Virus record (IMG/VR): IMGVR_UViG_3300025585_000032
Span: 1-64,000 of that record
Length of the DNA stretch: 64,000 nucleotides
Reading direction: 5' to 3' (one strand)
From: a virus
The position numbers and the translations under genes are program-made. How positions within the stretch are numbered: the first letter of the stretch is position 1; the number at the start of each line of letters is the position of its first letter. Below the pieces are notes generated by a model that saw only the letters and a list, made by a program, of their open reading frames with translations, was not told where the DNA came from and did not search any database. This document shows, in pieces, positions 1 to 64,000 of this stretch.

Positions 1-67
1 AGCACAGTGGTAGTGCATCACGTTGCCAACGTGAATGTCGTGGGTTCGACCCCCATCATCCGCTCCA
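1..67 (+). tRNA. tRNA-Gly(GCC), 5' end cut by window
   Basis: The anticodon arm is tcacg-TTGCCAA-cgtga, giving anticodon GCC (glycine). A T-arm with loop ttcgacc and an encoded 3' CCA at 65-67 follow. About nine bases of the 5' end lie outside the window. It is the first gene of a phage tRNA cluster. Confidence 0.9.
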
Positions 68-152
68 GTTTTTGAGCCTACGCCTAGCGGCGATAGGTCT
101 ATCGAGGTTTTCTTGGCTGTACCAGCATAGCAAAACAACCAAGACGAGTTTT

Positions 153-229
153 GCCCTTGTATCCCAATTGGCAGAGGAGGCTGATTCAAAACCAGCATGT
201 TGTCGGTTCGACTCCGACCGAGGGCACCA
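153..229 (+). tRNA. tRNA-Leu(CAA), short variable loop
   Basis: The acceptor stem gcccttg pairs with cgagggc, followed by discriminator A and encoded CCA. The anticodon loop is TTCAAAA (anticodon CAA, codon UUG). The anticodon stem has one A-C mismatch at its loop end. The variable region is only five bases (atgtt), whereas bacterial leucine tRNAs normally carry a long class II variable arm. It shares D-loop and variable-loop sequence with the Leu tRNAs at 369 and 6182, which suggests a common origin. Confidence 0.85.
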
Positions 230-368
230 AAACACCGAATGCGACGACCAGTATCGCATTCGGTCAGCACCGAAGTACGTTAGAATTTGAGCGTTTGAAG
301 TGACGTAATGGCGATGAGAGGTCATATGACTCATTGTAACCATCTCCCGCTTCGGTGCGAATCTATAT
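230..368 (+). other. tRNA spacer with hairpin
   Basis: No convincing gene. A perfect 10-bp inverted repeat (235-244 with 254-263) forms a hairpin just after the Leu tRNA. A second inverted pair, gcaccgaag (267-275) and cttcggtgc (350-358), brackets the rest of the spacer. It could be an RNA-processing or stability element, or an unrecognised small RNA. Confidence 0.3.
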
Positions 369-445
369 GCTCCTGTAGCCCAACTGGCAGAGGCATTGGT
401 CTTAGGAACCAAGTGTTGTGAGTTCGACTCTCACCGGGAGCACCA
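369..445 (+). tRNA. tRNA-Leu(UAG), short variable loop
   Basis: Acceptor gctcctg pairs with cgggagc. The anticodon arm ttggt-CTTAGGA-accaa gives anticodon UAG, reading codon CUA. The discriminator is A and CCA is encoded. The variable region is five bases (gtgtt), so this is a class I fold with a leucine anticodon. A73, a known leucine identity base, is present. Confidence 0.87.
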
Positions 446-458
446 TTTTGTTTGTTAT

Positions 459-534
459 GAGCGTGTGACCCGAATGGCTAGGGACCTGACTGCAACTCAG
501 GTATATGTAGGTTCAACTCCTATCACGCTCTCCA
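459..534 (+). tRNA. tRNA-Cys(GCA)
   Basis: Acceptor gagcgtg pairs with cacgctc. The anticodon arm cctga-CTGCAAC-tcagg gives GCA (cysteine). The discriminator is U, as expected for tRNA-Cys, and CCA is encoded at 532-534. Its last 12 bases overlap the end of the convergent sulfotransferase gene. Confidence 0.92.
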
Positions 535-1134
535 ATGTTTAGGAATTGCATCTTTCATTTGAGATTCTATCTCTTGTTTTATCTCTTCGTAATTTTCAGG
601 TTGTTGTGTTTTCTTATAATTACTTTTCAATTCTGAAAAATCAATGTCCTCGTAATATATGCGTTGATTAAAAATTTGCAGATGATTGGCATAAAAAAGA
701 CTTCTAGATAATCTTGTTATTAGGATAGAAATATCTTTAGGTATAATTTTCACCGTATATTTTTTTTCTAATTCGTGTTTCAAAGTATGAAATTTATCAA
801 GATGATCTGCAATATACCAACTAGCCAATTGAGATACTATATCTTTTCGCATTAGTAATATTTTGTATCCATTCTCTATTTCGTTTAGATATGGTGATCT
901 AAATTGCAAGTCGTGTAGCCAAAATTTTACTATGTATTTGTTTGTGGTTTTTTTATACTGAATGTATTCTTCATAATGTAATAGATAAGATTTGTCTAGA
1001 CTGTAAATTTTAGAATGCCAGGGCTCACGAAATGCTCTTATTTTTAGTTTCTGTTCTAATAATTCCACATAAGGTGTGGATCCACATCTAGGAGCAACAC
1101 CAATAATAACTATAGGGAATTTGTCAAAATTCAT
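523..1134 (-). CDS. putative sulfotransferase
   Basis: 203 residues. The N-terminus has the sulfotransferase P-loop-like 5'-phosphosulfate motif GVAPRCGSTPYVELL, followed by FREPW. Near residue 95 is MRKDIVSQLAS, matching the second PAPS-binding motif (RDxxxQxxS-like). The predicted role is transfer of sulfate from PAPS to an unknown acceptor. The ATG overlaps the stop of the upstream kinase/nucleotidyltransferase gene (TGATG), so the two are translationally coupled. The chosen start is this ATG rather than the GTG one codon upstream. It is AT-rich, and its 3' end runs into the convergent tRNA-Cys gene, which hints at later insertion. The family call is fairly firm; the substrate is unknown. 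Confidence 0.62.
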   Translation of the reverse strand: MNFDKFPIVIIGVAPRCGSTPYVELLEQKLKIRAFREPWHSKIYSLDKSYLLHYEEYIQYKKTTNKYIVKFWLHDLQFRSPYLNEIENGYKILLMRKDIVSQLASWYIADHLDKFHTLKHELEKKYTVKIIPKDISILITRLSRSLFYANHLQIFNQRIYYEDIDFSELKSNYKKTQQPENYEEIKQEIESQMKDAIPKHWRA

Positions 1135-1913
1135 CACAGTCCCATTTCCTTTCTTATCTTAGTCGCACTAATGCTGGTAATGCTTTCATCAAATGTTTCT
1201 TGCTCAATCTTGTATCCAACATCTCGTCCATATGTGATGTTGACGATGTTTGGTACAAGACGAATGATATAACGATTGTTGTATTCGCAATCCAAATCAC
1301 GACGAATTCGTTCCTCTACATCGGAGAATGAGAATGGATTCTTTTCGTCGTTGCAATTGCGAACCATGATGGCAACTTGACCTGTTTTTGCAATTGCACG
1401 TTCAAACAATGCACGATGGCCTTTGTGCCATGGTTGCCAGCGACCAAGCATTTGCACAGTTGGTTTTTCCCAATCAAATTCAGGACGTAAGTTATTCATT
1501 ATTGCATGAGCAATTTTTGGCGCCCATTTCTTTGCATCCATTTCAGAGATACGGAAATCATAATTGTGGTGTGATGGTTTTTCAAACAAAGCATTCGTGT
1601 TTGCATATTTGCTTTGATCAATCGTGTCCATCCATATGATCCAATCGGCATCATATATTTTTCGCATGTCCAATAATGGACAGACAAAGTCAACAATGAC
1701 GTACTTGCTGTCAGATTTGTCTGCAAGCAAACGCATTCTCTGCGCTTGGCGCAATCTTCCCTTTATGGAAAAATCCCAATCATTGTGCATCTCCCTGACT
1801 TGGTCAGCATTATACCAGACTGCGTTATGATTTTTTAGGCAATTAAGAAGTTCTTTTGCTAGTGTAGTTTTTCCAGATCCCGGAAGACCCATGATTAGAA
1901 TTCGCGTTGACAT
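1134..1913 (-). CDS. APS kinase-like / nucleotidyltransferase fusion
   Basis: 259 residues in two domains. The N-terminal half (1-145) is a P-loop kinase of the CysC/APS-kinase type with Walker A GLPGSGKTT and a DFVCPLLDMR segment at the usual APS-kinase position. The C-terminal half (from about 155) is an HxGH-type nucleotidyltransferase, with GRWQPWHKGH as the first motif and SISATKIR as the second (ISxTxxR-like). It could make APS and then PAPS for the coupled sulfotransferase. The C-terminal motifs also fit NMN adenylyltransferases, so a NAD role is an alternative. An upstream TTG would add eight residues; the ATG at 1913 has GGAG six bases upstream and is preferred. Confidence 0.65.
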   Translation of the reverse strand: MSTRILIMGLPGSGKTTLAKELLNCLKNHNAVWYNADQVREMHNDWDFSIKGRLRQAQRMRLLADKSDSKYVIVDFVCPLLDMRKIYDADWIIWMDTIDQSKYANTNALFEKPSHHNYDFRISEMDAKKWAPKIAHAIMNNLRPEFDWEKPTVQMLGRWQPWHKGHRALFERAIAKTGQVAIMVRNCNDEKNPFSFSDVEERIRRDLDCEYNNRYIIRLVPNIVNITYGRDVGYKIEQETFDESITSISATKIRKEMGL

Positions 1914-1957
1914 CATATACTCCGCATAATAAGACAAACTATATATTCATGTTTGCA

Positions 1958-2033
1958 GGGACCATAGTTCAGTGGCAAGAACACCTGCTCGACACGCAGG
2001 GGGTCGTTGGTTCAAATCCATCTGGTCCCACCA
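1958..2033 (+). tRNA. tRNA-Val(GAC)
   Basis: Acceptor gggacca pairs with tggtccc, with discriminator A and encoded CCA. The anticodon arm cctgc-TCGACAC-gcagg gives GAC (valine). One base separates it from the following tRNA-Thr. Confidence 0.92.
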
Positions 2034-2034
2034 C

Positions 2035-2109
2035 GTCCTCATAGTATAGTGGCGATTACACGGCTTTGGTAAAGCTGAGATGGCAGTTCAATTCTGCCTG
2101 AGGGCACCA
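2035..2109 (+). tRNA. tRNA-Thr(GGU)
   Basis: Acceptor gtcctca pairs with tgagggc. The anticodon arm cggct-TTGGTAA-agctg gives GGU (threonine). The 3' CCA is encoded at 2107-2109. Confidence 0.9.
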
Positions 2110-2116
2110 TTTCCTC

Positions 2117-2145
2117 TTGACATTCTAAAACGACTACTATATACT
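2117..2145 (+). promoter_or_regulatory. early sigma70-type promoter
   Basis: TTGACA, 17 bp, TATACT: a perfect -35 with a near-consensus -10. It lies 42 bp upstream of the outer-membrane protein start. Confidence 0.85.
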
Positions 2146-2186
2146 GTACATGCTAGTGTTTTCTAGTGATTTCAAAGGAGAAGTAA

Positions 2187-2633
2187 ATGATGAAGTATCT
2201 TTCTGCACTTGCGGGCGCCATGATGGCAACCACCGCTATGGCTGGTGATCTTTATGTAACTGGTAGCCTGGGCACCCATGCTACTGGATCTGGTGATGCT
2301 GTCGTTGGCGTTGCTCTTGGCATGGAGACACACAAGAATCTTCGCGTTGAGGCTGCATATGAGTACGATGTAGACACCAAGGGCAATAGGCTGTTTGCAC
2401 ATGCTCTTCCTCAGGCTCAGATTCCCGGCACTGCTCTGACACCATACGTTCTCGTTGGTGTTGGCGTTGATCTTGAATCTCTTGATTCAAAGCCAATGTA
2501 TGCTCTTGGTGGCGGCGTTCGCGTCGAGTTGACCAAGTCTACAGATCTTGATCTTCGTTATCGTCGTGTTGATAACACCGATAACACGGACAAGCGTGAA
2601 GTCGTTTCCGCTGGTGTTAGCGTAAAGTTCTGA
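2187..2633 (+). CDS. outer-membrane beta-barrel protein
   Basis: 148 residues. A signal peptide (MMKYLSALAGAMMATTAMA, cleavage after AMA) is followed by alternating-residue beta strands rich in G and V. The chain ends in SVKF, a terminal Phe typical of BAM-assembled barrels. The size suits a small eight-strand OmpA/OmpX-like barrel. It has its own strong early promoter, an AAAGGAG ribosome site, and a GC hairpin after the stop, so it is an independent unit. Phage-encoded barrels of this sort (Lom-like) alter the host surface, for example to exclude superinfection; that role is inferred here. Confidence 0.72.
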   Translation: MMKYLSALAGAMMATTAMAGDLYVTGSLGTHATGSGDAVVGVALGMETHKNLRVEAAYEYDVDTKGNRLFAHALPQAQIPGTALTPYVLVGVGVDLESLDSKPMYALGGGVRVELTKSTDLDLRYRRVDNTDNTDKREVVSAGVSVKF

Positions 2634-2642
2634 TCGAAAGTA

Positions 2643-2668
2643 GTGGCGGCGGCATTAGTCGCCGCCAC
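2643..2668 (+). terminator. GC-rich hairpin after OMP gene
   Basis: gtggcggcg pairs perfectly with cgccgccac around an eight-base loop. No T-run follows, so it may be a weak terminator or an mRNA 3' stabiliser. Confidence 0.5.
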
Positions 2669-2676
2669 AATCAGAA

Positions 2677-3225
2677 ATGCATACGTTCAAGTTCCACAAA
2701 AATTTCTGGCAGTTGATTGTTACCACGACTGCCAAATCAAGACTCGCCCCCAATTTCGTTGGGCTAGTCCAGGCAGCATATGCCAAAACACCAGAAGGTA
2801 GTTTTGTCAACACGCTAAATGACGTTGTCGCAACTAACTGGATTGCCCTAGACTGGGACAAAGACGAAGATGCTGACTCTTGCATTTTCTTCAGAAAGTC
2901 GAGGCCAAATGAATCTTGGAAAGGATTCAAGATTCAAGGAATAGGACACGATACGCAAAGGACATCTATCGATAAAGTCTTGATCAAAGTCAAGGATCAG
3001 TTAAGAAAGAAAGGTTGGTGGATAGAGGCATCTGATGCTTTTGAGCATATCCTCTATAAGGATAGAAGAGTTCCCGTCGTTACAGACGAGGATTTTCTAG
3101 TCTCCTTGTTTCCGACTTCAAATCTTCAACTTTTGAATGATCGACAAAAGCCGGGAAAATATGTCAGAGGAGTTGCAGGTAAGTCTGTCAAGGAAAGTGT
3201 ATTTGGCAACCCCACGTTAAAATGA
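2677..3225 (+). CDS. conserved phage protein, unknown
   Basis: 182 residues, no signal peptide or membrane span. It is rich in aromatic and basic residues with a conserved-looking C-terminal block (NDRQKPGKYVRGVAGKSVKE). I do not recognise the family. It sits just ahead of the peroxiredoxin gene with a short gap, so the two are probably co-transcribed. The upstream hairpin separates it from the OMP gene; no promoter of its own is visible. Confidence 0.7.
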   Translation: MHTFKFHKNFWQLIVTTTAKSRLAPNFVGLVQAAYAKTPEGSFVNTLNDVVATNWIALDWDKDEDADSCIFFRKSRPNESWKGFKIQGIGHDTQRTSIDKVLIKVKDQLRKKGWWIEASDAFEHILYKDRRVPVVTDEDFLVSLFPTSNLQLLNDRQKPGKYVRGVAGKSVKESVFGNPTLK

Positions 3226-3240
3226 TAAATGGAGAAAAAT

Positions 3241-3762
3241 ATGCTCACGAAGGTACCCAATGTTGTTTTTCATACTCGCGTTCGCGATGATACTGCTACT
3301 GGTCCAAATCCGTATAGATGGGCGCAAGTAAGCACGTTTGAACTCTTTGGCGAAAAGAGAATCCTTGCATTCTCTCTTCCCGGTGCATTTACACCAACAT
3401 GTTCCACATATCAGGTTCCTCGCTTTGAGGAAATGTACAACAAGTTCCGCGCTCTTGGCATTGATGATGTCTACTGCATTTCTGTCAATGATGCATTCGT
3501 CATGAATGCTTGGGCCAAGAAGCAGGGCATTGAAAACATCAAGATGATTCCAGATGGCTCGGCCAAATTCACTCGCCAAATGGGAATGCTTGTTGACAAG
3601 GATAATCTGGGATTCGGCATGCGTTCATGGCGATATGCATTCTTGGTAGAGAATGAAAAGATCGTCAGGTCTTGGATTGAGCCTGGTCTAAAGGATCTCG
3701 CAATGGATGATCCATATGGCGAGACAAATCCAGAAAAGATCTATGAGGATCTAACCAAGTAA
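3241..3762 (+). CDS. peroxiredoxin (Prx5-like)
   Basis: 173 residues. The peroxidatic-cysteine motif GAFTPTCSTYQVP (consensus PGAFTPTCS) sits near residue 50, as in the hybrid Prx5/AhpC-like peroxiredoxins that reduce peroxides with glutaredoxin or thioredoxin. The start at 3241 is preferred over 3229 because GGAG lies six bases before it. With the glutaredoxin at 5581 it could form a phage-supplied peroxide-reducing pair protecting the infected cell. Confidence in the family is high; physiological partners are inferred. Confidence 0.88.
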   Translation: MLTKVPNVVFHTRVRDDTATGPNPYRWAQVSTFELFGEKRILAFSLPGAFTPTCSTYQVPRFEEMYNKFRALGIDDVYCISVNDAFVMNAWAKKQGIENIKMIPDGSAKFTRQMGMLVDKDNLGFGMRSWRYAFLVENEKIVRSWIEPGLKDLAMDDPYGETNPEKIYEDLTK

Positions 3763-3770
3763 CATAAATA
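3763..3770 (+). promoter_or_regulatory. candidate late promoter CATAAATA
   Basis: Seven of eight bases match the T4 late box TATAAATA. It lies 50 bp upstream of the gene at 3820, and a small T-rich hairpin (3775-3791) follows it. Confidence 0.4.
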
Positions 3771-3819
3771 AAAATGTAGATTTTTTCTACACAACACACA
3801 ACACACAAAGGAATAAATC

Positions 3820-4008
3820 ATGAAAAATCCATATGAAATGCGCTATGAATATTATCGCTCAGCTAAAGAACAGTTGCTAGAGGAATATCATGCAAAAATT
3901 ACTGAAATGCAAATCGCAGATCGTAAAGACGATTTTCCAAAGTACCCAACAACTGACGATATCATTGCGCTAGCTGAACGAATCAAATCTTTTACAGAAA
4001 AAAAATAA
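3820..4008 (+). CDS. small hypothetical protein
   Basis: 62 residues, charged and probably helical (MKNPYEMRYEYYRSAKEQ at the N-terminus), with no known motif. An AAAGGA ribosome site precedes it. Proteins that begin in this style occur in many T4-like phages, without known function. Confidence 0.7.
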   Translation: MKNPYEMRYEYYRSAKEQLLEEYHAKITEMQIADRKDDFPKYPTTDDIIALAERIKSFTEKK

Positions 4009-4011
4009 GCC

Positions 4012-4040
4012 TTGACATTTCCAGAACTGTCGCGTAATAT
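4012..4040 (+). promoter_or_regulatory. early promoter, leaderless type
   Basis: TTGACA, 17 bp, TAATAT. The next gene's ATG (4048) starts seven bases after the -10, where transcription should begin, so there is no room for a ribosome site. Confidence 0.8.
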
Positions 4041-4047
4041 GATGAAC

Positions 4048-4419
4048 ATGAAGATCATCTATGTCCGCGACAGTTCTGGAAAGAAAAAGCCTTCCAAGTC
4101 CAAGCGACTGGAAGCAATTCGTCTAGAACATCAGAAGTTTCTTGCCTCCGTCGGTTACAAGGGAACTTCCCGCTTGGTGCGAGCAAAGCCAGCTGCGCTG
4201 GTTGCTCCTAGTGCGCCATCAATTCCTTCCAGCTCGCTTCGCGACATGATCGCACCTTGCCCAAAGAAGGATATCTTTGAGCGTACCAGAAACGAGTCCG
4301 AAGAAGTCAAGGAAGCCATTCGTGCAAAGGCTGCTAGAACTGCGCCAGCCTATAACAAGGGCGCTCTGCAGTACATTACTGATGGTGATAATTTGAAGAC
4401 ACTCGGTAGAAAGGTTTAG
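4048..4419 (+). CDS. conserved phage protein, unknown
   Basis: 123 residues, basic N-terminus (MKIIYVRDSSGKKKPSKSKR), an Ala/Pro/Ser-rich linker around residues 48-66, and a C-terminal block AYNKGALQYITDGDNLKTLG. I do not recognise the family. Starts at 4012 (TTG) or 4042 would lie in the promoter, so 4048 is chosen. The transcript should be leaderless. Confidence 0.72.
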   Translation: MKIIYVRDSSGKKKPSKSKRLEAIRLEHQKFLASVGYKGTSRLVRAKPAALVAPSAPSIPSSSLRDMIAPCPKKDIFERTRNESEEVKEAIRAKAARTAPAYNKGALQYITDGDNLKTLGRKV

Positions 4420-4431
4420 GAGAATAAGCTG

Positions 4432-4530
4432 ATGGATATACTATTATCAATTTTCATTGGCATGATATTAGTGAGAATATGGGATTGTTATTGGGAACTT
4501 GAAAAAATTCGCAAAGAAGAAAAAGAATGA
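4432..4530 (+). CDS. tiny membrane protein
   Basis: 32 residues: a single predicted transmembrane helix (about residues 3-17), then a charged cytoplasmic tail ending EKIRKEEKE. AGGAG lies eight bases upstream, and the stop overlaps the next ATG (ATGA). Confidence 0.6.
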   Translation: MDILLSIFIGMILVRIWDCYWELEKIRKEEKE

Positions 4531-4727
4531 AAGCGCAAATTTTACTCAATGGTCAAATGATTAGATTTGATAATTTTACGATGGAGATTCTAAATGGAAT
4601 TTTATTCATCTCCGTTTTGGTTGTGGATGTATCTTCGCGCCAACTCAAGGCACTTGCTGACTGGTTTGCTGAGAAATACCCAAATCAGACTATAATTGCT
4701 ATAGTTTCCCAAAATTCAAAGGTTTGA
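4527..4727 (+). CDS. small hypothetical protein
   Basis: 66 residues, with alternating hydrophobic strands around 25-36 and no recognised motif. It is coupled to the upstream membrane peptide by an ATGA overlap. Confidence 0.6.
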   Translation: MKAQILLNGQMIRFDNFTMEILNGILFISVLVVDVSSRQLKALADWFAEKYPNQTIIAIVSQNSKV

Positions 4728-4729
4728 AC

Positions 4730-4996
4730 ATGAAAGACAATATTAAACCGTGCCTGATGGATACCATCATTGTTCCCAGGGAACGAAATACAATTTATCA
4801 ACACCCAGAATCCTATCTCTGGTCGCAGCGTAGCATTTATCTAATGGAAAACAAGATGGAAAGTCTCAAGAACGCCCTTGACAATATCCGTCAGATATGT
4901 GAGAATGAAAACATCAAGCCGAAGATGAAGTTGACGTTTGTGGAAACAATTGCTGGTCTTGCTCTTGGATTGACTAATGATGACGGCCGTAGCTGA
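4730..4996 (+). CDS. small hypothetical protein
   Basis: 88 residues with a mostly helical C-terminal half. The ATG at 4730 is chosen over a TTG two codons upstream. The stop lies inside the start of the next gene, continuing a tight operon. No family recognised. Confidence 0.6.
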   Translation: MKDNIKPCLMDTIIVPRERNTIYQHPESYLWSQRSIYLMENKMESLKNALDNIRQICENENIKPKMKLTFVETIAGLALGLTNDDGRS

Positions 4997-5159
4997 ATAC
5001 ACACCCGAACAGATTGAGACAATCAAGCTGCGAGCGCGGCGACTAATCAATGGTGTTTCCCATACACCGACTTTCATTGACGCTAATCACCTGATGATTG
5101 AACAGCTTCTAAATATTGTGGATCAATATGAAAGGCTCAAGGAGGCCTCAGATGCGTAA
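4977..5159 (+). CDS. small helical protein
   Basis: 60 residues, amphipathic and helical throughout, no cysteines. It starts within the upstream gene (ATGATG at 4977/4980) and ends just inside the lipoprotein gene. Function unknown. Confidence 0.6.
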   Translation: MMTAVAEYTPEQIETIKLRARRLINGVSHTPTFIDANHLMIEQLLNIVDQYERLKEASDA

Positions 5160-5565
5160 TGTCGTTCTTTCTCTTTTTGCTGCTTCTATGCTTGCCGGCT
5201 GTGCTGGTGCTGGTCCTAATCAGACTGGCGGTGCTGTCGTTGGCGGTGTCGCAGGTGGCGTTCTTGGCTCTATGTTTGGTGGTGGTACCGGGCGCCTCGT
5301 TGGCACTGGCCTGGGTGCTGCTATTGGCACAGCGGTAGGCTCTTCTGTCGGCGCATCCATGGATCGCCAGGAGCAGATGCAGAATCAGCCCGTGCATCAG
5401 CCATATCATGCGCCGTCGCATATGTATGGTCAGAACAATCTTTCCCGCCCTCACGCCTCAGCTGGTGAGGAGTCTGCATACAATCGCGGCCGCGCCGAGC
5501 GCGAGGCTCAGATCCAGCAGCGTCGTGAGCAGGACGCATACATGCGTGGTCTTCGCGGTTACTAA
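5152..5565 (+). CDS. glycine-zipper lipoprotein
   Basis: 137 residues. The lipoprotein signal MRNVVLSLFAASMLAGC carries the lipobox LAGC. A Gly/Ala/Val-rich stretch (about 25-75) repeats the glycine-zipper pattern of the Rickettsia 17-kDa antigen and osmotically inducible lipoproteins, followed by a Gln/His/Arg-rich hydrophilic tail. The start is set by AAGGAGG at the proper distance; the 12 upstream codons are not needed. It should be anchored in the outer membrane with the glycine zipper inserting into lipid. Its use to the phage is unknown. Confidence 0.75.
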   Translation: MRNVVLSLFAASMLAGCAGAGPNQTGGAVVGGVAGGVLGSMFGGGTGRLVGTGLGAAIGTAVGSSVGASMDRQEQMQNQPVHQPYHAPSHMYGQNNLSRPHASAGEESAYNRGRAEREAQIQQRREQDAYMRGLRGY

Positions 5566-5580
5566 TAAGGAGTTTTTGTA

Positions 5581-5838
5581 ATGGAATTTACTGTCTACAC
5601 CTCGCCATCTTGCGGTTATTGCAAGATGGCCAAGGAACTGATTTCACAAAAGGGTCACAAGTATATTGAAAAGAGCATCGGCAAGGACTTGACTAAGGAT
5701 GAGTTCTTTGCTAAGATGGGTCCAGGTATCAAGAGTGTGCCTCAGGTCTTCATTGGAGATAAGCGTATCGGTGGATACGAGAATCTTCGTGAATACTATG
5801 AGGAGATCACCAACAACTTTGGCAAGCAAGGATTTTGA
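5581..5838 (+). CDS. grxC: glutaredoxin
   Basis: 85 residues, a single complete glutaredoxin fold. The active site CGYC lies at residues 11-14 after a YTSPS strand, the cis-Pro loop is VPQVFI (about 57-62), and the GG turn follows (RIGGYENL). Phage glutaredoxins feed electrons to ribonucleotide reductase or peroxiredoxins; a peroxiredoxin lies 2 kb upstream. AAGGAG precedes the start. Confidence 0.9.
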   Translation: MEFTVYTSPSCGYCKMAKELISQKGHKYIEKSIGKDLTKDEFFAKMGPGIKSVPQVFIGDKRIGGYENLREYYEEITNNFGKQGF

Positions 5839-5839
5839 T

Positions 5840-6088
5840 ATGTACACCAAGCACCAGCTCAAGGAATTTTGTCAGAACGGTGTTGTCACCGTCGTGTTCA
5901 CCAAGGCCGATGGATCAGAGCGTACCATGAAGGCTACGCTGCTTCCAGAGTATGTGAACAATGGCAAGACTCTGCTTCAGGAGAACGAGAACAAGCGCCC
6001 AGAGAATCCTGATGTCCTCGCCGTGTGGGATGTTGATGCAAATGGATGGCGCAGTTTTCGTATTGATTCAATCAAGGGAGTTTCATAA
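5840..6088 (+). CDS. DUF2693-like SH3-fold protein
   Basis: 82 residues. The layout, a basic helix followed by VVTVVFTKADGSERTMKATL, then VLAVWDVDANGWRSFR, matches the small phage family known as DUF2693. These resemble transcription-factor WYL or SH3 barrels, but their function is not established. The ATG follows the glutaredoxin stop by one base, and its own stop overlaps the next ATG. Confidence 0.65.
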   Translation: MYTKHQLKEFCQNGVVTVVFTKADGSERTMKATLLPEYVNNGKTLLQENENKRPENPDVLAVWDVDANGWRSFRIDSIKGVS

Positions 6089-6174
6089 TGCCACACGCAC
6101 ATAAGAACCGTCCGCGCAAGGGTCGTCGCAAGATTGGCTCCAAGAAGCGTCGCGCACGTTCTCTTCGCAAGTAA
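6088..6174 (+). CDS. 28-residue arginine/lysine-rich peptide
   Basis: The peptide MPHAHKNRPRKGRRKIGSKK continues with a basic tail; nearly half its residues are Arg or Lys. It overlaps the upstream stop (TAATG). Such a peptide would bind nucleic acid or ribosomes, but its role is unknown. The tRNA-Leu gene starts eight bases after its stop. Confidence 0.55.
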   Translation: MPHAHKNRPRKGRRKIGSKKRRARSLRK

Positions 6175-6181
6175 GATATCT

Positions 6182-6258
6182 GCCCACATAGACCAATAGG
6201 CAGAGTCAAGGAACTTAAAATTCCTGTGTTGTGAGTTCGAATCTCACTGTGGGCACCA
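6182..6258 (+). tRNA. tRNA-Leu(UAA), short variable loop
   Basis: All arms pair well: acceptor gcccaca/tgtgggc, anticodon aggaa-CTTAAAA-ttcct, T-arm gtgag-ttcgaat-ctcac. The anticodon is UAA (codon UUA), the discriminator A, and CCA is encoded. The variable region gtgtt is five bases, so the tRNA is class I. It lies between protein genes rather than in the main tRNA cluster. Confidence 0.88.
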
Positions 6259-6273
6259 ATTCCAGAGGATACC

Positions 6274-7383
6274 ATGGCACTATCTGTAAAGATCGCCAGA
6301 AAGCCTAAGAAGCCTCGCGTCACCCGTGAAATCAACATGGGTTCCGAGCCTCGCTTTGATCCAGACAAGATCGCCGATCCGCAGGAACTTTCGGATGCGT
6401 ATAACTGGTACAATACCGAGTACGACTATGCGGACTCGCGTCGTTTTCTTTTGACCTATATGAAGGCCAATGGATACGACAAGGATCAGCTTGAGAAGGT
6501 ATCCAATCTTCCTACAACATTCCATGTGACGACTGTGGGCTGGGTTGCTCGCATTCTGTCGCGTGGTGCAACTGTAAATGATCAATGCCGTGAATGGTTT
6601 GATGCTCAGGTTCAGAGTATTCTGGAGCATCAGCCAAAGGCTGTCGTGCAGGAAGTCAAGTTTACGGTAGACAAGTCATTTCTGTTGTTTGATCGCATCG
6701 TGTCCACGATTGACGAACAGCTGGATCTTTTCTTTGATGACAAGGTCGAGTCTTGGAATCTGAAGGAGCATCTTTCTGGTGTGACTATCACTCCCGCTGT
6801 TGGAAAGCGTGTGGTGTCGCATTTTGATCGTCTCATGCAGGAATATGATGAGGCTCTGACTCGCAAGGACGAGCAACTGAACGAGGCTTATTCCAAGATC
6901 TCTCGTCCCAAGCTGAAGCGTATGCGTGAGTTTCTGGCTTCCATCATTGCGTCTCTAAGTGCTGAGAGCCACAAGACCAAGGTGGTTCGTGCTGCTCGCG
7001 CTCCTCGTGCGAAGTCGGCGCATCAGCTTGTGCAGAAGATGAGGTATCAGCTTTCTCACAAGGAGCTGGATCTTCTTAGTGTTGCACCAGAGTCCATCAT
7101 TGGTGCATCGCAGCTGTGGGTGTACAATACCAAGACGCGGAAACTTGGCGTGTACAATGCACAGGGCACTTCTGGATTGAAGGTCAAGGGTTCTACCATT
7201 CTGGGCTTTGATGAAGCAACGTCTGTGTCCAAGAAGCTGCGTAAGCCCGAGAAGGTTCTGCCTACGGTTGCACAGGGTGGTAAGGTTGCTCTTCGGTCTG
7301 TGCTGGATGATGTAAATGCAGTTGCATCGCCCTTGACTGGGCGTGTGAATGCTGATACAATTCTGCTTAGAACCGTGAAGTGA
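6274..7383 (+). CDS. conserved T4-like phage protein, unknown
   Basis: 369 residues, basic at both ends, with a helical middle (about 110-240) containing long charged segments. No signal peptide or catalytic motif is visible. The C-terminal third contains GASQLWVYNTKTRKLGVY, a block I associate with hypothetical proteins of marine T4-like phages. The GAGGA site before the ATG supports the start. Function unknown. Confidence 0.75.
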   Translation: MALSVKIARKPKKPRVTREINMGSEPRFDPDKIADPQELSDAYNWYNTEYDYADSRRFLLTYMKANGYDKDQLEKVSNLPTTFHVTTVGWVARILSRGATVNDQCREWFDAQVQSILEHQPKAVVQEVKFTVDKSFLLFDRIVSTIDEQLDLFFDDKVESWNLKEHLSGVTITPAVGKRVVSHFDRLMQEYDEALTRKDEQLNEAYSKISRPKLKRMREFLASIIASLSAESHKTKVVRAARAPRAKSAHQLVQKMRYQLSHKELDLLSVAPESIIGASQLWVYNTKTRKLGVYNAQGTSGLKVKGSTILGFDEATSVSKKLRKPEKVLPTVAQGGKVALRSVLDDVNAVASPLTGRVNADTILLRTVK

Positions 7384-7398
7384 AATGGAAGGTGAACA

Positions 7399-7740
7399 AT
7401 GAGCCTTGACGTATACATATCAGCTGTCAGAACTGTGAATGTCTATGAGGGTAATATTACCCACAATCTGAACAAGATGGCCATGGAAGTGAAGCTGTCC
7501 AATGGGCACACTCTGTATGACGTTCTGTGGCGTCCAGAGGAACATAACTACATGAAGGCCAGCGAGATCTCGCCTCTTCTTGTAGAAGGAATCATGATTC
7601 TTCGCTCAGAGCGTGAGAGGTTCCTTCCTTTCAATCCTCCAAATGGTTTTGGAGATTATTGGGGTCTTGTTGACTTTACACAAGAATATCTCAACGCCTG
7701 TCTGGAAAATCCAGATGGTGAGATTCGGGCTTGCAGATGA
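7399..7740 (+). CDS. conserved phage protein, unknown
   Basis: 113 residues, beginning MSLDVYISAVRTVNVYEGNI with the motif ITHNLNKMAMEVKLSNGHTL, a layout common to small proteins in many phages. An aromatic, Pro/Gly-rich segment (PFNPPNGFGDYWGL) follows. No function known. GGAAGGTG precedes the start. Confidence 0.75.
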   Translation: MSLDVYISAVRTVNVYEGNITHNLNKMAMEVKLSNGHTLYDVLWRPEEHNYMKASEISPLLVEGIMILRSERERFLPFNPPNGFGDYWGLVDFTQEYLNACLENPDGEIRACR

Positions 7741-7746
7741 AAGATC

Positions 7747-7920
7747 ATGAATCCGTTTGACCATGTACAGATAACCATAACGCCCTTGATGGACGATCCA
7801 CAATATGCAAGCTGTCCAAGGTGTCGCAAGTACACACGCGAAGGTATCCATAACATGGATTGTCTATGCAATAGATGCGTGGATGCATTGGAACATATGA
7901 AAAAGGATGATAAACGATGA
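7747..7920 (+). CDS. small zinc-ribbon protein
   Basis: 57 residues with five Cys in two clusters, SCPRCRK and CLCNRC, giving a four-Cys zinc ribbon. It starts six bases after the upstream stop, and its own stop overlaps the next ATG. Such ribbons bind nucleic acid or protein; the specific role is unknown. Confidence 0.65.
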   Translation: MNPFDHVQITITPLMDDPQYASCPRCRKYTREGIHNMDCLCNRCVDALEHMKKDDKR

Positions 7921-8141
7921 CGATGAGCGAGAATTACCTTACCGGCGTAGAGAGAATGATAGACGAGCGAAACAAGCCATCATGCGACGAGCGGATTGAT
8001 GAGTTGTCTGAACTGGCAAACGCATACATGGATCAGTATGTCCATTTCAAGGACATGGTCTTTGATATCATTGAAGGCAAGCTGTCTATTGAAGACGCCA
8101 AGATCCAAATGCATGGACTTGAGAGAGGATATGACAAGTGA
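7917..8141 (+). CDS. small acidic helical protein
   Basis: 74 residues, acidic, predicted all-helical, no motif. ATGA-coupled to the zinc-ribbon gene and GTGA-coupled to the following gene. Confidence 0.65.
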   Translation: MTMSENYLTGVERMIDERNKPSCDERIDELSELANAYMDQYVHFKDMVFDIIEGKLSIEDAKIQMHGLERGYDK

Positions 8142-8503
8142 CTGAAGACAATCCGACTAACGTGCTTTCGTTTCCCAAGAAAAAGCTGACGGGAACACTA
8201 AGCGCAACACAATCCAAGGAAGAGTTTGTAAAGCAGCTCGGCGAACACAAGGAAAAGTATATTGATATGGTTCTTGCAAGGACCATGAATCAGCTATACA
8301 ATCGTATGGCAACCGAGGGCTTCAACACCGAAGATGATGTCTTCTTCAATGATTTCTGCTTTGTTGTGGAAGGATTGAAGTCTGCCATGCTTCGCCAGTG
8401 TGGACTGGAACATCCAATCCAGAAGTTCGTTGATGAGAACTTTGAATCTGCGCCACAGGAAAATACGGAAGACGATATTCCAGATGACGATGAAGACAAA
8501 TAA
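8138..8503 (+). CDS. conserved acidic-tail protein, unknown
   Basis: 121 residues starting at a GTG that overlaps the upstream stop (GTGA). The N-terminus NVLSFPKKKLTG is typical of small proteins in T4-like phages. The C-terminal 25 residues are almost all acidic (DDIPDDDEDK at the end). Function unknown. Confidence 0.68.
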   Translation: MTEDNPTNVLSFPKKKLTGTLSATQSKEEFVKQLGEHKEKYIDMVLARTMNQLYNRMATEGFNTEDDVFFNDFCFVVEGLKSAMLRQCGLEHPIQKFVDENFESAPQENTEDDIPDDDEDK

Positions 8504-8509
8504 AAGTCC

Positions 8510-8538
8510 TTGATTTTCCCAGTAACATAACATATAAT
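8510..8538 (+). promoter_or_regulatory. early promoter, leaderless type
   Basis: TTGATT, 17 bp, TATAAT (consensus -10). The ATG of the 5' nuclease gene begins seven bases past the -10, so the start site should coincide with the start codon. Confidence 0.82.
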
Positions 8539-8544
8539 GAATTC

Positions 8545-9387
8545 ATGATTATCATTGATTACAATCAGCTCTGTATTGCAAATTTGATGAAGCAGATTGG
8601 CAATACTTCAAACCTGGAAGAGGGCCTTGTGCGACACATGGTCCTCAATTCCATTCGTGCAATCTCCAAGAAGTTTCGGAATCATGGCGATATCGTTATC
8701 GCATGTGATGGTCCGACATATTGGCGTCGCGAAGTCTTTCCGCAATACAAGCAGCATCGCAAGAAGGACCGCGAAAAGTCTGGGCATGATTGGTCTGCCA
8801 TCTTCACCATTCTGCACAAGATCCGTGAAGAGATTTCTACCAACATGCCATACAAGGTCATTCGTGTGGAAGGTGCCGAGGCAGACGATATCATTGCGAC
8901 TCTTACCAAGAAGTATTGTCCGCATGAATCTGTCGTGATCGTGTCATCCGACAAGGACTTTGTTCAGCTCCATGTCAGCAAGAATGTGAAGCAGTGGTCG
9001 CCCATTCTCGGCAAGTTCGTGGCTACGGATACGCCAATGCGCGACAAGCTGGAGCATATTCTGCAGGGTGATCGTGGCGACGGTATTCCGAATGCGCTGT
9101 CCGCAGACGACTCTTTTGTCACTGGTCAGAGACAGAAACCTATAAATAAGACGAGACTAGCCGAGTGGGTGGAGATGTCTTATGACGATCTATCCAAGCA
9201 CGGCCAGCTCGGACATGGATTTACACGGAACAGAATGCTTATTGATTTTGACAACATTCCTAGCGCAATCTCGCAAGCCATCGTCGCTCAGTACGAATCC
9301 ATTACGCCCAAGCCTCGCGCTGCCATGATCAATTATTTCATGGCGTCTCGCCTAACCAACCTAATTTCCTCTATTGATGAGTTTTGA
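8545..9387 (+). CDS. rnh: RNase H-like 5'-3' exonuclease
   Basis: 280 residues, close to T4 RNase H (305). FEN-family metal-binding motifs are in order: MIIIDYNQ at the N-terminus, ACDGPTYWRR (about 50-60), GAEADDIIATL (about 112-122), SSDKDFVQL (about 133-141) and QGDRGDGIPN (about 174-183). The enzyme removes RNA primers and flaps from lagging strands at the phage replication fork. The first Asp lies at residue 5, so the protein must start at this ATG, even though the promoter leaves no untranslated leader. Confidence 0.88.
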   Translation: MIIIDYNQLCIANLMKQIGNTSNLEEGLVRHMVLNSIRAISKKFRNHGDIVIACDGPTYWRREVFPQYKQHRKKDREKSGHDWSAIFTILHKIREEISTNMPYKVIRVEGAEADDIIATLTKKYCPHESVVIVSSDKDFVQLHVSKNVKQWSPILGKFVATDTPMRDKLEHILQGDRGDGIPNALSADDSFVTGQRQKPINKTRLAEWVEMSYDDLSKHGQLGHGFTRNRMLIDFDNIPSAISQAIVAQYESITPKPRAAMINYFMASRLTNLISSIDEF

Positions 9388-9389
9388 AA

Positions 9390-9830
9390 ATGATATTGAC
9401 AATTTCTGAAGTGTTTGAACGATTTGAGAAAGCGGAGACAGATGCTGATCGCATCAATGTTCTCCGTGCAAACAATACCAGGACGCTACGCAAGGTTCTT
9501 GCGTGTGCGTTCAATCCAAATATTGAATTCACGACTGAAGGTCGTTGGCCAAATTGGAAGCCGTCAGATGTACCTACGGGCATGACATATGGTGATCTGC
9601 ATCGCGAGTTTGATCGCATGTATCTATTCATCAAGAATCATCCAAAGCGCCCTACGACTCTTACAGAGAAGCGTTCAGATCAGCTATTGATCCAGATGCT
9701 GGAGATGATGCCTCAAGGCGATGCAATTGTCACGCTGAACATGATGGGCAAGAACCTGAAGGTCAAGGGTCTTACTAAAGAACTAGCCGAAGCTGCATTC
9801 GGTCCAAATCTATTGAATGAGAGTGTTTGA
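9390..9830 (+). CDS. DUF6433-like conserved protein
   Basis: 146 residues. The N-terminal pattern, a short helix ISEVFERFEKAETDADRINV followed by NNTRTLRKVLACAFNPNIEF, resembles a family (DUF6433) conserved in T4-like phages next to replication genes. No catalytic motif is seen. The ATG lies two bases after the nuclease stop, so the two are likely co-translated. Confidence 0.6.
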   Translation: MILTISEVFERFEKAETDADRINVLRANNTRTLRKVLACAFNPNIEFTTEGRWPNWKPSDVPTGMTYGDLHREFDRMYLFIKNHPKRPTTLTEKRSDQLLIQMLEMMPQGDAIVTLNMMGKNLKVKGLTKELAEAAFGPNLLNESV

Positions 9831-9860
9831 TTATGATTACCGCAAACAGGAGATATCCAA

Positions 9861-10256
9861 ATGCGAAATCGTACCAAATCAAAGTTAGCAAAGGAAATGT
9901 CACGCACACATGAGAAGTGCAAGTATGTTCCAACGCAAGAAGAAATTTCTCGTTGGTTCAATATAATCAATCGCGAGATCTTCAAGAATGATCTTCCGCA
10001 GTTTAGAAAGATTGAGATTCGTCGTCGCCATGGTTGTTGGGGTGAGTGTATTGGAGACACCAGCAAGACCAAAGGCCGTTTCTCTGATCTTTCCCTCAAC
10101 CACTACCAAAAATCAAAAAAGCATTTCATCGAGGTTCTGATACACGAAATGGTTCACCATTATCAATGGATCCACGAGAACACGATGACACACGGCGAAA
10201 GTTTTTTCGCATGGAAGCCAATCCTGGCAAAGTATAACGTAAATCTAACCGCATAA
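9861..10256 (+). CDS. SprT-like zinc metalloprotease
   Basis: 131 residues. The HExxH motif is in IHEMVHHYQWIHE (about 94-106), with a downstream His in THGESFF as the likely third ligand. An IINREIFKNDLPQF stretch is typical of SprT-like domains. These single-domain proteases act on protein-DNA crosslinks in cellular relatives; in phages the target is unknown. CAGGAG sits eight bases before the start. Confidence 0.8.
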   Translation: MRNRTKSKLAKEMSRTHEKCKYVPTQEEISRWFNIINREIFKNDLPQFRKIEIRRRHGCWGECIGDTSKTKGRFSDLSLNHYQKSKKHFIEVLIHEMVHHYQWIHENTMTHGESFFAWKPILAKYNVNLTA

Positions 10257-10274
10257 GGAGTAAAATAGCAAAAC

Positions 10275-10439
10275 ATGTCCAAGCGTAAGTACAATACTGA
10301 TGATCAGTACGAAGACGACGATATTGATTATGATATGAATAAGGCAGTTCGCAAGGAACGCCGACCAAATTCCAAGAACTTACTCAAGAAATGGCAAGAC
10401 GCCGACGACGAATTTGATGACGATTTCTACTCACGCTGA
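10275..10439 (+). CDS. small acidic/basic mosaic protein
   Basis: 54 residues, alternating acidic runs (YEDDDIDYD, DDEFDDDF) and a basic centre (RKERRPNSKNLLKKW). AAGGAG lies 14-19 bases upstream of the ATG. Probably disordered. Function unknown. Confidence 0.55.
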   Translation: MSKRKYNTDDQYEDDDIDYDMNKAVRKERRPNSKNLLKKWQDADDEFDDDFYSR

Positions 10440-10448
10440 GGACATGCA

Positions 10449-10772
10449 ATGATTATGCTAAATGTGGTAAACCTTATTCTCCAGAAGACAGCCAATGGAG
10501 CAATTCATTGCGAGGAGACAACACGCATTCTCGTCCATGCTGTGGATATTCTTCAAGTGTATGAACAACATTCCAAGCGCGATACGCACACATATGCAAT
10601 CGTCAAGTCGCCAAGTGGCGCAACAAACATCTATCGCATTCGTGAGACGATTGATTGTGTTCAGAGAATGATTCTCGGTCTACCGAATAAAACTGTGCCT
10701 TCAGCACGGATTCAAGCTGCAGTAGATCTTCTTCACGGAACTACCAATTCTGAAAATCTTCTTCATCCGTAG
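10449..10772 (+). CDS. hypothetical protein
   Basis: 107 residues, probably alpha/beta, no recognised motif. The last 32 bases overlap the convergent zinc-finger gene, so this pair ends tail to tail with shared sequence. Confidence 0.6.
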   Translation: MIMLNVVNLILQKTANGAIHCEETTRILVHAVDILQVYEQHSKRDTHTYAIVKSPSGATNIYRIRETIDCVQRMILGLPNKTVPSARIQAAVDLLHGTTNSENLLHP

Positions 10773-11073
10773 GAAATATTGGATCAATAGGCTCATGGCC
10801 ATATATGTTTCGCATGTCCATGAGCCTATCAATGTTCTTTTCCGATCTGGCAGACTTCAATTGATTGACAAGTCTTCTCTGTTCTTGCTCTGGCGTAAGT
10901 GCTTGAACACCCCAGTTACGATTCTTCGCTCCGCAGTATCTGGAACAGAATCTTGCTTTAGGTCTAATCGTGATGAATTCCTTGTTGCAATGAGCACAGA
11001 TCTTTTTTACTTGTGCTGTGATCGGGCGACCGACAGGACGACCAGTAGGAATATATTTTTTCTTTTTAGGCAT
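10741..11073 (-). CDS. small zinc-finger protein with AT-hook-like start
   Basis: 110 residues. A basic N-terminus with GRPVGRPI (AT-hook-like) is followed by CAHCNKEF and ARFCSRYC, a CxxC...CxxxC zinc finger of the FCS/MYM kind, then a helical tail. It probably binds DNA; similar fingers occur in homing-endonuclease-associated and regulatory phage proteins. The start at 11073 gives a compact protein, and the 47 upstream codons run over the divergent gene. A CATAAATA box lies just upstream on the same strand. Confidence 0.68.
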   Translation of the reverse strand: MPKKKKYIPTGRPVGRPITAQVKKICAHCNKEFITIRPKARFCSRYCGAKNRNWGVQALTPEQEQRRLVNQLKSARSEKNIDRLMDMRNIYGHEPIDPIFPTDEEDFQNW

Positions 11074-11078
11074 GGAGA

Positions 11079-11086
11079 TATTTATG
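11079..11086 (-). promoter_or_regulatory. candidate late promoter (minus)
   Basis: CATAAATA on the minus strand ends five bases before the zinc-finger ATG, leaving essentially no leader. It overlaps the ATG of the divergent gene at 11084. Confidence 0.4.
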
Positions 11087-11269
11087 AGTGATGATAAGAA
11101 ATTCATAGACAGGATTGCACGTTCTCTATATGCAGAACAATACAAGATTTCAACATGGGATTCCATGAGTGAAGAAAAACGACAATTCTGGAGAGATGAA
11201 GCTGAAAGGTTCATTGAAGCAGCAAACGAAACTGGTATCGCATTATATGATGTGGATGATCATAGATGA
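11084..11269 (+). CDS. small hypothetical protein
   Basis: 61 residues, acidic and helical. GGAG lies seven bases before the ATG. It starts only ten bases from the divergent zinc-finger start. Function unknown. Confidence 0.65.
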   Translation: MSDDKKFIDRIARSLYAEQYKISTWDSMSEEKRQFWRDEAERFIEAANETGIALYDVDDHR

Positions 11270-11505
11270 ACATCAAGGATACTGAAAAGCTGATTGAGCT
11301 GCTGGATTCCATTCTAAACATGTTTGAAAAGGTTCCTACCATAGATCCAACGGGCCACAATAATTTCATGTGGCTGATGATGTATGACATGATGACGAAG
11401 CCTATCGTGATCATGCAGAACATTCTCTATCTGCATCTAGATGCACTCAAGGAAAAAGAAAATGCACATTCTGGAACTGACGAAGACAATAGACTCGGCG
11501 ATTAG
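11266..11505 (+). CDS. small hypothetical protein
   Basis: 79 residues. The middle is Met-rich and hydrophobic (NNFMWLMMYDMM...), but there is no clear membrane helix. ATGA-coupled to the gene before, and overlaps the next gene by 44 bases. Confidence 0.6.
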   Translation: MNIKDTEKLIELLDSILNMFEKVPTIDPTGHNNFMWLMMYDMMTKPIVIMQNILYLHLDALKEKENAHSGTDEDNRLGD

Positions 11506-11635
11506 TCGTGCCGTAAAGTTTCGCGAGAATGGATCGCTTGCACATACTCTGGACCAGGATGTGTTTCGTGTCATATCAATTGCAATTGCAACGGAAATAC
11601 TGGACACATACATAGTCAAAAAGAAGGACGAGTGA
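11462..11635 (+). CDS. small helical protein
   Basis: 57 residues from the ATG at 11462; an in-frame ATG at 11441 would add seven residues. Helical, no motif. Its stop is followed within two bases by the next start. Confidence 0.55.
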   Translation: MHILELTKTIDSAISRAVKFRENGSLAHTLDQDVFRVISIAIATEILDTYIVKKKDE

Positions 11636-11636
11636 T

Positions 11637-11831
11637 ATGAAACGTGTTGGTGTTCTTGCTCTGTTTCTACTTGGTGGATGCTTGGCGCATGATCCATACT
11701 ACAATCCGCCACGCTATCATCATTACTCACAGCCATACTATCACCGACACTATCATCGTCCCGTGTGTCATACGCACTATCAGTGGAATCCATACACTCA
11801 CAGATACTATCCTCGTCGTATTTGTTATTGA
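11637..11831 (+). CDS. His/Tyr-rich small lipoprotein
   Basis: 64 residues. The signal MKRVGVLALFLLGGC has a lipobox ending in Cys15. The mature part is dominated by His, Tyr, Pro and Arg (13 His), which would bind metal. Probably an outer-membrane or periplasmic lipoprotein; function unknown. Its stop overlaps the next promoter's -35. Confidence 0.65.
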   Translation: MKRVGVLALFLLGGCLAHDPYYNPPRYHHYSQPYYHRHYHRPVCHTHYQWNPYTHRYYPRRICY

Positions 11832-11856
11832 CATACCCAATCAATTCATATATGAT
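11828..11856 (+). promoter_or_regulatory. early promoter, leaderless type
   Basis: TTGACA, 17 bp, TATGAT. The next ATG lies seven bases past the -10. The -35 overlaps the stop of the lipoprotein gene. Confidence 0.78.
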
Positions 11857-11863
11857 GTGAAGC

Positions 11864-12031
11864 ATGGATAAATTCATTTTCAATTCCGTCGTTCGTAATC
11901 TGGATGATCGCATTCAGGATTACTTCTTTCTCAAGCAAAAGATGGGTGTTGATCATGCAACCGTGCATGACGCAATCCAAGACATATTCTCGCTTGCCGA
12001 CCAACTGGTTTCTCTGAAAGACGACGAATGA
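11864..12031 (+). CDS. small helical protein
   Basis: 55 residues (MDKFIFNSVVRNLDDRIQDY...), acidic and helical. The predicted mRNA starts at or next to the ATG. The next in-frame Met is far downstream, supporting leaderless initiation. Confidence 0.65.
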   Translation: MDKFIFNSVVRNLDDRIQDYFFLKQKMGVDHATVHDAIQDIFSLADQLVSLKDDE

Positions 12032-12126
12032 CATTTTGGCAATTCTGCATTCTGACTCTTGGTGTTGGATTTGTCATAACGATGGGTATCTTGTATTTTA
12101 CTGACATTGGTAAAGAAGATGATTGA
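12028..12126 (+). CDS. tiny membrane protein
   Basis: 32 residues with one strong transmembrane helix (about 3-24) and an acidic tail. ATGA overlap with the upstream gene; its 3' end overlaps the next start. Confidence 0.6.
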   Translation: MTFWQFCILTLGVGFVITMGILYFTDIGKEDD

Positions 12127-12280
12127 GAAACGAAAGATTGAAATCACCATGAAGGAATTCTATGAAGCCATTCGGCTTTTCGTGCATGAGACGCATGGTG
12201 TCGTAATGCCCGTTGAACGCACCGATGTCAAGATGTCCACAGACGAACACAAACTTACATTTGAATGGGAATACAAGTGA
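12119..12280 (+). CDS. small hypothetical protein
   Basis: 53 residues, mixed alpha/beta, ending in a strand (KLTFEWEYK). It overlaps the genes on both sides (TGATG at its stop). Function unknown. Confidence 0.6.
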   Translation: MIEKRKIEITMKEFYEAIRLFVHETHGVVMPVERTDVKMSTDEHKLTFEWEYK

Positions 12281-12681
12281 TGAGCAAGAAACTTTGGAAT
12301 ACGATTGACCACACGATCCTCAAGGCTCTACCAAATGCTGCACGAGGCTATGAACAGAGGATAACCATTCCCGAGTTCACATTCCTTGGTGCAAAGGAAC
12401 AACCAGACTTTGGCGTAATCGTGATTTGGTTCTATGGCAATGAAAAGACGATTGAGCTGAAGAGCCTAAAGCAGTACATCTATCAGTATCGTGACACGAT
12501 CATTTCCTATGAGAGATGTTTGGATGTGATGTTCAAGCACATGATGGAAGTATATAAGCCAGACAGAATTCGCATTGAGATTGATTTCCGTCCACGTGGT
12601 GGAATTTCTAGCAAGCTGACTGTGGATTCCGATTGGGGTCATCTTGGTGGAACAGATAAAGTTTGGCAACATCACAAATAA
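12280..12681 (+). CDS. QueF-like T-fold protein lacking the catalytic Cys
   Basis: 133 residues. It aligns by eye with unimodular QueF (preQ0 nitrile reductase): PEFTFLGAKEQPDFGVI replaces the QueF block EFTSLCPKTGQPDF, then IELKSLKQYIYQYRD (the SLK/YLxxxR block) and DFRPRGGISSKL (conserved FTPRGGI). The catalytic Cys of QueF is replaced by Gly and the block is one residue shorter. It therefore cannot form the thioimide of normal nitrile reduction. It may bind a deazaguanine or pterin, act differently, or be inactive. It starts on the stop of the gene before. Confidence 0.72.
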   Translation: MSKKLWNTIDHTILKALPNAARGYEQRITIPEFTFLGAKEQPDFGVIVIWFYGNEKTIELKSLKQYIYQYRDTIISYERCLDVMFKHMMEVYKPDRIRIEIDFRPRGGISSKLTVDSDWGHLGGTDKVWQHHK

Positions 12682-12684
12682 GCC

Positions 12685-12713
12685 TTGATTTTCCCAATAC
12701 ACCAATATATAAT
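12685..12713 (+). promoter_or_regulatory. early sigma70-type promoter
   Basis: TTGATT, 17 bp, TATAAT. The nine bases CCTTGATTT are identical to those at the promoter at 8510. A 28-base gap and AGGAG lead to the ATG at 12742. Confidence 0.8.
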
Positions 12714-12741
12714 GTAGATACAATCAAATTAGGAGATTGAA

Positions 12742-13101
12742 ATGAAGACTTTTACTCGTATGGCTGCTCAGGGCGATTTCGTGATCTTCCGCATCAATGA
12801 GATGCCGAAGAATGTGGAGCGCATCGAGATCAAGAACAACCATCTCACGGTTGCTCACTCTGAGACTGGACATAATCATGTCGCTGTCCTGAAGCGTCCA
12901 GAGTCCGTTGAAGCGTTCAAGGAGACTGGCACCAAGGATGTGGATCTGTACAAGATGTTCCTTCTTGTGAAGGATCCGACTCCGATTGAACATCTTCGGC
13001 CACACGACACACATGAAACTCTGCTTGTTGCTCCGGGCAAGTATGAGATCCGCAGGCAGCGTGAGTACACCCCGGAGGGTTTCCGTCGCGCTCAGGACTA
13101 A
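12742..13101 (+). CDS. conserved hypothetical protein
   Basis: 119 residues, beta-rich, with a His-containing centre (HSETGHNHVAVL) and a C-terminal strand cluster (ETLLVAPGKYEIRRQREY). The small-barrel look suggests a cupin- or phage-SH3-like fold; not recognised. Single-gene unit, with promoter upstream and intrinsic terminator downstream. Confidence 0.68.
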   Translation: MKTFTRMAAQGDFVIFRINEMPKNVERIEIKNNHLTVAHSETGHNHVAVLKRPESVEAFKETGTKDVDLYKMFLLVKDPTPIEHLRPHDTHETLLVAPGKYEIRRQREYTPEGFRRAQD

Positions 13102-13116
13102 GCTGAGACAAACAGA

Positions 13117-13148
13117 AAAGACGGCGCCACAAACGCCGTCTTTTTTTA
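13117..13148 (+). terminator. intrinsic terminator
   Basis: gacggcg pairs with cgccgtc around ccacaaa and is followed by eight consecutive T: a textbook rho-independent terminator. Confidence 0.9.
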
Positions 13149-13160
13149 TTGGTGGTATTC

Positions 13161-13319
13161 ATGAAGCCAATGAATGATATTATAGCGGCGCCGCGCAGCT
13201 GCGAGTGGATGTATCGGCGTGCATATCGTGCCATTTTATGGGACTTGTTTCTGGTGGACTATGTAAAGACCAGAATAATGTTAGATGTGGAACATGAGGA
13301 TCTAAACCATGAAGTATAG
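13161..13319 (+). CDS. small hypothetical protein
   Basis: 52 residues, with a basic aromatic N-terminal half (CEWMYRRAYRAILWDLF) and an acidic end. It overlaps the next gene's start by 11 bases. No promoter is evident directly upstream. Confidence 0.5.
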   Translation: MKPMNDIIAAPRSCEWMYRRAYRAILWDLFLVDYVKTRIMLDVEHEDLNHEV

Positions 13320-13524
13320 AGTTTATACCAACGTTATTCATTCCATGTATGCTCGTCTGGATGATCAAATTGTTTCGGGATGCAGGCCTGGATTATTTGA
13401 CGAGGCTGGATTGACCGTTGATATGGTAACGGTAATTGAAAAGGTACGCAGACCAGTTCTGGCCCAGATATATTCGCAAATTGAACGCCCTGACATTTCC
13501 AATCAATCGGAAGATCAGTCATGA
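13309..13524 (+). CDS. small hypothetical protein
   Basis: 71 residues, alpha/beta, no motif. ATGA overlap with the tetrapeptide-repeat gene that follows, so the two are co-translated. Confidence 0.55.
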   Translation: MKYRVYTNVIHSMYARLDDQIVSGCRPGLFDEAGLTVDMVTVIEKVRRPVLAQIYSQIERPDISNQSEDQS

Positions 13525-13682
13525 ACGAGTCATTTGATGAAGTCTGGCAACAAGCCCGAAATCAAGTCTGGAATCGTGTCATGAAACGAGTCAATGATGA
13601 GGTCTGGGGCAAAGTCTTCTGGGATGAAGTCTCGGATCAAGTCGAGGATCAAGTCTTGGATCAAGTTGAGGATCAGACATGA
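13521..13682 (+). CDS. QV-xx tetrapeptide-repeat protein 1
   Basis: 53 residues. From residue 5 the chain has Val at nearly every fourth position, often in D/N-Q/E-V-x units (for example DQVEDQVLDQVEDQ at the end). At DNA level this is a 12-base repeat near atcaagtctgga. It is one of several such genes and lies just upstream of the DUF6745 gene. The fold is unknown; regular tetrads suggest a solenoid or amphipathic rod. Confidence 0.65.
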   Translation: MNESFDEVWQQARNQVWNRVMKRVNDEVWGKVFWDEVSDQVEDQVLDQVEDQT

Positions 13683-13691
13683 AATTCACCC

Positions 13692-13720
13692 TTGACATTC
13701 CCAATCTATAATTGTATCAT
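13692..13720 (+). promoter_or_regulatory. early sigma70-type promoter
   Basis: TTGACA, 17 bp, TATCAT, upstream of the DUF6745 gene with an AAAGGAG site between. Confidence 0.78.
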
Positions 13721-13751
13721 TACCTCATAGTCATCAAAGGAGATAATCGTA

Positions 13752-14624
13752 ATGGCTAAGACGAAGAAGAAGCTGGATAAGCTGACGCAGGCTCAGATTG
13801 ATGCGATGCCCAAGTATGTTGAGAAGTGGGTCGCGATCGGTCTTTCCACTGAGCGTGTGGATTTTGAGAAGGTCAAGCCGCTTGTGGCCAAGTGCTACGA
13901 GAAGGCTGGATACAAGGTTCCAAACTTCCACTTTGCACAGGGTCCTGACGAGGGCTATGAGACGTATCTGGCTCTCGGTGGCAAGCCTGGGCGTTCCGAG
14001 TATACCTCGGGCTGCATGTTTGGTTCGATGGAAGCATCTTGGCTTTCCTACTACGACTACTACAAGAACGAGACGGACATCGAGATTGACAACATTGACC
14101 ACATGAAGGAGCTGGTCATGTCGTCTGGTTGGGTCTATCTCGGCGACACCGATGCGATTATCCATGATCGCCCGACGATCATTGCCCGCGACGAGCAGGG
14201 TCGTCTGCACTCGGAGACTGGTCCCGCTATTCAGTATGGTGATGGCTGGGAGCGTTTCTACTGGCACGGTAACTGCATTCCGCGCGAGTGGATCATGGAG
14301 CGTGAGAAGCTGACTGCGGAGATCGCCATCGGTCAGCAGAACGTCGAGCTGCGTCGTTGCGCGTGTGAGATCCTTGGTTGGGCAAAGATCCTTGATAGTC
14401 TCAAGGCAACTGTGCTTGACGAGGACGAGGATCCGATGATCGGGACTCTGCTTGAGGTTGAGATTCCTGAGATTGGCAAGGAGAAGTTTCTGAAGGTTCT
14501 GTGTGGCACTGGTCGCACGTTTGCAATTCCGGTTCCTCCGGATGTGAATACTGCGCTTGAGGCCAATTCGTGGACGTATGGAATGGATCCGAAGATGCTG
14601 CGGGATCTTGAAGTTCGCACCTGA
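13752..14624 (+). CDS. DUF6745-family protein
   Basis: 290 residues. The C-terminal two thirds carry blocks I associate with DUF6745: WLSYYDYY (about 98-105), IHDRPTIIARDEQGRLHSE with TGPAIQYGDGW (about 137-165), FYWHG, and LRRCACEILGW with LCGTGRTFAIPVP. The function of the family is unknown. In other genomes, as I recall, such proteins often carry low-complexity V-x-x-S/Q tetrad runs ahead of the WLxxYDYY block. Here those tetrads are absent from this protein but encoded as separate small genes on both sides. It has its own promoter and terminator. Confidence 0.72.
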   Translation: MAKTKKKLDKLTQAQIDAMPKYVEKWVAIGLSTERVDFEKVKPLVAKCYEKAGYKVPNFHFAQGPDEGYETYLALGGKPGRSEYTSGCMFGSMEASWLSYYDYYKNETDIEIDNIDHMKELVMSSGWVYLGDTDAIIHDRPTIIARDEQGRLHSETGPAIQYGDGWERFYWHGNCIPREWIMEREKLTAEIAIGQQNVELRRCACEILGWAKILDSLKATVLDEDEDPMIGTLLEVEIPEIGKEKFLKVLCGTGRTFAIPVPPDVNTALEANSWTYGMDPKMLRDLEVRT

Positions 14625-14629
14625 GAAAA

Positions 14630-14664
14630 GGAACGCGGTTTAGAGAAATCTGGGCCGCGTTTTA
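14630..14664 (+). terminator. hairpin terminator
   Basis: aacgcgg pairs with ccgcgtt across a 16-base loop, followed by tta. It ends the DUF6745 unit. Confidence 0.6.
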
Positions 14665-14667
14665 CTT

Positions 14668-14724
14668 ATGAACATAGATGACAAGTTAGGAATCAAGTCA
14701 GAAATCCACAATGAATATCGATGA
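14668..14724 (+). CDS. 18-residue MNIDD-start peptide (remnant)
   Basis: MNIDDKLGIKSEIHNEYR shares the MNIDD start of the tetrapeptide-repeat genes and overlaps the next member. Probably a shortened relic or a translational leader rather than a functional protein. Confidence 0.3.
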   Translation: MNIDDKLGIKSEIHNEYR

Positions 14725-14893
14725 TCAAGTCTGTGATCAAGTCTGTGATCAAGTCTGGAATCATGCTTGGCACGGTCAAGTCTGGGATCAAGTCGAGAAT
14801 CAAGTCTGGATTCAAGTCTCGAATCAAGTCTGGAATCAAGTCAAGAGTCAAGTCTTGAATCAAGTCAGGAATCAAGTCAGGAATCCACAATGA
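14711..14893 (+). CDS. QV-xx tetrapeptide-repeat protein 2
   Basis: 60 residues. After MNID it consists of about 13 tetrads with Q-V or a close variant (DQVC, DQVW, NQVW, NQVR), ending in NPQ. The stop overlaps the next gene's ATG in cacaATGA. The complementary strand also stays open, only because of the 12-base repeat. Confidence 0.65.
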   Translation: MNIDDQVCDQVCDQVWNHAWHGQVWDQVENQVWIQVSNQVWNQVKSQVLNQVRNQVRNPQ

Positions 14894-15078
14894 ACATTGA
14901 TGACCAAGTAACAAATCATGTTAGCGATAGATGCCATATTGGATCCTCCGAAGAAATTTTCAAGCAAGTCTGCTGGGATTCATACTGTATGGTCTGGAGT
15001 AAAGTTAGAATTGAAGTCGGCAATCAAGTCCAAATTCTGGATTTAGTCTATCGTTGGATTCACAATGAACATAGATGA
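14890..15078 (+). CDS. diverged MNIDD-family protein
   Basis: 62 residues, starting MNIDDQVTNHVSDRC. Tetrads survive only in places (WSKVRIEVGNQV), so this copy has drifted to a less repetitive sequence with two Cys. It overlaps both neighbours. Confidence 0.55.
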   Translation: MNIDDQVTNHVSDRCHIGSSEEIFKQVCWDSYCMVWSKVRIEVGNQVQILDLVYRWIHNEHR

Positions 15079-15253
15079 TACTGTAATAGGTTTGATTCGC
15101 AACGATCCAAACTTTACATTCCATAAAGAATGTGATAATACAAATCAGACCGTCCTATGGGAATTTGATAGTCAGATATGGCGTAGAATATACATTGATG
15201 TTCTGCATGTAATAATGAATGATGCAGATTTTCCAGAATTCCGCGATACATGA
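15065..15253 (+). CDS. diverged MNIDD-family protein
   Basis: 62 residues beginning MNIDDTVIGLIRND. Only the N-terminus and a few aromatic positions recall the repeat family. ATGA-coupled to the SLOG gene that follows. Confidence 0.55.
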   Translation: MNIDDTVIGLIRNDPNFTFHKECDNTNQTVLWEFDSQIWRRIYIDVLHVIMNDADFPEFRDT

Positions 15254-15639
15254 AAAAGAAAGATCTTGTCATAATTGCTTGTGGCGGTCGCGATTATACA
15301 GACTCAGACTTTGTTAGTGCCACACTTTCCAAACTATCACGATTGACCACTATCATCGTCGGCGGTGCGCGTGGTGCTGATACCCTTGCAGAATATTGGG
15401 CAAATCAACAGAATTGGAAAAATAAACGACAGATAACAATCCAGAGAATTGATGCTGATTGGAAGACGCATGGCAAAAAGGCTGGTTATATTCGCAATTC
15501 AGAAATGCTAAAGGAATTATTGAAGCATCGTGATAAGGGGAAAGATGTAGGTGTTGTTGCGTTTCCGGGTGGAACTGGAACCGAAATGATGATCAAACTT
15601 GCCAAGAAATCCGATGTGGGTGTATGGCAACCAAAGTAG
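15250..15639 (+). CDS. SLOG/DUF2493-family protein
   Basis: 129 residues. The Rossmann-like SLOG signature is clear: IIACGGRDYTD at the start, VGGARGADTLAEYWA (about 37-51), ADWKTHGKKAGYIRN (about 73-87) and AFPGGTGTEMMIKLAK near the end. The family binds nucleotides or nucleotide-derived ligands (YpsA/DprA relatives). In phages its role is unknown, possibly sensing or salvaging ADP-ribose-type molecules. Confidence 0.82.
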   Translation: MKKKDLVIIACGGRDYTDSDFVSATLSKLSRLTTIIVGGARGADTLAEYWANQQNWKNKRQITIQRIDADWKTHGKKAGYIRNSEMLKELLKHRDKGKDVGVVAFPGGTGTEMMIKLAKKSDVGVWQPK

Positions 15640-15643
15640 ACCC

Positions 15644-15672
15644 TTGACAATAGATTGCTGATCATCTATGAT
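15644..15672 (+). promoter_or_regulatory. early sigma70-type promoter
   Basis: TTGACA, 17 bp, TATGAT. Transcription should begin near 15679, itself an ATG in frame with the next gene; GAAAGGA then precedes the ATG at 15694. Confidence 0.8.
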
Positions 15673-15693
15673 GGGTTCATGAAAGGAAATGGC

Positions 15694-16086
15694 ATGATTC
15701 CCAAGATTGGTCAAGAAGTGACTGTGCGTGTTCGCAATTCATTGGCAACGCATCGGCATCTGTATGCTGCTGGTGTTGTCACCGAGTTTGAGACATTCAC
15801 TGGTAAGGTCTGTGCTCCTGAAAAGTGGCAAGATCCCAAGCGAACGCTGAATCTTACTACAGGCATTCGGTCTTTTCCCATTCGCTCCCTCTCTCTGGAT
15901 AATGTTGTCTCCATTGATGGCAAGCGACATGAAGCCAAGAAAACTGACATGACCACAAAGACCTGGACTGTGCCTGGTTCCAAGGGCAATGTGTATACGA
16001 TCACCGAGGTCAATGGTCAGCGTTCATGCACCTGTGTCGGATATTCGTTCCGTCGCACCTGTAAGCACGTTATTGGAGGAAAGTAA
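15694..16086 (+). CDS. SWIM-type zinc-finger protein
   Basis: 130 residues. The C-terminus holds CTCVGYSFRRTCKH, the CxCx(n)CxH SWIM zinc-binding motif, used for DNA or protein contacts. The rest is beta-rich. The start at 15694 has AAAGGA at proper spacing; the in-frame ATG at 15679 coincides with the predicted transcription start and could be a leaderless alternative. Confidence 0.7.
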   Translation: MIPKIGQEVTVRVRNSLATHRHLYAAGVVTEFETFTGKVCAPEKWQDPKRTLNLTTGIRSFPIRSLSLDNVVSIDGKRHEAKKTDMTTKTWTVPGSKGNVYTITEVNGQRSCTCVGYSFRRTCKHVIGGK

Positions 16087-16253
16087 TGTATCGCTACATT
16101 ATCACGTTTGAGAAGGATGGTTATCAGCATCGTGAGTTGGCATTTGCCAGCACTGCTTTTGTTTTGGGTGAGATGCTGGCGAATGGACTATTGTCTGCGT
16201 GGAATGCGACTGTGGATGATATTCTATTTATTGAGGAGACTCCCGTATCTTGA
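16086..16253 (+). CDS. small hypothetical protein
   Basis: 55 residues (MYRYIITFEKDGYQHRELAF...), alpha/beta, with the stop of the upstream gene overlapping its ATG. No recognised motif. Confidence 0.6.
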   Translation: MYRYIITFEKDGYQHRELAFASTAFVLGEMLANGLLSAWNATVDDILFIEETPVS

Positions 16254-16334
16254 ACATATACGATCCTACCTAGATTCCGTACATTGCATTGCAGGTATGA
16301 GTGACTGCGTTACCATGGAAGTCAGATTTCCTCC

Positions 16335-16363
16335 TTGACAATTCCAGAGACACCTGTCATAGT
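16335..16363 (+). promoter_or_regulatory. early promoter, leaderless type
   Basis: TTGACA, 17 bp, CATAGT. An ATG follows seven bases after the -10. The sequence is nearly identical to the promoters at 16705 and 17562. Confidence 0.75.
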
Positions 16364-16369
16364 GTGTCC

Positions 16370-16507
16370 ATGATCAAGATGAAATCCAAGACGCGCCCTG
16401 CGCGCCGTCATCCGATCTTCGCGGATCTGATGACACCTAAATACCGAAAGCGAATTGTGCCTTCCAAGAAGGTCTATTCGCGCAAGCGCCAGAAGATGGA
16501 GAACTGA
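16370..16507 (+). CDS. 45-residue basic peptide
   Basis: About 40% Lys/Arg (MIKMKSKTRPARRHPIFADL...), with a basic C-terminal tail. No ribosome site and no room for one, so leaderless translation is expected. Likely nucleic-acid or polymerase binding; function unknown. Confidence 0.6.
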   Translation: MIKMKSKTRPARRHPIFADLMTPKYRKRIVPSKKVYSRKRQKMEN

Positions 16508-16674
16508 TGAAGAACTATGATTCCAAATTTCTGTGTGTCGGTGTCGGTGGACGCTATTGCGTCTGCTGCTTTGACCCACCTGGATCCAAGGCACGCCGAC
16601 TGGAATACCGTCGTGCCAAGCGCGCCGCCAAGCGCGAGGCCATGAAGGTCGAGGAAATGAACCTCGAGGACTAA
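16507..16674 (+). CDS. small Cys-containing basic protein
   Basis: 55 residues with a YCVCCF cluster near residue 20 followed by a charged Arg/Lys/Glu helix. It overlaps the upstream stop (TGATG). Could be a mini zinc-binding protein, although only four Cys are present. Function unknown. Confidence 0.55.
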   Translation: MKNYDSKFLCVGVGGRYCVCCFDPPGSKARRLEYRRAKRAAKREAMKVEEMNLED

Positions 16675-16704
16675 GTCCTTGATCCTACTGGGCAATTTTA
16701 GCCC

Positions 16705-16733
16705 TTGACAATTCCCTAAGGATGTGTCATAGT
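16705..16733 (+). promoter_or_regulatory. early promoter with upstream dyad
   Basis: TTGACA, 17 bp, CATAGT. It is preceded by the element ccttgatcctactgggcaat and the dyad GGGCaattttaGCCC; this is the earliest copy of an upstream unit repeated through 31 kb. Confidence 0.75.
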
Positions 16734-16774
16734 GTGTTCATAATCAAACTGACCACATGATGAAGGAGACAAAG

Positions 16775-17098
16775 ATGCAGGACTGGAAAATGCCCACCGA
16801 GATGCCCGCCCACGACATGGACATTGCGCTGACGATGTTCGCCGATCACCTGATCGGCATCGCGCCGTACAGCAAGCCCAATGTCACCTTTGAGCGTGGA
16901 TCCAAGTTCATGCGCGTGGTGAAGTCGGATGGTTCTTCGCGATCCGCCTATGCGTTCATCGTCATGTTTGACCATGATCGGTGGATGGTTGGTGACATTC
17001 TGAAGCCCGCGTCGTGGAAGGCGCCTGCCAAGAACTTCAGTCGCGGTAATGTGCTGAATCCGAAGTCCTATCAGAACTTCAGCTACTACGGCCTGTGA
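16775..17098 (+). CDS. conserved early protein, paralog of 29862
   Basis: 107 residues. The core VTFERGSKFMRVVKSDGSSR, the segment YAFIVMFDHDRWMVGDILK, and the ending KAPAKNFSRGNV are shared almost line by line with the protein at 29862. Beta-rich; no enzyme motif seen. GGAG at proper spacing selects the ATG at 16775 over two upstream ATGs. Confidence 0.72.
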   Translation: MQDWKMPTEMPAHDMDIALTMFADHLIGIAPYSKPNVTFERGSKFMRVVKSDGSSRSAYAFIVMFDHDRWMVGDILKPASWKAPAKNFSRGNVLNPKSYQNFSYYGL

Positions 17099-17109
17099 GG
17101 AGATAAATC

Positions 17110-17361
17110 ATGTCCAACTTTGATCTGTCGCTGTTTGTCTGGAACAAGGACAGAAAGAGCCTGGTGATGAATAATTTCACCCATGCCTTTCCACAGGAGT
17201 TTATGGTGCGTTCGCATCACACTGGCAAGGAAGTGCGGTTTTGCCGTGTGGAGCACTTTGACGTTCTATATGACCAGGATCAATGGGATGGTGAGCAGAT
17301 GGTGTATCGCCCGGTTGGCACAGTTGCCAATGTGGAATATGCTGCACTCTGTCGCGGATGA
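17110..17361 (+). CDS. hypothetical protein
   Basis: 83 residues, alpha/beta, rich in aromatics and His. GAGGAG precedes it. ATGA overlap with the next gene. Function unknown. Confidence 0.65.
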   Translation: MSNFDLSLFVWNKDRKSLVMNNFTHAFPQEFMVRSHHTGKEVRFCRVEHFDVLYDQDQWDGEQMVYRPVGTVANVEYAALCRG

Positions 17362-17555
17362 GGATCATGTCCATCTATTACCGAATTGAGGAAACTGTTG
17401 GCGCACACTACATCGTGTGGAATAATATGTTCACAACGATGGAAAGTGCTGTGGAGTATATTGATCAGCACTCAGAAAATCTGAGGGATCGTCTTCACGT
17501 GGCTGCATATGATTCCAATGGTTGGTCGCCTGTTCGAATGGGAGTTGTTTACTAA
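17358..17555 (+). CDS. small hypothetical protein
   Basis: 65 residues; a later ATG (17367) is an alternative start. Single-domain alpha/beta look (YYRIEETVGAHYIVWNNMF), as in many small phage host-interaction proteins. Function unknown. Confidence 0.6.
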   Translation: MRIMSIYYRIEETVGAHYIVWNNMFTTMESAVEYIDQHSENLRDRLHVAAYDSNGWSPVRMGVVY

Positions 17556-17561
17556 TGACCC

Positions 17562-17590
17562 TTGACAAAGGGTTGGGCACCTGTCATAGT
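17562..17590 (+). promoter_or_regulatory. early sigma70-type promoter
   Basis: TTGACA, 17 bp, CATAGT. An ATG at 17598 lies eight bases past the -10, but AAGGAG then leads to the better start at 17619. Confidence 0.75.
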
Positions 17591-17618
17591 GTAGAAGATG
17601 AATCGCAAGGAGTTGGAA

Positions 17619-17945
17619 ATGTCGCATACCGGTTTCACCGTTGAGGTTTACATCCGCGATGCCAGGATTCGTGGCAAGATGACTCGTGGACGCATTGACT
17701 GGCTTTCCAAGAACTTCCTTGGTTTTCGTTTCCTTGAGGCCATGGATTTTCAGGTTGCTTCCGAGAAGGAAGCTGAGCAGCTGGCCAAGCAGGCGCACAA
17801 GCATCGTGGGCTTGACAAGCTGCACTTCAAGGTGCATCAGATCTATGTGACGCGCCAGAATGCGATGACGGGCAAAGATTACCAGGAGAGGTATGACACG
17901 CCGACCTGGTGCTCGCCTTCGTCGGAGTCATACTGGTCCATGTGA
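17619..17945 (+). CDS. hypothetical protein
   Basis: 108 residues, basic, mixed fold (TVEVYIRDARIRGKMTRGRI at the N-terminus). No motif. The ATG at 17598 is less likely because it coincides with the predicted transcription start. Confidence 0.65.
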   Translation: MSHTGFTVEVYIRDARIRGKMTRGRIDWLSKNFLGFRFLEAMDFQVASEKEAEQLAKQAHKHRGLDKLHFKVHQIYVTRQNAMTGKDYQERYDTPTWCSPSSESYWSM

Positions 17946-17953
17946 GGAATCCA

Positions 17954-18148
17954 ATGTCTAATATGTCATACTGTCGTTTCCAGAACACAGAGAAGGATCT
18001 GCGAGATTGTCTGAATGCAATGCGTAAAGCATCCAGCATTTTTGACATGGATCTATCGAATGATGAATATGAGGCATTCCAGGAAATGACCTCGCTTATT
18101 TTACACTTTAGCATTGAAGCTGATAGGCTTCAGAAGGATGATGTATGA
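17954..18148 (+). CDS. conserved small phage protein
   Basis: 64 residues beginning MSNMSYCRFQNTEKDLRDCL, an N-terminus I have seen on small proteins in many phages of proteobacteria. Helical and acidic. GAGGA precedes it. Function unknown. The stop overlaps the next start. Confidence 0.7.
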   Translation: MSNMSYCRFQNTEKDLRDCLNAMRKASSIFDMDLSNDEYEAFQEMTSLILHFSIEADRLQKDDV

Positions 18149-18513
18149 TGGCCAATCCAATCTTGGATAAGATATCCAAGCTGAATGCGGAGATTGAACA
18201 GCTTCGCGCAGAGAATAGTCATCTGCGCCGTGTGGGCATGGATAGGCCTTCTGCCGAACTACATGAGGCGGCGATGGCGGAACTGCGCGCCGAAAACGAG
18301 CGCCTCCGCTCTGAGGTGGAGGAACAGGCGCGCCTGCTGGGCATGGGCAGCGAGCGCGAAGCGAGGTTGCGCGCTCGCGTCGAGGTGCTGAGCGCAGCAA
18401 TTGTTCTTATGGCGTCGCTGGCACCGAAAATGACAATCGACACCAGCGACCCACAAGGCGTGGCGCGGGATTTCGTGGAAATTGCGCGCGCCACTCTGGA
18501 GGCCAAGCCATGA
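18145..18513 (+). CDS. coiled-coil protein
   Basis: 122 residues. A long coiled coil runs over residues 8-75 (repeating ELRAENERL/ LRAENSHL heptads), then a short C-terminal helical domain. The sharp rise in GC here begins the GC-rich early region. Start at 18145 or 18148. Confidence 0.65.
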   Translation: MMANPILDKISKLNAEIEQLRAENSHLRRVGMDRPSAELHEAAMAELRAENERLRSEVEEQARLLGMGSEREARLRARVEVLSAAIVLMASLAPKMTIDTSDPQGVARDFVEIARATLEAKP

Positions 18514-18794
18514 CCAAGCAATATGAATCCAGTTCCAGTTATGCACAACTGAATGCCGATATTACCGCAGTAAAGAAAGACAAAATCATCGCAGATCTTA
18601 TAGCTGAAAACACCGATCTTCGTACCCGCGGTACGATATTAGAAGAGGCAGTTCGGTTTTACGCGGACGTTCACACATGGAAGTCTGCATCGGTCTTCAT
18701 GTGTGGCCATGACGGAAACTCTAGGGCTACGATTGATCGCGGAGAAAAGGCTCGCGGAGCCCTAAGATCCTTGGGAAAGCCTTCGGCAAAATAA
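18510..18794 (+). CDS. small helical protein
   Basis: 94 residues. The N-terminal half is helical (KKDKIIADLIAENTDLR) and resembles the coiled-coil neighbour, to which it is ATGA-coupled. The C-terminal half contains HTWKSASVFMCGHDGNSR. Unknown function. Confidence 0.62.
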   Translation: MTKQYESSSSYAQLNADITAVKKDKIIADLIAENTDLRTRGTILEEAVRFYADVHTWKSASVFMCGHDGNSRATIDRGEKARGALRSLGKPSAK

Positions 18795-18798
18795 GCCC

Positions 18799-18827
18799 TT
18801 GACATTGCCCAAGACCTAGTCTATACT
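18799..18827 (+). promoter_or_regulatory. early sigma70-type promoter
   Basis: TTGACA, 17 bp, TATACT. Nearly identical to the promoter at 19461 (shared spacer ttgcccaaga-ctagtc). Confidence 0.85.
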
Positions 18828-18856
18828 GTGTTCATAGATCAACAAGGAGAACCCAA

Positions 18857-19303
18857 ATGGCGTTCATGAACCAGACGATCAAGTCCGAGCTGCTTCCCGG
18901 TATCAAGGCCGTGCTCCGCAAGTATGGCCTCAAGGGTACCGTCTCCGTTGGAAACCACACCGCGCTTTCCGTCACGATCCGCGAAGGCAAGCTGGATTTC
19001 ATCGGTGACGCCATCTCCGTGCTGCGCTCGCCACAGAATGCCAATATCCCCTTCCTGTCGGATTCTATCGCATCCCTCCTGAAGGAACAGTCGCTGGATG
19101 TCAATACGTACCACATCCGTTCCAACCACTCCGGCATCTGCCAAAAGGCTCTGCTGGAGCTGCACCAGGCCATGAACGATGGTAATTGGGACAAGTCCGA
19201 CCCACAGACCGACTATTTCAACGTGGGCTGGTATACCTACATCAATATCGGAAAGTGGCGCAAGCCCTACCGCTGCACCGCTCAGATGCCAAAGGTGGCA
19301 TAA
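18857..19303 (+). CDS. conserved phage protein, paralog of 23229
   Basis: 148 residues. It opens MAFMNQTIKSELLPGIKAVL and ends with DYFNVGWYTYINIGKWRKPY. The same frame, with about half the residues identical, appears at 23229. The family is widespread in phages and plasmids of proteobacteria, but its role is not known to me. AAGGAG precedes the start. Confidence 0.78.
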   Translation: MAFMNQTIKSELLPGIKAVLRKYGLKGTVSVGNHTALSVTIREGKLDFIGDAISVLRSPQNANIPFLSDSIASLLKEQSLDVNTYHIRSNHSGICQKALLELHQAMNDGNWDKSDPQTDYFNVGWYTYINIGKWRKPYRCTAQMPKVA

Positions 19304-19306
19304 ACG

Positions 19307-19450
19307 ATGACTGAAACGTTCGGCGCCTTTCTAATGATCGTGACCTATCTTATCGGATTGGTCACGGGTTATATCATATGGGCGCCTATGTCCAATTTCA
19401 AAAGAGGATTCGTGGACGGAATCACCCTCAGATTTATTTGGAAACGATGA
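19307..19450 (+). CDS. tiny membrane protein
   Basis: 47 residues with one long transmembrane helix (about 5-26) and a basic C-terminus (VDGITLRFIWKR). The ATG lies three bases after the upstream stop. Confidence 0.6.
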   Translation: MTETFGAFLMIVTYLIGLVTGYIIWAPMSNFKRGFVDGITLRFIWKR

Positions 19451-19460
19451 AAATCCGTCC

Positions 19461-19489
19461 TTGACATTGCCCAAGATCTAGTCTATACT
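19461..19489 (+). promoter_or_regulatory. early sigma70-type promoter
   Basis: TTGACA, 17 bp, TATACT, followed by GATTCAT and a GGGAG ribosome site for the GTG start at 19516. Confidence 0.85.
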
Positions 19490-19515
19490 GGATTCATACT
19501 TAGGGAGATCCTATC

Positions 19516-20010
19516 GTGTTCCAGGTTTTCGTCGGCTCCAAAAGCCAAGCCCGCAACCTCGTCCGCATCCATAATGCGACGCATTGGATCTCCCTGCTCG
19601 ACCACGACGATACCCATCCACAGATGGATCGTCAGGATCATGTGCTCCGCCTCCTGCTGAATTGCGACGATCAGCTAAAGGTCACGGATCCACACGCACC
19701 AACCCGCAACCAAGTCCAGCAGATCCTGGATTTCACCCGCAACCTCACCGATGCAACCATCGTCGTGAACTGCTTTGCTGGTGTGGCCAGATCTACCGCG
19801 GCTGCGCTGGCCATTCTCGTCCAGCACCATGGATCCATAGATCACGCTATAAACCTGCTCCGCGCAGATCGCCCCCAGGCCATGCCAAATCCAGTCATCA
19901 GCCAGTTCGCTGACGATATTCTAGGCCTCGATGGAAAGCTTTTCGCAGCCTCCGAGAAGGTGGCACAGAGCCGTGTTCTGGAGATAATTGACGATATGGA
20001 CAATTCGTGA
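19516..20010 (+). CDS. dual-specificity/tyrosine phosphatase-like protein
   Basis: 164 residues from a GTG start. The C-x5-R signature is in VVNCFAGVARSTAAAL (about 92-107): C-F-A-G-V-A-R, with Ser after Arg as in cysteine-based phosphatases. An upstream Asp-rich loop (DHDDTHPQMD) could hold the general acid. It may dephosphorylate host proteins or nucleotides. The fold call is good; the substrate is unknown. Confidence 0.72.
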   Translation: MFQVFVGSKSQARNLVRIHNATHWISLLDHDDTHPQMDRQDHVLRLLLNCDDQLKVTDPHAPTRNQVQQILDFTRNLTDATIVVNCFAGVARSTAAALAILVQHHGSIDHAINLLRADRPQAMPNPVISQFADDILGLDGKLFAASEKVAQSRVLEIIDDMDNS

Positions 20011-20020
20011 GAAACCCACA

Positions 20021-20176
20021 ATGAACATCGATGACCAAGTCTGGAATCAAGTCTGGAATCAAATCTATGATCAACTCTTGAATCAAGTCAGGAATCAAGT
20101 CTATGATCAAGTCGAGGATCAAGTCAGGAATCAAGTCAGGAATCAAGTCTGGACTCAAGCCAGGAATCCACAATGA
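20021..20176 (+). CDS. QV-xx tetrapeptide-repeat protein 3
   Basis: 51 residues: MNID followed by a run of about 11 D/N-Q-V/I/L-x tetrads (NQVW, NQIY, DQLL, NQVR) and the ending NPQ. Same start, end and ATGA coupling as the copy at 14711, 5 kb away. Confidence 0.62.
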   Translation: MNIDDQVWNQVWNQIYDQLLNQVRNQVYDQVEDQVRNQVRNQVWTQARNPQ

Positions 20177-20337
20177 ACATCGATGACCAAGTCTACAATC
20201 AAGTCTGGGATCAAGTCTGGGATCAAGTCTGGAATCAAGTCTGGCTTCAAGTCTCGATTCGAGCCTGGGACCAGGTTCGGAATCAATATCTTCAAGATGC
20301 CAATTCCAGGGCGCCAGAGAACACGGACTCCGCCTAA
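20173..20337 (+). CDS. QV-xx tetrapeptide-repeat protein 4
   Basis: 54 residues. Tetrads run for about 40 residues and then change to a unique tail (YLQDANSRAPENTDSA). The DNA of this tail (gatgccaattccagggcg) recurs near 21222, so it appears to come from the intergenic promoter-upstream element. Confidence 0.6.
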   Translation: MNIDDQVYNQVWDQVWDQVWNQVWLQVSIRAWDQVRNQYLQDANSRAPENTDSA

Positions 20338-20367
20338 GTCATTGATTCGACTCGGTAATTTCGAGGC

Positions 20368-20396
20368 TTGACAAGGCACAGTTTTTGCCCTACACT
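20368..20396 (+). promoter_or_regulatory. early promoter
   Basis: TTGACA, 17 bp, TACACT, preceded by the cattgattcgactcggtaat upstream element. Confidence 0.72.
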
Positions 20397-20421
20397 CAGT
20401 CCATAAAACCAAAACAAGGAA

Positions 20422-20691
20422 ATGGCAATGTTTATCTATGAAGTCACTAGATCCACGTGGGGTAGTTCTGGTAACGACGATCAGCCATTTGGCCTCTATG
20501 AATCCAAGGATATAGCTGATAAGCTGGCTAAGTCTCTTATGGAGGTTGATTTTCCTGTTACGGTTACCATTACACAGCATGAAGTCTTTAGTGAGCCTAA
20601 GGTAAACGGAGAATGGAGCGGCAGAAAGAAGTGGCGATATGAAAACGAACACTGGATTCGCTGGGATAAATTCTATGGTCACCGAGAATAA
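20422..20691 (+). CDS. hypothetical protein
   Basis: 89 residues (87 if the second ATG at 20428, better spaced from AAGGAA, is used). Beta-strand-rich with a Trp-rich end (WSGRKKWRYENEHWIRWDKF). No family recognised. Confidence 0.62.
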   Translation: MAMFIYEVTRSTWGSSGNDDQPFGLYESKDIADKLAKSLMEVDFPVTVTITQHEVFSEPKVNGEWSGRKKWRYENEHWIRWDKFYGHRE

Positions 20692-20721
20692 TCCATTGAT
20701 TCGACTGGGTAATTCTTGCCC

Positions 20722-20750
20722 TTGACAAAAGGCCCGATCTAGGTTATTCT
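20722..20750 (+). promoter_or_regulatory. early promoter
   Basis: TTGACA, 17 bp, TATTCT. It shares its gtgactctga downstream sequence with the promoters at 21549 and 21867. Confidence 0.75.
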
Positions 20751-20774
20751 GTGACTCTGAGAAAGGAGATGGTC

Positions 20775-21149
20775 ATGAATCTGAAGGTTCGGCAGCTGGA
20801 AACCGCATTGCTCTTTGACAGGCCGACGCCTGTTCCTGAGGGCTTTCGTCTGATCGGCCGAGATGGCTTTTATTGTCGCGGTGAAGAGGTCTGGTGGGAA
20901 TACAAGGGCAAGGGCTATCTCTATGGCCAAAGCCTGAATTGCCGCGAGGATTTTGAGTACAGGCTGCGAGTGAATGATGAGGCCATCCTCATCCCACGCG
21001 AGGTGGCGGCCATGAAGACTATTCTGAAGACGACGCGGGATGCCAATGTTCGCAAGGCATTGTCGGCGCGCCTTCGCCTTCATGAGGAGGCCTATGAACT
21101 GCGCCGTATCCGTCGTGGTGTTCGTCGTGTCATGGGACCCGTTGATTGA
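20775..21149 (+). CDS. hypothetical protein
   Basis: 124 residues. An N-terminal beta region (GFRLIGRDGFYCRGEEVWW) is followed by a basic helical C-terminus (LRRIRRGVRRVMG). AAAGGAG chooses this ATG. Function unknown. Confidence 0.65.
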   Translation: MNLKVRQLETALLFDRPTPVPEGFRLIGRDGFYCRGEEVWWEYKGKGYLYGQSLNCREDFEYRLRVNDEAILIPREVAAMKTILKTTRDANVRKALSARLRLHEEAYELRRIRRGVRRVMGPVD

Positions 21150-21271
21150 TGGCTAATTCCAGCCCTGAAGATGCCAATAATCCAGGAAAGATGCCAATTT
21201 CGTAACGTATGACGCAAAAGATGCCAATTCCAGGGCGTCAGAGAACACACAGAGACACAGGGAAACGATAT

Positions 21272-21526
21272 ATGCGCTATACAAAAGCTGACATTCCGCG
21301 GCGACCAGGTCGCAATTGGCACAAACGACGCATCATCGGCGGCATATGGATGGCAGAACAGCGATGGTACCAAACGCCTGCGCTGCGCACCAGAGAGCGA
21401 ATGGAGGACCTACAGCACCTCGCCGGACAGCCCAGGCGACGCCAGATGCCAAGGATCCTGCTATCGACGCTGCTCTGGCACGCCGCCGAGAACCGAAAAA
21501 GCCGCCTGAGGCGCCTAAGCCATTGA
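21272..21526 (+). CDS. Arg-rich small protein (uncertain)
   Basis: 84 residues, Arg/Trp-rich (MRYTKADIPRRPGRNWHKRR...). AGGGAAACG precedes the ATG. Another frame (21316-21552) is also open and reads Pro/Ala-rich. This one is preferred because its stop falls just at the repeated promoter-upstream element, as in neighbouring genes. The 120 bases before it hold three copies of agatgccaat and no gene. Confidence 0.4.
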   Translation: MRYTKADIPRRPGRNWHKRRIIGGIWMAEQRWYQTPALRTRERMEDLQHLAGQPRRRQMPRILLSTLLWHAAENRKSRLRRLSH

Positions 21527-21548
21527 TTCCATTAGGTAATTCCAGCCC

Positions 21549-21577
21549 TTGACAAGGCGCCTGATCTAGCATATTCT
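21549..21577 (+). promoter_or_regulatory. early promoter
   Basis: TTGACA, 17 bp, TATTCT. The 40 bases through the start region match the promoter at 21867 almost exactly. Confidence 0.78.
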
Positions 21578-21601
21578 GTGACTCTGATTGCGGAGGTATC
21601 A

Positions 21602-21823
21602 ATGTCTCAGACGTTCTACACGGTCCATGTTCCTGACGGCGACGACCCTGGTCTGGGTAATTGGAAGCTGAGCACGGCCAGCCTGGCTATCGCCTTTGCA
21701 CAGGATCTCGGCGTCAGGTGTGAGGTCCGAGTCCATGATGGCGACAAGATTCCCATGCGTCTATGCACTGTTCTCCCTGGGACCTTCGATGGCCATCCTA
21801 ATCTTATCTGGCCCTATCCGTGA
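21602..21823 (+). CDS. small hypothetical protein
   Basis: 73 residues, beta-rich, acidic, with a PDGDDPGLGNW loop. GGAGG lies six bases before the ATG. Function unknown. Confidence 0.62.
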   Translation: MSQTFYTVHVPDGDDPGLGNWKLSTASLAIAFAQDLGVRCEVRVHDGDKIPMRLCTVLPGTFDGHPNLIWPYP

Positions 21824-21866
21824 CGTGGACTTCTAACCCATTGATCTGATTGGGCAATTCCAGCCC

Positions 21867-21895
21867 TTGACAAGGCGCCTGATCTAGCATATTCT
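21867..21895 (+). promoter_or_regulatory. early promoter with GGGC/GCCC dyad
   Basis: TTGACA, 17 bp, TATTCT. The upstream element ttgatctgattgggcaattc contains the start of GGGCaattccaGCCC, a hairpin-forming dyad touching the -35. Confidence 0.78.
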
Positions 21896-21928
21896 GTGAC
21901 TCTGATTGCGGAAGAGGAAAGGAAACCG

Positions 21929-22828
21929 ATGGCTACCATGAACCACACGGTCAGCTTTGACCGGGCTTGCGGCAAGTATGTCGCCATGTGCGATGGCAAG
22001 GTTGTCACCAAGACCAAGTCGCTGAACCGTGCGAAGCGCCTGCTCCGTATGCACCTCGACGGCCTCCGTGAGGTTGCCAAGGCTGAGGTTGATGCGGGTC
22101 TCAATTTCTCGGTGGCTGATCGGTTCACCTTTCTCGAGGCCCTGACCACGATGGTCGCGAACGGCACCTCGCCGTCGGCTATTGTCACGGGTGAGGGTGG
22201 TATCGGCAAGACGCACACCGTCACCAAGACCCTCGCCTCCATGGGCTTTGTCAATTGCATGGAGATCCCCGAGGGCGTGTCGGTGCCAACTCGCAAGACC
22301 TACACCATGGTCAAGGGCTACTCCACGCCCTATGCGCTGTACCGTACGCTGTGCGAGAATGCCGACCGCATCGTGGTGTTCGATGACTGCGACAGCATCC
22401 TCAAGGACCCGACGGCCATCAACCTGCTCAAGGCGGCGCTCGACAGCTACTCCAAGCGTATCGTCTGCTGGCAGTCCGAGGTCAAGGGCTCCGACCTGCC
22501 CACGTCCTTCGTGTTCAATGGTGGGGTGATCTTCATCTCCAACTACACGCTGGGCACGCTGGATCAGGCCGTGCGTACCCGTGCGCTGTGCGTGGATCTG
22601 AGCATGACGGCCGACCAGAAGCTGGAGCGCATGGAGCAGATCCTGCGCGAGCCGGATTATCGCACCGACGTGTCGCTATCCATGAAGCTGGAGGCGCTGG
22701 GTGCGATCCGCGAGAACCTGTCGAAGGTCAAGAACCTGTCGCTCCGTACGCTGAAGCAGGTGATCGACGTTCGCAAGGGCAACCGCAAGGACTGGGCCAA
22801 GCTGGCTCTGTATGTGATGTCCCAGTAA
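21929..22828 (+). CDS. P-loop ATPase (AAA+-like)
   Basis: 299 residues. Walker A GEGGIGKTHT lies near residues 88-97 and Walker B IVVFDDCD near 146-153. A sensor-like SNYT follows in VIFISNYTLGTLD, then an Arg-containing QAVRTRA (arginine-finger candidate). This layout fits a single-domain AAA+ loader or chaperone-like ATPase. A C-terminal helical lid follows (about 225-299). The substrate is unknown; a DNA or replisome role is a guess. GAAAGGA selects the start. Confidence 0.72.
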   Translation: MATMNHTVSFDRACGKYVAMCDGKVVTKTKSLNRAKRLLRMHLDGLREVAKAEVDAGLNFSVADRFTFLEALTTMVANGTSPSAIVTGEGGIGKTHTVTKTLASMGFVNCMEIPEGVSVPTRKTYTMVKGYSTPYALYRTLCENADRIVVFDDCDSILKDPTAINLLKAALDSYSKRIVCWQSEVKGSDLPTSFVFNGGVIFISNYTLGTLDQAVRTRALCVDLSMTADQKLERMEQILREPDYRTDVSLSMKLEALGAIRENLSKVKNLSLRTLKQVIDVRKGNRKDWAKLALYVMSQ

Positions 22829-22858
22829 CCCCTTGATCTGACACGGTAATTCCAGGGG

Positions 22859-22887
22859 TTGACAAAGTACCAATCCCTGGATATACT
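22859..22887 (+). promoter_or_regulatory. early promoter flanked by inverted repeat
   Basis: TTGACA, 17 bp, TATACT. CCAGGG just before the -35 and CCCTGG just before the -10 form an inverted repeat across the spacer, a possible operator. The same arrangement occurs at 23170. Confidence 0.82.
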
Positions 22888-22928
22888 GGTACCAAGATTG
22901 GAAAACAGGATTCGGGAAAGGAATCTTC

Positions 22929-23111
22929 ATGCTCATTGGAATTTTGAACTACGCTACCTCTTTCATGTTGGCCTTTGCCGCCGCGTGCTGGAATCGGGGA
23001 GGCTGGGCTAATGCGTTGATCATTAGTGCGCTTCTCCTGTTGTCCTTGTTCAATCTAATCCTCGGGGCCATGCACTACCCCGGACTCCTGGTGTTGCCGC
23101 CAAAACTGTGA
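22929..23111 (+). CDS. small two-helix membrane protein
   Basis: 60 residues with two predicted transmembrane helices (about 7-22 and 27-46) joined by a short NRGG turn. GGAAAGGA precedes it. Perhaps an inner-membrane protein; no holin-specific feature. Confidence 0.6.
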   Translation: MLIGILNYATSFMLAFAAACWNRGGWANALIISALLLLSLFNLILGAMHYPGLLVLPPKL

Positions 23112-23169
23112 GAGGCTAACCGAAGGCACTCATACCTAACCACTTGATCTGACACGGTAATTCCAGGGG

Positions 23170-23198
23170 TTGACAAAGTACCAATCCCTGGATATACT
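23170..23198 (+). promoter_or_regulatory. early promoter flanked by inverted repeat
   Basis: TTGACA, 17 bp, TATACT. Essentially a copy of the 22859 promoter, including the CCAGGG/CCCTGG arms. Confidence 0.82.
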
Positions 23199-23228
23199 GG
23201 TATCAAGATTGGAAAACAGGAGAAACGA

Positions 23229-23690
23229 ATGGCGTTCATGGATCAGAAGCGGAAGGCGCAGCTCGCGCCTGGTATCAAGGCGGTGCTTCGGAAGTACGGC
23301 CTCAAGGGTTCGCTGAGGGTGGGCAACCACACCTCGCTGAGCCTGACCCTGACCGAGGGTTCGCTGGACCTCATCGGTAATGGGGTGGCTGTGCTCCATC
23401 GTGAGGCTGACACCTACCCGCATGATATCAAGGGCAAGTGGATGCGTGAGGCGGCTGCCTACATGCAGAAGACCCAGTCCACGGATGTCAACACCTACCA
23501 TGCGAAGGATGCGTTCACGGGCGTCTGCCAGAAGGCGATCCTGGAGCTGATCGCGGCGATGAATGTGGGCAACCACGACGAGTCCGATCCTCAGACTGAC
23601 TACTTCAATGTCGGCTGGTACATCCATGTGAACGTCGGTCGGTGGAACAAGCCCTACCGGTTCACCGGCGCCAATCGGAAGGTGGCCTGA
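23229..23690 (+). CDS. conserved phage protein, paralog of 18857
   Basis: 153 residues. MAFMDQKRKAQLAPGIKAVL opens and DYFNVGWYIHVNVGRWNKPY closes, as in the 18857 protein. It differs by a 10-residue insertion in the middle and higher GC3. The duplication therefore predates compositional drift, or the copies arrived separately. Function unknown. Confidence 0.78.
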   Translation: MAFMDQKRKAQLAPGIKAVLRKYGLKGSLRVGNHTSLSLTLTEGSLDLIGNGVAVLHREADTYPHDIKGKWMREAAAYMQKTQSTDVNTYHAKDAFTGVCQKAILELIAAMNVGNHDESDPQTDYFNVGWYIHVNVGRWNKPYRFTGANRKVA

Positions 23691-23692
23691 TC

Positions 23693-23875
23693 ATGACGCG
23701 CAAGCAGCGATTGGAGCAGGCCCTATCCCATCTTGGGAAGGTGGAGGATCTTCTGAATCCCAAGGGTGTCGTGCCTGGACCGGACATGCTCCTCACCTCC
23801 CTGGAGAGGACCATTGAGGAGGTGGAATACCAGCTGGCTATGCTGGAGATGGCGGAAAGTGCCAACCAGGAGTAA
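23693..23875 (+). CDS. small coiled-coil protein
   Basis: 60 residues, helical with heptads in the second half (LERTIEEVEYQLAMLEMAE). It follows the paralog gene by two bases. Function unknown. Confidence 0.6.
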   Translation: MTRKQRLEQALSHLGKVEDLLNPKGVVPGPDMLLTSLERTIEEVEYQLAMLEMAESANQE

Positions 23876-23905
23876 CTGGTTGATTCCACTCACAAATTTC
23901 CACCC

Positions 23906-23934
23906 TTGACTAGGGTGCCAATACCAAGTATTCT
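23906..23934 (+). promoter_or_regulatory. early promoter
   Basis: TTGACT, 17 bp, TATTCT, with AAAGGAG 18 bases downstream of the likely start. Confidence 0.72.
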
Positions 23935-23965
23935 GTGAACATACTGAAAGACAAAGGAGATACCA

Positions 23966-24721
23966 ATGCGTAACTATGAAATGGTTCTTATGGCCCTGAA
24001 GTCGGGCGAGACCAAGACGGCTACGGACCTCAAGGCGGAGCTGCCGGGTCTGGAGTGGTGGAACATGCACAAGTATGTGGCGCGTGCCAAGTACCTGGCA
24101 GGTGCTGAGATTGAGCTGATGAAGGCTGGCAAGCCGCTCAAGGCTGCCCGTGCGCGGGATGCTGAGACTCTGCGCCTGGTGAATGCCGACAAGTTCAAGG
24201 CCTGGTCGCCTGTCACCAAGACTGGTGGTCCGCTGTTCCGCAAGGCCAACCCGAAGGCCAAGACCCAGAAGGCCAAGGTGAAGGCTGCGAAGCCTCCGAA
24301 GCCTGCGAAGCCGACCAAGACCAAGATCCCTCCGGCGATCCAGGCGAAGCTGAATGCCCAGCATGCCAAGTCCAACTCGCTGATCGCCGCTGCGATGGCG
24401 AAGGATCCGTGGCTCGGTCGTCGTGGCCGTGTCACCCAGGAGGCTACCAATCTGGTCAATCCGGTGGCGCCGCCCGATCAGCCCGGTCATGGTGAGCTGA
24501 AGGGTGCCAATGTCGTGGATATGATCAAGGCTGAGCTGGCTGCGACTGCGCCGGCGAAGGGTACCAAGAAGGCTGCTGCTCTTCCGCGTGGTCCGAAGGC
24601 GACGCCTGCGCCTGCTCCGGTCAAGGTCGAGCGGGTGTCGGATGTGGTGACTCCGCTGTCGGATGATCCGCTGGACATTCCGGACTTCCTCCGTATCAAG
24701 TCCACCAAGACGGAGGAGTGA
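23966..24721 (+). CDS. Lys/Ala/Pro-rich protein
   Basis: 251 residues. The first 60 look like a folded winged-helix-type domain (ALKSGETKTATDLKAELPG). The centre (100-125) is a Lys/Ala/Pro low-complexity linker resembling histone H1-like tails, and the C-terminus is again mixed. DNA binding is plausible. No family recognised. A structured noncoding stretch follows its stop. Confidence 0.62.
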   Translation: MRNYEMVLMALKSGETKTATDLKAELPGLEWWNMHKYVARAKYLAGAEIELMKAGKPLKAARARDAETLRLVNADKFKAWSPVTKTGGPLFRKANPKAKTQKAKVKAAKPPKPAKPTKTKIPPAIQAKLNAQHAKSNSLIAAAMAKDPWLGRRGRVTQEATNLVNPVAPPDQPGHGELKGANVVDMIKAELAATAPAKGTKKAAALPRGPKATPAPAPVKVERVSDVVTPLSDDPLDIPDFLRIKSTKTEE

Positions 24722-24870
24722 GGAGGCGCCCAGCACAACCCTGGGCTAGCGTGCTTCCGCGCGAATAAAGCAGGTGGTTCCTGCAGGAAGGCAAGTCTGC
24801 TCGGCGTAGGAGCGACGGTGGGATGGGCACCGCAGGTTAGCCGGACAAAGGGATCGGACTAACCACCCAT
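24722..24870 (+). ncRNA. candidate structured noncoding RNA
   Basis: About 150 bases without a gene but with several nested stems. gcccag/ctgggc lies near 24728-24745, gctc/gagc near 24799-24813, cggtg/caccg near 24816-24832, and ggttag/ctaacc near 24835-24863; an alternative outer stem ggtggtt/aaccacc spans 24774-24866. It contains the 12-base palindrome ttcctgcaggaa. It may be a trans-acting RNA or a complex 3' UTR; it matches no class I can name. Confidence 0.4.
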
Positions 24871-24906
24871 CACCTAAGCCCTTGATCTGATTGGGCAATT
24901 CCAGCC

Positions 24907-24935
24907 TTGACAAAGTACCAATTCTCGCCTATACT
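24907..24935 (+). promoter_or_regulatory. early promoter
   Basis: TTGACA, 17 bp, TATACT, followed by GGTACCAAGATCGGAAA, a leader reused by promoters at 25554, 25815 and 26640. Confidence 0.85.
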
Positions 24936-24965
24936 GGTACCAAGATCGGAAAGAGGAGAGCAGAG

Positions 24966-25187
24966 ATGGTTCGCAAGTATACCAACATGGTTCTGGAGAT
25001 GGTTGAAGAGGGCATCCTGGACAAGGATGTGGTCATCATGGCCTGCCTGAAGTACATGTCGGAGGCTGAGGTCCGTGACATGGCCGAGGCGAACGGGTTC
25101 GTCCCCGAGGATGAGGAGGAGGAGATTCGGTCCGACTATGAGGCCAATCGCACCTATGAGCGAGTGCGAGTGGTGGCTGGGCAGTAA
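24966..25187 (+). CDS. small acidic helical protein
   Basis: 73 residues, helical, with an acidic patch (PEDEEEEIRSDYE). AGAGGAG is upstream. DNA mimicry or host-enzyme inhibition is possible for such small acidic early proteins but unproven. Confidence 0.62.
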   Translation: MVRKYTNMVLEMVEEGILDKDVVIMACLKYMSEAEVRDMAEANGFVPEDEEEEIRSDYEANRTYERVRVVAGQ

Positions 25188-25217
25188 GCCCTTGATCTGA
25201 TTGGGCAATTCCAGGGC

Positions 25218-25246
25218 TTGACAGAGCGTCAATTCTCGCCTATACT
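25218..25246 (+). promoter_or_regulatory. early promoter
   Basis: TTGACA, 17 bp, TATACT. It shares the spacer end caattctcgcc with the promoter at 24907. Confidence 0.85.
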
Positions 25247-25276
25247 GAGTTCATGATCAAGCAAAGGGAGACGGTG

Positions 25277-25522
25277 ATGCAGACGTTCCGTGTTGATATC
25301 GACCTCGACGGCGATAGCACTATTGGCGAGTTCCTGGAGACTCTCGCGGAGTATCGCGGCTCGGCGCAAATTGTGTCCTATGACGCGGCTCCCGACGCTG
25401 GCGGTTGCCCGACGATGGTGCTGGAATTCACGTCCTATGAGGTTGCGCTGGAGTTCGCCATGGAATGGTTCGGCGAGTCGTTTGAGGATGCCAAGGAGTA
25501 CGTGGAGACGATTACGGTGTAA
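25277..25522 (+). CDS. small early protein, paralog of 29527
   Basis: 81 residues. MQTFRVDIDLDGDSTIGEFL opens, ATPDAGG-like APDAGG lies mid-protein, and EYVETITV ends it; the 29527 protein shares all three. Ferredoxin-like beta-alpha-beta appearance. An ATG at 25253 coincides with the predicted mRNA start, but GGGAG favours 25277. Confidence 0.7.
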   Translation: MQTFRVDIDLDGDSTIGEFLETLAEYRGSAQIVSYDAAPDAGGCPTMVLEFTSYEVALEFAMEWFGESFEDAKEYVETITV

Positions 25523-25553
25523 CCCCTTGACCTGACAAGGCTTTTCCAGGGCC

Positions 25554-25582
25554 TTGACAGCGCCCTGGTTTCGCCCTATACT
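25554..25582 (+). promoter_or_regulatory. early promoter
   Basis: TTGACA, 17 bp, TATACT; leader GGTACCAAGATCGGAAA. Confidence 0.85.
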
Positions 25583-25610
25583 GGTACCAAGATCGGAAAG
25601 GGAAACAGAG

Positions 25611-25784
25611 ATGACCAAGACCAAGACCCCGACCAGGAAGCCCCGCAAGCCCACCATCCTCTCTTCCTGGGAATGGTCACAGTATCATCAGCAGATGATC
25701 GAGTACCTCGAGGAGAAGCTGGAGCGCAGGGAGCAGAAGATCGCGCAGCTGGAACGCCAGATCGAGCGCCTGCAGGGTAAGTAA
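25611..25784 (+). CDS. small coiled-coil protein
   Basis: 57 residues. A basic Thr/Pro-rich start (MTKTKTPTRKPRKPT) is followed by a 30-residue coiled coil (EKLERREQKIAQLERQIERL). Likely oligomeric and DNA- or RNA-binding. Confidence 0.6.
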   Translation: MTKTKTPTRKPRKPTILSSWEWSQYHQQMIEYLEEKLERREQKIAQLERQIERLQGK

Positions 25785-25814
25785 CCCATTGATCTGACAC
25801 GGCTTTTCCAGGGC

Positions 25815-25843
25815 TTGACAGAAGCCTGATCCAGCCCTATACT
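25815..25843 (+). promoter_or_regulatory. early promoter
   Basis: TTGACA, 17 bp, TATACT; leader GGTACCAAGATCGGAAA. Confidence 0.85.
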
Positions 25844-25869
25844 GGTACCAAGATCGGAAAGGGAAACAG

Positions 25870-26610
25870 ATGCAGACGAACCTCCTCACTCGCGGCAACC
25901 CCAAGGTCCTGAAGGGCGAGAGCCAGGGCTACCTGACCTTCATCCTTCACCTGGCGCCGGCGTCGCTGTCGGGCTACAACACCTGCGCCGCGGCGACTGA
26001 TGGCTGCAAGCTGGCGTGTCTGAACACCGCTGGTCGTGGTGGCATTCCCAATGCTCGCCCCGTGACCGTGCAGGCTCGCAATGGTGCCATGACGGTGTCC
26101 AACGTGATCCAGGCGGCTCGCATCCGCAAGACCGTGTGGTTCTTCCAGGACCGCGTCGGCTTCATGGCTCAGCTGGTCAAGGAAATCCGTGCGGGCATCC
26201 GCTATGCTCAGAAGATGGGCCTGATCCCCGTGTTCCGTCTGAATGGCACCTCCGATCTGCGCTGGGAGAGTGTCGGTGTGGATGGTGCGCGCAATGTCAT
26301 GGAGCTGTTCCCGGACGTGCAGTTCTATGATTACACCAAGCTGTCCAATCGCAGGGACCTGCCTGCCAACTACAAGCTGACCTTCTCCCTGGCGGAGAAT
26401 AACGACCTCCAGGCGTGGGCTGCTGCTTCGGCTGGTCTGAACGTCGCTGCGGTGTTCCGTGGCAAGCTGCCCGCGACCTTCATGGGTCGCACGGTGATCA
26501 ATGGTGATGACTCGGATCTGCGTTTCCTTGATCCGGTGGGTGTGGTGGTTGGTCTGAAGGCGAAGGGCAAGGCGAAGCGGGACACGACGGGCTTTGTGAG
26601 GGCTGCCTAA
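25870..26610 (+). CDS. GP88-family protein
   Basis: 246 residues. The pattern TFILHLAPASLSGYNTCAAA, then TDGCKLACLNTAGRG and a downstream RLNGTSDLRW with YDYTKLSNR, matches a phage family annotated as gene product 88. The closely spaced Cys (C-x6-C-x3-C) recall iron-sulfur or radical-SAM-like enzymes, but no activity is known to me. GGGAAACAG precedes the start. Confidence 0.72.
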   Translation: MQTNLLTRGNPKVLKGESQGYLTFILHLAPASLSGYNTCAAATDGCKLACLNTAGRGGIPNARPVTVQARNGAMTVSNVIQAARIRKTVWFFQDRVGFMAQLVKEIRAGIRYAQKMGLIPVFRLNGTSDLRWESVGVDGARNVMELFPDVQFYDYTKLSNRRDLPANYKLTFSLAENNDLQAWAAASAGLNVAAVFRGKLPATFMGRTVINGDDSDLRFLDPVGVVVGLKAKGKAKRDTTGFVRAA

Positions 26611-26639
26611 GCCATTGATCTGATTGGGCAATTCCAGCC

Positions 26640-26668
26640 TTGACAGAGCACCAGTTTCGCCCTATACT
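26640..26668 (+). promoter_or_regulatory. early promoter
   Basis: TTGACA, 17 bp, TATACT. The spacer gagcaccagtttcgccc is identical to that at 26956. Confidence 0.85.
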
Positions 26669-26698
26669 GGTACCAAGATCGGAAACAAGGAGACAGCG

Positions 26699-26932
26699 AT
26701 GGCCAAGTCCAAGACCAAGTCCAAGACCAAGTCCAAGACCAAGTCCAAGACCAAGGTCTATGTCGTGCTGAATGAGTCGAAATGGCCCACGACGGTTGTG
26801 GGTGTGTTCAGTACGCGCGGCCTCGCCATGGCAGGCGCCAAGAAGGAGCGCCAGAAATGGCCGAACATCGGGATTCTTCGGATTTCCCATCACATGGTTG
26901 ATAATCCCGAATGGTACGTGGGAAAGCCTTGA
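26699..26932 (+). CDS. protein with KSKT tandem repeats
   Basis: 77 residues. The first 19 come from four copies of a 12-base unit (aagtccaagacc), giving KSKTKSKTKSKT. A compact alpha/beta domain follows (VYVVLNESKWPTTVVGVF...). Tandem repeats of this sort change copy number easily, so tail length may vary between isolates. Confidence 0.65.
   Translation: MAKSKTKSKTKSKTKSKTKVYVVLNESKWPTTVVGVFSTRGLAMAGAKKERQKWPNIGILRISHHMVDNPEWYVGKP
26705..26755 (+). repeat. 12-bp tandem repeat, about four copies
   Basis: Unit aagtccaagacc, uninterrupted, in frame within the gene at 26699. Confidence 0.85.
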
Positions 26933-26955
26933 TCTGACACAGCTTTTCCAGGGCC

Positions 26956-26984
26956 TTGACAGAGCACCAGTTTCGCCCTATACT
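26956..26984 (+). promoter_or_regulatory. early promoter
   Basis: TTGACA, 17 bp, TATACT. Duplicate of the 26640 promoter, including the ribosome-site leader gatcggaaacaaggagacag. Confidence 0.85.
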
Positions 26985-27014
26985 GGTACCATGATCGGAA
27001 ACAAGGAGACAGCG

Positions 27015-27272
27015 ATGACCAAGATCCGCTTCACGGCCCCCTCCCCTCGCGCCGACCGCATCCACGGCCTGACCAAGATGGGTCGCGCCATCGTGGACTA
27101 CTTCGCGGCTCGCCCGGGTCAGGTGATCTCCCGCACCACGGTGGAGCTGCACCTCGCCTCGCGTGGCTTCAAGCGCCCCGCGGTCACCGCGACGGTCTGC
27201 TCGGATCTGGCCCACTCGGGTCATCTGAAGCCGATGCCGTTCGGCATGTACCAGTTCCGCGCTGCGGCCTAA
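27015..27272 (+). CDS. winged helix-turn-helix protein
   Basis: 85 residues. GRAIVDYFAARPGQVISRTT, then VELHLASRGFKRPAVTATVC followed by DLAHSGHL, reads as a wHTH: helix, turn with a Pro, recognition helix, and beta-wing. Likely a small DNA-binding regulator or antirepressor. The target is unknown. Confidence 0.65.
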   Translation: MTKIRFTAPSPRADRIHGLTKMGRAIVDYFAARPGQVISRTTVELHLASRGFKRPAVTATVCSDLAHSGHLKPMPFGMYQFRAAA

Positions 27273-27286
27273 GGAAAGGATTGATC

Positions 27287-27397
27287 ATGCATACCATCAC
27301 GTTCCTCGCTCAGTCGCTGGCTCTGGCTGGTGTTCTGTTCGCCGCTGGCGTCGGCCTGGTCGCGCTGATCGGGTTCTTCGCTGATCGCAACCGCTAA
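27287..27397 (+). CDS. tiny membrane protein
   Basis: 36 residues, one transmembrane helix (about 5-30), ending ADRNR. It shares this basic end with the 29-residue protein at 27695 (TRNR). AAGGAAAGG is upstream. Confidence 0.55.
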   Translation: MHTITFLAQSLALAGVLFAAGVGLVALIGFFADRNR

Positions 27398-27408
27398 GGA
27401 GCAAGACC

Positions 27409-27690
27409 ATGTTTAGGATCACCGAAGGCAGGGGTTTTCAGATGACGTTCGCAAACGGATGGACGGTCTCTGTCCAATGGGGTGCTGGCAATTACTGTCC
27501 GAACCACCACGTCCTTCCGTCTGGTAAGTCGGAGAGGGCTTATGAAGATATGCAGCGTAAGCTGGGCGAGGAGGGCGTGCTTGTCGCGGAGGCAGGCTGG
27601 TGGAAGGGCTCCGGTGACGTGGAGGTTAGTGGTTTCATGACGCCCGACCAGGTTCTGGCCCTCATGGTCGAGCTGGCAGCTAGGGAGTAA
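27409..27690 (+). CDS. conserved phage protein, unknown
   Basis: 93 residues. The opening MFRITEGRGFQMTFANGWTV with SVQWGAGNYCPN is a pattern I recognise from small proteins of many phages, without function. Beta-rich N-terminus, helical C-terminus. Confidence 0.72.
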   Translation: MFRITEGRGFQMTFANGWTVSVQWGAGNYCPNHHVLPSGKSERAYEDMQRKLGEEGVLVAEAGWWKGSGDVEVSGFMTPDQVLALMVELAARE

Positions 27691-27694
27691 GACC

Positions 27695-27784
27695 GTGGTC
27701 TGCATTTCCGTGGACACGCTGGCTCTGTTCGCATTTGGTATCAGTCTGGTCGTGCTGGCTCGACTGATCACCCGCAACCGCTAA
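27695..27784 (+). CDS. tiny membrane protein (GTG start)
   Basis: 29 residues from GTG: one transmembrane helix and the end RLITRNR. GGGAG lies ten bases upstream. Paralogous in layout to the protein at 27287. Confidence 0.45.
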   Translation: MVCISVDTLALFAFGISLVVLARLITRNR

Positions 27785-27794
27785 GGAGATGCAC

Positions 27795-27890
27795 ATGGAT
27801 TGCCTTCAGCCGCTAGTTTTCTTTCTGACCTACGCTGCGGTGCTCGGCATCGCCGTGTGGGTTGTAATCGCCATCCGTAATGAGGAGTAA
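27795..27890 (+). CDS. tiny membrane protein
   Basis: 31 residues, one transmembrane helix (about 7-27), tail AIRNEE. AAGGAG precedes it. Third small membrane protein within 600 bases. Confidence 0.55.
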   Translation: MDCLQPLVFFLTYAAVLGIAVWVVIAIRNEE

Positions 27891-27894
27891 GATC

Positions 27895-28092
27895 ATGACA
27901 ATGGATTCCAGGGAGCTGGCGAAGGCGCTGGCTGAGAAGGCGAAGGCTGCTTCCATTCCCTATTCGGAGTATGAGGCGAAGGTGGACTATCCGTTCGCCC
28001 TGGGCTATCTGACAGGCACCGTGCAGGATCTTCTGCTCCGCCTGTCGCCAGGCCAGCGCGAGACTATTGCGAAGCAGTACGGTATCAGCTGA
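27895..28092 (+). CDS. small helical protein
   Basis: 65 residues; the stretch RELAKALAEKAKAA shares near-identical DNA with the N-terminus of the next gene, so part of one seeded the other. Helical. Function unknown. Confidence 0.6.
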   Translation: MTMDSRELAKALAEKAKAASIPYSEYEAKVDYPFALGYLTGTVQDLLLRLSPGQRETIAKQYGIS

Positions 28093-28102
28093 GGAGACAG
28101 AG

Positions 28103-28333
28103 ATGACCGAGACCCTGGAGCTGGCGAAGGCGCTGGCTGAGAATGAAGAGCTGCGCGTGGCCAATAAAGAGTTGGTGTTGGGTATCACCACCATAACTCT
28201 CCGCCTTCTGGAAGATATTGATCGACAGCGCGCGGAGAATGAAGGGCTGCGCGCGGAGAATGAAGGGCTGCGCGCAGAGCTGCGCCAGGCGATCAAGGAG
28301 CTGGCAGATTGTGAACAGTTCAGCGACTACTAA
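28103..28333 (+). CDS. coiled-coil protein with RAENEGL repeats
   Basis: 76 residues, coiled coil throughout. Residues about 42-62 are perfect 7-residue repeats (RAENEGL) arising from a 21-base tandem repeat. GAGGAG precedes it. Probably an oligomer; target unknown. Confidence 0.62.
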   Translation: MTETLELAKALAENEELRVANKELVLGITTITLRLLEDIDRQRAENEGLRAENEGLRAELRQAIKELADCEQFSDY

Positions 28334-28383
28334 CTCGCCGGCTCCGACCGCTAACCCCTTGATCTGACACGGTAATTCCAGCC

Positions 28384-28412
28384 TTGACATAGGCCTGATC
28401 CCACCCTATACT
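28384..28412 (+). promoter_or_regulatory. early promoter
   Basis: TTGACA, 17 bp, TATACT; spacer taggcctgatccc-ccc shared with 28684. Confidence 0.85.
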
Positions 28413-28444
28413 GAGTACATAAGGTGGAAACAAGGAGACGACAG

Positions 28445-28654
28445 ATGACCCAGATCCCCGCAACCAAGGTCTATATCCTCTTCGTGGAAGAGACCGCGCA
28501 TGGTGGTTGGGAGTGGGAGACCCATCTCCATGGTGTATATGCGACGCGGGAGAAGGCTCAGGAGGCCCGTAAGGCTCTCGCAGCCAAGAGGGCGTTCTCG
28601 ATTCGCTGCGGTGAGTGGAAGTCGCGCATCCGCGCTGTGCCTCTGCATGCCTAA
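28445..28654 (+). CDS. small hypothetical protein
   Basis: 69 residues: strand-rich N-terminus (KVYILFVEETAHGGWEWE) then a basic helix (REKAQEARKALAAKRAF). The fold resembles that of the 26699 protein without its repeats. Function unknown. Confidence 0.62.
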   Translation: MTQIPATKVYILFVEETAHGGWEWETHLHGVYATREKAQEARKALAAKRAFSIRCGEWKSRIRAVPLHA

Positions 28655-28683
28655 CCCCTTGATCTGACACGGCAATTCCAGCC

Positions 28684-28712
28684 TTGACATAGGCCTGATC
28701 CCGCCCTATACT
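28684..28712 (+). promoter_or_regulatory. early promoter
   Basis: TTGACA, 17 bp, TATACT; duplicate of 28384. Confidence 0.85.
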
Positions 28713-28746
28713 GAATACATAAGTTGGAAACACAAGGAGACGACGA

Positions 28747-29073
28747 ATGGCGAAGCTGCTGATCCAGACCCAGGTCTATGAGAACTACGGCGCCCATGAT
28801 TGGAACGGCGAGGGCGAGTGCCCGCAGTACTGGAAGCCGAAGTTTGGTTCGGACTACGTCCTTCCCAATTTCACCGCCTTCACCGACGCGGCCTCGGTGG
28901 TCGAGGCGCTGAAGCCTCAGGTGGAGGCCAACGACCACAGCTGGCGCGAGTGGATCATCCACTGGGAGGTGCTGGCCGATGACCAGCCGACGCCCTGGGA
29001 GGCCGACCAGCTCCGCTGGGATGGTCGAGTGACCTTCCCAGCCAAGGTCCTCACCCTCCCGGTGGCGGCCTGA
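28747..29073 (+). CDS. conserved phage protein, unknown
   Basis: 108 residues. The N-terminus MAKLLIQTQVYENYGAHDW and the following GECPQYWKPKFG belong to a recurrent small phage protein of unknown role. Cytoplasmic, alpha/beta. Confidence 0.72.
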   Translation: MAKLLIQTQVYENYGAHDWNGEGECPQYWKPKFGSDYVLPNFTAFTDAASVVEALKPQVEANDHSWREWIIHWEVLADDQPTPWEADQLRWDGRVTFPAKVLTLPVAA

Positions 29074-29092
29074 ACGGAACAAGGAGACAGAG

Positions 29093-29341
29093 ATGACGCA
29101 GACCTTCGATTTCGGCTTCGGCCCTGTCCCGGCTCACAAGCACCCGAATGGCGGTGGCTGGGTCGCCGACACCGCTTATGTCGCCGACACCGCTTATGTC
29201 GGGCCTGATGCTCGGGTCTTCGGCAATGCTGTGGTCGGCAGCAATGCTCGGATCTACGGCTATGCTCGGGTCTACGGCAATGCCTGGGTCTGCGACGATG
29301 CTCGGGTCGGCGACAAGGCTCTGGTCTCCGATATGCTATAG
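29093..29341 (+). CDS. left-handed beta-helix protein, truncated
   Basis: 82 residues. From about residue 32 the chain repeats six-residue rungs such as PDARVF, SNARIY, YARVYG, DDARVG, typical of hexapeptide beta-helices. A TAG stops it at 29341, yet the same rungs continue in another frame to 29436. The frameshift removes the last five or so rungs. No acyltransferase His is visible. Confidence 0.6.
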   Translation: MTQTFDFGFGPVPAHKHPNGGGWVADTAYVADTAYVGPDARVFGNAVVGSNARIYGYARVYGNAWVCDDARVGDKALVSDML

Positions 29342-29436
29342 TCAACGGCAATGCTGTGGTCTCCGGCAATGCTGTGGTCGGCGGCAGCGCTTGGGTCGGC
29401 GGCAATGCTTGGGTCACCGAGGGTACTCACACCTAA
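29338..29436 (+). pseudogene. frame-shifted end of beta-helix gene
   Basis: In the -1 frame the sequence reads NGNAVVSGNAVVGGSAWVGG and ends WVTEGTHT before TAA, clearly continuing the hexapeptide rungs of the preceding gene. A one-base indel near 29330-29340, a sequencing error, or ribosomal frameshifting could explain it. Confidence 0.6.
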
Positions 29437-29465
29437 CCCATTGATCTGACACGGCAATTCCAGCC

Positions 29466-29494
29466 TTGACCTGGCGCCAGATCCGCCCTATACT
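29466..29494 (+). promoter_or_regulatory. early promoter
   Basis: TTGACC, 17 bp, TATACT. Identical core to 30444. Confidence 0.82.
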
Positions 29495-29526
29495 GAGTAC
29501 ATAAGTTCGAAACAAGGAGAGCAGAG

Positions 29527-29778
29527 ATGCAGACGTTCCGTGTTGTGATAGACCTTGACAGCGAGTGGACTCTTGGCGAGTTCCTCAACCTGCTCTCTGA
29601 GCATGGCTCGCCGCGGATTGTGTGCTATGACGCGACTCCCGACGCTGGCGGCAGCCCGATGATGATCCTTGAATTCACGTCCTATGAGGATGCGCTGGGG
29701 TTCGCCCAGCTTTGGTTCGCCGAGGACGAGGCGCCATCGCGGATGTCGGCGGAGTACGTGGAGACGATTACGGTGTAA
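29527..29778 (+). CDS. small early protein, paralog of 25277
   Basis: 83 residues with the same MQTFRV start, ATPDAGGSPMMILEFTSYE core and EYVETITV end as the 25277 protein, and the same DNA flanks, including the following ccttgatctgacacgg element. A segmental duplication of gene plus promoter is likely. Confidence 0.7.
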   Translation: MQTFRVVIDLDSEWTLGEFLNLLSEHGSPRIVCYDATPDAGGSPMMILEFTSYEDALGFAQLWFAEDEAPSRMSAEYVETITV

Positions 29779-29807
29779 CCCCTTGATCTGACACGGCTTT
29801 TCCAGCC

Positions 29808-29837
29808 TTGACAGAGGCCTGATCGGGACCCTATACT
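29808..29837 (+). promoter_or_regulatory. early promoter
   Basis: TTGACA, 18 bp, TATACT, one base longer than most in this set. Confidence 0.78.
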
Positions 29838-29861
29838 GAGTACATGATCAAGGAGACAGAG

Positions 29862-30206
29862 ATGACCCAGACCTTCACTGCCCCGCACGACCTCGACCTC
29901 GCGCTGACGGCCTACGCCGATGCGCTGGAGCAGAAGCGCACCGCGGCGGCCAACATGGCCAGCTACCACGTGTCGGTCACCTTTGAGCCCGGGTCCAAGT
30001 ACCTGCGCGTGGTGATGGCTGATGGGTACAGGACCACGGGCACGCACCGGTCCGCCTACGCCTTCATCGTGGCGAAGGACATGGGCCAGTTCAAGGTGGG
30101 TGACATCCTGAAGGCGGCCTCCTGGAAGGCTCCGGCCAAGAACTTCGCCCGGGGCAATGTGTTCCGCCCGGAGACCTACGCGAAGCACAGCCCGTACGGG
30201 CTTTGA
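29862..30206 (+). CDS. conserved early protein, paralog of 16775
   Basis: 114 residues. VTFEPGSKYLRVVMADGYR, SAYAFIVAKDMGQFKVGDIL and KAPAKNFARGNV match the 16775 protein. There is a 7-residue insertion in the middle and strongly GC-biased third positions. Function unknown. Confidence 0.72.
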   Translation: MTQTFTAPHDLDLALTAYADALEQKRTAAANMASYHVSVTFEPGSKYLRVVMADGYRTTGTHRSAYAFIVAKDMGQFKVGDILKAASWKAPAKNFARGNVFRPETYAKHSPYGL

Positions 30207-30226
30207 TCCGAACCAAGGAGTCTATC

Positions 30227-30409
30227 ATGAACCAGCCGACCAAAGCCTTCCTCATCCAGCTCCGCGACCTCTGCCGCGCCCATGGCGTGGATTTCTCTGC
30301 TGACCTGAATGGCGTGTCCTTCACCAGCGCCGATGAAAGCCCGATCTACTGGGTCCACGCCGACGTGGAGAGCCTCGAGGACCTCGAGGCCCAGCTGGCG
30401 CAGGACTGA
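30227..30409 (+). CDS. small hypothetical protein
   Basis: 60 residues. A helical N-terminus (KAFLIQLRDLCRAHGVDFSA) is followed by strands and an acidic end. Resembles short phage proteins of unknown role. CAAGGAG precedes it. Confidence 0.6.
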   Translation: MNQPTKAFLIQLRDLCRAHGVDFSADLNGVSFTSADESPIYWVHADVESLEDLEAQLAQD

Positions 30410-30443
30410 TCTAAGCCATTGATCTGACACGGCTTTTCCAGCC

Positions 30444-30472
30444 TTGACCTGGCGCCAGATCCGCCCTATACT
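30444..30472 (+). promoter_or_regulatory. early promoter
   Basis: TTGACC, 17 bp, TATACT; the last of the dense early promoter series. Confidence 0.82.
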
Positions 30473-30502
30473 GAGTACATGATCAAGGAAAGGAAGACAG
30501 AG

Positions 30503-30583
30503 ATGAACCGGATCGTGATCGCCTGCCACCTGTTCAATACGGCCGTGGCTTTTACCTACCTCGCGACGTGGCTGTTCAAGTAA
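30503..30583 (+). CDS. tiny membrane protein
   Basis: 26 residues, essentially one transmembrane helix (MNRIVIACHLFNTAVAFTYL...). GGAAGACAG precedes it. Confidence 0.5.
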   Translation: MNRIVIACHLFNTAVAFTYLATWLFK

Positions 30584-30615
30584 GCAACCACCCCATCCCA
30601 ACCAAGGAGATCCCT

Positions 30616-31329
30616 ATGACCGTGACGTATCACGACCACTCCACCACCCCCTTCACCTACCGCACCGACGCCTTCAAGGGCGCGACCCTGGCTGTCTGGT
30701 CCGAGTGCATCCGCATCATGTCGGATGTGTGGGCGCACGAACAGCGCGCCCTGGTGTGGGATGAGGAAGCCGGCAAGTTCGGCACCCTCTCGCTGGACAA
30801 TTCCGAATTCTCCAGCAAGACCCAGCCCCAGCACGCCACCGTGGACGCGCCGGCCGAGCTGATCGCCCGCTACCGCGATTCCGTCATCGCCCGCAACCAC
30901 ACCCGCCTCCTCGAGGCCTTCAAGGCCAAGAAGGAAGAGGAGCGCATGGCCGTCCGCACCGGCGCCGTCGTCCTGGTCAAGCGTGGCCGCAAGGACATCG
31001 GCAAGGTGGGGAAGGTGGTCTTTATCAAGGACATGCCCTACTCCACCGGCTGGCGCTCCCACCTGGCGCCCAAGGCCTGCATCGCCCTCGATGGTCAGAA
31101 GACCACCGTCCAGGGCCGCTATGGCAAGACCTTCGACCGCTACACCAACACCATCTGGGTGTGGGTGAAGAACCTGGACCTGGCGAAGGTGCCGGCGCCC
31201 TATGAGGTCACCGACGAGGATCTGGCGCGCATCCGCCAGCAGGCTGAAGCCGAGGCTGACATGCAGCTGATCCGCTGGGGCATGAAGGAGGTGTCGTGGC
31301 GCAAGCCGGCGAGCTGGCAGGCAGCGTGA
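30616..31329 (+). CDS. conserved phage protein with KOW/SH3-like segment
   Basis: 237 residues. The middle (about 118-150) reads GAVVLVKRGRKDIGKVGKVV and continues as a KOW/SH3-like strand pattern, followed by a basic linker and a helical C-terminus. Such segments bind RNA or polymerase; the role here is unknown. CAAGGAG precedes the ATG. Last gene of the GC-rich early block. Confidence 0.65.
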   Translation: MTVTYHDHSTTPFTYRTDAFKGATLAVWSECIRIMSDVWAHEQRALVWDEEAGKFGTLSLDNSEFSSKTQPQHATVDAPAELIARYRDSVIARNHTRLLEAFKAKKEEERMAVRTGAVVLVKRGRKDIGKVGKVVFIKDMPYSTGWRSHLAPKACIALDGQKTTVQGRYGKTFDRYTNTIWVWVKNLDLAKVPAPYEVTDEDLARIRQQAEAEADMQLIRWGMKEVSWRKPASWQAA

Positions 31330-31335
31330 GGTGGC

Positions 31336-31382
31336 GCCCCGGTGGTGTAAAGCACAGAGCGAAGCGTGAACACCACCGGGGC
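31336..31382 (+). terminator. strong 13-bp hairpin ending early region
   Basis: gccccggtggtgt pairs perfectly with acaccaccggggc across a 21-base loop. No T-run follows at once. It separates the GC-rich early block from AT-rich DNA and probably terminates or protects transcripts. Confidence 0.65.
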
Positions 31383-31638
31383 TGTACAGACCTTTACATA
31401 AGGCGAAAACTATATGGGGTTTGGGAAGACACTCTTTTAGCGACCACACCGGTTCAGAGCGCGTCCCATTTTTTCGCTGTGGGGGTCTGCATATCTCTGC
31501 ACGATTCTGCACCCCCCGTCAGTTTCTGTGTTTTTTCCTCTAAGTTCTCCCCGTATTTCTCTGTGCGCCCTTATTGTTCTACATACCCCCCGTCAAATCT
31601 CTGTGGAATTCCGCTAAGTTCTACCCCGTACTTTGTTC
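31383..31638 (+). other. noncoding pyrimidine-rich region with direct repeats
   Basis: No supported gene over about 260 bases. Two imperfect direct repeats of about 50 bases (from 31511 and from 31585) share ccccccgtca, ctctgtg or ttctgtg, ctaagttct and ccccgta. The top strand is strongly C/T-rich. It could be a replication origin, a binding array, or a decayed repeat; the sequence alone does not decide. Confidence 0.4.
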
Positions 31639-31667
31639 TTGACTATGTGTTTTTGGAATGATACACT
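31639..31667 (+). promoter_or_regulatory. promoter with palindrome over -10
   Basis: TTGACT, 17 bp, TACACT. The -10 is embedded in ACACTAccTAGTGT (31663-31676), a perfect two-fold dyad placed like a repressor operator. It drives the repeat-gene array. Confidence 0.68.
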
Positions 31668-31700
31668 ACCTAGTGTAGGGTATGAACAATAGGTATTATC

Positions 31701-31892
31701 GTGGAAAACATTCATTCTGATATTCTGAGTCCTCTTCATAGTATTCTACATGCTCATATATGGATGAATGTAGGGTTCAGAGGGTTCAAATTTGATAGCA
31801 ACATGGATGTTTTGAATGGTGTTTCATCAATGATTCATCCTGTTAGCTGGAGCTGTGTTCAAGAGATATGGAAGCAGGATGTGAACTCATGA
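31701..31892 (+). CDS. first gene of repeat array, non-repetitive
   Basis: 63 residues from GTG. It ends KQDVNS, as does the array member at 32792, and is ATGA-coupled to the first repeat protein. The body (HSILHAHIWMNVGFRGFKF) is not repetitive. Function unknown. Confidence 0.55.
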   Translation: MENIHSDILSPLHSILHAHIWMNVGFRGFKFDSNMDVLNGVSSMIHPVSWSCVQEIWKQDVNS

Positions 31893-32020
31893 ATTCTGTC
31901 AAAGATCAAGTTTGGGATCGAGTTTGGGATCAAGCCAGAATTCAAGTCTGTGATCAAGCCGGGAATCCAGTCTGGATTGTCTGGATTCAAGTCTGGAATC
32001 AAGTCAGGTATAAGTCATGA
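31889..32020 (+). CDS. QV-xx repeat protein, array member 1
   Basis: 43 residues: MNSVKDQVWDRVWDQARIQV and further tetrads, ending VRYKS. ATGA overlaps at both ends. Confidence 0.6.
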   Translation: MNSVKDQVWDRVWDQARIQVCDQAGNPVWIVWIQVWNQVRYKS

Positions 32021-32199
32021 ATTCTGTCAAAGATCAAGTTTGGAATCAAGTTTGGGATCGAGTTTGGAATCAAGTTTGGGATCAAGTTTGGGATCAAGTC
32101 GGGATTCAAGTCTGTGATCAAGCCGGGAATCAAGTCTGGCTTCAAGTCTGGGATCAAGTCGGGAATCGAGCCCGGATTCAAATCAGGAATCAATCATGA
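32017..32199 (+). CDS. QV-xx repeat protein, array member 2
   Basis: 60 residues, the most regular member: MNSVKDQVWNQVWDRVWNQV continues in Q-V tetrads and ends IRNQS. Confidence 0.62.
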   Translation: MNSVKDQVWNQVWDRVWNQVWDQVWDQVGIQVCDQAGNQVWLQVWDQVGNRARIQIRNQS

Positions 32200-32378
32200 A
32201 TTCTGTCAAGAGTATGATTTGGGTTCAAACTCCACATCCAGTCATCTGGCATCAGCATCAAGCCTGGCTCCAAGTCTGGAATCAAGTCTGTGATCAATTC
32301 GGGAATCAAGTCTTCCTTCAAGTCGAGGATCATCAAGCCTGGAATCAAGTCTTGTATCAAATCAGGATTCAATCATGA
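32196..32378 (+). CDS. QV-xx repeat protein, array member 3
   Basis: 60 residues. It begins MNSVKSMIWVQTPHPVIWHQ, the same non-repeat head found in member 7, then tetrads (LQVWNQVCDQFGNQV) and the end IRIQS. A head from one member appears joined to a repeat tail. Confidence 0.6.
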   Translation: MNSVKSMIWVQTPHPVIWHQHQAWLQVWNQVCDQFGNQVFLQVEDHQAWNQVLYQIRIQS

Positions 32379-32497
32379 AGTCTGTCAAGTCTAAATTCTG
32401 GTATCAAGTTAGGGATCAAGTCGGGAATCAAGTCTCCAATCAAGTCTTGTCTCAAGTCTGGGGTCAAGTCTGGAATCAAGACGGAGATACGTTGTGA
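32375..32497 (+). CDS. QV-xx repeat protein, array member 4
   Basis: 40 residues: MKSVKSKFWYQVRDQVGNQV plus tetrads and the end DGDTL, shared with member 6. Its stop overlaps a GTG start. Confidence 0.58.
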   Translation: MKSVKSKFWYQVRDQVGNQVSNQVLSQVWGQVWNQDGDTL

Positions 32498-32664
32498 AGT
32501 CTGTCAAAGATCAAGTTCATGACCAAGTCTGGCGTCAAGTCAGGAATCAAGTCTGGGATCAAGTCAGGATTCAAGACGGACATCAAGTCTGGCATCAAGT
32601 CTTTGATCAAATCGAGAATCAAGTCATGAATCAAATCTGGGCTCAAGTCTGGTATCAATCATGA
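32494..32664 (+). CDS. QV-xx repeat protein, array member 5
   Basis: 56 residues from GTG (GTGA overlap). MKSVKDQVHDQVWRQVRNQV then tetrads to VWYQS. Confidence 0.58.
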   Translation: MKSVKDQVHDQVWRQVRNQVWDQVRIQDGHQVWHQVFDQIENQVMNQIWAQVWYQS

Positions 32665-32795
32665 AACATGTTGATCGAGAAGTCTGGTTTCAAGTCTGGC
32701 TTCAAGTCAGGAATCAAGTCGAGGATCAAGTCTTGGATCAAGTCGAGAATCAAATCTGGAATCAAGTTCGGGATCAAGTCGGAGATACGTTATGA
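32661..32795 (+). CDS. QV-xx repeat protein, array member 6
   Basis: 44 residues: MKHVDREVWFQVWLQVRNQV, then EDQV/LDQV/ENQI tetrads, ending VGDTL. Confidence 0.58.
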   Translation: MKHVDREVWFQVWLQVRNQVEDQVLDQVENQIWNQVRDQVGDTL

Positions 32796-32956
32796 ATTCT
32801 GTCAAGAGTATGATTTGGGTTCAAACTCCAACTCTAGTCATCTGGCGTCAAGTGTCGCATCCCTTCTGGGATAGAATCAGGAGTGAAATCTATATGCCTG
32901 TTTGGAGGGAGCCGAATAATGTTTTGATTGCTCTGAAGCAGGATGTGAACTCATGA
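32792..32956 (+). CDS. array member 7, mostly non-repetitive
   Basis: 54 residues. The head MNSVKSMIWVQTPTLVIWRQ is close to member 3. The C-terminal half (EIYMPVWREPNNVLIALKQD) resembles member 8 and the end of the gene at 31701. Confidence 0.58.
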   Translation: MNSVKSMIWVQTPTLVIWRQVSHPFWDRIRSEIYMPVWREPNNVLIALKQDVNS

Positions 32957-33129
32957 ATTCTGTCAACGATCCGGTCTGGAATCGAGCATCTAGTTCAGCT
33001 CCACCCGTCAGCCATCAAGTCACGCCTCGTGTCTCTGGTCCGGTCTGGAATGAAGTGTATATTCCTGTTTTGGAAACACTCAACATTGTTTTGACTGCTC
33101 TGAAGCAGGATATTACAAGTGGTTCATGA
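32953..33129 (+). CDS. array member 8, mostly non-repetitive
   Basis: 58 residues. MNSVNDPVWNRASSSAPPVS, then VWNEVYIPVLETLNIVLTAL with KQDI, parallel to member 7. It ends the array. Confidence 0.55.
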   Translation: MNSVNDPVWNRASSSAPPVSHQVTPRVSGPVWNEVYIPVLETLNIVLTALKQDITSGS

Positions 33130-33220
33130 ATGGTTTGTAATGGATTCTGGTGATGGTACGCTGCGTTATAGATAGGTATAGGGGATGTTCCCCTTACATG
33201 TCTCTCAATGGAGAATACAC

Positions 33221-33394
33221 ATGAGAACACTCGCATTTGCTATTGCTACGATTTTTGCTCTGAATACTGGTGTTGCTTTGGCTGCTGATCCACCAAAGGC
33301 TCCTGCTGCGAAGACTGACGCTGCCAACAAGAAGAAGGCACCAAAGAAGAATGCTGATGCAAAGAAGACACCAGCGCCAGCTGCCAAGAAGTAA
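33221..33394 (+). CDS. secreted Lys/Ala/Pro-rich peptide
   Basis: 57 residues. A signal peptide (MRTLAFAIATIFALNTGVALA) is followed by a mature part almost wholly K, A, P, D and N. It should be exported to the periplasm, where a basic disordered peptide could bind the wall or membrane. ATGGAG is upstream; a terminator follows. Confidence 0.68.
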   Translation: MRTLAFAIATIFALNTGVALAADPPKAPAAKTDAANKKKAPKKNADAKKTPAPAAKK

Positions 33395-33408
33395 CATGTG
33401 AGATTGTG

Positions 33409-33442
33409 GGGGGCTCTACAGTCGTGGAGCCTCCTTTTTTTT
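33409..33442 (+). terminator. intrinsic terminator
   Basis: gggggctcta pairs with tggagcctcc (two G-U pairs) around cagtcg, followed by eight T. Confidence 0.88.
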
Positions 33443-33455
33443 ATTGGAGGAAGGA

Positions 33456-33851
33456 ATGATAGAGTGCTTGATCTTGGGTGATTCCATTGCTGTTGGCATA
33501 CAGCAGCATCGCATTGAATGTGCGTCATATGCACATGTCGGATGGACATCGGAGAAATGGAATCGTACATACCTGAACAAGGATTTGTCTGCACAAGTCG
33601 TTGTCATATCCCTTGGCTCCAATGATTGGTCCGATAAGGTTACCAAGTATGAACTGATGCGTCTCCGCGAGAAGGTTCGTGCCGATCTCGTGTTTTGGAT
33701 ATTGCCCGCGATAAAGCCCGAGATACGAAACGTGGTGCGTGAGGTCGCTGACATGCGTGGTGACTTGGTCGTGCCAATTACAGATATATCCAAGGATGGT
33801 GTTCATCCGACGCCAGCTGGATACAAGGAACTTGCAAGAAAGGTAAAATGA
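33456..33851 (+). CDS. SGNH/GDSL-type hydrolase
   Basis: 131 residues. GDSIAVG (Ser nucleophile, about residue 9), SLGSNDW (block III, about 53-59) and DGVHPTPAGY (block V, catalytic Asp and His, about 116-125) are all present. The domain is small, and no signal peptide is seen, so it acts in the cytoplasm or, if released at lysis, on envelope or sugar esters. GGAGGAAGGA precedes the ATG; an upstream TTG is not needed. Confidence 0.82.
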   Translation: MIECLILGDSIAVGIQQHRIECASYAHVGWTSEKWNRTYLNKDLSAQVVVISLGSNDWSDKVTKYELMRLREKVRADLVFWILPAIKPEIRNVVREVADMRGDLVVPITDISKDGVHPTPAGYKELARKVK

Positions 33852-33852
33852 A

Positions 33853-34569
33853 ATGAAGCTGCATGAATTGAAAATGGACAAGGAGACATGCGACAAGTTG
33901 ATTGCATGTGCGATCTCCATGGAATCTGCCGAGGAGACGCGAGGTGATCGTGATGGTACACCTGCGTTTGTCAGTCGCACAAAAGAGGTGATGCCAGGTC
34001 TACATAAACATCCAATTGGACCTAATGGAACTCTATCATCCATTAGTCGCACAAAAGGTGGAATCAAGGAGTCAGCTGCGATCAAGGATCGCAGCATGTT
34101 TGCTGATGACCGAGAATACCTGATTCTGAAGCACTATGAAAATCATCAGGAATCTGGATACACGAATTATACGTCGGCTGAGATTGATGCTTTGGTTCCA
34201 CAGGAAATTCTGGATCATTTCAAGTTGCGTCGTGAGGATTGTCGCATTGACGTAAAGCGTTCTTCTCCGGGAAAAATACACATTCCACACAAGGACTATT
34301 ACATCAACTACAAGTACAATCTCGTGGACAACAATGGAAATCTCGAATACGTTCCAAAGGATTCCATGAATGGCATTGATGTCATACGAATCTGGATTAC
34401 ATTGACGGAACCGCGCTTTGGTCATGTATTGATCGTTGAGGACACTCCATTCTACCATTTGGAGCAGGGTTCAATCGTGACATGGGATACGCATGAACTG
34501 CACACGGCTGCAAATCTTGGATATGAGGATAGGTTCATCATGACGATTACGGGAAGCATTTGTGCGTAA
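33853..34569 (+). CDS. 2OG-Fe(II) oxygenase-like protein
   Basis: 238 residues. The C-terminal half is a double-stranded beta-helix: HIPHKDYY gives the HxD pair (about residues 137-144), DTHELHTAANLG the distal His, and DRFIMTITG the Arg for 2-oxoglutarate. This arrangement resembles aspartyl/asparaginyl-hydroxylase-type enzymes common in marine T4-like phages. The N-terminal 90 residues are unassigned. Substrate unknown. Confidence 0.68.
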   Translation: MKLHELKMDKETCDKLIACAISMESAEETRGDRDGTPAFVSRTKEVMPGLHKHPIGPNGTLSSISRTKGGIKESAAIKDRSMFADDREYLILKHYENHQESGYTNYTSAEIDALVPQEILDHFKLRREDCRIDVKRSSPGKIHIPHKDYYINYKYNLVDNNGNLEYVPKDSMNGIDVIRIWITLTEPRFGHVLIVEDTPFYHLEQGSIVTWDTHELHTAANLGYEDRFIMTITGSICA

Positions 34570-34570
34570 G

Positions 34571-34774
34571 ATGGAAACACCCTGCGTCAAGGTTTGCGTG
34601 ATTGACGAGAAGACGACGCATTGCATTGGATGTGGGCGCACTCGCCGCGAGATTGCCGAGTGGACATGCTTGACAAAGAACGAGCGGTTGTCTATAATGG
34701 CAGAATGCTTGGTTCGCATTGAGAGGATGACGAAACGTGGAAAACTGGATTCGGGAAAAAGTAGACGCGACTGA
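34571..34774 (+). CDS. DUF1289-family Cys-rich protein
   Basis: 67 residues. PCVKVCVIDEKTTHCIGCGR followed by TRREIAEW matches DUF1289 (C-x3-C...C-x2-C), a likely metal or Fe-S binding knuckle. The 3' part contains a promoter on the same strand (34670). The ATG at 34571 follows the upstream stop by one base. Confidence 0.78.
   Translation: METPCVKVCVIDEKTTHCIGCGRTRREIAEWTCLTKNERLSIMAECLVRIERMTKRGKLDSGKSRRD
34670..34698 (+). promoter_or_regulatory. internal promoter
   Basis: TTGACA, 17 bp, TATAAT: consensus -35 and -10 inside the DUF1289 coding region, driving the gene at 34737. Confidence 0.75.
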
Positions 34775-35132
34775 CATGGAGACGAAGATTGCTCTGGTCG
34801 CATGGGTCATGAAGCATATCGTGGATCATGCGAAAGATGGCGGTTCTTTTCGATATCTGATCTACACTCGTCTTGGACTGGATACGTCTGCGTATGTTCC
34901 ACTGTGTGCTGATGGCATGACGATTTCCAATGAGTTTGATCTAAATCTGAAGGATGATCTGGTCGCAGCATTGAAGGCGAAGGATTATCGCAAGATGAAG
35001 GATATCCTTGGATTGTGCGATCAGTTGGATTGTTGGAATCATGCATCTGTCTGGACACCTCAGGTTGATGGTGTTTCCGCGCTGTGTTTCATGCATTCTG
35101 GAAAAGACTTGTGCGGTAATAAAGACGCTTGA
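34737..35132 (+). CDS. hypothetical protein (GTG start)
   Basis: 131 residues, alpha/beta, two Cys-containing segments at the end (CDQLDCWNHASVW, LCFMHSGKDLCG). Begins at GTG with AGAGGA upstream and overlaps the DUF1289 gene by 38 bases. Unknown. Confidence 0.6.
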   Translation: MENWIREKVDATDMETKIALVAWVMKHIVDHAKDGGSFRYLIYTRLGLDTSAYVPLCADGMTISNEFDLNLKDDLVAALKAKDYRKMKDILGLCDQLDCWNHASVWTPQVDGVSALCFMHSGKDLCGNKDA

Positions 35133-35157
35133 CATTTCCAATAGTTTGGTGCATAAT
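35129..35157 (+). promoter_or_regulatory. early promoter, leaderless type
   Basis: TTGACA, 17 bp, CATAAT. The ATGATG of the next gene begins seven bases past the -10. Confidence 0.75.
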
Positions 35158-35163
35158 GACAGC

Positions 35164-35361
35164 ATGATGTACACGATACACTTCACCAATCTGGAAAGCG
35201 CGGACGCTGAGTTCGCGCATTTTCATGATGTTCTGGATCATCTTCGCACACACAACTTTACTGCTACTGTAAAGCGCGATGGGCGAGTTATCGCGACATG
35301 GTCTCCGTCTAATGGACTGGACATGTCTTTTCCTACCATGGAGAGTTTTGAAAATGTCTAG
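35164..35361 (+). CDS. small hypothetical protein
   Basis: 65 residues (MMYTIHFTNLESADAEFAHF...), alpha/beta. Predicted to be translated from a leaderless mRNA. Overlaps the next gene by eight bases. Confidence 0.62.
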   Translation: MMYTIHFTNLESADAEFAHFHDVLDHLRTHNFTATVKRDGRVIATWSPSNGLDMSFPTMESFENV

Positions 35362-35590
35362 TAGGTCCTACGATATTGATCCTGTGCTTGAGGAGTTTCC
35401 TGGGCGCTGTGGTTTCCAAATCTTCCTCTTTGAGGGAGATGATTGCGTGTGGGAAGATTTCTTCGCGACGAAGGAAGACGCTGTGGATTTTGGCGAGGAC
35501 TTCCTTGAGGGTTGGTTCCGCGATGGCTTTCCGACCTCGCATGTCAAGTGGCATCAGGAGAGGGAGACGCGAATTCCATACGATGCATAA
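35354..35590 (+). CDS. small acidic protein
   Basis: 78 residues, acidic and aromatic (EGDDCVWEDFFATKEDAVDF). Start at 35354, where the upstream gene ends. Its stop lies inside the late box for the following gene. Function unknown. Confidence 0.6.
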   Translation: MSSRSYDIDPVLEEFPGRCGFQIFLFEGDDCVWEDFFATKEDAVDFGEDFLEGWFRDGFPTSHVKWHQERETRIPYDA

Positions 35591-35593
35591 ATA
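35586..35593 (+). promoter_or_regulatory. candidate late promoter CATAAATA
   Basis: The box ends five bases before the ATG at 35599. If used as in T4, transcription would begin at the start codon. Confidence 0.45.
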
Positions 35594-35598
35594 TTCGT

Positions 35599-36189
35599 AT
35601 GGATACATTCAAAAGATTTCTAGAAGAGCGTTTCGTCAATTTGTTGCATGATGATCCTCGCAAGCATCAATATGCTGATGAGGTTCATGGTATGCTGCAG
35701 AAGGCTTATGAGAAGATCGGAGGCATTCATGGCTCTGGCTTCCGCGACAAGCACGACATGATCAAGAACATTCCGATGTGGAAGCTGAAGAAGAAGGGTG
35801 GCAAGATCGTCTCTGCTGTCTTCTACAAGGACAAGGATGGGCGCAAGTCCGTTGCTACTGCTTCCGATGGTTCGGAAGAAGGTAAAAAGGGTGTTGCTGA
35901 GATCTTTCGTGATGATCTGAAGCGTGGTCGTGCATATGGCGAGAGATCTTCCGCTGCTCTATCATTCACCAAGAGAGTAGTTGGTGCAGATGAGTTGGGC
36001 AAGCATGTTGTTCCATATCATCATGTACACAAGCATTTGTCTCCAGGTGAGGAGATTCGTCGCCCACCAGAGAATGATCCTGAGTTACAAAGACATCCAG
36101 AATATAGAGATCATTTTTATCAGAGAAAGATTGGTGATGCGTGGCACACCAAGTTGATGATTGGCAAGCCAGGGATGAAGTTGAAATGA
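35599..36189 (+). CDS. putative internal or head-targeted phage protein
   Basis: 196 residues. The N-terminus MDTFKRFLEE resembles the capsid-targeting leader of T4 internal head proteins (MKTxxxFIxE pattern), and a late box sits just upstream. The middle contains KIVSAVFYKDKDGRKSVATA and an acidic DGSEEGKKG loop, seen in other T4-like phage proteins of unknown function. The ending GDAWHTKLMIGKPGMKLK is basic. Packaging into heads is an inference. Confidence 0.58.
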   Translation: MDTFKRFLEERFVNLLHDDPRKHQYADEVHGMLQKAYEKIGGIHGSGFRDKHDMIKNIPMWKLKKKGGKIVSAVFYKDKDGRKSVATASDGSEEGKKGVAEIFRDDLKRGRAYGERSSAALSFTKRVVGADELGKHVVPYHHVHKHLSPGEEIRRPPENDPELQRHPEYRDHFYQRKIGDAWHTKLMIGKPGMKLK

Positions 36190-36368
36190 GATCTTATAGA
36201 ATTGTTGAAGTGATTTCCAACCTGCACAAGAACTATGTGGTTCATTTGTATGAGGCTGGGATTGAGGAAGAGAAGCGGCTTGTATTTGAGAGCCGTGATC
36301 GTGCCGAAGAAGCAGCTCTGCATTATGTCACCGAGTACAGTGGTTATTTGCCATTTGATGATGAGTGA
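36186..36368 (+). CDS. small hypothetical protein
   Basis: 60 residues, beta-alpha (MRSYRIVEVISNLHKNYVVH...), acidic end. ATGA-coupled to the gene before. Function unknown. Confidence 0.6.
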   Translation: MRSYRIVEVISNLHKNYVVHLYEAGIEEEKRLVFESRDRAEEAALHYVTEYSGYLPFDDE

Positions 36369-36445
36369 CGCTGTTCGCTAAATAATTTCGTATATCATGT
36401 ATCTGATGAAACATACAGACACTCCAATGATGTGGATTTCAGAAC

Positions 36446-36769
36446 ATGAACATAAACATAGACAAGATCCTAAGGGATCCAAGGCAAGACCTATTCGTTT
36501 ATGATAATATCTCCAAGAGATGGTATTGCCGAGAATACTCCGATTCCATTTGTCCAGAACCAAGCATAGAGTTTTATACCAAACTCGTCGTCATGGAAAT
36601 TTTGGTGATGTTGGGTGAATGCGAAAATCCCCAGAAAAAAGTCCTTGACGGCGCTGATCGCATTGACTATAATAGATTCATTGATATGGTTCGTGAAAGG
36701 TTCAATGTACCATGGAAAAGTACTTCATCAAGCCCACCGAAGGATTCCATTTCTCCAAAAATGGACTGA
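36446..36769 (+). CDS. hypothetical protein
   Basis: 107 residues; the last 19 codons overlap the next gene in another frame and look Ser/Pro-rich, as if read-through. It has no good ribosome site. An internal promoter lies at 36645. Confidence 0.5.
   Translation: MNINIDKILRDPRQDLFVYDNISKRWYCREYSDSICPEPSIEFYTKLVVMEILVMLGECENPQKKVLDGADRIDYNRFIDMVRERFNVPWKSTSSSPPKDSISPKMD
36645..36673 (+). promoter_or_regulatory. internal promoter
   Basis: TTGACG, 17 bp, TATAAT, inside the preceding coding region and 38 bp before the ATG at 36712. Confidence 0.7.
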
Positions 36770-37179
36770 AGATGGTTCAGGAGCACTACGGCGGAACATA
36801 TGTCGGATACTTCTGCACGAAGCGTCGCGACGGAAGCTGGAATGATACTCCTGTAGATGTTTTCTATCAGCCGAATCCTGATGTGTCCAAGGGACATTCA
36901 CATTACTTTGGTGTGTTTCGTCGTGATGTTGGCGTGTACATTACCAATGCGATTTCGGTGACTGAGCAGCCGATGCTTGGTGTTGTTGCGAACGATGGCG
37001 AAGTTGTAGTGTCCAGATATAGACATGATTATAGGAGGAGCAATGATGGATCCGTATTCATTGATGGGGGTCGAGATTATACTAAGTATGGCTGGGCTAA
37101 TTCTTCTGGTGATGTTGGCGGTGTTCTACCGAAGCTGACCCAGGTCAAGATCGTGGAAGACAAGCTGGTCGCAGAATGA
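36712..37179 (+). CDS. hypothetical protein
   Basis: 155 residues, beta-rich and aromatic (YVGYFCTKRRDGSWNDTPVD near residue 30; HSHYFGVFRRDVGVYITNA near residue 60). Likely a folded beta-sandwich; no family recognised. ATGA-coupled to the next gene. Confidence 0.65.
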   Translation: MEKYFIKPTEGFHFSKNGLKMVQEHYGGTYVGYFCTKRRDGSWNDTPVDVFYQPNPDVSKGHSHYFGVFRRDVGVYITNAISVTEQPMLGVVANDGEVVVSRYRHDYRRSNDGSVFIDGGRDYTKYGWANSSGDVGGVLPKLTQVKIVEDKLVAE

Positions 37180-37382
37180 TCGTCCAGCTGCATCCTTCCA
37201 TTCCTGTTGTCACACCGCAGGGTAATGCTCAGGCCATGATGGTAATTGATTATGGTCCTGAGCATGATCTTATTTGGGTTTGTTTTCTTGACAGCAATGG
37301 TCAATGCTGGTCATATAGAAATTCGGAGATTCGTGGACAGAAGAATATAACGATGGGGCGTTTTGATGTTGAAACACGATAA
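37176..37382 (+). CDS. small hypothetical protein
   Basis: 68 residues with an SH3-like strand pattern (PQGNAQAMMVIDYGPEHDLI then WVCFLDSNGQCWSYRNSEIR), common to small phage proteins. Function unknown. Confidence 0.62.
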   Translation: MIVQLHPSIPVVTPQGNAQAMMVIDYGPEHDLIWVCFLDSNGQCWSYRNSEIRGQKNITMGRFDVETR

Positions 37383-37626
37383 TTCTCCTCTAGTCAGAAC
37401 CAATACACAGATCAAGGACAATCTGCGAGAATTGTCCAAAGCAATTCATGCATATCAGCAGTCATTGGACAATGCTGTCGCGGAGATTGAGTTTCTTGAA
37501 AAGCAGAGGCTTCAGCTGCAATATCAAATTGAATTTGCATTTACATTTCCTGATGGCGAGTCTTTGTCATTGGAACAGTTGGCTGACGATTATTATCGTC
37601 TGAAAAAGCAGGTCGGTGAATGGTGA
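37366..37626 (+). CDS. coiled-coil protein
   Basis: 86 residues with a long coiled coil (about 15-60: SKAIHAYQQSLDNAVAEIEF...). It overlaps the preceding gene by 17 bases. Unknown role. Confidence 0.6.
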   Translation: MLKHDNSPLVRTNTQIKDNLRELSKAIHAYQQSLDNAVAEIEFLEKQRLQLQYQIEFAFTFPDGESLSLEQLADDYYRLKKQVGEW

Positions 37627-37823
37627 CTGAATTTGATCGCATCATGAACAAGATCTCGGATCGTCAGGATGGTCGCATCTATCAGATGTGGCGAGCATGG
37701 ATGGTGATGCCCGAGCCTAGATTACAGTTCCATGAAATTATCTCCAGGGAGTTTGGTTTGTCATTGAATGAGGCCTACATACTGGTGAGGCACTTATTTC
37801 CTTCAAACAGGAGTGGTCAATGA
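37620..37823 (+). CDS. small hypothetical protein
   Basis: 67 residues, helical, basic end (RHLFPSNRSGQ). Short overlaps with both neighbours; its stop overlaps the pstS start (ATGA), suggesting translation coupling to pstS. Confidence 0.6.
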   Translation: MVTEFDRIMNKISDRQDGRIYQMWRAWMVMPEPRLQFHEIISREFGLSLNEAYILVRHLFPSNRSGQ

Positions 37824-38767
37824 AAAAAATCATAATCTCTACACTATCAGTTCTCTTTAGTGCGTCCGTTTACGCTCAAACATTAGATCCAAACTTGAAA
37901 GCATACTCATCGGTACCAGCTGTATCAGGAACCATTAAGTCAATCGGTTCTGATACACTCAACAATCTGATGACACTTTGGGCTGAAGGTTTTAGAAAAG
38001 TTTATCCAAATGTTCAGATTGAAATTGAAGGAAAAGGTTCTTCTACTGCTCCACCAGCTCTCGTAGCAGGAACAGCTCAGTTTGGTCCAATGAGTCGCCT
38101 AATGAAAGGCGCTGAGATTGATGCATTTGAAAAGAAGTTTGGTTATAAGCCCACAGCTATCAATGTTTCCCTTGACAGTCTAGCTGTCTATGTTCACAAG
38201 GATAATCCAATCAAGTGCTTGACCCTTCAGCAAGTTGACGCCATCTTCTCCAAGAATCGTCGCGGCGGTTATGTAGGGGATATTACTAACTGGTCTCAAG
38301 TTGGTGTGACCAACGCAGGAGTCATGAGTATTTATGGTAGAAACTCTGCATCTGGAACTTATGGGTTTTTCAAGGAAACCGCTCTATTCAATGGCGACTA
38401 TAAGGATTCTGTAAAGGAACAGCCAGGAAGTTCTACGGTGGTGCAAGGAGTTGCATCTGATAAAAACGGAATTGGCTATTCTGGTATTGGGTACAAGACT
38501 GCTGACGTTCGCGCAGTTCCAATTGCAAGCAAGCCAGGAAGCGAATGCTTTGAGGCAACCGAAGAAAACGTGCTGAGTGGCGACTATCCTCTAGCAAGAT
38601 TCCTCGTTGTCTATGTAAACAAGAATCCAACCCAAAAGATGGATCCTCTGAGACTTGAATTCATCAAGTTCATTCTTTCTAAAGAGGGACAAGAAGTAAA
38701 CATCAAGGACGGTTACTATCCAGTAACTTCTGCAATAGTTGAAGATGAACTAAACAAAGTAAAGTGA
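37820..38767 (+). CDS. pstS: phosphate-binding protein PstS
   Basis: 315 residues. A signal peptide (MKKIIISTLSVLFSASVYA) is followed by the PstS fold: GTIKSIGSDTLNNLMTLWAE (phosphate-binding SDT segment), EGKGSSTAPPAL, and GRNSASGTYGFFKE (the S-x-SGT loop). It is the periplasmic component of the high-affinity Pst ABC transporter; no permease is present, so it would work with the host's PstCAB. This is a known auxiliary metabolic gene in marine T4-like phages and points to a phosphate-poor habitat. Confidence 0.92.
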   Translation: MKKIIISTLSVLFSASVYAQTLDPNLKAYSSVPAVSGTIKSIGSDTLNNLMTLWAEGFRKVYPNVQIEIEGKGSSTAPPALVAGTAQFGPMSRLMKGAEIDAFEKKFGYKPTAINVSLDSLAVYVHKDNPIKCLTLQQVDAIFSKNRRGGYVGDITNWSQVGVTNAGVMSIYGRNSASGTYGFFKETALFNGDYKDSVKEQPGSSTVVQGVASDKNGIGYSGIGYKTADVRAVPIASKPGSECFEATEENVLSGDYPLARFLVVYVNKNPTQKMDPLRLEFIKFILSKEGQEVNIKDGYYPVTSAIVEDELNKVK

Positions 38768-38778
38768 GGAGAAATATT

Positions 38779-39075
38779 ATGGCAAAGTATATCTTGAAGT
38801 GCATTGATGATACGAATGATGCTCTTGGAGCAACTGTGACATATGAGTTTGAAGCTGAAGAGATGACGAATATCACATATCATCTTGCTCAGTTTCTTCG
38901 TTCAGCAGGATTCACTTGGGTTGATGATGTTGAGGTCGTAAAGGATAATTTTCTTGATGATCCCGATGCGCCTGCTGAGGACATAATTGATGATTCTTCT
39001 ATCATGTATAGTGCGGGTGGTTCTGATCGTGCTGATGACAACATGTCAGTATCGCACGATAGGGATACGAAGTAA
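38779..39075 (+). CDS. hypothetical protein, acidic tail
   Basis: 98 residues. The first 60 form an alpha/beta domain (KYILKCIDDTNDALGATVTY), and the last 35 are acidic and probably disordered. GAGGAG selects the ATG. Its stop directly abuts the convergent Dps gene. Confidence 0.62.
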   Translation: MAKYILKCIDDTNDALGATVTYEFEAEEMTNITYHLAQFLRSAGFTWVDDVEVVKDNFLDDPDAPAEDIIDDSSIMYSAGGSDRADDNMSVSHDRDTK

Positions 39076-39621
39076 TCAGTCTGTTGGACGGATGTTCATT
39101 GAGATGTCTTGGCCAACCATGTGGCTTTTGAGCATCCATCCAATTTTTGCATGTTTGTCGAGGCGATCTTCTAGGTAATTGACAAGACCGAAGTTACTAT
39201 CTCTCTCGGCAAAACTTCTGGCAGCAATCAACGAATCATGGGTTGAGGTGTTTGCAGCAAATAGACGAGCAAACATTGTTTTTGGGCCAGGCACTTCTGA
39301 AGAATCTGACATGGTCGACATCATTTCAAATTCCTTGAATGTGCCTGGTGCATAACTTCCCAATGCACGAATTTGTTCTGCTGTCTTGTCAATTTCTTCA
39401 AAGATCTGTTCATATAGTTTTCCAAAGAAATCGTGATATGATGAGAAGAAAGGACCCTCTACATTCCAATGATACTTGTGTGCAAGTAGATACATGCTGA
39501 ATGTATTGGCTAGAACGACATGCATTGAACGGACAAGATCTGATTTGCCCATGAATTGCTCATTGAGTTCTTGTTCCAACAAAAGTTCGGTGTTGTTTTC
39601 TTGTTCGTTCTGTTCTTCCAT
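39076..39621 (-). CDS. dps: Dps-like miniferritin
   Basis: 181 residues. A Gln/Glu-rich N-terminal tail of about 20 residues precedes a four-helix ferritin domain. AHKYHWNVEGPFFSSYHDFF carries the Dps ferroxidase His and the HWxxxGxxFxxxH pattern; EEIDKTAEQI supplies the Asp/Glu ligands. Dps dodecamers oxidise and store iron and shield DNA from peroxide. The start at 39621 is preferred to the ATG three codons upstream (GAGGG spacing). A perfect TATAAATA late box lies upstream, so expression is probably late. Confidence 0.85.
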   Translation of the reverse strand: MEEQNEQENNTELLLEQELNEQFMGKSDLVRSMHVVLANTFSMYLLAHKYHWNVEGPFFSSYHDFFGKLYEQIFEEIDKTAEQIRALGSYAPGTFKEFEMMSTMSDSSEVPGPKTMFARLFAANTSTHDSLIAARSFAERDSNFGLVNYLEDRLDKHAKIGWMLKSHMVGQDISMNIRPTD

Positions 39622-39648
39622 GATTGACATTCCCTCTCAACTATGATA

Positions 39649-39656
39649 TATTTATA
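39649..39656 (-). promoter_or_regulatory. late promoter TATAAATA (minus)
   Basis: Exact match to the T4 late consensus on the minus strand, 27 bp upstream of the Dps start. Confidence 0.7.
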
Positions 39657-39659
39657 ACC

Positions 39660-40235
39660 ATGAATATCTTCTATCTCTCCCATGATCCCGTTCAATGTGC
39701 CGAGTGGCATGTTGACAAGCATTGCGTAAAGATGATTCTGGAAAGCGCACAGTTGCTTTCCACTGCTCATCGCGTAATTGATGGCACGCCGACGACTGAA
39801 AAACGTCTTATTGCAGGATCGTCTCCTGCACGTTGGCGTAATATCAAGCGTTGGTCATTGCCAAATGATTCGCGTTTTCCAAATGATCGTGATGCAATTG
39901 TCTATCAGGCTACGCACATGAATCATCCATCTGCGGTTTGGTCGCGAGAAAACAATGAAAACTACAGTTGGCTTTTCAATTTGTTTACATGCCTGATGGA
40001 CGAATATTCGTATCGTTATGAGAAGGAACATGTCTGTCGTAAACTTGTTCCATATTTGCAATTTGCTCCTGCAAATATTCCTGTGAATAAGTTTACGCAG
40101 CCAACTCCTGCAATGCCAGATGAATACAAGGTGAATGGTGACAGCATTGCATCATATCACAATTATTATCGTGGAGCCAAGGCACGAATGGCTGCGTGGA
40201 AGAAGCGTGATGTACCGTCATGGTACAATAAATAA
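39660..40235 (+). CDS. conserved phage protein, unknown
   Basis: 191 residues. The opening MNIFYLSHDPVQCAEWHVDK with HCVKMILESAQLLSTAHRV belongs to a family common in T4-like marine phages. Some members are annotated as pyrimidine-dimer glycosylase, but I see no basis for that activity here. Conserved His/Asp in DPxxCAxxHxDKH suggest metal binding. Confidence 0.68.
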   Translation: MNIFYLSHDPVQCAEWHVDKHCVKMILESAQLLSTAHRVIDGTPTTEKRLIAGSSPARWRNIKRWSLPNDSRFPNDRDAIVYQATHMNHPSAVWSRENNENYSWLFNLFTCLMDEYSYRYEKEHVCRKLVPYLQFAPANIPVNKFTQPTPAMPDEYKVNGDSIASYHNYYRGAKARMAAWKKRDVPSWYNK

Positions 40236-40261
40236 ATTGTATTATTTTTTGGAAATATAGA

Positions 40262-41473
40262 ATGAGTTCTACTTTTTGTGCGAGAAACTATGATTATTAC
40301 TTCGTAGAGTTAGATAGACTTGTTTGGAAAATGTGTTGTCACACCACTCCAAGGACCATGGCTGCTGGTGCTGATTGGTTCAATGGTGCAGAAATGCAGG
40401 ATCGTAGACATGCAGCTAGCAATAATATAAAACATAAAGACTGTCATTTTTGTTGGAAATTAGAAGATTCTGGATTTCTAAGTCCTCGTCATCATTCTTT
40501 AAAAACATATAAAGACTCCAGTGAATTTGGTAATAAAGATATTTTAGAAATAAAACTTAGTAATATTTGTGATTTAGCATGTAGATATTGTGATGCTCCA
40601 TTTAGTACTATTTGGGCCCAGAGAAAAGGATCTTATGTTAAAAATGACATAAATGGTGTTCCTACGGTACAACAATATGATAAAAAATTTATGAGTAATT
40701 TTACGTCTACTGCTGATTATAAAAAAGTTTTTCAACAATTTGTTGATTGGTTGAATAGAGAAATGCCCAGATTTACCAAAGGTCGTGGCATAACATTTAC
40801 AGGTGGTGAACCATTTTTAGACAATAATTTGTACGAACTTATTGAACAATTAAATTTAAAAGACACAAGAATAGTATTTAATACAAACATAAACACACCC
40901 GAAAACAAATGGAAACAACAAACTGATTTGTTGCAAAAACTTATTGCAAAAAATAATACAGTCATGCTAAGATGTAGTATTGATGGAATTGGTGCTCAAC
41001 AAGAGTGGCAAAGACAAGGCTGTGATTGGAATCTCATGAAAGAAAATTGGATGAGACTTGGTTCTTTGCCGCTAACAATGGGTGCCGCCCTTACTGTAAC
41101 ACCTTTAACTCTAGAAAGTATGTGTGGTGTTGGTGCTTTTGTAAAACTAACCTCAAAAAAAATGAATAAAATACCAATATGGTTTCCTTCATCTGTAGTA
41201 AATTTTCCAAAACAACTTTGTCCAATAGAATGGTTTTCTTCTTTTAAAAAAGAAATAGAGACAATGTTAAAATTGGTTAGAGCTGATACTGTATTTTCTG
41301 GTGAAGTTGTTTTAAACGAATTAAATTCTTGGCTAAGTAGTTCAAATATTCAACCTTCAATACAAGCAAAAGACATGCTTGTGTCCAAATTGGATGAAGC
41401 CGAAAAACTTTATGGTGGCGGTTCTTGGAGAGAAATCTATCCTAAAGTTGCAGAAATAGCCACAAAGAAATAA
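40262..41473 (+). CDS. radical SAM protein (twitch-type)
   Basis: 403 residues. The radical SAM motif CDLACRYC (CxxxCxxC, about residues 102-109) and TFTGGEPF (about 180-187) are clear. Extra Cys upstream (KMCCHTTPR, CHFCWKLE) may bind a second cluster. This arrangement fits twitch-domain radical SAM enzymes found in phages; substrates are unknown, with peptide or RNA modification possible. The gene is far more AT-rich than its upstream neighbours and lacks a strong ribosome site, consistent with acquisition. Confidence 0.85.
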   Translation: MSSTFCARNYDYYFVELDRLVWKMCCHTTPRTMAAGADWFNGAEMQDRRHAASNNIKHKDCHFCWKLEDSGFLSPRHHSLKTYKDSSEFGNKDILEIKLSNICDLACRYCDAPFSTIWAQRKGSYVKNDINGVPTVQQYDKKFMSNFTSTADYKKVFQQFVDWLNREMPRFTKGRGITFTGGEPFLDNNLYELIEQLNLKDTRIVFNTNINTPENKWKQQTDLLQKLIAKNNTVMLRCSIDGIGAQQEWQRQGCDWNLMKENWMRLGSLPLTMGAALTVTPLTLESMCGVGAFVKLTSKKMNKIPIWFPSSVVNFPKQLCPIEWFSSFKKEIETMLKLVRADTVFSGEVVLNELNSWLSSSNIQPSIQAKDMLVSKLDEAEKLYGGGSWREIYPKVAEIATKK

Positions 41474-41477
41474 TAAG

Positions 41478-41485
41478 CATAAATA
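41478..41485 (+). promoter_or_regulatory. candidate late promoter CATAAATA
   Basis: 33 bp upstream of the gene at 41519. Confidence 0.45.
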
Positions 41486-41518
41486 ATAGCATGTTCAACT
41501 CTAACCCAGGATTATATA

Positions 41519-41776
41519 ATGCCAACGTATGACTTCATCAATGAAGAGACTGGTGAGATCTTTGAGATGCAGATGTCCATCGCTGAGAAGGAAAAGTATC
41601 TAAAGAAGAACAAGCATATCAAGCAGGCTGTGACGAAAATGTCTATCGGCGATTCAGTTCATCTTGGAATCACGAAGCCGCCAGCCGATTTCCAAAAAGG
41701 AGTTATTGGTCGCATGAAGGAAAAGATTCATGGAAACAAGATCAATTCCAAATTCGGTATTCCGAGAGAGTGGTGA
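41519..41776 (+). CDS. FmdB-like conserved phage protein
   Basis: 85 residues. MPTYDFINEETGEIFEMQMS resembles the N-terminal half of FmdB zinc-ribbon proteins, but without the Cys pairs. Homologous-looking proteins occur in many T4-like phages; role unknown. A hairpin follows. Confidence 0.62.
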   Translation: MPTYDFINEETGEIFEMQMSIAEKEKYLKKNKHIKQAVTKMSIGDSVHLGITKPPADFQKGVIGRMKEKIHGNKINSKFGIPREW

Positions 41777-41823
41777 GTGATTAGTCCCATTTCTCCCGTG
41801 TATAGAACAGTATTCAACACCAA

Positions 41824-41853
41824 AAGAGGATCTCGCGAAAATGCAGGATCCTC
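41824..41853 (+). terminator. candidate terminator hairpin
   Basis: agaggatc pairs with gatcctct around a 14-base loop and is followed by ttg, so it is a weak terminator. It ends the 41519 unit before phoH. Confidence 0.5.
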
Positions 41854-41876
41854 TTTGTCATTTCAGAGAGGCGTAC

Positions 41877-42575
41877 ATGTCAAAGAAAAAGAAGAGACTG
41901 CAAAACCAGCAACAGCAAAATCATTTCTCTCTACGAACAATCTCTCCACTAACACTCAATCAATCATCAACATTCAAGGCCTTTGAGCAGGGCAAGCACC
42001 TTCTTCTACACGGCGTCGCAGGCACAGGCAAGACATATATCTCTCTCTATCTTGCACTAAACGAGGTGCTAAACAAATCAAGATACAAACAAATAGTCAT
42101 CATACGAAGTGTCGTTCCATCACGCGACATGGGATTTCTTCCAGGAACTGCAAAAGACAAAGCCAGAGTCTATGAAGATCCATACAAGATGATTTGCGAT
42201 GATCTTTTCAGTCGTGGTGATGGATATGAGATTCTAAAGACCAAGAGACTTGTAGATTTCAATACGACATCATTCTTGCGCGGTGTTACATTCAATGATG
42301 CGATCATCATTGTTGACGAATGTCAGAACATGATAGGTCAGGAATTGGATACTGTGATGACTCGCGTTGGAAACAACTGTCGTATTGTTTTCTGTGGTGA
42401 CTTTAGGCAAACTGATTTGGCCAAGCATGAGGAAAAGCGAGGACTCTTGACATTCATGAATATTCTTGATAAAATGTCTTGTTTTGAAAAGATTGAGTTC
42501 GGAAAGGAAGACATTGTTCGTTCCGCACTTGTCAAATCATACATTATTTCCAAACTGGAGTTAGGATACGTTTGA
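41877..42575 (+). CDS. phoH: PhoH-like P-loop ATPase
   Basis: 232 residues. After a Gln-rich N-terminus come Walker A HGVAGTGKT (about 46-54), Walker B IIIVDECQNM (about 146-155) and FCGDFRQTDL (sensor-like). PhoH proteins are common in marine T4-like phages and in the pho regulon; they are RNA/DNA-stimulated ATPases of debated function. The ATG at 41877 (after GAGAGG) is chosen; twelve upstream codons are in the hairpin. Confidence 0.88.
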   Translation: MSKKKKRLQNQQQQNHFSLRTISPLTLNQSSTFKAFEQGKHLLLHGVAGTGKTYISLYLALNEVLNKSRYKQIVIIRSVVPSRDMGFLPGTAKDKARVYEDPYKMICDDLFSRGDGYEILKTKRLVDFNTTSFLRGVTFNDAIIIVDECQNMIGQELDTVMTRVGNNCRIVFCGDFRQTDLAKHEEKRGLLTFMNILDKMSCFEKIEFGKEDIVRSALVKSYIISKLELGYV

Positions 42576-42576
42576 T

Positions 42577-42738
42577 ATGTTGATTTATGCTGCGCCTTTG
42601 ATCATTTGGATGATCATGCAATTAATGAGGACAATCATGCTCACTTGGCCAAATGCATTCAATGCTTGGATGTGCGTCTTTACATATTTGGCAATTGGAT
42701 TGATTTTCCTAAACTTCTTGTTTTCATTGGCACAGTAA
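42577..42738 (+). CDS. small two-helix membrane protein
   Basis: 53 residues, two predicted transmembrane helices (about 3-22 and 31-50), no charged tail. It starts one base after phoH and overlaps the nuclease start (TAATG). Confidence 0.6.
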   Translation: MLIYAAPLIIWMIMQLMRTIMLTWPNAFNAWMCVFTYLAIGLIFLNFLFSLAQ

Positions 42739-43391
42739 TGAAGAAGTTTCGTCATGCATTTGTGAATCTTCCGCAGTTGACGGAAGAATATATTGACGGA
42801 AGGAGACACTACAAGACTCCAGAAGGTAATGTGTATCCTTCCGTCACTACCATTCTCTCGCGTCTACCAAACGAAAGTTTGCGTGAGTGGCAAAAGAGAG
42901 TTGGTGAAGAAGAAGTAAATCGTGTTTCCAAAGTATCTGCTCGTCGTGGCACCAATCTTCATGAAATATGTGAGCGATATCTATTGAATGAAGAAAGACC
43001 GATGCGTGGACACATGCCGGATGTTCAAGGCATGTTTGTAGAATTGTGCAAGTATATTGATCGGATAGATGAGATTTATGCGATTGAAGCACAGTTGTAT
43101 TGTGACACATATCAATTTGCCGGACGATGCGATGTCATTGGTACATTTGATGGGCATCCTGCAATCATGGACTTCAAGACTACGAAGTCTGAAGTTGATT
43201 CCAGCATGGATAAGGTCAAGAAGTATTTCATGCAGTTATCCGCATATTCTCTTGCGTTTGAGGAAAGAACTGGTCAGGAAATAAATCTTGGTGTGCTGTT
43301 GTTTGCATCCAATGAGACTGAACCTAGTTGCATTCAAGCGGACTTGACCAAGTACAAGATGGAATTTATTTCAGTTCTTGACAATCCCTAA
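42738..43391 (+). CDS. RecB/Cas4-type PD-(D/E)XK nuclease
   Basis: 217 residues. RGTNLHEICERYL (motif with His) is followed by EAQLYCDTYQFAGRCDVIGT and HPAIMDFKTTKS, the D...D-x-K core; QLSAYSLAFEE is the usual QxxxY motif. A single-domain phage exonuclease of this type acts in recombination or in processing DNA ends. No Fe-S Cys cluster as in Cas4 is seen. The tmRNA promoter overlaps its last codons. Confidence 0.85.
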   Translation: MKKFRHAFVNLPQLTEEYIDGRRHYKTPEGNVYPSVTTILSRLPNESLREWQKRVGEEEVNRVSKVSARRGTNLHEICERYLLNEERPMRGHMPDVQGMFVELCKYIDRIDEIYAIEAQLYCDTYQFAGRCDVIGTFDGHPAIMDFKTTKSEVDSSMDKVKKYFMQLSAYSLAFEERTGQEINLGVLLFASNETEPSCIQADLTKYKMEFISVLDNP

Positions 43392-43406
43392 ATATTAGAT
43401 TATACT
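43378..43406 (+). promoter_or_regulatory. tmRNA promoter
   Basis: TTGACA, 17 bp, TATACT. The -10 ends only four bases before the acceptor piece, and the -35 lies within the nuclease gene. Predicted start is near 43413. Confidence 0.82.
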
Positions 43407-43409
43407 ATG

Positions 43410-43740
43410 GATATTGCTGTTGATGACGACGCAATAAGCAGGCTGGACCCGGCTTCAATGCCGGCATCTCCACCAGTAGATACAATGTGAGGGGCTAGTT
43501 GCATGGCACACGCGAACAGAGTGCAACCCATCACATAATAGTCGCGATAAAGGTGATGAGCATTGTATCTACTAATGGGGATGTAAGGGATCGACAGATG
43601 CGTAAAGGTTGTCGGAGGTAATCGGTAAGGAACGACCGTCAATTAGTCCAAACAATAGATGCAAACGATAATTACGCATCTGAGATGGCTCTAGCAGCCT
43701 GAACGGGGTTCGGTGGGGACCTGGCAACAGAATCCCACCA
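43410..43740 (+). ncRNA. ssrA: circularly permuted (two-piece) tmRNA
   Basis: The acceptor piece comes first. A T-arm ccggc-ttcaat-gccgg leads into catctcc-A-CCA, ending at 43475. The spacer (43476-43576) opens and closes with a perfect 12-bp inverted repeat (43476-43487 with 43561-43572) and holds two more hairpins. The coding piece starts at 43577 with ggggatg, which pairs with catctcc including the G3-U70 alanine identity pair; taagggatcgac follows. The tag fr ame 43661-43702 reads ANDNYASEMALAA-stop. The 3' end, acctggcaacagaa within ggtgggg/tcccacc, is the alphaproteobacterial form. Mature RNA would be two chains paired through the acceptor stem; the role is ribosome rescue. Confidence 0.93.
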
Positions 43741-43769
43741 CTTTCATAAATCGTAGAGGAGTAATCACG

Positions 43770-43952
43770 ATGACTGAAGTATCTTGCTATGTTATGCGAC
43801 CATTGTCTTTCGCAACTGATAACGAATGCACCTATAAGAATCTGCGTTCGGTCAATTTGAATCGTGCCAAGAAGCAGAAGAATGTCTATAAACTTTCTTA
43901 TGGACAGTATGGCACGGAAAATTATGTTTGCTATCTAGCAACACGCGACTAA
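43770..43952 (+). CDS. small hypothetical protein
   Basis: 60 residues; basic and Tyr-rich C-terminal half (AKKQKNVYKLSYGQYGTENY). AGAGGAG upstream. Follows the tmRNA by 29 bases. Unknown function. Confidence 0.62.
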   Translation: MTEVSCYVMRPLSFATDNECTYKNLRSVNLNRAKKQKNVYKLSYGQYGTENYVCYLATRD

Positions 43953-43957
43953 TTACC

Positions 43958-44563
43958 ATGAAGAAACTACTGGCAATAGGATTAGTCCTATTGGCTAGCA
44001 CTCTTGCTTTGAGACAGTATCCATACGATACTGCGCCAAAAGCCTATGCTCAATTACCCGACACAGACAAGGTTTATGAGTATAGACACGAACTTCCAGA
44101 TCTTAGCGAGTATAAGCTGGAAGAGCCTGAGATCAAGATGGTATATGTTGATCCGAAGGAAAGAGAGTGTTTGGCTAAGGCGATATATTGGGAGGCTCGC
44201 AATCAGTCCCTTGATGGAAAGATTGCGGTTGGCTTTGTCGTGATCAATCGTGTCAATGCTGGTCTATGGCATGACAGCGTTTGCAAGGTCGTGTTTCAAG
44301 GTTGCCAGTTCTCTTGGGTTTGCACAGCAAATGCAAAGAAGAATCCTGCAAATAACAAGAACTACGACGAGCAGATTGCGTGGGCTGAATCAATTGCCCT
44401 TGCAAACGAGTTACTTTCAGAGTATAATGAAATTCAAGACGTTACATATGGTGCGGTTTTCTTTCATGCTCACTATGTGAGACCAGATTGGTCAAAGTGG
44501 AAGAAGGTTGAACGTACTGTGCGTATTGATGATCATATCTTTTATCGTTTGAGGTCCATGTAA
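43958..44563 (+). CDS. SleB-type cell-wall hydrolase
   Basis: 201 residues. The N-terminal hydrophobic segment (MKKLLAIGLVLLASTLAL) may be a cleaved signal or a signal-anchor. The SleB/Hydrolase_2 domain follows: ECLAKAIYWEARNQSLDGKI (catalytic Glu, about 75-94), VINRVNAGLWHDSVCKVVF, QFSWVC, and FHAHYVRPDW near the end. It probably cuts peptidoglycan glycan strands and is the best endolysin candidate here. The start at 43958 gives a proper signal. Confidence 0.82.
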   Translation: MKKLLAIGLVLLASTLALRQYPYDTAPKAYAQLPDTDKVYEYRHELPDLSEYKLEEPEIKMVYVDPKERECLAKAIYWEARNQSLDGKIAVGFVVINRVNAGLWHDSVCKVVFQGCQFSWVCTANAKKNPANNKNYDEQIAWAESIALANELLSEYNEIQDVTYGAVFFHAHYVRPDWSKWKKVERTVRIDDHIFYRLRSM

Positions 44564-44784
44564 TGCCCACTAAGGATGAAATGCTTTCCTTTGCCAAAAA
44601 CATTGAAAGCATCGTGAAGGAAAAAGACCTAAACTACATTGATGCCATCACGCATTTTTGTGAGGTCAATTCATTGGAGATTGAGTCTGTGACAAATCTC
44701 ATCAATCAATCGCTCAAGGCCAAGATTGCATATGATGCATCACAGCTCAATCTTCTTCCAAAGAGTAATACGCTTCCCGTATGA
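44563..44784 (+). CDS. 33: gp33-like late transcription coactivator
   Basis: 73 residues. The layout FAKNIESIVKEKDLNYIDAI, HFCEVNSLEIESV, INQSLKAKIAYDASQLNLL matches the small protein annotated as gp33 in marine T4-like phages. It bridges RNA polymerase and the late sigma/clamp at TATAAATA promoters. Sits immediately before gp59, as in that gene order. TAATG overlap with the hydrolase gene. Confidence 0.68.
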   Translation: MPTKDEMLSFAKNIESIVKEKDLNYIDAITHFCEVNSLEIESVTNLINQSLKAKIAYDASQLNLLPKSNTLPV

Positions 44785-45437
44785 AAATTGTTGCTATAGA
44801 AGCATACAAGTTATTTCAGGCGATCAGACTTCACTTTGTTCGCAAGAGTTTCAACTACTTCAAGAGTGGTGGAAGCGTGAAAATAACCGAGAAAGCGTTT
44901 CTTGCCCGAAGGGACAAGTTTGCTTTCTATAGATTGGCCAAGATGTATGATCGTGATACATTCATTGATTTGTCATTGTCAAATGTATTGTATAGTGTAT
45001 CATATTCAAAGAACAATCAACTTGTTTTGAGAACGAACAGTTCATTGTATTCGCTGGCTCTTCTTGAGCCAGAAGCAGAAGATATTTTGATTGAGTATCA
45101 AAAAAGATTTCAAGCATTGACATACAATTTCAAGCAGGACTTGAAAAAGATTTTAGATTGGGCGCATGATAATGAATGTACTGTGGATAGGATTCTTGAT
45201 CCTGGTGATTCTTATCCTCCGCTCTTGACTATGGTGATGCAAGAGAATATTTCTTTGGAAACTCTTGTGATCATTAATGGTGTGATAAACTTTTTACCCA
45301 TGTGGAATCGTCGCATCAAGGACGAAATCATATGGCCCGATTTTGCATTCAAATGCGAGAAGTATACTCCATTTGTTTTGCAGAGAATTGATTTGGAGAG
45401 CATGAAAAAGATCATCAAAAATGAACTTTGTTCTTGA
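44781..45437 (+). CDS. 59: gp59-like helicase loader
   Basis: 218 residues, as in T4 gp59 (217). AYKLFQAIRLHF, then FLARRDKFAFYRLAKMYDRD, and a helical C-terminal half parallel the two-domain T4 loader, which places gp41 helicase on gp32-coated forks. ATGA overlap with gp33; gp32 follows. Confidence 0.85.
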   Translation: MKIVAIEAYKLFQAIRLHFVRKSFNYFKSGGSVKITEKAFLARRDKFAFYRLAKMYDRDTFIDLSLSNVLYSVSYSKNNQLVLRTNSSLYSLALLEPEAEDILIEYQKRFQALTYNFKQDLKKILDWAHDNECTVDRILDPGDSYPPLLTMVMQENISLETLVIINGVINFLPMWNRRIKDEIIWPDFAFKCEKYTPFVLQRIDLESMKKIIKNELCS

Positions 45438-45463
45438 CTTCAATTCAACGCATGATATATAAT
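45434..45463 (+). promoter_or_regulatory. promoter of gp32
   Basis: TTGACT, 18 bp, TATAAT. It overlaps the gp59 stop and leaves a 60-base leader before gp32, where autogenous control could act. Confidence 0.75.
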
Positions 45464-45531
45464 AGTGATTATTATGAATCATGTGAACAAGCTGATATAC
45501 AAAACATACAACGCATACGAAAGGAAATACA

Positions 45532-46410
45532 ATGTCTACATTTGCAGCACTAAAGAAGTCCAGCGGTTCGATTGACAAGCTGGCACGCGAGTTAGAGAAA
45601 CTCAACGCTCCCGCAACAAATTCTTCTGAAGATACACGTTTTTGGAAGCCAGAACTTGATAAGGCTGGTAACGGCTTTGCGACCATTCGCTTTCTTCCTG
45701 CGCCAGCAGTTGATGGTGATGATGCGCTTCCTTGGGTTCGTATCTTTGATCATGGCTTCCAGGGTCCTGGCGGCTGGTACATTGAGAATTCGTTGACGAC
45801 TCTGGGTCAGAAAGATCCTGTGTCTGAGCATAACTCGGTTCTTTGGAATTCTGGTATTGAGGCTAACAAGGAGATTGCTCGCAAGCAGAAGCGTCGCTTG
45901 AAGTATATCGCCAACATTCTTGTCATTAGCGATACGAAGAATCCAGACAACGAGGGCAAGGTATTCTTGTTCAAGTTTGGCAAGAAGATCTTTGACAAGA
46001 TCACCGAAGCAATGAATCCTCAGTTTGATGACGAGAAGGCAACCAATCCTTTTGATTTCTGGGCTGGTGCAAACTTCAAGTTGAAGGTTCGTAAGTTTGA
46101 AGGTTATCCAAATTACGATAAGTCCGAGTTTGAGAAGTCTTCAGCACTTTATGATGGTGATGATGCGAAACTTGAGAAACTTTGGAAGATGGAATATTCA
46201 CTCAAGGAATTCCTTGATCCGAAGAACTTCAAGAGTTATGACGAACTCAAGACCAAGTTGAATCGTGTTCTTGGTCTTGATGGTGCAGCGCCTGCACCAA
46301 AGACAAAGGCTTCAGATGAAAAGTCATCTTCAAAGGAGACTCCGCCTTGGAGTGGAGATGATGACGACGATGATATGAAGTTGTTTGAGAAGTTGGCTCG
46401 GGAAGACTGA
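45532..46410 (+). CDS. 32: gp32-like single-strand DNA-binding protein
   Basis: 292 residues. The Lys/Arg-containing N-terminus (MSTFAALKKSSGSIDKLARE, cooperative binding) leads to an OB-fold core with FATIRFLPAP, GGWYIENSLTTLGQKDPVSE and KRRLKYIANILVI. The tail is acidic (SGDDDDDDMKLFEKLARED), as used to contact replication partners. T4 gp32 binds zinc through His and three Cys in the core; this protein has no Cys, so the zinc site is absent. AAAGGA precedes the ATG; a strong terminator follows. Confidence 0.92.
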   Translation: MSTFAALKKSSGSIDKLARELEKLNAPATNSSEDTRFWKPELDKAGNGFATIRFLPAPAVDGDDALPWVRIFDHGFQGPGGWYIENSLTTLGQKDPVSEHNSVLWNSGIEANKEIARKQKRRLKYIANILVISDTKNPDNEGKVFLFKFGKKIFDKITEAMNPQFDDEKATNPFDFWAGANFKLKVRKFEGYPNYDKSEFEKSSALYDGDDAKLEKLWKMEYSLKEFLDPKNFKSYDELKTKLNRVLGLDGAAPAPKTKASDEKSSSKETPPWSGDDDDDDMKLFEKLARED

Positions 46411-46421
46411 GTCAATATGGA

Positions 46422-46451
46422 AGAGGGGAGCAAAAACTCCCCTCTTTTTTA
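46422..46451 (+). terminator. bidirectional intrinsic terminator
   Basis: agaggggag pairs perfectly with ctcccctct around caaaaa, then six T. It lies between convergent gp32 and the 651-residue tail gene and should stop transcripts from at least the plus side. Confidence 0.9.
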
Positions 46452-48404
46452 TGACAGCGCACCAGCTGCTATCATGTTTTGCATTCTAACAAGAGAACTT
46501 TCTTCATTTCTAATACTTGCAACGGGTCCTTGTTGAGCACCAGCACCAATCGAAGGTGCATTATTTGTTGTGTTGTTTATTATTGTTGGTGCACCGCCGG
46601 CTTGAGTTTCGTCTCTTGCGCCCGCTAATTGTGCTTCCATCGCACCAAGAACTGGACCTGTCTGACGAGATTGCGGTACTGGTAGACCACTAGGTGGCAT
46701 TTTATTAAGATCAAAATCCGGTGGTAAGTTCTGCATGTGTTGTGGTCTATATGGACCAGATCCTGTTGAAGGTTGAATCGATCCATCAGAAGATGTGTTT
46801 GGTTGTATTGGAACCATTTTTCCTGTATTCGGATCCATGACCGGAGAAACGGGTAATTGTGGTTGTGATGGTAAAGTTATTTTTCCAAAATTATTTGCAG
46901 GACCAACAAACGGTTGTGATTGTGCCTGTGCTTGTTGTAAGTTATTTGTTCTTTTATTTTTAGGAACTAATGGATCATATAATTCCGTTTCAAGACCTTC
47001 AAACTTTTTTGTATCGAGTTTTTTATTTGGATCTAATATTGCATCTGCCCTATCATTTGCTCTTTTTACTAATCCACCTAATACTTTTCCATCGGCTGTG
47101 TGCATCGAACCTCTAACAGTTTCAGCAAGATCGCCGTAGTCGCCTGTTGTTTGACCTTTTTTTAATCCTTCAACTATCTTTGGATTTTTATTGAATATTG
47201 CAGGTCCATTAAACCCTAGGTCTTTCATCACATCTTGTACATGTGGTGGTAGTTTGTCTAGATCAATTCCTTTATTTTTCAGAGTTTTTCTTGTCAAGTC
47301 ATCGAGTTTTGATCTATCACTTTGATATAATTTTTCGGCATCTTCTTTCGTTATTCCCTTGTTTACATCCAACTCTGTTCCATCAGGTAATTTTATTTTA
47401 CCTGTTCTTAGTTCTTCATCTGTTAATCTGTGTCCATATCCTATATGATCACTGCCTCTTCTTCCACCAACTCTATCTGCTCTATTTGTTGGTTCAACTG
47501 GTGGTGTGGGTTGAGATGGCTGTATTGGCTGAACGGGCTGTGGTGGAATTACTGCACTTCCGCCAGGCACGGCTGGTTGTATAGGAATTGTGGGTTGAGC
47601 GGATTTTGGCATTTCACGAACACCTAGTCCGCCAGATAGTTCTATTGGAACTTTTGTAAAGTTAGACTTATCAAGATAAGTTGCTCCAGTACTAGGATCG
47701 TGTTTCCAGCCCGGAGGTAGTTTTGATGGATCAATTTTTGATGTTTGATTTTCAATTATTCCAATATTCTTAGCAATTTCGGCTAGATCTTTTGCCGAAT
47801 CTGATGACTTTGAGAACTTTACTGCTATTGTATTTTGAGATTCTAATTTTTCTCTTATTGCTTCTAGTTCTTGAACGGCAGGATTCATAAAATCATTTAA
47901 GCCTTCTACAAGATTCATTGCTGATGAATTTTGTGCCCCAGGAATCATTGCTGAAGTTGGTCTACCACCAGGAATAGCTGCACTCGCACCACCACCATGG
48001 CCTCCAGGAAGAAGTCTTCTCATTCCGCCAAAGAGTGTTTCTAATATTCCACCCCCGCCACCTTCTTCAACCGCTGTTTTTATTTCCTTTAGTGTCTTTG
48101 ACATTTCTGTCAAGATACCTTTTATTTCACCCAATTGTCTATCTACATTTTTAACATGTGCATTTGTTGCATTTTGTCTAAATGCTTCAACTTCTCTAGA
48201 GGTTCCTGTTGGACTTGAACTTGATGTTTTTGTCTGTCTATCTGGATATAACGGCTCAAATTCAGAGCCAAAAAGTTTTGTGTATGCACTTCTAACTTTT
48301 CTTGTTATTGCATAGTCAATTTTAGCAGCGGTACTTCCTTCTGCGAAGGGGCTTTTACCCTGAAATGATACTCTGCGCGTGTTTGTATTGCGTCTTCTTG
48401 CCAT
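46449..48404 (-). CDS. baseplate hub/tape-measure-like protein with lysozyme-like domain
   Basis: 651 residues. A basic N-terminus (MARRRNTNTRRVSFQGKSPF) and a helical part (about 80-200) lead to a Pro-rich linker. From about 305 to 460 lies a GH24-lysozyme-like domain (GSDHIGYGHRLTDEE, GITKEDAEKLYQSDRSKL). The end is Pro/Gln-rich and low-complexity. The T4 order gp26-gp51-gp29 suggests a hub or tape-measure role. The canonical E-x8-D/C-x5-T triad is not evident, so catalysis is uncertain. Confidence 0.6.
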   Translation of the reverse strand: MARRRNTNTRRVSFQGKSPFAEGSTAAKIDYAITRKVRSAYTKLFGSEFEPLYPDRQTKTSSSSPTGTSREVEAFRQNATNAHVKNVDRQLGEIKGILTEMSKTLKEIKTAVEEGGGGGILETLFGGMRRLLPGGHGGGASAAIPGGRPTSAMIPGAQNSSAMNLVEGLNDFMNPAVQELEAIREKLESQNTIAVKFSKSSDSAKDLAEIAKNIGIIENQTSKIDPSKLPPGWKHDPSTGATYLDKSNFTKVPIELSGGLGVREMPKSAQPTIPIQPAVPGGSAVIPPQPVQPIQPSQPTPPVEPTNRADRVGGRRGSDHIGYGHRLTDEELRTGKIKLPDGTELDVNKGITKEDAEKLYQSDRSKLDDLTRKTLKNKGIDLDKLPPHVQDVMKDLGFNGPAIFNKNPKIVEGLKKGQTTGDYGDLAETVRGSMHTADGKVLGGLVKRANDRADAILDPNKKLDTKKFEGLETELYDPLVPKNKRTNNLQQAQAQSQPFVGPANNFGKITLPSQPQLPVSPVMDPNTGKMVPIQPNTSSDGSIQPSTGSGPYRPQHMQNLPPDFDLNKMPPSGLPVPQSRQTGPVLGAMEAQLAGARDETQAGGAPTIINNTTNNAPSIGAGAQQGPVASIRNEESSLVRMQNMIAAGALS

Positions 48405-48436
48405 CTATTTTTCCTGCTTTATTTGTCCTTGATCAT

Positions 48437-48634
48437 TTACTTTTTTCTTGCTGCGTTTAAGTCTTTCAATCTTTGATTTTCATTTTCAATATACTGTATC
48501 AATAATACTGTGTATATGTCTCTTTCCCAAGGTATCATATTTTCAAGTTCTGTTAAACTATACTTATGATGCTGCATCATTGAAAAATTTGTTTGAAAAT
48601 AGTTCGCTAGCGTTTCATGACCAAGGCTTATTCG
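48437..48634 (-). CDS. 51: gp51-like extension, -1 frame of gp26
   Basis: 65 codons in the -1 frame from gp26 end: RISLGHETLANYFQTNFSMM, QHHKYSLTELENMIPWERD, then a coiled tail to KK-stop. It is open from the slippery site in gp26 (T TTT TTC, 48634-48640) and has no good independent ribosome site, although ATGATG lies inside. It is best read as the C-terminal extension of a frameshift fusion, analogous to tail-assembly chaperones G/GT. If the internal ATG is used it would make about 44 residues. Confidence 0.7.
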   Translation of the reverse strand, partial: RISLGHETLANYFQTNFSMMQHHKYSLTELENMIPWERDIYTVLLIQYIENENQRLKDLNAARKK

Positions 48635-49359
48635 AAAAAACTTGTTAGGCCCTCCAATGGTATCTTGTGATCAAAACCACATTTTTCACACTTATGTTCT
48701 ATGATAGACTTTACATATGGAATTGTATTAAAAAAGTTTTGAATCTTATCAAAACTTGCTTTAGGAATACTTTCAACGTATTCTAGAATTTCTTCTTTTT
48801 TCATTTCTTTTAAGTAGTATATGTTATCTTTGTCAAAAATATAGTCAATGCTATTAATAATTGATTCCAAAGCATCTTCAACATTTCTTTTCTTATTACT
48901 TTTTAATCCTATTTCACCAAAACTTAATGTTGGATATTTCATTACAACACCTATATCCTTTGTAAAGAATATTGTTTTTTCATGATTTGGATTTTTTTCA
49001 ACTGTAGCAGTTAGAATGTCGTGTTCAAATTCCATCAAATGACCACACTCTTCATCTTCAATCATATTTTTGCATTTAAAAGATAGTGAAACTTTTTCAC
49101 TAATTGATCTTGCTCTTAGATGAATGAAAAAATACTCGATGTCAAATGTTGACATTTCATCTACTTTGAAATCTTTGTCGATAATACAATTAGAAACTAT
49201 TTGTTTTACCGCATCTACGATATCCTTTTCTTTACCAGACTCTAGTGCTATTAGCAAAATTTTTTGTTCTTTGACTAAAAATGGTCTAAATTTTACTTTT
49301 TTACCAGAAGAAGGTATTTCAAAATCATAAGTTGGCAAATCAATTTTGGGTAATTTCAT
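48628..49359 (-). CDS. 26: gp26-like baseplate hub/chaperone
   Basis: 243 residues. It resembles the T4 baseplate family (gp26): PSSGKKVKFRPFLVKEQKIL at about 15-34, LKECDLID-like SNCIIDKDFKVDEMSTFDIE, then two Cys pairs (KNMIEDEECGHLMEFEHDIL and CEKCGFDH) that could bind zinc. It ends TSFFE-stop right after the slippery TTTTTTC, so a portion of ribosomes should shift into the -1 extension. AAGGA upstream. Confidence 0.8.
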   Translation of the reverse strand: MKLPKIDLPTYDFEIPSSGKKVKFRPFLVKEQKILLIALESGKEKDIVDAVKQIVSNCIIDKDFKVDEMSTFDIEYFFIHLRARSISEKVSLSFKCKNMIEDEECGHLMEFEHDILTATVEKNPNHEKTIFFTKDIGVVMKYPTLSFGEIGLKSNKKRNVEDALESIINSIDYIFDKDNIYYLKEMKKEEILEYVESIPKASFDKIQNFFNTIPYVKSIIEHKCEKCGFDHKIPLEGLTSFFE

Positions 49360-49393
49360 ATTATAATCCTTTCATGAAATCAAAATCATGTTT

Positions 49394-50224
49394 TCATTGA
49401 TTCGGTTGTTGTCCAGGAAGAGACGGATTAACCGGAAATCCTTCCAATTCCAGCAAACCCTGTTCTCTGGTTTGTGGTGGAAGAGTTTCAGCAGTTTCCG
49501 GAGTAATTGGAGGACCTTGTCTTTGTGCTTCAGATTTTCTAGGAACCTCTTGCTGTGTTGTTGCGTATAGTATGGGTTCTTCGGTTTTGCACTCGCACAT
49601 GTTCGTGTATCTAAAATACTTATATGTGAACGTTACAGAAACTCTAGCAACTTCCTCACTACCCCAAGTCATTGAAACTGGACTAACTACAATAGGATAT
49701 GCTTCTTCAAAATCCATCATATATGATGCTACGTCAGAGGTATCATAACAAATTATATTGATTGGTGCAACATAATCATTTCTATATCTAAAGTTATGAT
49801 ACACTTGATTTTGTGGAGTGCTAGATCTTGATGGATAAGAATTTATATAATTCATCCAATTTTCAAAAGTGACTTTTTCGTCCATTCCCGTAAAAGGCGG
49901 ACTGGATATACTTCTTCCGCTTATTCCCAGTCCGTCATCTCTAACTTGTAATCTTCCTGATTTATTTGATGAACATAAAAAAGTTAAGGTGATTTCACTA
50001 AAAAAAGATTGTGTTGGATACTTTATTATTGGACCATATGTTCTATGATCAAACGTGTTAAATGATCTTCCGGGTAAATCTACAGATTCGCATCTTAGAG
50101 TTAGATCTGCTAATGTAGGACAGCACTTAGGTATGCTGGGAAAAAAAACCTTGAACCTACTTTGTCTTTGTAGACTATGATATTTGTTTATGCTTGAAAT
50201 GAAAGTTTGTACTGATGAACTCAT
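49394..50224 (-). CDS. 54: gp54-like tail tube initiator
   Basis: 276 residues. A tube-like fold: RFKVFFPSIPKCCPTLADLT, then LRCESVDLPGRSF, YPTQSFFSEITLTFLC and FRYRNDYVAPINIICYD, patterns shared with phage tail-tube and tube-initiator proteins. The last 60 residues are Pro/Gln-rich. It should sit on the baseplate and start tube polymerisation. Overlaps the next minus gene by four bases. Confidence 0.68.
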   Translation of the reverse strand: MSSSVQTFISSINKYHSLQRQSRFKVFFPSIPKCCPTLADLTLRCESVDLPGRSFNTFDHRTYGPIIKYPTQSFFSEITLTFLCSSNKSGRLQVRDDGLGISGRSISSPPFTGMDEKVTFENWMNYINSYPSRSSTPQNQVYHNFRYRNDYVAPINIICYDTSDVASYMMDFEEAYPIVVSPVSMTWGSEEVARVSVTFTYKYFRYTNMCECKTEEPILYATTQQEVPRKSEAQRQGPPITPETAETLPPQTREQGLLELEGFPVNPSLPGQQPNQ

Positions 50225-50802
50225 TGATATTTCTTTCTAGAATCTGAAAAGACTTTTTGTTTTCTTGCGCCTATAAAACTTTCAACTGGCAAGAATATTG
50301 CAATATCCCATTCATTTGCATTTATACGCAAGAATTGTGATCTTATGTGATGTGAAAGATATCTTTTCAAGCATGGACGAAATGCTTCTGTGCTAGATAA
50401 GCCCTTCAACATTTGATATGACGCGGCTATTCTTGTCTTATCATCATATTTGTCGTTTGTAGAAAATTCGCTCAAAGCATCAAGTAATTTTGCACGAGGA
50501 ACTGGGGCCAAATAGTGTAGATTTAATCCCAAAAATCCATCCGAGTACGTTTCAATGGGTATTACAAGAGGAAATAAATCATAAAATGGTAAATTATCCT
50601 TTAGTTTGGGATTATATACAAAAAAGTACATTCCCCCTAAATCAAAGGTTGTTTGTTTGCGTTTCAAATCACGCATGAGCGTATTTGGTCTGAGACCGGT
50701 AAGATCTCTAACTTTATTTTTGATCCATTGTCTAGCCTTGTTTGAACTTACAGCTAGATTCTGTTTCTGTAATTCTTTTTGTAGTCTATCTATTAGTGCC
50801 AT
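50221..50802 (-). CDS. 2: gp2-like DNA end protector
   Basis: 193 residues. MALIDRLQKELQKQNLAVSS opens, MYFFVYNPKLKDNLPFYDLF and GFLGLNLHYLAP follow. The same blocks occur in marine T4-like phage proteins annotated as gp2, which caps DNA ends in virions against host RecBCD; an alternative name in this family is tail completion gp3. The start at 50802 lies five bases from an AATAAATA box; the 18 upstream codons are excluded. Confidence 0.55.
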   Translation of the reverse strand: MALIDRLQKELQKQNLAVSSNKARQWIKNKVRDLTGLRPNTLMRDLKRKQTTFDLGGMYFFVYNPKLKDNLPFYDLFPLVIPIETYSDGFLGLNLHYLAPVPRAKLLDALSEFSTNDKYDDKTRIAASYQMLKGLSSTEAFRPCLKRYLSHHIRSQFLRINANEWDIAIFLPVESFIGARKQKVFSDSRKKYQ

Positions 50803-50807
50803 GAATA

Positions 50808-50815
50808 TATTTATT
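50808..50815 (-). promoter_or_regulatory. candidate late promoter (minus)
   Basis: AATAAATA on the minus strand, immediately upstream of the gene ending at 50221. Confidence 0.4.
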
Positions 50816-51248
50816 TGATTCCTAGATCCTCTTCCGTAAGCACTTTGAACTGCCAATTCCGATCAAGACAGTATTCTTCAGCCGCTTTCCACTTTGCTTC
50901 GTTTACTCCCCATGTGACAACTTCGGATATGTATTTTTGAGTAATACGCGATCTTTTCTTTGGTGGTGCTGACTCTTTTTTGGGCTTTATTTCCCAAACC
51001 ATCTCGCGAACTTTACCTTCTTTATCGCGTACTTTGACATAAAAATCTGGAAAATAACGATGTACTTTTCGATCCACTGGCGAGAAATAAGGTATCACGA
51101 TTTCTTCAGAAGACCATTGCATCACGGACGGGTTTACGTCAAGAAAGACCATGACACGACGTTCCCAAAGACTACGATATATTATCCGTGTAGGGTCCCC
51201 GCGATATTTACTACTATTTGTTGGAATGAAACGGCCTTTGTACGACAT
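50811..51248 (-). CDS. 4: gp4-like head completion protein
   Basis: 145 residues, as in T4 gp4 (about 150). YRSLWERRVMVFLDVNPSVM, WSSEEIVIPYFSPVDRKVH and YFPDFYVKVRDKEGK form a TnsA-like nuclease core (E...D-x-K pattern; MVWEIKPKKE). It finishes heads after DNA packaging. The ATG at 51248 is selected; the longer reading has no support. Confidence 0.82.
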   Translation of the reverse strand: MSYKGRFIPTNSSKYRGDPTRIIYRSLWERRVMVFLDVNPSVMQWSSEEIVIPYFSPVDRKVHRYFPDFYVKVRDKEGKVREMVWEIKPKKESAPPKKRSRITQKYISEVVTWGVNEAKWKAAEEYCLDRNWQFKVLTEEDLGIK

Positions 51249-51256
51249 GATAAATA
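51249..51256 (+). promoter_or_regulatory. candidate late promoter GATAAATA
   Basis: It lies in the 33-bp gap between divergent gp4 and gp48; it would serve the plus-strand baseplate operon. Confidence 0.5.
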
Positions 51257-51281
51257 TATGGAAAGAGTATAGGATATTTAG

Positions 51282-52328
51282 ATGGCAGAGCCCAATAGAT
51301 TTAGTATAAGAGAAGATGATAGAGATATTGCAGGTGGTCATCAATCTCAAGGTGCTGGACCTCTAGCAACTCTTCCTGAAAACAAATTTAAGTTTTCGGC
51401 GTATAATTATCCGATTGATATGGAAAATCTATCTCATTGCATGTTGTTCAATATCAACGTTCATACAAAATCAAAGGATTTAGAAACAGGCCGTGAACAA
51501 GAACTCGGTGAAGTAGAGACTGCCGATGGGGCAAAAGGTCCAATAGTTAGAAGACAGGATAGATTAACAGCTCGTCAATTAGGATTGACAAGAAGATATA
51601 AGAGAGTAAAACGAGCAATTTCATTATATGTACCAGATAGTGTTGTATTTGATAATAGACAGCAATATGAGCAGGCAAGTCTTATTGATAAGTTAGGAAT
51701 TAGTGGAACTCTTGCGGCTTCTGCAGCCTCAAAGATACAATCACAATCTGGAGATTTGGGACTTGGCGCTGCTGCTGCTGGAGGAACTGCAGCTGCGGTG
51801 TTGGGTTCAATTGCAGCAGGCGGAACAGCAATGACACTACTCGCTGGAGCGGCAATGTTAAATAGAATTGATAGAACTTTCGTTACGCCTGCGATAAAAA
51901 CTGGTTTGCAGCTAATGGGTTATGCTATAAATCCTGTAATTGAAGTATTATATACAGCCCCTCAACTAAGAAAATTTAATTTTGATTTTGTTTTTGCGCC
52001 AAGAAGTCGTCAAGAAGCCGATATGGTTTGGCAAATAATTTACGAATTTAGAAGACATTCAGCACCAGAACTGCTTTTAAACGGAGTACTATTTCTTCCG
52101 CCTTCAGAATTTGAAATTACTTTTTTAAGAAAAACTACTGGTGGATTTGTTGAAAACACAAATATTCCTCGAATGACAACTTGTGTTTTAGAAGATGTGC
52201 AAGTTGATTATGCATCTTCGGGTTCATTTGTAACGTTTGAAGATGGTATGCCTGTGCAAATACGAATGAGACTAAGTTTTGTAGAACTCAATCTCATAAC
52301 CAGAGAAGCAATAGACAAGGGTTACTAA
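51282..52328 (+). CDS. 48: gp48-like baseplate tail-tube cap
   Basis: 348 residues. A hydrophobic Ala/Gly-rich centre (about 130-195) is followed by the tube-like domain LYTAPQLRKFNFDFVFAPRS, VLFLPPSEFEITFL, NTNIPRMTTCVLEDVQVDYA and PVQIRMRLSFVELNLITRE, the diagnostic end of gp48. It joins the baseplate dome to the tail tube. Overlaps gp53 by one base. Confidence 0.82.
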   Translation: MAEPNRFSIREDDRDIAGGHQSQGAGPLATLPENKFKFSAYNYPIDMENLSHCMLFNINVHTKSKDLETGREQELGEVETADGAKGPIVRRQDRLTARQLGLTRRYKRVKRAISLYVPDSVVFDNRQQYEQASLIDKLGISGTLAASAASKIQSQSGDLGLGAAAAGGTAAAVLGSIAAGGTAMTLLAGAAMLNRIDRTFVTPAIKTGLQLMGYAINPVIEVLYTAPQLRKFNFDFVFAPRSRQEADMVWQIIYEFRRHSAPELLLNGVLFLPPSEFEITFLRKTTGGFVENTNIPRMTTCVLEDVQVDYASSGSFVTFEDGMPVQIRMRLSFVELNLITREAIDKGY

Positions 52329-52951
52329 TGGCATATTTTGAAAATTTTCCCCTAACAGGATATGATCTTGTAGATTCAAGTTTTAAAAATGTCAAGATCG
52401 TTACGGACATATTTTTAAGAACGAGAATTCTTGAAAGTATTCAAAATCAAACTTTTATATTCTACAAATATACTGTTACAGATAACGATACGCCAGAATC
52501 CTTAGCATTCAATTATTATGACAATCCAAACCGTCATTGGATAATATTATTAGCAAACAATATAGTTGATCCATTTTACGATTGGCCTTTAAAATATGAA
52601 AATTTCGTGGATTATGTTGAGTCAAAATACGGTTCAATTTCAACCGCAAAAACGACAACACATCATTATGAAAAGATAATTACAAAAACAGATTCGGTTA
52701 CAAGCACAGTGACTATAGACAAGTATAAATTAGATTATAATACATATGCTAATTTGGCATCAACAAATACTGAAACGGTAAATTTGAAAGATGGAAATGC
52801 AGTTACAATAGTAACTACAAAAAATGCTGTTTCATATTATGATTACGAAGAGGAAGCAAACGAGGCTAAAAGAAATATAAAGATATTAGATAAAATCTAT
52901 GTTCCTCAATTAGAGGATGAATTGTTGAAGTTGCTTTCAAATAATGTTTGA
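52328..52951 (+). CDS. 53: gp53-like baseplate wedge protein
   Basis: 207 residues. YTVTDNDTPESLAFNYYDNP then NRHWIILLANNIVDPFYDWP is the LysM-like gp53 core. T4 gp53 binds wedges together around the hub. Overlaps the next start by eight bases. Confidence 0.87.
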   Translation: MAYFENFPLTGYDLVDSSFKNVKIVTDIFLRTRILESIQNQTFIFYKYTVTDNDTPESLAFNYYDNPNRHWIILLANNIVDPFYDWPLKYENFVDYVESKYGSISTAKTTTHHYEKIITKTDSVTSTVTIDKYKLDYNTYANLASTNTETVNLKDGNAVTIVTTKNAVSYYDYEEEANEAKRNIKILDKIYVPQLEDELLKLLSNNV

Positions 52952-54317
52952 AAACGATTATAGTTCAGAAAAAAGTTTTGTCTTAAAAAGTCTAAACATC
53001 ATTAGTACAAATGGTGAGTTTATAAACATATATCCACAATTAATAGAATTATCTATGTTTGAAGACATATACAATTCTACAATTTCTGGACAAATATCAT
53101 TGTCGGATTCTCAAGACTTTTTTGCAAGAATTCCGTTGTCGGGATTTGAATTTATTGCAATAACAGTAGGAAAACCGGGCTCTGAAAGAGAAGTTGTTTT
53201 TGACAAGATTTTTAGAATTTATAAAATGACTGGCGGTGAAATAAAATCAGCAACAACTTCAAATCAAATTTATGTGCTTCATTTCTGTTCCGAAGAAAAC
53301 ATCATATCTGCATCAAGACGCATTTCAAAGTCTTATAGGGGTAAAACAACGTCTGAAATAGTTAAAGACATTTTAATCAAAGAACTGGTCGTATCTCCGC
53401 AAAAAATACAAAATCAAAACATAGAGCCGACATTTGGTATTCATGATATCATTATTCCATATATGAATCCATTTGCTGCAATTGGTTGGCTTGCAGCAAG
53501 AACAGTATCAGCAAGTTCAAAAAGTTCTGGTGCAAATTTTATGTTTTATGAAAATACGCAAGGATATAATTTCAAATCTCTTGAAACACTATTTCAAAGA
53601 TCATCAAAGGGAAAATATACATACAAGATCAAAAACGTTGACTATCCTGATGATACCTCAGTAAGTGAAATACGAGATGTAATAAAATACGAATTCATGA
53701 ACAATTTTGACGTTCTATCTGGTATAACGTCTGGTATGTTTTCTAGTGTTCTACGAGGTGTCGATCTTGTTAAATTAAAAGTAAATGATACAGTAATGAA
53801 TTATGAAAACTTCTTTAATAATTCTGTACATGTTGAAAATAAAAAGGCATTTTCATTTCAGAATGAGTATCAAGACAGATTGAAAAATAAAATATATGAA
53901 AACTATTACTCAGTTATGAGAATGTATCCAACAAATAGAGGACATGATACAGATCCAACAATATCTTCTAAGCAACCATCAATAAAGCAAAATTTGGTAG
54001 AGTCTTGGATGCTTCAAAGAATATCTCAAATTAATCAATTGAATTATTTTAAATTGAAAATGGTAGTTCCTGGAGACACATATCTAACTATTGGTGATAT
54101 AATTGAGTTTGATCTACCACTTGTCTCTACAAAAGATCCTGGAAGTAAAAACATAAATCCATATTATAGCGGAAGATATTTGATTACAGCCATAAGACAC
54201 ATAATAGATGTTCATCGTTACGAAATGATAATTGAAGCAACAAGGGACTGTTTATCAGTATCATATCCTGAAGCACAAAATAGTGATCGAGGAATTGACA
54301 TGATGAGGAAGCAATGA
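52944..54317 (+). CDS. 27: gp27-like baseplate hub
   Basis: 457 residues. VgrG/gp27-like hub domains: IYPQLIELSMFEDIYNSTIS GQISL at the N-terminus, and YFKLKMVVPGDTYLTIGDII with YSGRYLITAIRHIID in the C-terminal barrel. Forms the trimeric hub that carries the gp5 spike. ATGA overlap with gp5. Confidence 0.82.
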   Translation: MFENDYSSEKSFVLKSLNIISTNGEFINIYPQLIELSMFEDIYNSTISGQISLSDSQDFFARIPLSGFEFIAITVGKPGSEREVVFDKIFRIYKMTGGEIKSATTSNQIYVLHFCSEENIISASRRISKSYRGKTTSEIVKDILIKELVVSPQKIQNQNIEPTFGIHDIIIPYMNPFAAIGWLAARTVSASSKSSGANFMFYENTQGYNFKSLETLFQRSSKGKYTYKIKNVDYPDDTSVSEIRDVIKYEFMNNFDVLSGITSGMFSSVLRGVDLVKLKVNDTVMNYENFFNNSVHVENKKAFSFQNEYQDRLKNKIYENYYSVMRMYPTNRGHDTDPTISSKQPSIKQNLVESWMLQRISQINQLNYFKLKMVVPGDTYLTIGDIIEFDLPLVSTKDPGSKNINPYYSGRYLITAIRHIIDVHRYEMIIEATRDCLSVSYPEAQNSDRGIDMMRKQ

Positions 54318-56017
54318 TAAATCGTAATAATTTTATGGGTCTTGATGGTTTTGTGTGGTGGTTTGGTGTTGTTGAAAATCGTAAGGATCCTTTATCTTTA
54401 GGCAGATGTCAAGTTCGTATATTTGGCTGGCATACTGAAGACAAAAATAGAATACCAACTAGAGATTTACCTTGGGCCCATCCAATAGTTCCTTTAGGTT
54501 CTAATACGTCAAGTATGGTTGCTCCTAAAGAAGGTGAAATGATATTTGGTTTCTTCATGGATGGCGACGACGGACAATTTCCTGTTATGCTTGGCACTGT
54601 ACCTGGTATTCCTGAAGGAACACCGAGAATAGATAAAGGATTTTCAGATCCAAGAGATTCGTCTGCTCTAAATCAAGCACCAAGAGTTGTTGCAAAGAGA
54701 ACTTATAATCAAGATAGTAGCGGAGCCATAATTGAGGATGAATCACAAAAAAGATTTCCCAGTTTTGCAAATGAACCTAGCGTTAGTCGTCTTGCGAGAA
54801 ATCAAGGAATAGACGACACGATTGTTGGTGTGAAGAAACAGACAGCTGTACAAAATATACTAACTGCTAGTGAAGGTTTTTGGTCTGAGCCGCAAACAAA
54901 ATATGCAGCGCAATATCCATACAATCATGTATACGAGTCTGAATCGGGTCATGTTGTAGAATTGGACGATACGCCTGGTGCTGAAAGAGTGCATATTGCA
55001 CATCGTACAGGAACTTTTGATGAAATGCATCCTGATGGCACTCGTGTGATGAAGGTAGTAAAAGACAAATATGAAATAGTATTGTCTGATAATAATGTAA
55101 TTGTTTATGGCGATTGCAATATTACAATCAATGGTCGAGGATCAATATTTGTAAGAGGTGATGCCGACTTGAAAGTTGGCGGCAACATGAAAACATCAGT
55201 AAAAGGAACATATGAGGTTGTTTCTACTGGCAACATGAAGTTTGTATCACCTAGAATTGATTTCAATCCACCAGGAGATACGCCGACATATCAAGAACAG
55301 CAATATGATCCCAAGACAGCAGTTTTTGAAAAACGTCAAGTTCCGGGGGGATCCGGCTCTTTCAATTTTGCGGGCGTTGATCTACAAGTAAGTCCAAATT
55401 ATTCAGCATCACCCGATTATGTGCCTAATGATGCACCAAAAGATACTTCACCAGAACAAGCAAACACAGAACCATCGCCTCCAGTAACTTGTGGAGATTT
55501 TTCCGATCCATTAACTGAGGCAGATTATGATAAAAATCTTAGTGCAAATTATAAATTAAGAAATCTAACTATAGGACCTGGAATTTTATTTCCATATAGA
55601 ATCAATGCTCAAAGGGGTCGATCAAAAAGAACTGAGTCCTTTAGACTGTTTAGTGAATCTGAAATTGCTTGCAATCTTCAAGCGTTGGCTGAAAACTGTC
55701 TTGAACCACTTCGCAAACAATATCCAGGTATGCGTATCAATAGTGCATTTAGAATTGGTGAAGATCAGGCTCAGCATGGAATAGGAGAAGCTGCCGATGT
55801 CTCTTGGCCAAGTAAATCAAAAGCTGAACTTCTAGAAATTTGCAAATGGGCCTCTACAAATTTAAATTTCGATCAATTGATTTACGAGGTTCCTTCAAAC
55901 TCTCCCAATGGATGGATGCATATTAGTTTTAATCGTAGAGGAAATTTGACAGGAACTGGTAGACCCAGATTATTGACATGGAGAGGTGGTGGTTATGAAA
56001 CAGGACTTAACGCATAA
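54314..56017 (+). CDS. 5: gp5-like spike with M15 peptidase domain
   Basis: 567 residues. An N-terminal OB-fold (GVVENRKDPLSLGRCQVRIF with GWH, about 16-40; MVAPKEGEMIFGFFMDGDDG, about 75-95) is followed by a beta-helical needle (about 240-320; VIVYGDCNITINGRGSIFVR) and a Ser/Pro linker. The C-terminus is an M15-type peptidase: SAFR, HGIGEAAD (HxxGxAxD Zn motif, about 488-495) and GWMHISF (third ligand). T4 gp5 instead carries a lysozyme between OB-fold and needle, so here peptide crosslink cleavage replaces glycan cleavage for wall penetration. Confidence 0.88.
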   Translation: MINRNNFMGLDGFVWWFGVVENRKDPLSLGRCQVRIFGWHTEDKNRIPTRDLPWAHPIVPLGSNTSSMVAPKEGEMIFGFFMDGDDGQFPVMLGTVPGIPEGTPRIDKGFSDPRDSSALNQAPRVVAKRTYNQDSSGAIIEDESQKRFPSFANEPSVSRLARNQGIDDTIVGVKKQTAVQNILTASEGFWSEPQTKYAAQYPYNHVYESESGHVVELDDTPGAERVHIAHRTGTFDEMHPDGTRVMKVVKDKYEIVLSDNNVIVYGDCNITINGRGSIFVRGDADLKVGGNMKTSVKGTYEVVSTGNMKFVSPRIDFNPPGDTPTYQEQQYDPKTAVFEKRQVPGGSGSFNFAGVDLQVSPNYSASPDYVPNDAPKDTSPEQANTEPSPPVTCGDFSDPLTEADYDKNLSANYKLRNLTIGPGILFPYRINAQRGRSKRTESFRLFSESEIACNLQALAENCLEPLRKQYPGMRINSAFRIGEDQAQHGIGEAADVSWPSKSKAELLEICKWASTNLNFDQLIYEVPSNSPNGWMHISFNRRGNLTGTGRPRLLTWRGGGYETGLNA

Positions 56018-56026
56018 GGAAAAAAC

Positions 56027-56362
56027 ATGGCAGAGAATGATTTTGGTTTTAGCGCAGTAGATGAAGAGGAGTATCTGAAGTCATTGACGATACCACCAAC
56101 TCCTATTGCACCTGCTGCAACTGAAGATGTAAAGAAACTTGAAGAAAAATTAGATAATCTTTTGTCTAAAGTAGATGTTGATGAACATAAACGTCTTGTT
56201 GAACTTGAGATAAGAGATAGATTAAAAAAGGTAGAAGAAATGATTTTACCTTTGTTAAATAATTTGGCAAAAAACCCAGAAAAAATATACATCAAATGGC
56301 CAAATCGTAAAGAAATTATAGAAAAGCAAATAGAAAAATTCTTACAAATAACCAGAGAATAA
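56027..56362 (+). CDS. conserved tail coiled-coil protein
   Basis: 111 residues. A Pro-rich acidic start (DFGFSAVDEEEYLKSLTIPP) leads to a coiled coil (about 35-70), then KNPEKIYIKWPNRKEIIEKQ, a block typical of small proteins in the gp5-PAAR-gp25 cluster of T4-like marine phages. Likely virion-associated; precise role unknown. Confidence 0.68.
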   Translation: MAENDFGFSAVDEEEYLKSLTIPPTPIAPAATEDVKKLEEKLDNLLSKVDVDEHKRLVELEIRDRLKKVEEMILPLLNNLAKNPEKIYIKWPNRKEIIEKQIEKFLQITRE

Positions 56363-56363
56363 T

Positions 56364-56654
56364 ATGCCGGCAGTAACATTACTATCAGATGTTTGTTCGG
56401 GACACGATTGCTATCCCTCAAGACAAAATGACACAGCCAGTCCTGATGTTTTCATAGAAGGTCGTGGCATTCATCGTCAAACTGATCATTGGGCCAGTCA
56501 TTGTTGTCCTAATCAAGGTTGTCACGATAGCATTTTGGCTATAGGTTCGACTTCAGTTTTCATAAACGGTCTCGGCTGCGGGCGTGTTGGAGATTTGATT
56601 GAGTGTGGTTCCATAGTTTCTACAGGAGCCATAACTGTTTTTGCTGGCGGTTAA
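56364..56654 (+). CDS. PAAR-motif spike tip
   Basis: 96 residues. Two Cys/His-rich turns (SGHDCYPSR, HCCPNQGCHD) and PAAR-like repeats (GSTSVFINGLGCGRVGDLIE, GSIVSTGAITVFAGG) form the sharp zinc- or iron-binding cone at the end of the gp5 needle. Confidence 0.9.
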   Translation: MPAVTLLSDVCSGHDCYPSRQNDTASPDVFIEGRGIHRQTDHWASHCCPNQGCHDSILAIGSTSVFINGLGCGRVGDLIECGSIVSTGAITVFAGG

Positions 56655-56675
56655 TAAAATTGAAAGAGGATAATA

Positions 56676-57434
56676 ATGACTGTAAATCCATCATCAACTT
56701 CACCAATCGCAATACCTGATCCATTTGCATATCCGGGAAATATTCCTGCAGGATCTATTGCGTCACCAACTCAAAAAAGTATTTTTGAAACTTTCGTCAA
56801 TGAAGGTCGCGGTGGTATATTTCAAAACCCTCTTACTGATGCCATAGGTGGATTGGGTGATAATTTAACTCAATTATATGATATTGTCAATAGTAGTTCA
56901 TGCCTATCTTCCGGAGAAAAAACGACAATAACAAATGCATTAGGAACAGGGGGTGTTGGTGGATTGTCTGAACAATTATCATTGTTTAGCACACATGTGC
57001 AAATACTTTCTGGTGTCATACCTCAAGGAACAAGTTCAACTCCCGGACTAGATAGAATTTTATCTGTTGGACGTTCACTTGGAAATCTATCTAATGCAAT
57101 AGATGGAGTTTCGGACTGTTTTAGTTTACTTAATAGCATGACAGGACTATTTTCCGAAGAACTACTAAATGGATATACGGGTGAAATTGCAAACATGATT
57201 GCTCAGGTCAATAATTGCTTGGCCGATGCTATTGCGATTGCAGATAGATTGAATGAAATAACCAATATTTTACAGTCAATTATAAATTCGGATAGAAACT
57301 TCTTTCAAAATTCTTTGGATAGATTAATTCAATCTTCACTATCGTCTCTATTAGAAAGCATGTATGACAATCCTTGTGGAAAAGTTCTTCTAGAGAGAAT
57401 CGGACAAGATAAACTACTTGGATTTCTTAGATAA
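56676..57434 (+). CDS. virion structural protein, unknown
   Basis: 252 residues, mostly helical and Ser/Leu/Asn-rich, no enzyme motif. Position between PAAR and gp25 and absence of a signal imply a baseplate component. GAGGA precedes the ATG. Confidence 0.65.
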   Translation: MTVNPSSTSPIAIPDPFAYPGNIPAGSIASPTQKSIFETFVNEGRGGIFQNPLTDAIGGLGDNLTQLYDIVNSSSCLSSGEKTTITNALGTGGVGGLSEQLSLFSTHVQILSGVIPQGTSSTPGLDRILSVGRSLGNLSNAIDGVSDCFSLLNSMTGLFSEELLNGYTGEIANMIAQVNNCLADAIAIADRLNEITNILQSIINSDRNFFQNSLDRLIQSSLSSLLESMYDNPCGKVLLERIGQDKLLGFLR

Positions 57435-57437
57435 ATA
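57430..57437 (+). promoter_or_regulatory. candidate late promoter GATAAATA
   Basis: Overlaps the stop of the previous gene; ends five bases before the gp25 ATG. Confidence 0.45.
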
Positions 57438-57442
57438 AAATC

Positions 57443-57838
57443 ATGGCAATAAATTCAGTTAGAACGTTTAGAGATCTTGACTTAAATTTCACAAAACATC
57501 CGGCAACAAAGGATGTGGCTACTCGCGTGGGCGATCAATCCGTCATCAGATCAATTAGAAACTTGTTATATCTGGGAAATTATGAAAAACCATTTCATCC
57601 AGAAATAGGAAGTTCTCTTCGCCAAATGTTGTTTGAAAATTTATCATCTTTGACCGCACAGCACATAAAGCAGGCAGTCAAAGATGTTATAAACAATTTT
57701 GAACCAAGAGCAAGATTGAGAGACGTTGTCGTTCAAGTTAAAGAAGATACGAATGCATATGAAGTTTCCATATCTTTTTATGTGATAAATCAAGCAACAC
57801 CAATAGATATAACTGTATTTTTAGAAAGAGTAAGATAA
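57443..57838 (+). CDS. 25: gp25-like baseplate wedge protein
   Basis: 131 residues, like T4 gp25 (132). RIRNLLYLGNYEKPF-like IRSIRNLLYLGNYEKPFHPE with IGSSLRQMLFENLS is the conserved gp25/TssE core; it links wedge core and sheath. Confidence 0.93.
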   Translation: MAINSVRTFRDLDLNFTKHPATKDVATRVGDQSVIRSIRNLLYLGNYEKPFHPEIGSSLRQMLFENLSSLTAQHIKQAVKDVINNFEPRARLRDVVVQVKEDTNAYEVSISFYVINQATPIDITVFLERVR

Positions 57839-57839
57839 T

Positions 57840-59918
57840 ATGGCTGGATCTAACACAGTTTTTAGAATTGCTGAACTTGATTTTGATACCATCAAGTTAA
57901 ATCTTAGAAACTATTTGCGTAGTCAAAACCAGTTTACAGATTACGATTTTGAAGGTTCAGGTTTGAACATTCTACTAGATGTTCTCGCATATAACACCCA
58001 TTATATGGCCTACTATCTAAACATGATTGGGAATGAAATGTTTTTAGATAGTGCAATACTAAGAAATTCTGTTGTTTCACACGCCAAACATTTGAACTAC
58101 GTTCCTACGTCTCTTCGTGGTTCAGTTGCAAAAGTAGATGTTGTTGTTGAAGATACAAATCCAACCAGCGGCCTTTCTACAATTACTCTTCCAAAGTATT
58201 CACAATTTCAATCACAACAAATTAATGGTATAAATTATACTTTTGTAAACTTAGATGCGTATATAGCAAGTAAAAATGTAACTTCAAATACATATACATT
58301 TAGTAACGTATCAATTGTCCAGGGTGAAAAAATTTCATATAATGTTTCTGTTGATGTATCAAACTCGAAAAGAAGGTTTTTGATACCCGAGGCAAACATT
58401 GATACGTCAACTCTTATTGTTACAGTGCAAAATTCTTCAGCTGATCTAGTAAAGACAACTTATAGTCTGGCTGATGATGTTACTACTTTAGATTCAAACT
58501 CAAAAGTTTATTTTTTGGAAGAATCTAATGGAAATCAATATACGTTATATTTTGGAGATAACTATATTGGAAAAAACTTAGATGACGGGAATATTGTTCA
58601 ACTGGTATATCTCTCAACAAGTGGAGAAGCATCAAATAAAGCCAACTCATTTACTTTGACAACACCAATCAATAGTTTTTCAAACGTTGTCGTGAATTCT
58701 ATTTCTGCAGCAGCTGGTGGTGCCGAAAGAGACACGATTGATAGAATCAAGTTTTTAGCACCAAGATTTTATACTACTCAAAACCGAGCAATTACAAAAG
58801 ACGATTACGGAACTCTTTTGTTGAAAGATTATCCAAATGTTGAAACAATATCCGTTTGGGGTGGTGAGGAAAATGATCCCGTTGTTTATGGTAAAATTTT
58901 CATATCCATGAAACCAAGAAGTGGATATGTCATCACCGACATTGAAAAAGACAGAATCATAAATCAATTGGTTTCAAATAGAAATGTAATTACAGTTACA
59001 CCTGAAATAATAGATCCGGACTATCTGTATCTAAAATTAGAAATTACAGTAAATTATGATACAACAAAGACAACTTCAGATGAAACTACTTTGACAAACA
59101 TTGTCAAAAATATTGTCAATTTGTACAACGATACCGATCTTGAAAAGTTCAATTCAACATATAGAACTTCAAAATTGCAAGGTCAAATAGCATCAGGCGA
59201 TGTATCATTTTTGGGAAGCGATTTGAAGACTATTATTCAAAAAAGATTTGAGCCCACTTTAAATGTATCAAAAAATTATACTATTGATTTCAATGTACCC
59301 CTGAGTCGTGGACTTTACACCGAAAAACTATATTCTTATCCAACTTTTGCCATTCTAGATGGTCAGGGCATTTCAAGAAATGCACTCATAGAAGAAACAC
59401 CATTATCATTTACTGGAGTTGAAAGTGTTGATATAACAAACTCTGGTTCTGGTTATACTGATAGTCCTATAGTTACTGTAACAGGTGATGGATCTGGTGC
59501 AACCGCAAAAGCAGTAGTTGTAAATGGAAAAATAACTTCAATCATGATTGAAAATCGCGGTTCAAATTATACAGCTGCTGTTATAACAATCACGGATTCA
59601 AGTGGGTCTGGTGCAACTGCAACCGCAGTTCTATCTGTCTCTATAGGAACATTAAGAAGTTATTACATAGCATCTACAACAGGCGAAAAAGTTATAATAA
59701 ATGAAAACTTTGGCGACATAAATTATGAGACAGGCAGAATAAACATCTATAATTTTAGACCACTATCTATTGCGTCAAATCCAAATTATGCATCTGGTGT
59801 ACTAACTTTGAACATGTATCCCCTACAATCAACAATACATCCTCTTAGAAATAGATTATTGTCAATAGATTCTGAAGATCCTACTGCCATTGAGGTTACA
59901 ATGGAGATTGATACCTAA
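57840..59918 (+). CDS. 6: gp6-like baseplate wedge protein
   Basis: 692 residues. The gp6/J-like core: DFEGSGLNILLDVLAYNTHY (about 39-58), NEMFLDSAILRNSVVSHAKH, and ITKDDYGTLLLKDYPNVETI. Near 515-610 an insertion of GSGYT / VTVTGDGSGATA units occurs, also present in the next protein and in gp8. gp6 forms the inner iris ring of the baseplate. Starts one base after gp25 stop. Confidence 0.9.
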   Translation: MAGSNTVFRIAELDFDTIKLNLRNYLRSQNQFTDYDFEGSGLNILLDVLAYNTHYMAYYLNMIGNEMFLDSAILRNSVVSHAKHLNYVPTSLRGSVAKVDVVVEDTNPTSGLSTITLPKYSQFQSQQINGINYTFVNLDAYIASKNVTSNTYTFSNVSIVQGEKISYNVSVDVSNSKRRFLIPEANIDTSTLIVTVQNSSADLVKTTYSLADDVTTLDSNSKVYFLEESNGNQYTLYFGDNYIGKNLDDGNIVQLVYLSTSGEASNKANSFTLTTPINSFSNVVVNSISAAAGGAERDTIDRIKFLAPRFYTTQNRAITKDDYGTLLLKDYPNVETISVWGGEENDPVVYGKIFISMKPRSGYVITDIEKDRIINQLVSNRNVITVTPEIIDPDYLYLKLEITVNYDTTKTTSDETTLTNIVKNIVNLYNDTDLEKFNSTYRTSKLQGQIASGDVSFLGSDLKTIIQKRFEPTLNVSKNYTIDFNVPLSRGLYTEKLYSYPTFAILDGQGISRNALIEETPLSFTGVESVDITNSGSGYTDSPIVTVTGDGSGATAKAVVVNGKITSIMIENRGSNYTAAVITITDSSGSGATATAVLSVSIGTLRSYYIASTTGEKVIINENFGDINYETGRINIYNFRPLSIASNPNYASGVLTLNMYPLQSTIHPLRNRLLSIDSEDPTAIEVTMEIDT

Positions 59919-62900
59919 TGGCAACAAATAACAAGATCTCTACGGTAGTTAGTAATCAATTACCCGATTTTATAAAATCGGATCATCCTACATTTATTGC
60001 ATTTGTAAAAGCGTATTATGAGTATTTGGAACAATCAAATACAACTTTAGCATTTGGTAAAACAGTAGAACGCGCAAAAAATATTCCAAATTATTTTGAT
60101 ACCGACAAGATAACTGAAACTGGATTGAATGAATTCAATGATCATTTGTACAACGAATTTATATCAGTCATACCCAAGGAAGCATTAACAGATAAGTCTA
60201 AACTATTAAAGAATATTAAGGACTTCTATCGCGCAAAAGGAACAGAAAAAGCATACGATTTTTTCTTTAGACTCCTATACAATGAAACGCCTGAAATATA
60301 TTATCCAAAAAATGATATATTGATTGCATCTTCTGGCAAATGGCTTGTTGAAAGATCAATAAGACTTGCCAATACCTATGTCAATGGAATTTTAGACGAA
60401 TCCATCGCTAGTTTAAAAAAGTTTGAAAGCACTCTAATAAGAGGAAATGTTTCTACAGCAACAGCACAAGTTGAAAGGGTTTCCATATCATACGAAGCGG
60501 GAACACGAATAAACGAATTCTTCATTTCAAAAAAGAAGGGCGATTTTTCTGCGGATGAAGAAGTTTTTACAACAACAATTGATGGTGAGACATTATCAGC
60601 AAAAATAGTTAGCGGATTTATTTCTTCTGTAACATTGAAAAATGGCGGATCAGGTTATACTATCGGAACTTCAATACCTGTTGTTGGTGGTGGTGGATCT
60701 GATGGAACAGTAGTTGTTTCTGAAGTGTCATCTGGAAATATATCAAACGTTACAGTTGTCGTTGGTGGTGCTGGTTTTAGAGTTGGTGATTTTGTTTTGT
60801 TTTCTGGTGGCGGCGGCGTTGGTGCAAATGCAAATGTCGTTGAAGTCTTTGATGATAATTTCACGCACCCGAACACATACAATATAAATTCCGACGTTAT
60901 CAATACATATAACTTGACTGCAATTGGTGCATATAGCAATTCATCTGGCGGAAATGCAAATACGTCAATGGCAAATACATTGACATTTTTTGCATATGCA
61001 AATACCGGTCCGGCAAGATCAATTGTCTTGATATCTGGAGGAAATAACTATACTTCACTTCCAACTGCGTCAATACAAGGAAATACACGAATAAAGAATC
61101 TAGGTATTATTGGTAAATTGACAATCAATAATGGCGGAACTGGATATTCAAATGGTGCACAGTTAATATTTACAAATATTCCTGGTGGATTTGGATATGG
61201 CGCTAACGGTAATGTAGTAACGAATGCAACGGGCACGATTGTAAATACAAACTTGACGCTTTTAGGTCCAGGTCATCTAATAGGTGGTGCTGGTTATGAT
61301 ATAAATTATCTACCGACAGTTTCTGTTTCTGGTTCTGGATCTGGGGCTAACATAGTTGTTTCTTCTCTTTTGGGATTTGGAGAAACTCTCGTATCTAATA
61401 CAGGTTCAATTGGAGTTATTGAAGGACTTACAATTACTAATCGAGGTTCAGGATATGCAACTCCACCAACTCTTGATTTTACAGGAAGTGGTGATGGTCT
61501 TGCAAATGCAAATGCTTCAGTTGTTTCTGGTACATTCACTTACGCGGGTCGATTTAAGGACGATACGGGACTACTAAGCAGTTCAAATTATTTGGAAGAT
61601 AGAGATTATTATCAAAACTTTAGTTATGTGATAAGAATTCGAAAAGCATTACAAGAATACAAGCAGCACGTTTTGAATTTCATTCATCCTGCAGGATTGA
61701 AGTTCTTTGGTGAATTTTTATACGAATCAGAACCAGTTGTTAATAATGTTGTTGTCATTGAGGATTCAAATACAAGAACATATATTCCATATGTTGCAAA
61801 CTCGATTGATTTCAATGGTTCAAATTCTGTAATCTACAAGACATCATCTTTGGGCAATACAACAAATGGCTCAACGGGAACAATTAGTTTCTGGTTTAGA
61901 CCCAATAGTCTTGCCAACGATCAAACGATTCTATCGCTATCAAATACATCAAATTCAATGTATTCGCCAAGAGTTTCTGTATCTCTTGCAAAGAGAGCAA
62001 ATTCTCTAGTTGGTAGAATTTCAGGATTGACTGTTGTTTATGGTGGTGCAGGATTCACAGTAGATGACAATGTGATCTTTACAGGAACTGGAACAAACGC
62101 AAATGCAACGATAGTTACTGTTCTTAGTGACGGGAGTTTTCATCCAAATACATATAATATCAATTCTGATGTTATCAATACATACAATGCAACTGTTATT
62201 GGTGCATATAGCAATGGTGCAAGCGGAAATGCAAACACAGCACTTCTACCAACATTGACATTTTTTGCATTATCTGGTCTAGGTCCAATTTCAGCCGTTT
62301 CCCTAAACGCTCAAGGAAATGGTTATAATGTTTTGACAACGACGGTTAATGCTACAGGAAATACTTATCTAAGAAATCTTGGTATAATTGGTAGATTGAA
62401 GATCAATTCTACAGGTACAGGATATTCAAATGGTAATATTATCACATTTACCAATATTATTGGTGGTTATGGATTTGGTGCAAATGCAACTGTCACAGTA
62501 AATGCAACAGGTGCAATTATAGCAACTACGATGACTCCATACTCAAGTGATTCGGGTCATCTAGTTGGTGGTTTTGGATATAGTACAGATGCATTACCTA
62601 TCGTTGCTGTATCTGGTTCTGGTTCAGGTGCAAATCTAACGATTGGTGCATTGATAGGAGATGGTGATATCATATCACCAGATACTTTTGCAAATACATC
62701 CAATAATGATGGTGATATTATCAAGATTGTTGCTAGAGATTCGACAAATACAAAGTTGCTTGAATTGACAACAAACACTTCAACCTTGATATTCAAGAAT
62801 TCTTGGAATCACATAGTTGCAACTTGGGATCTATCTTCAAATTCAAATTGTCATGTATACTTGAATGATATCAATTCAACGAGACTCGACACAATCAATT

Positions 62901-63247
62901 TCGGTGTAATTGACTATACGGGCGGAAGTAACGTTTCAATTGGTGCTGAAGTAGACTTGAGTCGTGCGTATGATGGTTGCTTGTCCGAAGTTTGGTTTTC
63001 AAATTCACATGTCAATGTTTCAAATGCTACGATAAGAAACTTCTTTATTGGAGCAAATGGTGATCTATTACCAAGTAATATGCTGCAGTCAAATGGATAC
63101 ATGGGTAGAGTGAGTGTAGAGGTCACTCCATCAATCTATCTAAGAAGCAATGCACTTTATGCAAATATCAATAGCGGAATTGCAAATAACTTCACGTTTG
63201 CAAATAATATCACGGATTGCTCAAACTCCTCAAGTACTCCAGCATAA
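59918..63247 (+). CDS. baseplate wedge protein with split LamG-like domain
   Basis: 1109 residues. N-terminal wedge part (HPTFIAFVKAYYEYLEQSNT, then FYRAKGTEKAYDFFFRLLYN), of the kind that follows gp6 in marine T4-like phages. Two copies of a Gly/Asn-rich module of about 210 residues lie at about 278-490 and 705-916, sharing HPNTYNINSDVINTYN and GAYSN. A concanavalin/LamG-like domain begins at about 628 (GTISFWFRP) and resumes at about 917-1060 (NSWNHIVATWDL), so the second module is inserted inside it. Probably a wedge protein fused to a carbohydrate-binding fibre-like part. Confidence 0.75.
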   Translation: MATNNKISTVVSNQLPDFIKSDHPTFIAFVKAYYEYLEQSNTTLAFGKTVERAKNIPNYFDTDKITETGLNEFNDHLYNEFISVIPKEALTDKSKLLKNIKDFYRAKGTEKAYDFFFRLLYNETPEIYYPKNDILIASSGKWLVERSIRLANTYVNGILDESIASLKKFESTLIRGNVSTATAQVERVSISYEAGTRINEFFISKKKGDFSADEEVFTTTIDGETLSAKIVSGFISSVTLKNGGSGYTIGTSIPVVGGGGSDGTVVVSEVSSGNISNVTVVVGGAGFRVGDFVLFSGGGGVGANANVVEVFDDNFTHPNTYNINSDVINTYNLTAIGAYSNSSGGNANTSMANTLTFFAYANTGPARSIVLISGGNNYTSLPTASIQGNTRIKNLGIIGKLTINNGGTGYSNGAQLIFTNIPGGFGYGANGNVVTNATGTIVNTNLTLLGPGHLIGGAGYDINYLPTVSVSGSGSGANIVVSSLLGFGETLVSNTGSIGVIEGLTITNRGSGYATPPTLDFTGSGDGLANANASVVSGTFTYAGRFKDDTGLLSSSNYLEDRDYYQNFSYVIRIRKALQEYKQHVLNFIHPAGLKFFGEFLYESEPVVNNVVVIEDSNTRTYIPYVANSIDFNGSNSVIYKTSSLGNTTNGSTGTISFWFRPNSLANDQTILSLSNTSNSMYSPRVSVSLAKRANSLVGRISGLTVVYGGAGFTVDDNVIFTGTGTNANATIVTVLSDGSFHPNTYNINSDVINTYNATVIGAYSNGASGNANTALLPTLTFFALSGLGPISAVSLNAQGNGYNVLTTTVNATGNTYLRNLGIIGRLKINSTGTGYSNGNIITFTNIIGGYGFGANATVTVNATGAIIATTMTPYSSDSGHLVGGFGYSTDALPIVAVSGSGSGANLTIGALIGDGDIISPDTFANTSNNDGDIIKIVARDSTNTKLLELTTNTSTLIFKNSWNHIVATWDLSSNSNCHVYLNDINSTRLDTINFGVIDYTGGSNVSIGAEVDLSRAYDGCLSEVWFSNSHVNVSNATIRNFFIGANGDLLPSNMLQSNGYMGRVSVEVTPSIYLRSNALYANINSGIANNFTFANNITDCSNSSSTPA

Positions 63248-63250
63248 ATA
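63243..63250 (+). promoter_or_regulatory. candidate late promoter CATAAATA
   Basis: Overlaps the stop of the large wedge gene, 22 bp before gp8. A seven-codon reading frame (63250-63273) overlaps the gp8 ATG. Confidence 0.45.
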
Positions 63251-63272
63251 TGAGTTACAATAGAGTTTTTTA

Positions 63273-64000
63273 ATGACAGCCATAACAACAAGAAATTTAA
63301 GAATCAATTCAGCCGAGCAACTTCTAGAATCGGTCTCAGAACCTGCCGCAACGTATTTGTACGTTGCTTATGGCAAAAATACACCTTGGGCAAATGATTC
63401 TCTTCCCAATACAGCCGTAGATACGACAAGCGACAGAGACGATGTCTGGAGAAACATTATTGGCGGAAAACGAGTTACAGGTAACGATATTACTCTTGCA
63501 ATAAAAAGAGTTAATTGGACAACAAATACAGTATATCAAGCGTATGATGACACTTCAAGCACGCTTTATGATGCCAACACTCAATTTTATGTAATGACAG
63601 ATGACTATAACATCTACAAGTGTCTATACAATAATAATTCAGCAAACTCTACAGTAAAACCAACATATGTTCAAGCAAGTTTCTCAAGCACAGAAGCTGA
63701 TGGATATATTTGGAAATACATGTACACCCTCAATACCAGAGATAGACAAAAATTTCTGACAAATGATTGGATGCCGGTTCGTACATTGACAATTGATGAT
63801 GCATCACAACAGTATGCTGTCGAACAAGCTGCCGTTGATGGTGCAATAGATGTTATTCTTGTCACAAATGGCGGATCAAATTATACAAACACATCAAATG
63901 TTACGGTAACAATTTCTGGTGACGGTAGTGATGCGACAGCAGTTGCATATGTAAATACGATTAGTAACACGATTGCTAATGTCGTTGTAACTACAAGAGG
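63273..64000 (+). CDS. 8: gp8-like baseplate wedge protein, 3' end outside
   Basis: First 242 codons. TRNLRINSAEQLLESVSEPA at the start and ADGYIWKYMYTLNTRDRQKF (about 145-164) match gp8 of marine T4-like phages. The last visible part again has GGSNYTNTSNVTVTISGDGS. gp8 forms the wedge periphery. The gene continues past the window. Confidence 0.82.
   Translation, partial: MTAITTRNLRINSAEQLLESVSEPAATYLYVAYGKNTPWANDSLPNTAVDTTSDRDDVWRNIIGGKRVTGNDITLAIKRVNWTTNTVYQAYDDTSSTLYDANTQFYVMTDDYNIYKCLYNNNSANSTVKPTYVQASFSSTEADGYIWKYMYTLNTRDRQKFLTNDWMPVRTLTIDDASQQYAVEQAAVDGAIDVILVTNGGSNYTNTSNVTVTISGDGSDATAVAYVNTISNTIANVVVTTR

Follow-up and report, generated by a model that had tools for sequence, protein, structure and literature searches.

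The DNA analysed here (the window, which comprises 64,000 nucleotides of a virus record of 142,041 bases and 41.5% G+C overall) contains at 43413-43742, on the plus strand, a complete circularly permuted, or two-piece, tmRNA gene, as established by covariance models, by ARAGORN, and by direct reading. This gene is probably a working ssrA that a T4-like phage has inherited as part of its genome, and it would rescue stalled ribosomes and tag the peptides on them; we infer the timing of its expression, its processing, its charging, and its benefit to the phage from sequence. Phage two-piece tmRNAs are a kind already known, to which the window gene adds another case. New here are the apparent inheritance of the gene as a phage locus, the indications of selection on it, a conserved spacer hairpin in a fixed register, and a σ70-consensus promoter of early type.

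The first-pass annotation had read this stretch as a phage-encoded, circularly permuted tmRNA of alphaproteobacterial type and had named a search with the alpha-tmRNA covariance model as the way to check it. Consistent with that reading, the whole of model RF01849 (alpha_tmRNA; positions 1-355) aligned at 43374-43742 with a score of 127.1 bits (E 2.7e-34), and RF04321 (tmRNA_permuted) matched at 43413-43702 with 109.5 bits. Both scores exceed the cut-offs of the models, which are 50 bits for RF01849 and 47 bits for RF04321. (The two models as used are without pseudoknots, PK1 and PK2 included.) RF01849 survives clan competition, the Rfam subtype of the gene being alpha, and although both models were matched full-length, about 40 model positions between the tag stop and the 3′ domain are absent from the window. 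ARAGORN likewise called a permuted tmRNA, with the tag ANDNYASEMALAA. Direct reading bore out the order of the parts as originally described, with an acceptor half (catctcc-A-CCA) that precedes the coding half (ggggatg), the spacer lying between them; moreover, the two halves together make 7 of 7 pairs of an acceptor stem that includes G3·U70, the identity element for AlaRS. The predicted tmRNA transcript folded better than 100 of 100 shuffles (z -4.6). A chance match, or a tRNA falsely called as a tmRNA, is ruled out by the model scores together with the covariation and the tag conservation presented below. The features of the gene and its surroundings are collected in Table 1.

Table 1. Features of the permuted tmRNA gene and of the genes around it (window coordinates)
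Feature	Position	Strand	Evidence or remark
PhoH-like protein	41841..42575	+	PF02562 E 2.2e-44
PD-(D/E)XK exonuclease	42606..43391	+	phrog_298 E 1.4e-59; PF12705
Early-type promoter TTGACA-N17-TATACT	43378..43406	+	At most 1 mismatch to TTGACA-N17-TATAAT
Acceptor piece to CCA (5′ end approximate)	43413..43475	+	RF01849 and RF04321, sequence
T arm CCGGC-TTCAAT-GCCGG, 6-nt loop	43449..43464	+	Sequence, clade conservation, T-stem covariation
Acceptor-stem 3′ strand CATCTCC (43465-43471), discriminator A, CCA (43473-43475)	43465..43475	+	Pairs with 43577-43583
Clamp helix, 5′ strand, from A76 of CCA	43475..43488	+	14 pairs; same register in 35/44 phage genes
Spacer (intervening sequence), 101 nt, predicted removal in maturation	43476..43576	+	Between CCA and G1
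Clamp helix, 3′ strand	43560..43573	+	14 pairs; same register in 35/44 phage genes
AAU before G1 (A(-2)U(-1), RNase P-type leader)	43574..43576	+	NAU in 33/35 clamp-bearing phage genes
Coding piece from G1 (43577): acceptor 5′ strand GGGGATG (43577-43583), tag frame, 3′ domain	43577..43742	+	RF01849 to model end
Tag reading frame ANDNYASEMALAA and stop TGA	43661..43702	+	ARAGORN; same peptide in sister clades, silent changes only
Small ORF, 60 aa	43770..43952	+	Without Pfam or PHROGs match; conserved around its start in sister clades
Cell wall hydrolase	43958..44563	+	PF07486 E 4.6e-23
Late-transcription coactivator (gp33-like)	44563..44784	+	PF16805 E 2.1e-21; phrog_254
gp59-like DNA helicase loader	44781..45437	+	phrog_269 E 7.2e-41
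gp32-like single-strand DNA-binding protein	45532..46410	+	phrog_224 E 6.4e-116

The source virus is T4-like and marine or estuarine. It encodes T4-type baseplate, sheath, portal, and terminase proteins together with gp32, gp33, and gp59; in the major head protein it shares 65-66% identity with Stenotrophomonas phage DLP_6, Methylophilales phage Melnitz, and Pelagibacter phage Mosig, and 64% with HTVC008M. An estuarine setting is suggested by a 78%-identical relative, whose contig has been misbinned in a MAG with a name indicative of Delaware Bay. In the window the genes run in the order PhoH, PD-(D/E)XK exonuclease, tmRNA, small ORF, cell wall hydrolase, gp33, gp59, and gp32. In Melnitz, Mosig, and HTVC008M the tmRNA gene lies between the same exonuclease and gp33, and the succession of PhoH, exonuclease, tmRNA, and then gp33 is a locus common to these three phages and the window; in HTVC008M, gp59 comes next, across the record ends. 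The locus is conserved in part on IMG/VR contigs L046 (exonuclease, tmRNA, gp33, gp59) and L026 (tmRNA, gp59, gp32). Among the best 80 of at least 592 IMG/VR relatives of the exonuclease, a choice that keeps these counts from being a prevalence, 35 contigs bear a permuted tmRNA, which in 28 of the 80 loci is found 32-3225 nt downstream of the exonuclease. Synteny across such diverged phages, judged from gene order rather than from a tree, argues for the tmRNA gene being an inherited locus of the phage lineage. In DLP_6 and in the ANDNYAHEDYALAA group (L034, for example) the tmRNA gene is located elsewhere in the genome. Some phages with a related exonuclease have no tmRNA match on their contig, and the gene is therefore probably dispensable in some lineages. 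No meaningful plasmid-borne relatives of the gene were found.

The notion, also put forward in the first-pass annotation, that a phage copy would be unusual has to be given up. Buchholz et al. 2022 (PMC9004378) described a two-piece tmRNA in Melnitz and put the number of such tmRNAs in phage genomes at 53, of which 50 are aquatic, and RF04321 matches Melnitz, Mosig, HTVC008M, and DLP_6 (the last with 136.8 bits), the first three of these being the nearest cultured relatives, all with a permuted tmRNA. RF04321 had no match in S-SKS1, S-SM2, S-CAM9, phiN3, or Cr30. The ssrA gene of Melnitz (MZ577097) resembles that of the window in being permuted, of alpha type, and placed between a PD-(D/E)XK nuclease and the late-transcription coactivator, and also in the register of its clamp helix (see below), which is followed by GAU before G1. 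It differs in having the tag ANDNYVPVDYALAA, a 142-nt spacer, a 7-nt T loop, and a glutamine riboswitch just downstream, whereas no riboswitch was found in or beside the window tmRNA at E values up to 5. Mosig (MT647606) and HTVC008M (NC_020484) have an RF04321 match at the same locus and a clamp helix at A76, but their tags are different and their spacers short (44-49 nt), and in Mosig 1 nt stands before G1 in place of the 3 in the window. The tmRNA of Stenotrophomonas phage DLP_6 (KU682439) is permuted too, but it is of beta type (RF01850) and lies in a tRNA array, not at the exonuclease locus. The tmRNA genes of mycobacteriophages Bxz1, Wildcat, and DS6A and of Bacillus phage G are, as far as is known, one-piece genes. 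These phages, which are unrelated to that of the window, also carry tmRNA genes, and the tmRNA of DS6A is little more than a tRNA-like domain (PMC4131195).

The clade to which the window gene belongs comprises 13 distinct sequences (from IMG/VR and the window), all of which specify the identical tag peptide, the tag codons differing between sub-clades by two silent changes only (GCT/GCA and GCA/GCT). As had been noticed from the start, the tag ends in ALAA; in related phages an AN...AA tag is retained almost throughout. Between the sub-clades the acceptor pair A5-U68 is replaced by G5-C68 and one T-stem pair changes from C-G to G-C. When nine sequences, including those of Melnitz, Mosig, and HTVC008M, were compared by a scripted count on an ungapped, hand-laid alignment (in which 5 of the 9 rows are close relatives, so the cells are not independent events), every acceptor and T-stem cell was paired, changes on both sides were seen at 3 of 5 T-stem pairs and 2 of 7 acceptor pairs, and G3·U70 was unchanged in 9 of 9. 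The compensatory changes in the acceptor and T stems, the invariance of G3·U70, and the restriction of tag changes to silent ones together argue that the tmRNA gene is under selection, on structure as well as on the tag. In a species-genome collection the tag has a single exact match filed under a bacterium, which was rejected because the 4.1-kb contig in question belongs to this same phage group. (That contig, L063, JAFMJQ010000169.1, assigned to a Thermoleophilia MAG, is 78% identical to window positions 41480-44941 and is misbinned phage DNA.)

The T stem of the window gene has 5 base pairs, with covariation, and closes a loop of 6 nt (TTCAAT, 43454-43459) where 7 nt is usual, a length that we do not take as defining. 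All 13 distinct clade sequences share the 6-nt loop, which elsewhere among 44 phage permuted tmRNAs occurs only in L182, the others having 7 nt, and which is shorter than the T loop of 40 of the 44; the sequence of the T loop varies widely among these genes. A loop of this size could affect modification or the binding of SmpB.

The strong early promoter postulated in the first pass was recovered upstream of the gene. The window has 22 sites with at most one mismatch to TTGACA-N17-TATAAT where 0.58 are expected (38 times as many), all on the plus strand and spanning 2117-43406, and the tmRNA promoter is the last of them. In the whole record there are 27 σ70-consensus sites with 17-nt spacing, 22 of which lie before 43.4 kb, and at the corresponding position sister clade B matches TTGACA-N17-TATAAT without a mismatch. 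These findings support transcription of the tmRNA gene by the host polymerase from a promoter of early type, with presumably early timing. A CTAAATA at 43388 was considered as a late promoter and rejected, since it overlaps the exonuclease stop and since the window has no excess of this motif, with 5 copies against 6.3 expected; the T4-type late promoter motif TATAAATA does not occur near the window tmRNA. A second phage group (L081, L083, L084, and L086, with tags ANDNYAHE(D/E/G)YALAA) has TATAAATA just upstream of its tmRNA, unlike the early-type promoter of the window. Several of the σ70 sites occur in near-identical pairs about 300 nt apart (22859/23170, 26640/26956, and 28384/28684), which suggests duplicated small early genes.

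The spacer had been described as closed by a perfect 12-bp inverted repeat. An inverted repeat is indeed present; its extent is 14 pairs, however, formed by AGTAGATACAATGT with GCATTGTATCTACT, and it begins within the acceptor half, such that the first base of this clamp helix is A76 of CCA and the last lies 3 nt before G1. None of 2000 shuffles reached 14 pairs, and folding of 43466-43583 gave a z of -4.1. A terminal helix that runs for at least 8 pairs without a break is present in 26 of 44 distinct phage permuted tmRNAs and has exactly the register of the window in 23 of the 26; when mismatches are allowed, 35 of the 44 make at least 9 of 12 pairs in that register. (In Mosig and L180 the clamp helix is present with a 1-nt gap.) Over nine sequences, 10 of 11 clamp pairs are altered on both sides, and 97 of 99 clamp cells are paired in register as against 33-51 of 99 when the strands are slid by 1 or 2. 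The trinucleotide before G1 is NAU in 33 of the 35 clamp-bearing genes (27 GAU, 4 AAU, and 2 UAU). For bacterial RNase P, U is the preferred base at -1 and A a good one at -2, AU being among the best leader dinucleotides, and pairing of N(-1)N(-2) with RCCA slows the enzyme (PMC9433436). By our reading, NAU would permit at most A73-U(-1) and, in the case of GAU, C75-G(-3), with C74 staying unpaired.

The spacer repeat holds one register, from A76 to 3 nt before G1, and is followed by A(-2)U(-1); it is therefore likely a processing hairpin with a role in end maturation. Two points escaped the first-pass annotation, namely the inheritance of the locus within the phage lineage and the conservation of this repeat as a structure with a set position with respect to the expected cleavage sites. 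We put at about even the chance of a more general proposition, namely that permuted precursors of the phage lineage share a hitherto undescribed processing hairpin (a helix of 10-15 bp between the spacer ends, starting from A76, with RAU before G1, on which RNase P and the 3′ maturation enzymes would meet their cut sites within a single uninterrupted helix) and that the gene is an inherited T4-like phage locus that has kept its position in phages whose hosts belong to different classes. If the gene is such a locus, then the alpha-type sequence of the Melnitz tmRNA need not mark a recent capture from SAR11. Helices of 12-14 pairs may suffice for duplex-specific cleavage, and the hairpin might instead serve chiefly for regulation or for double-strand cutting by RNase III; the fixed register at both ends and the A(-2)U(-1) leader speak against this, and we think it rather unlikely. 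In models RF01849 and RF04321 the spacer has no pairing. The RF01849 consensus spacer (Aaaaacc...guuuuuuuauGGGG) has an A-rich start, a U-rich end, and a terminal UAU, which hints at a weak version of the clamp, and the clamp may thus be common to cellular permuted tmRNA genes. The conserved processing hairpin, combined with the RNase P-type AU leader, offers a concrete model for how a rearranged tmRNA transcript could be cut into two pieces.

In the course of events that we propose, host RNA polymerase would transcribe the gene from the σ70-type early promoter, and the precursor would fold with its acceptor stem continuous with the clamp helix from the spacer ends. Host RNase P would then cleave before G1 at the AU leader, and 3′-processing enzymes would trim to CCA; the spacer would thereby be set free, and the two remaining RNAs would stay joined by base pairing and be charged by host AlaRS via G3·U70. 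The search for an SmpB gene was negative in the 142-kb contig, which is possibly incomplete, and in 13 related records, and the phage RNA would therefore depend on host SmpB, just as it would use host AlaRS, EF-Tu, RNase P, and proteases. With SmpB and EF-Tu of the host, it would reach ribosomes that had stalled on broken or non-stop mRNA and set them free, and the stalled peptide would receive (A)ANDNYASEMALAA for proteolysis of the ClpXP type. The likely benefit would be that ribosomes and amino acids stay available while host mRNA is destroyed.

Ribosome rescue with tagging for proteolysis thus appears to be the best-supported role. The tmRNA might instead mainly mark host or phage proteins for degradation, whether to recycle amino acids or to remove particular proteins, with rescue as a by-product. 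However, tmRNA acts on stalled ribosomes rather than on selected proteins, and the tag has no features beyond the usual AND...LAA; we consider such a role unlikely, even with the ALAA end kept and a promoter of early type. For Melnitz, rescue or tagging has been proposed as the role of the tmRNA, along with an early promoter (PMC9004378). Very unlikely, in our estimation, is a decoy that binds host SmpB, AlaRS, or stalled ribosomes and so blocks host trans-translation, as proposed for the tag-less tmRNA of DS6A. A form reduced to the TLD, as in DS6A, acts as an inhibitor of tmRNA and may do so by titrating SmpB (PMC4131195, PMC11915505), and both the short T loop and the failure to find a phage SmpB in the contig would suit a decoy. 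Yet a decoy has no need of a tag, and here the tag frame, its stop, and its ALAA end are kept with silent changes only, as an AN...AA tag is kept by nearly all related phages. Hardly credible at all is a functionless passenger recently captured from a host: tmRNA genes are nearly universal in bacteria and some related phages and contigs are missing the gene, but its position at the same locus across diverged phages and its conserved tag stand against this, and the covariation, with compensatory changes and an invariant wobble pair, largely refutes it. Phage tmRNAs have mostly been listed as curiosities; an inherited and selected locus in aquatic T4-like phages, as we take this one to be, argues that ribosome rescue matters in infection.

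ARAGORN was blind to the tmRNA in many relatives (L004-L011, L013, and L014) that RF01849 and RF04321 clearly match, and overall it missed about half of the close relatives in which covariance models find a tmRNA. Given these misses, phage two-piece tmRNAs are likely under-annotated.

Of note, thyX lies near the phage tmRNA gene in Mosig (MT647606, 110633-111805), in Melnitz (MZ577097, 45984-48645), and in L046. In Pelagibacter ubique the tmRNA gene likewise adjoins thyX (PMC2704228), and this proximity may reflect where the phage gene came from. The window also encodes a radical SAM protein with weak QueE-like matches (40262-41473), upstream of the tmRNA locus, and within positions 1-6258 it carries tRNA genes, three for Leu (CAA, TAG, and TAA) along with those for Cys, Val, and Thr.
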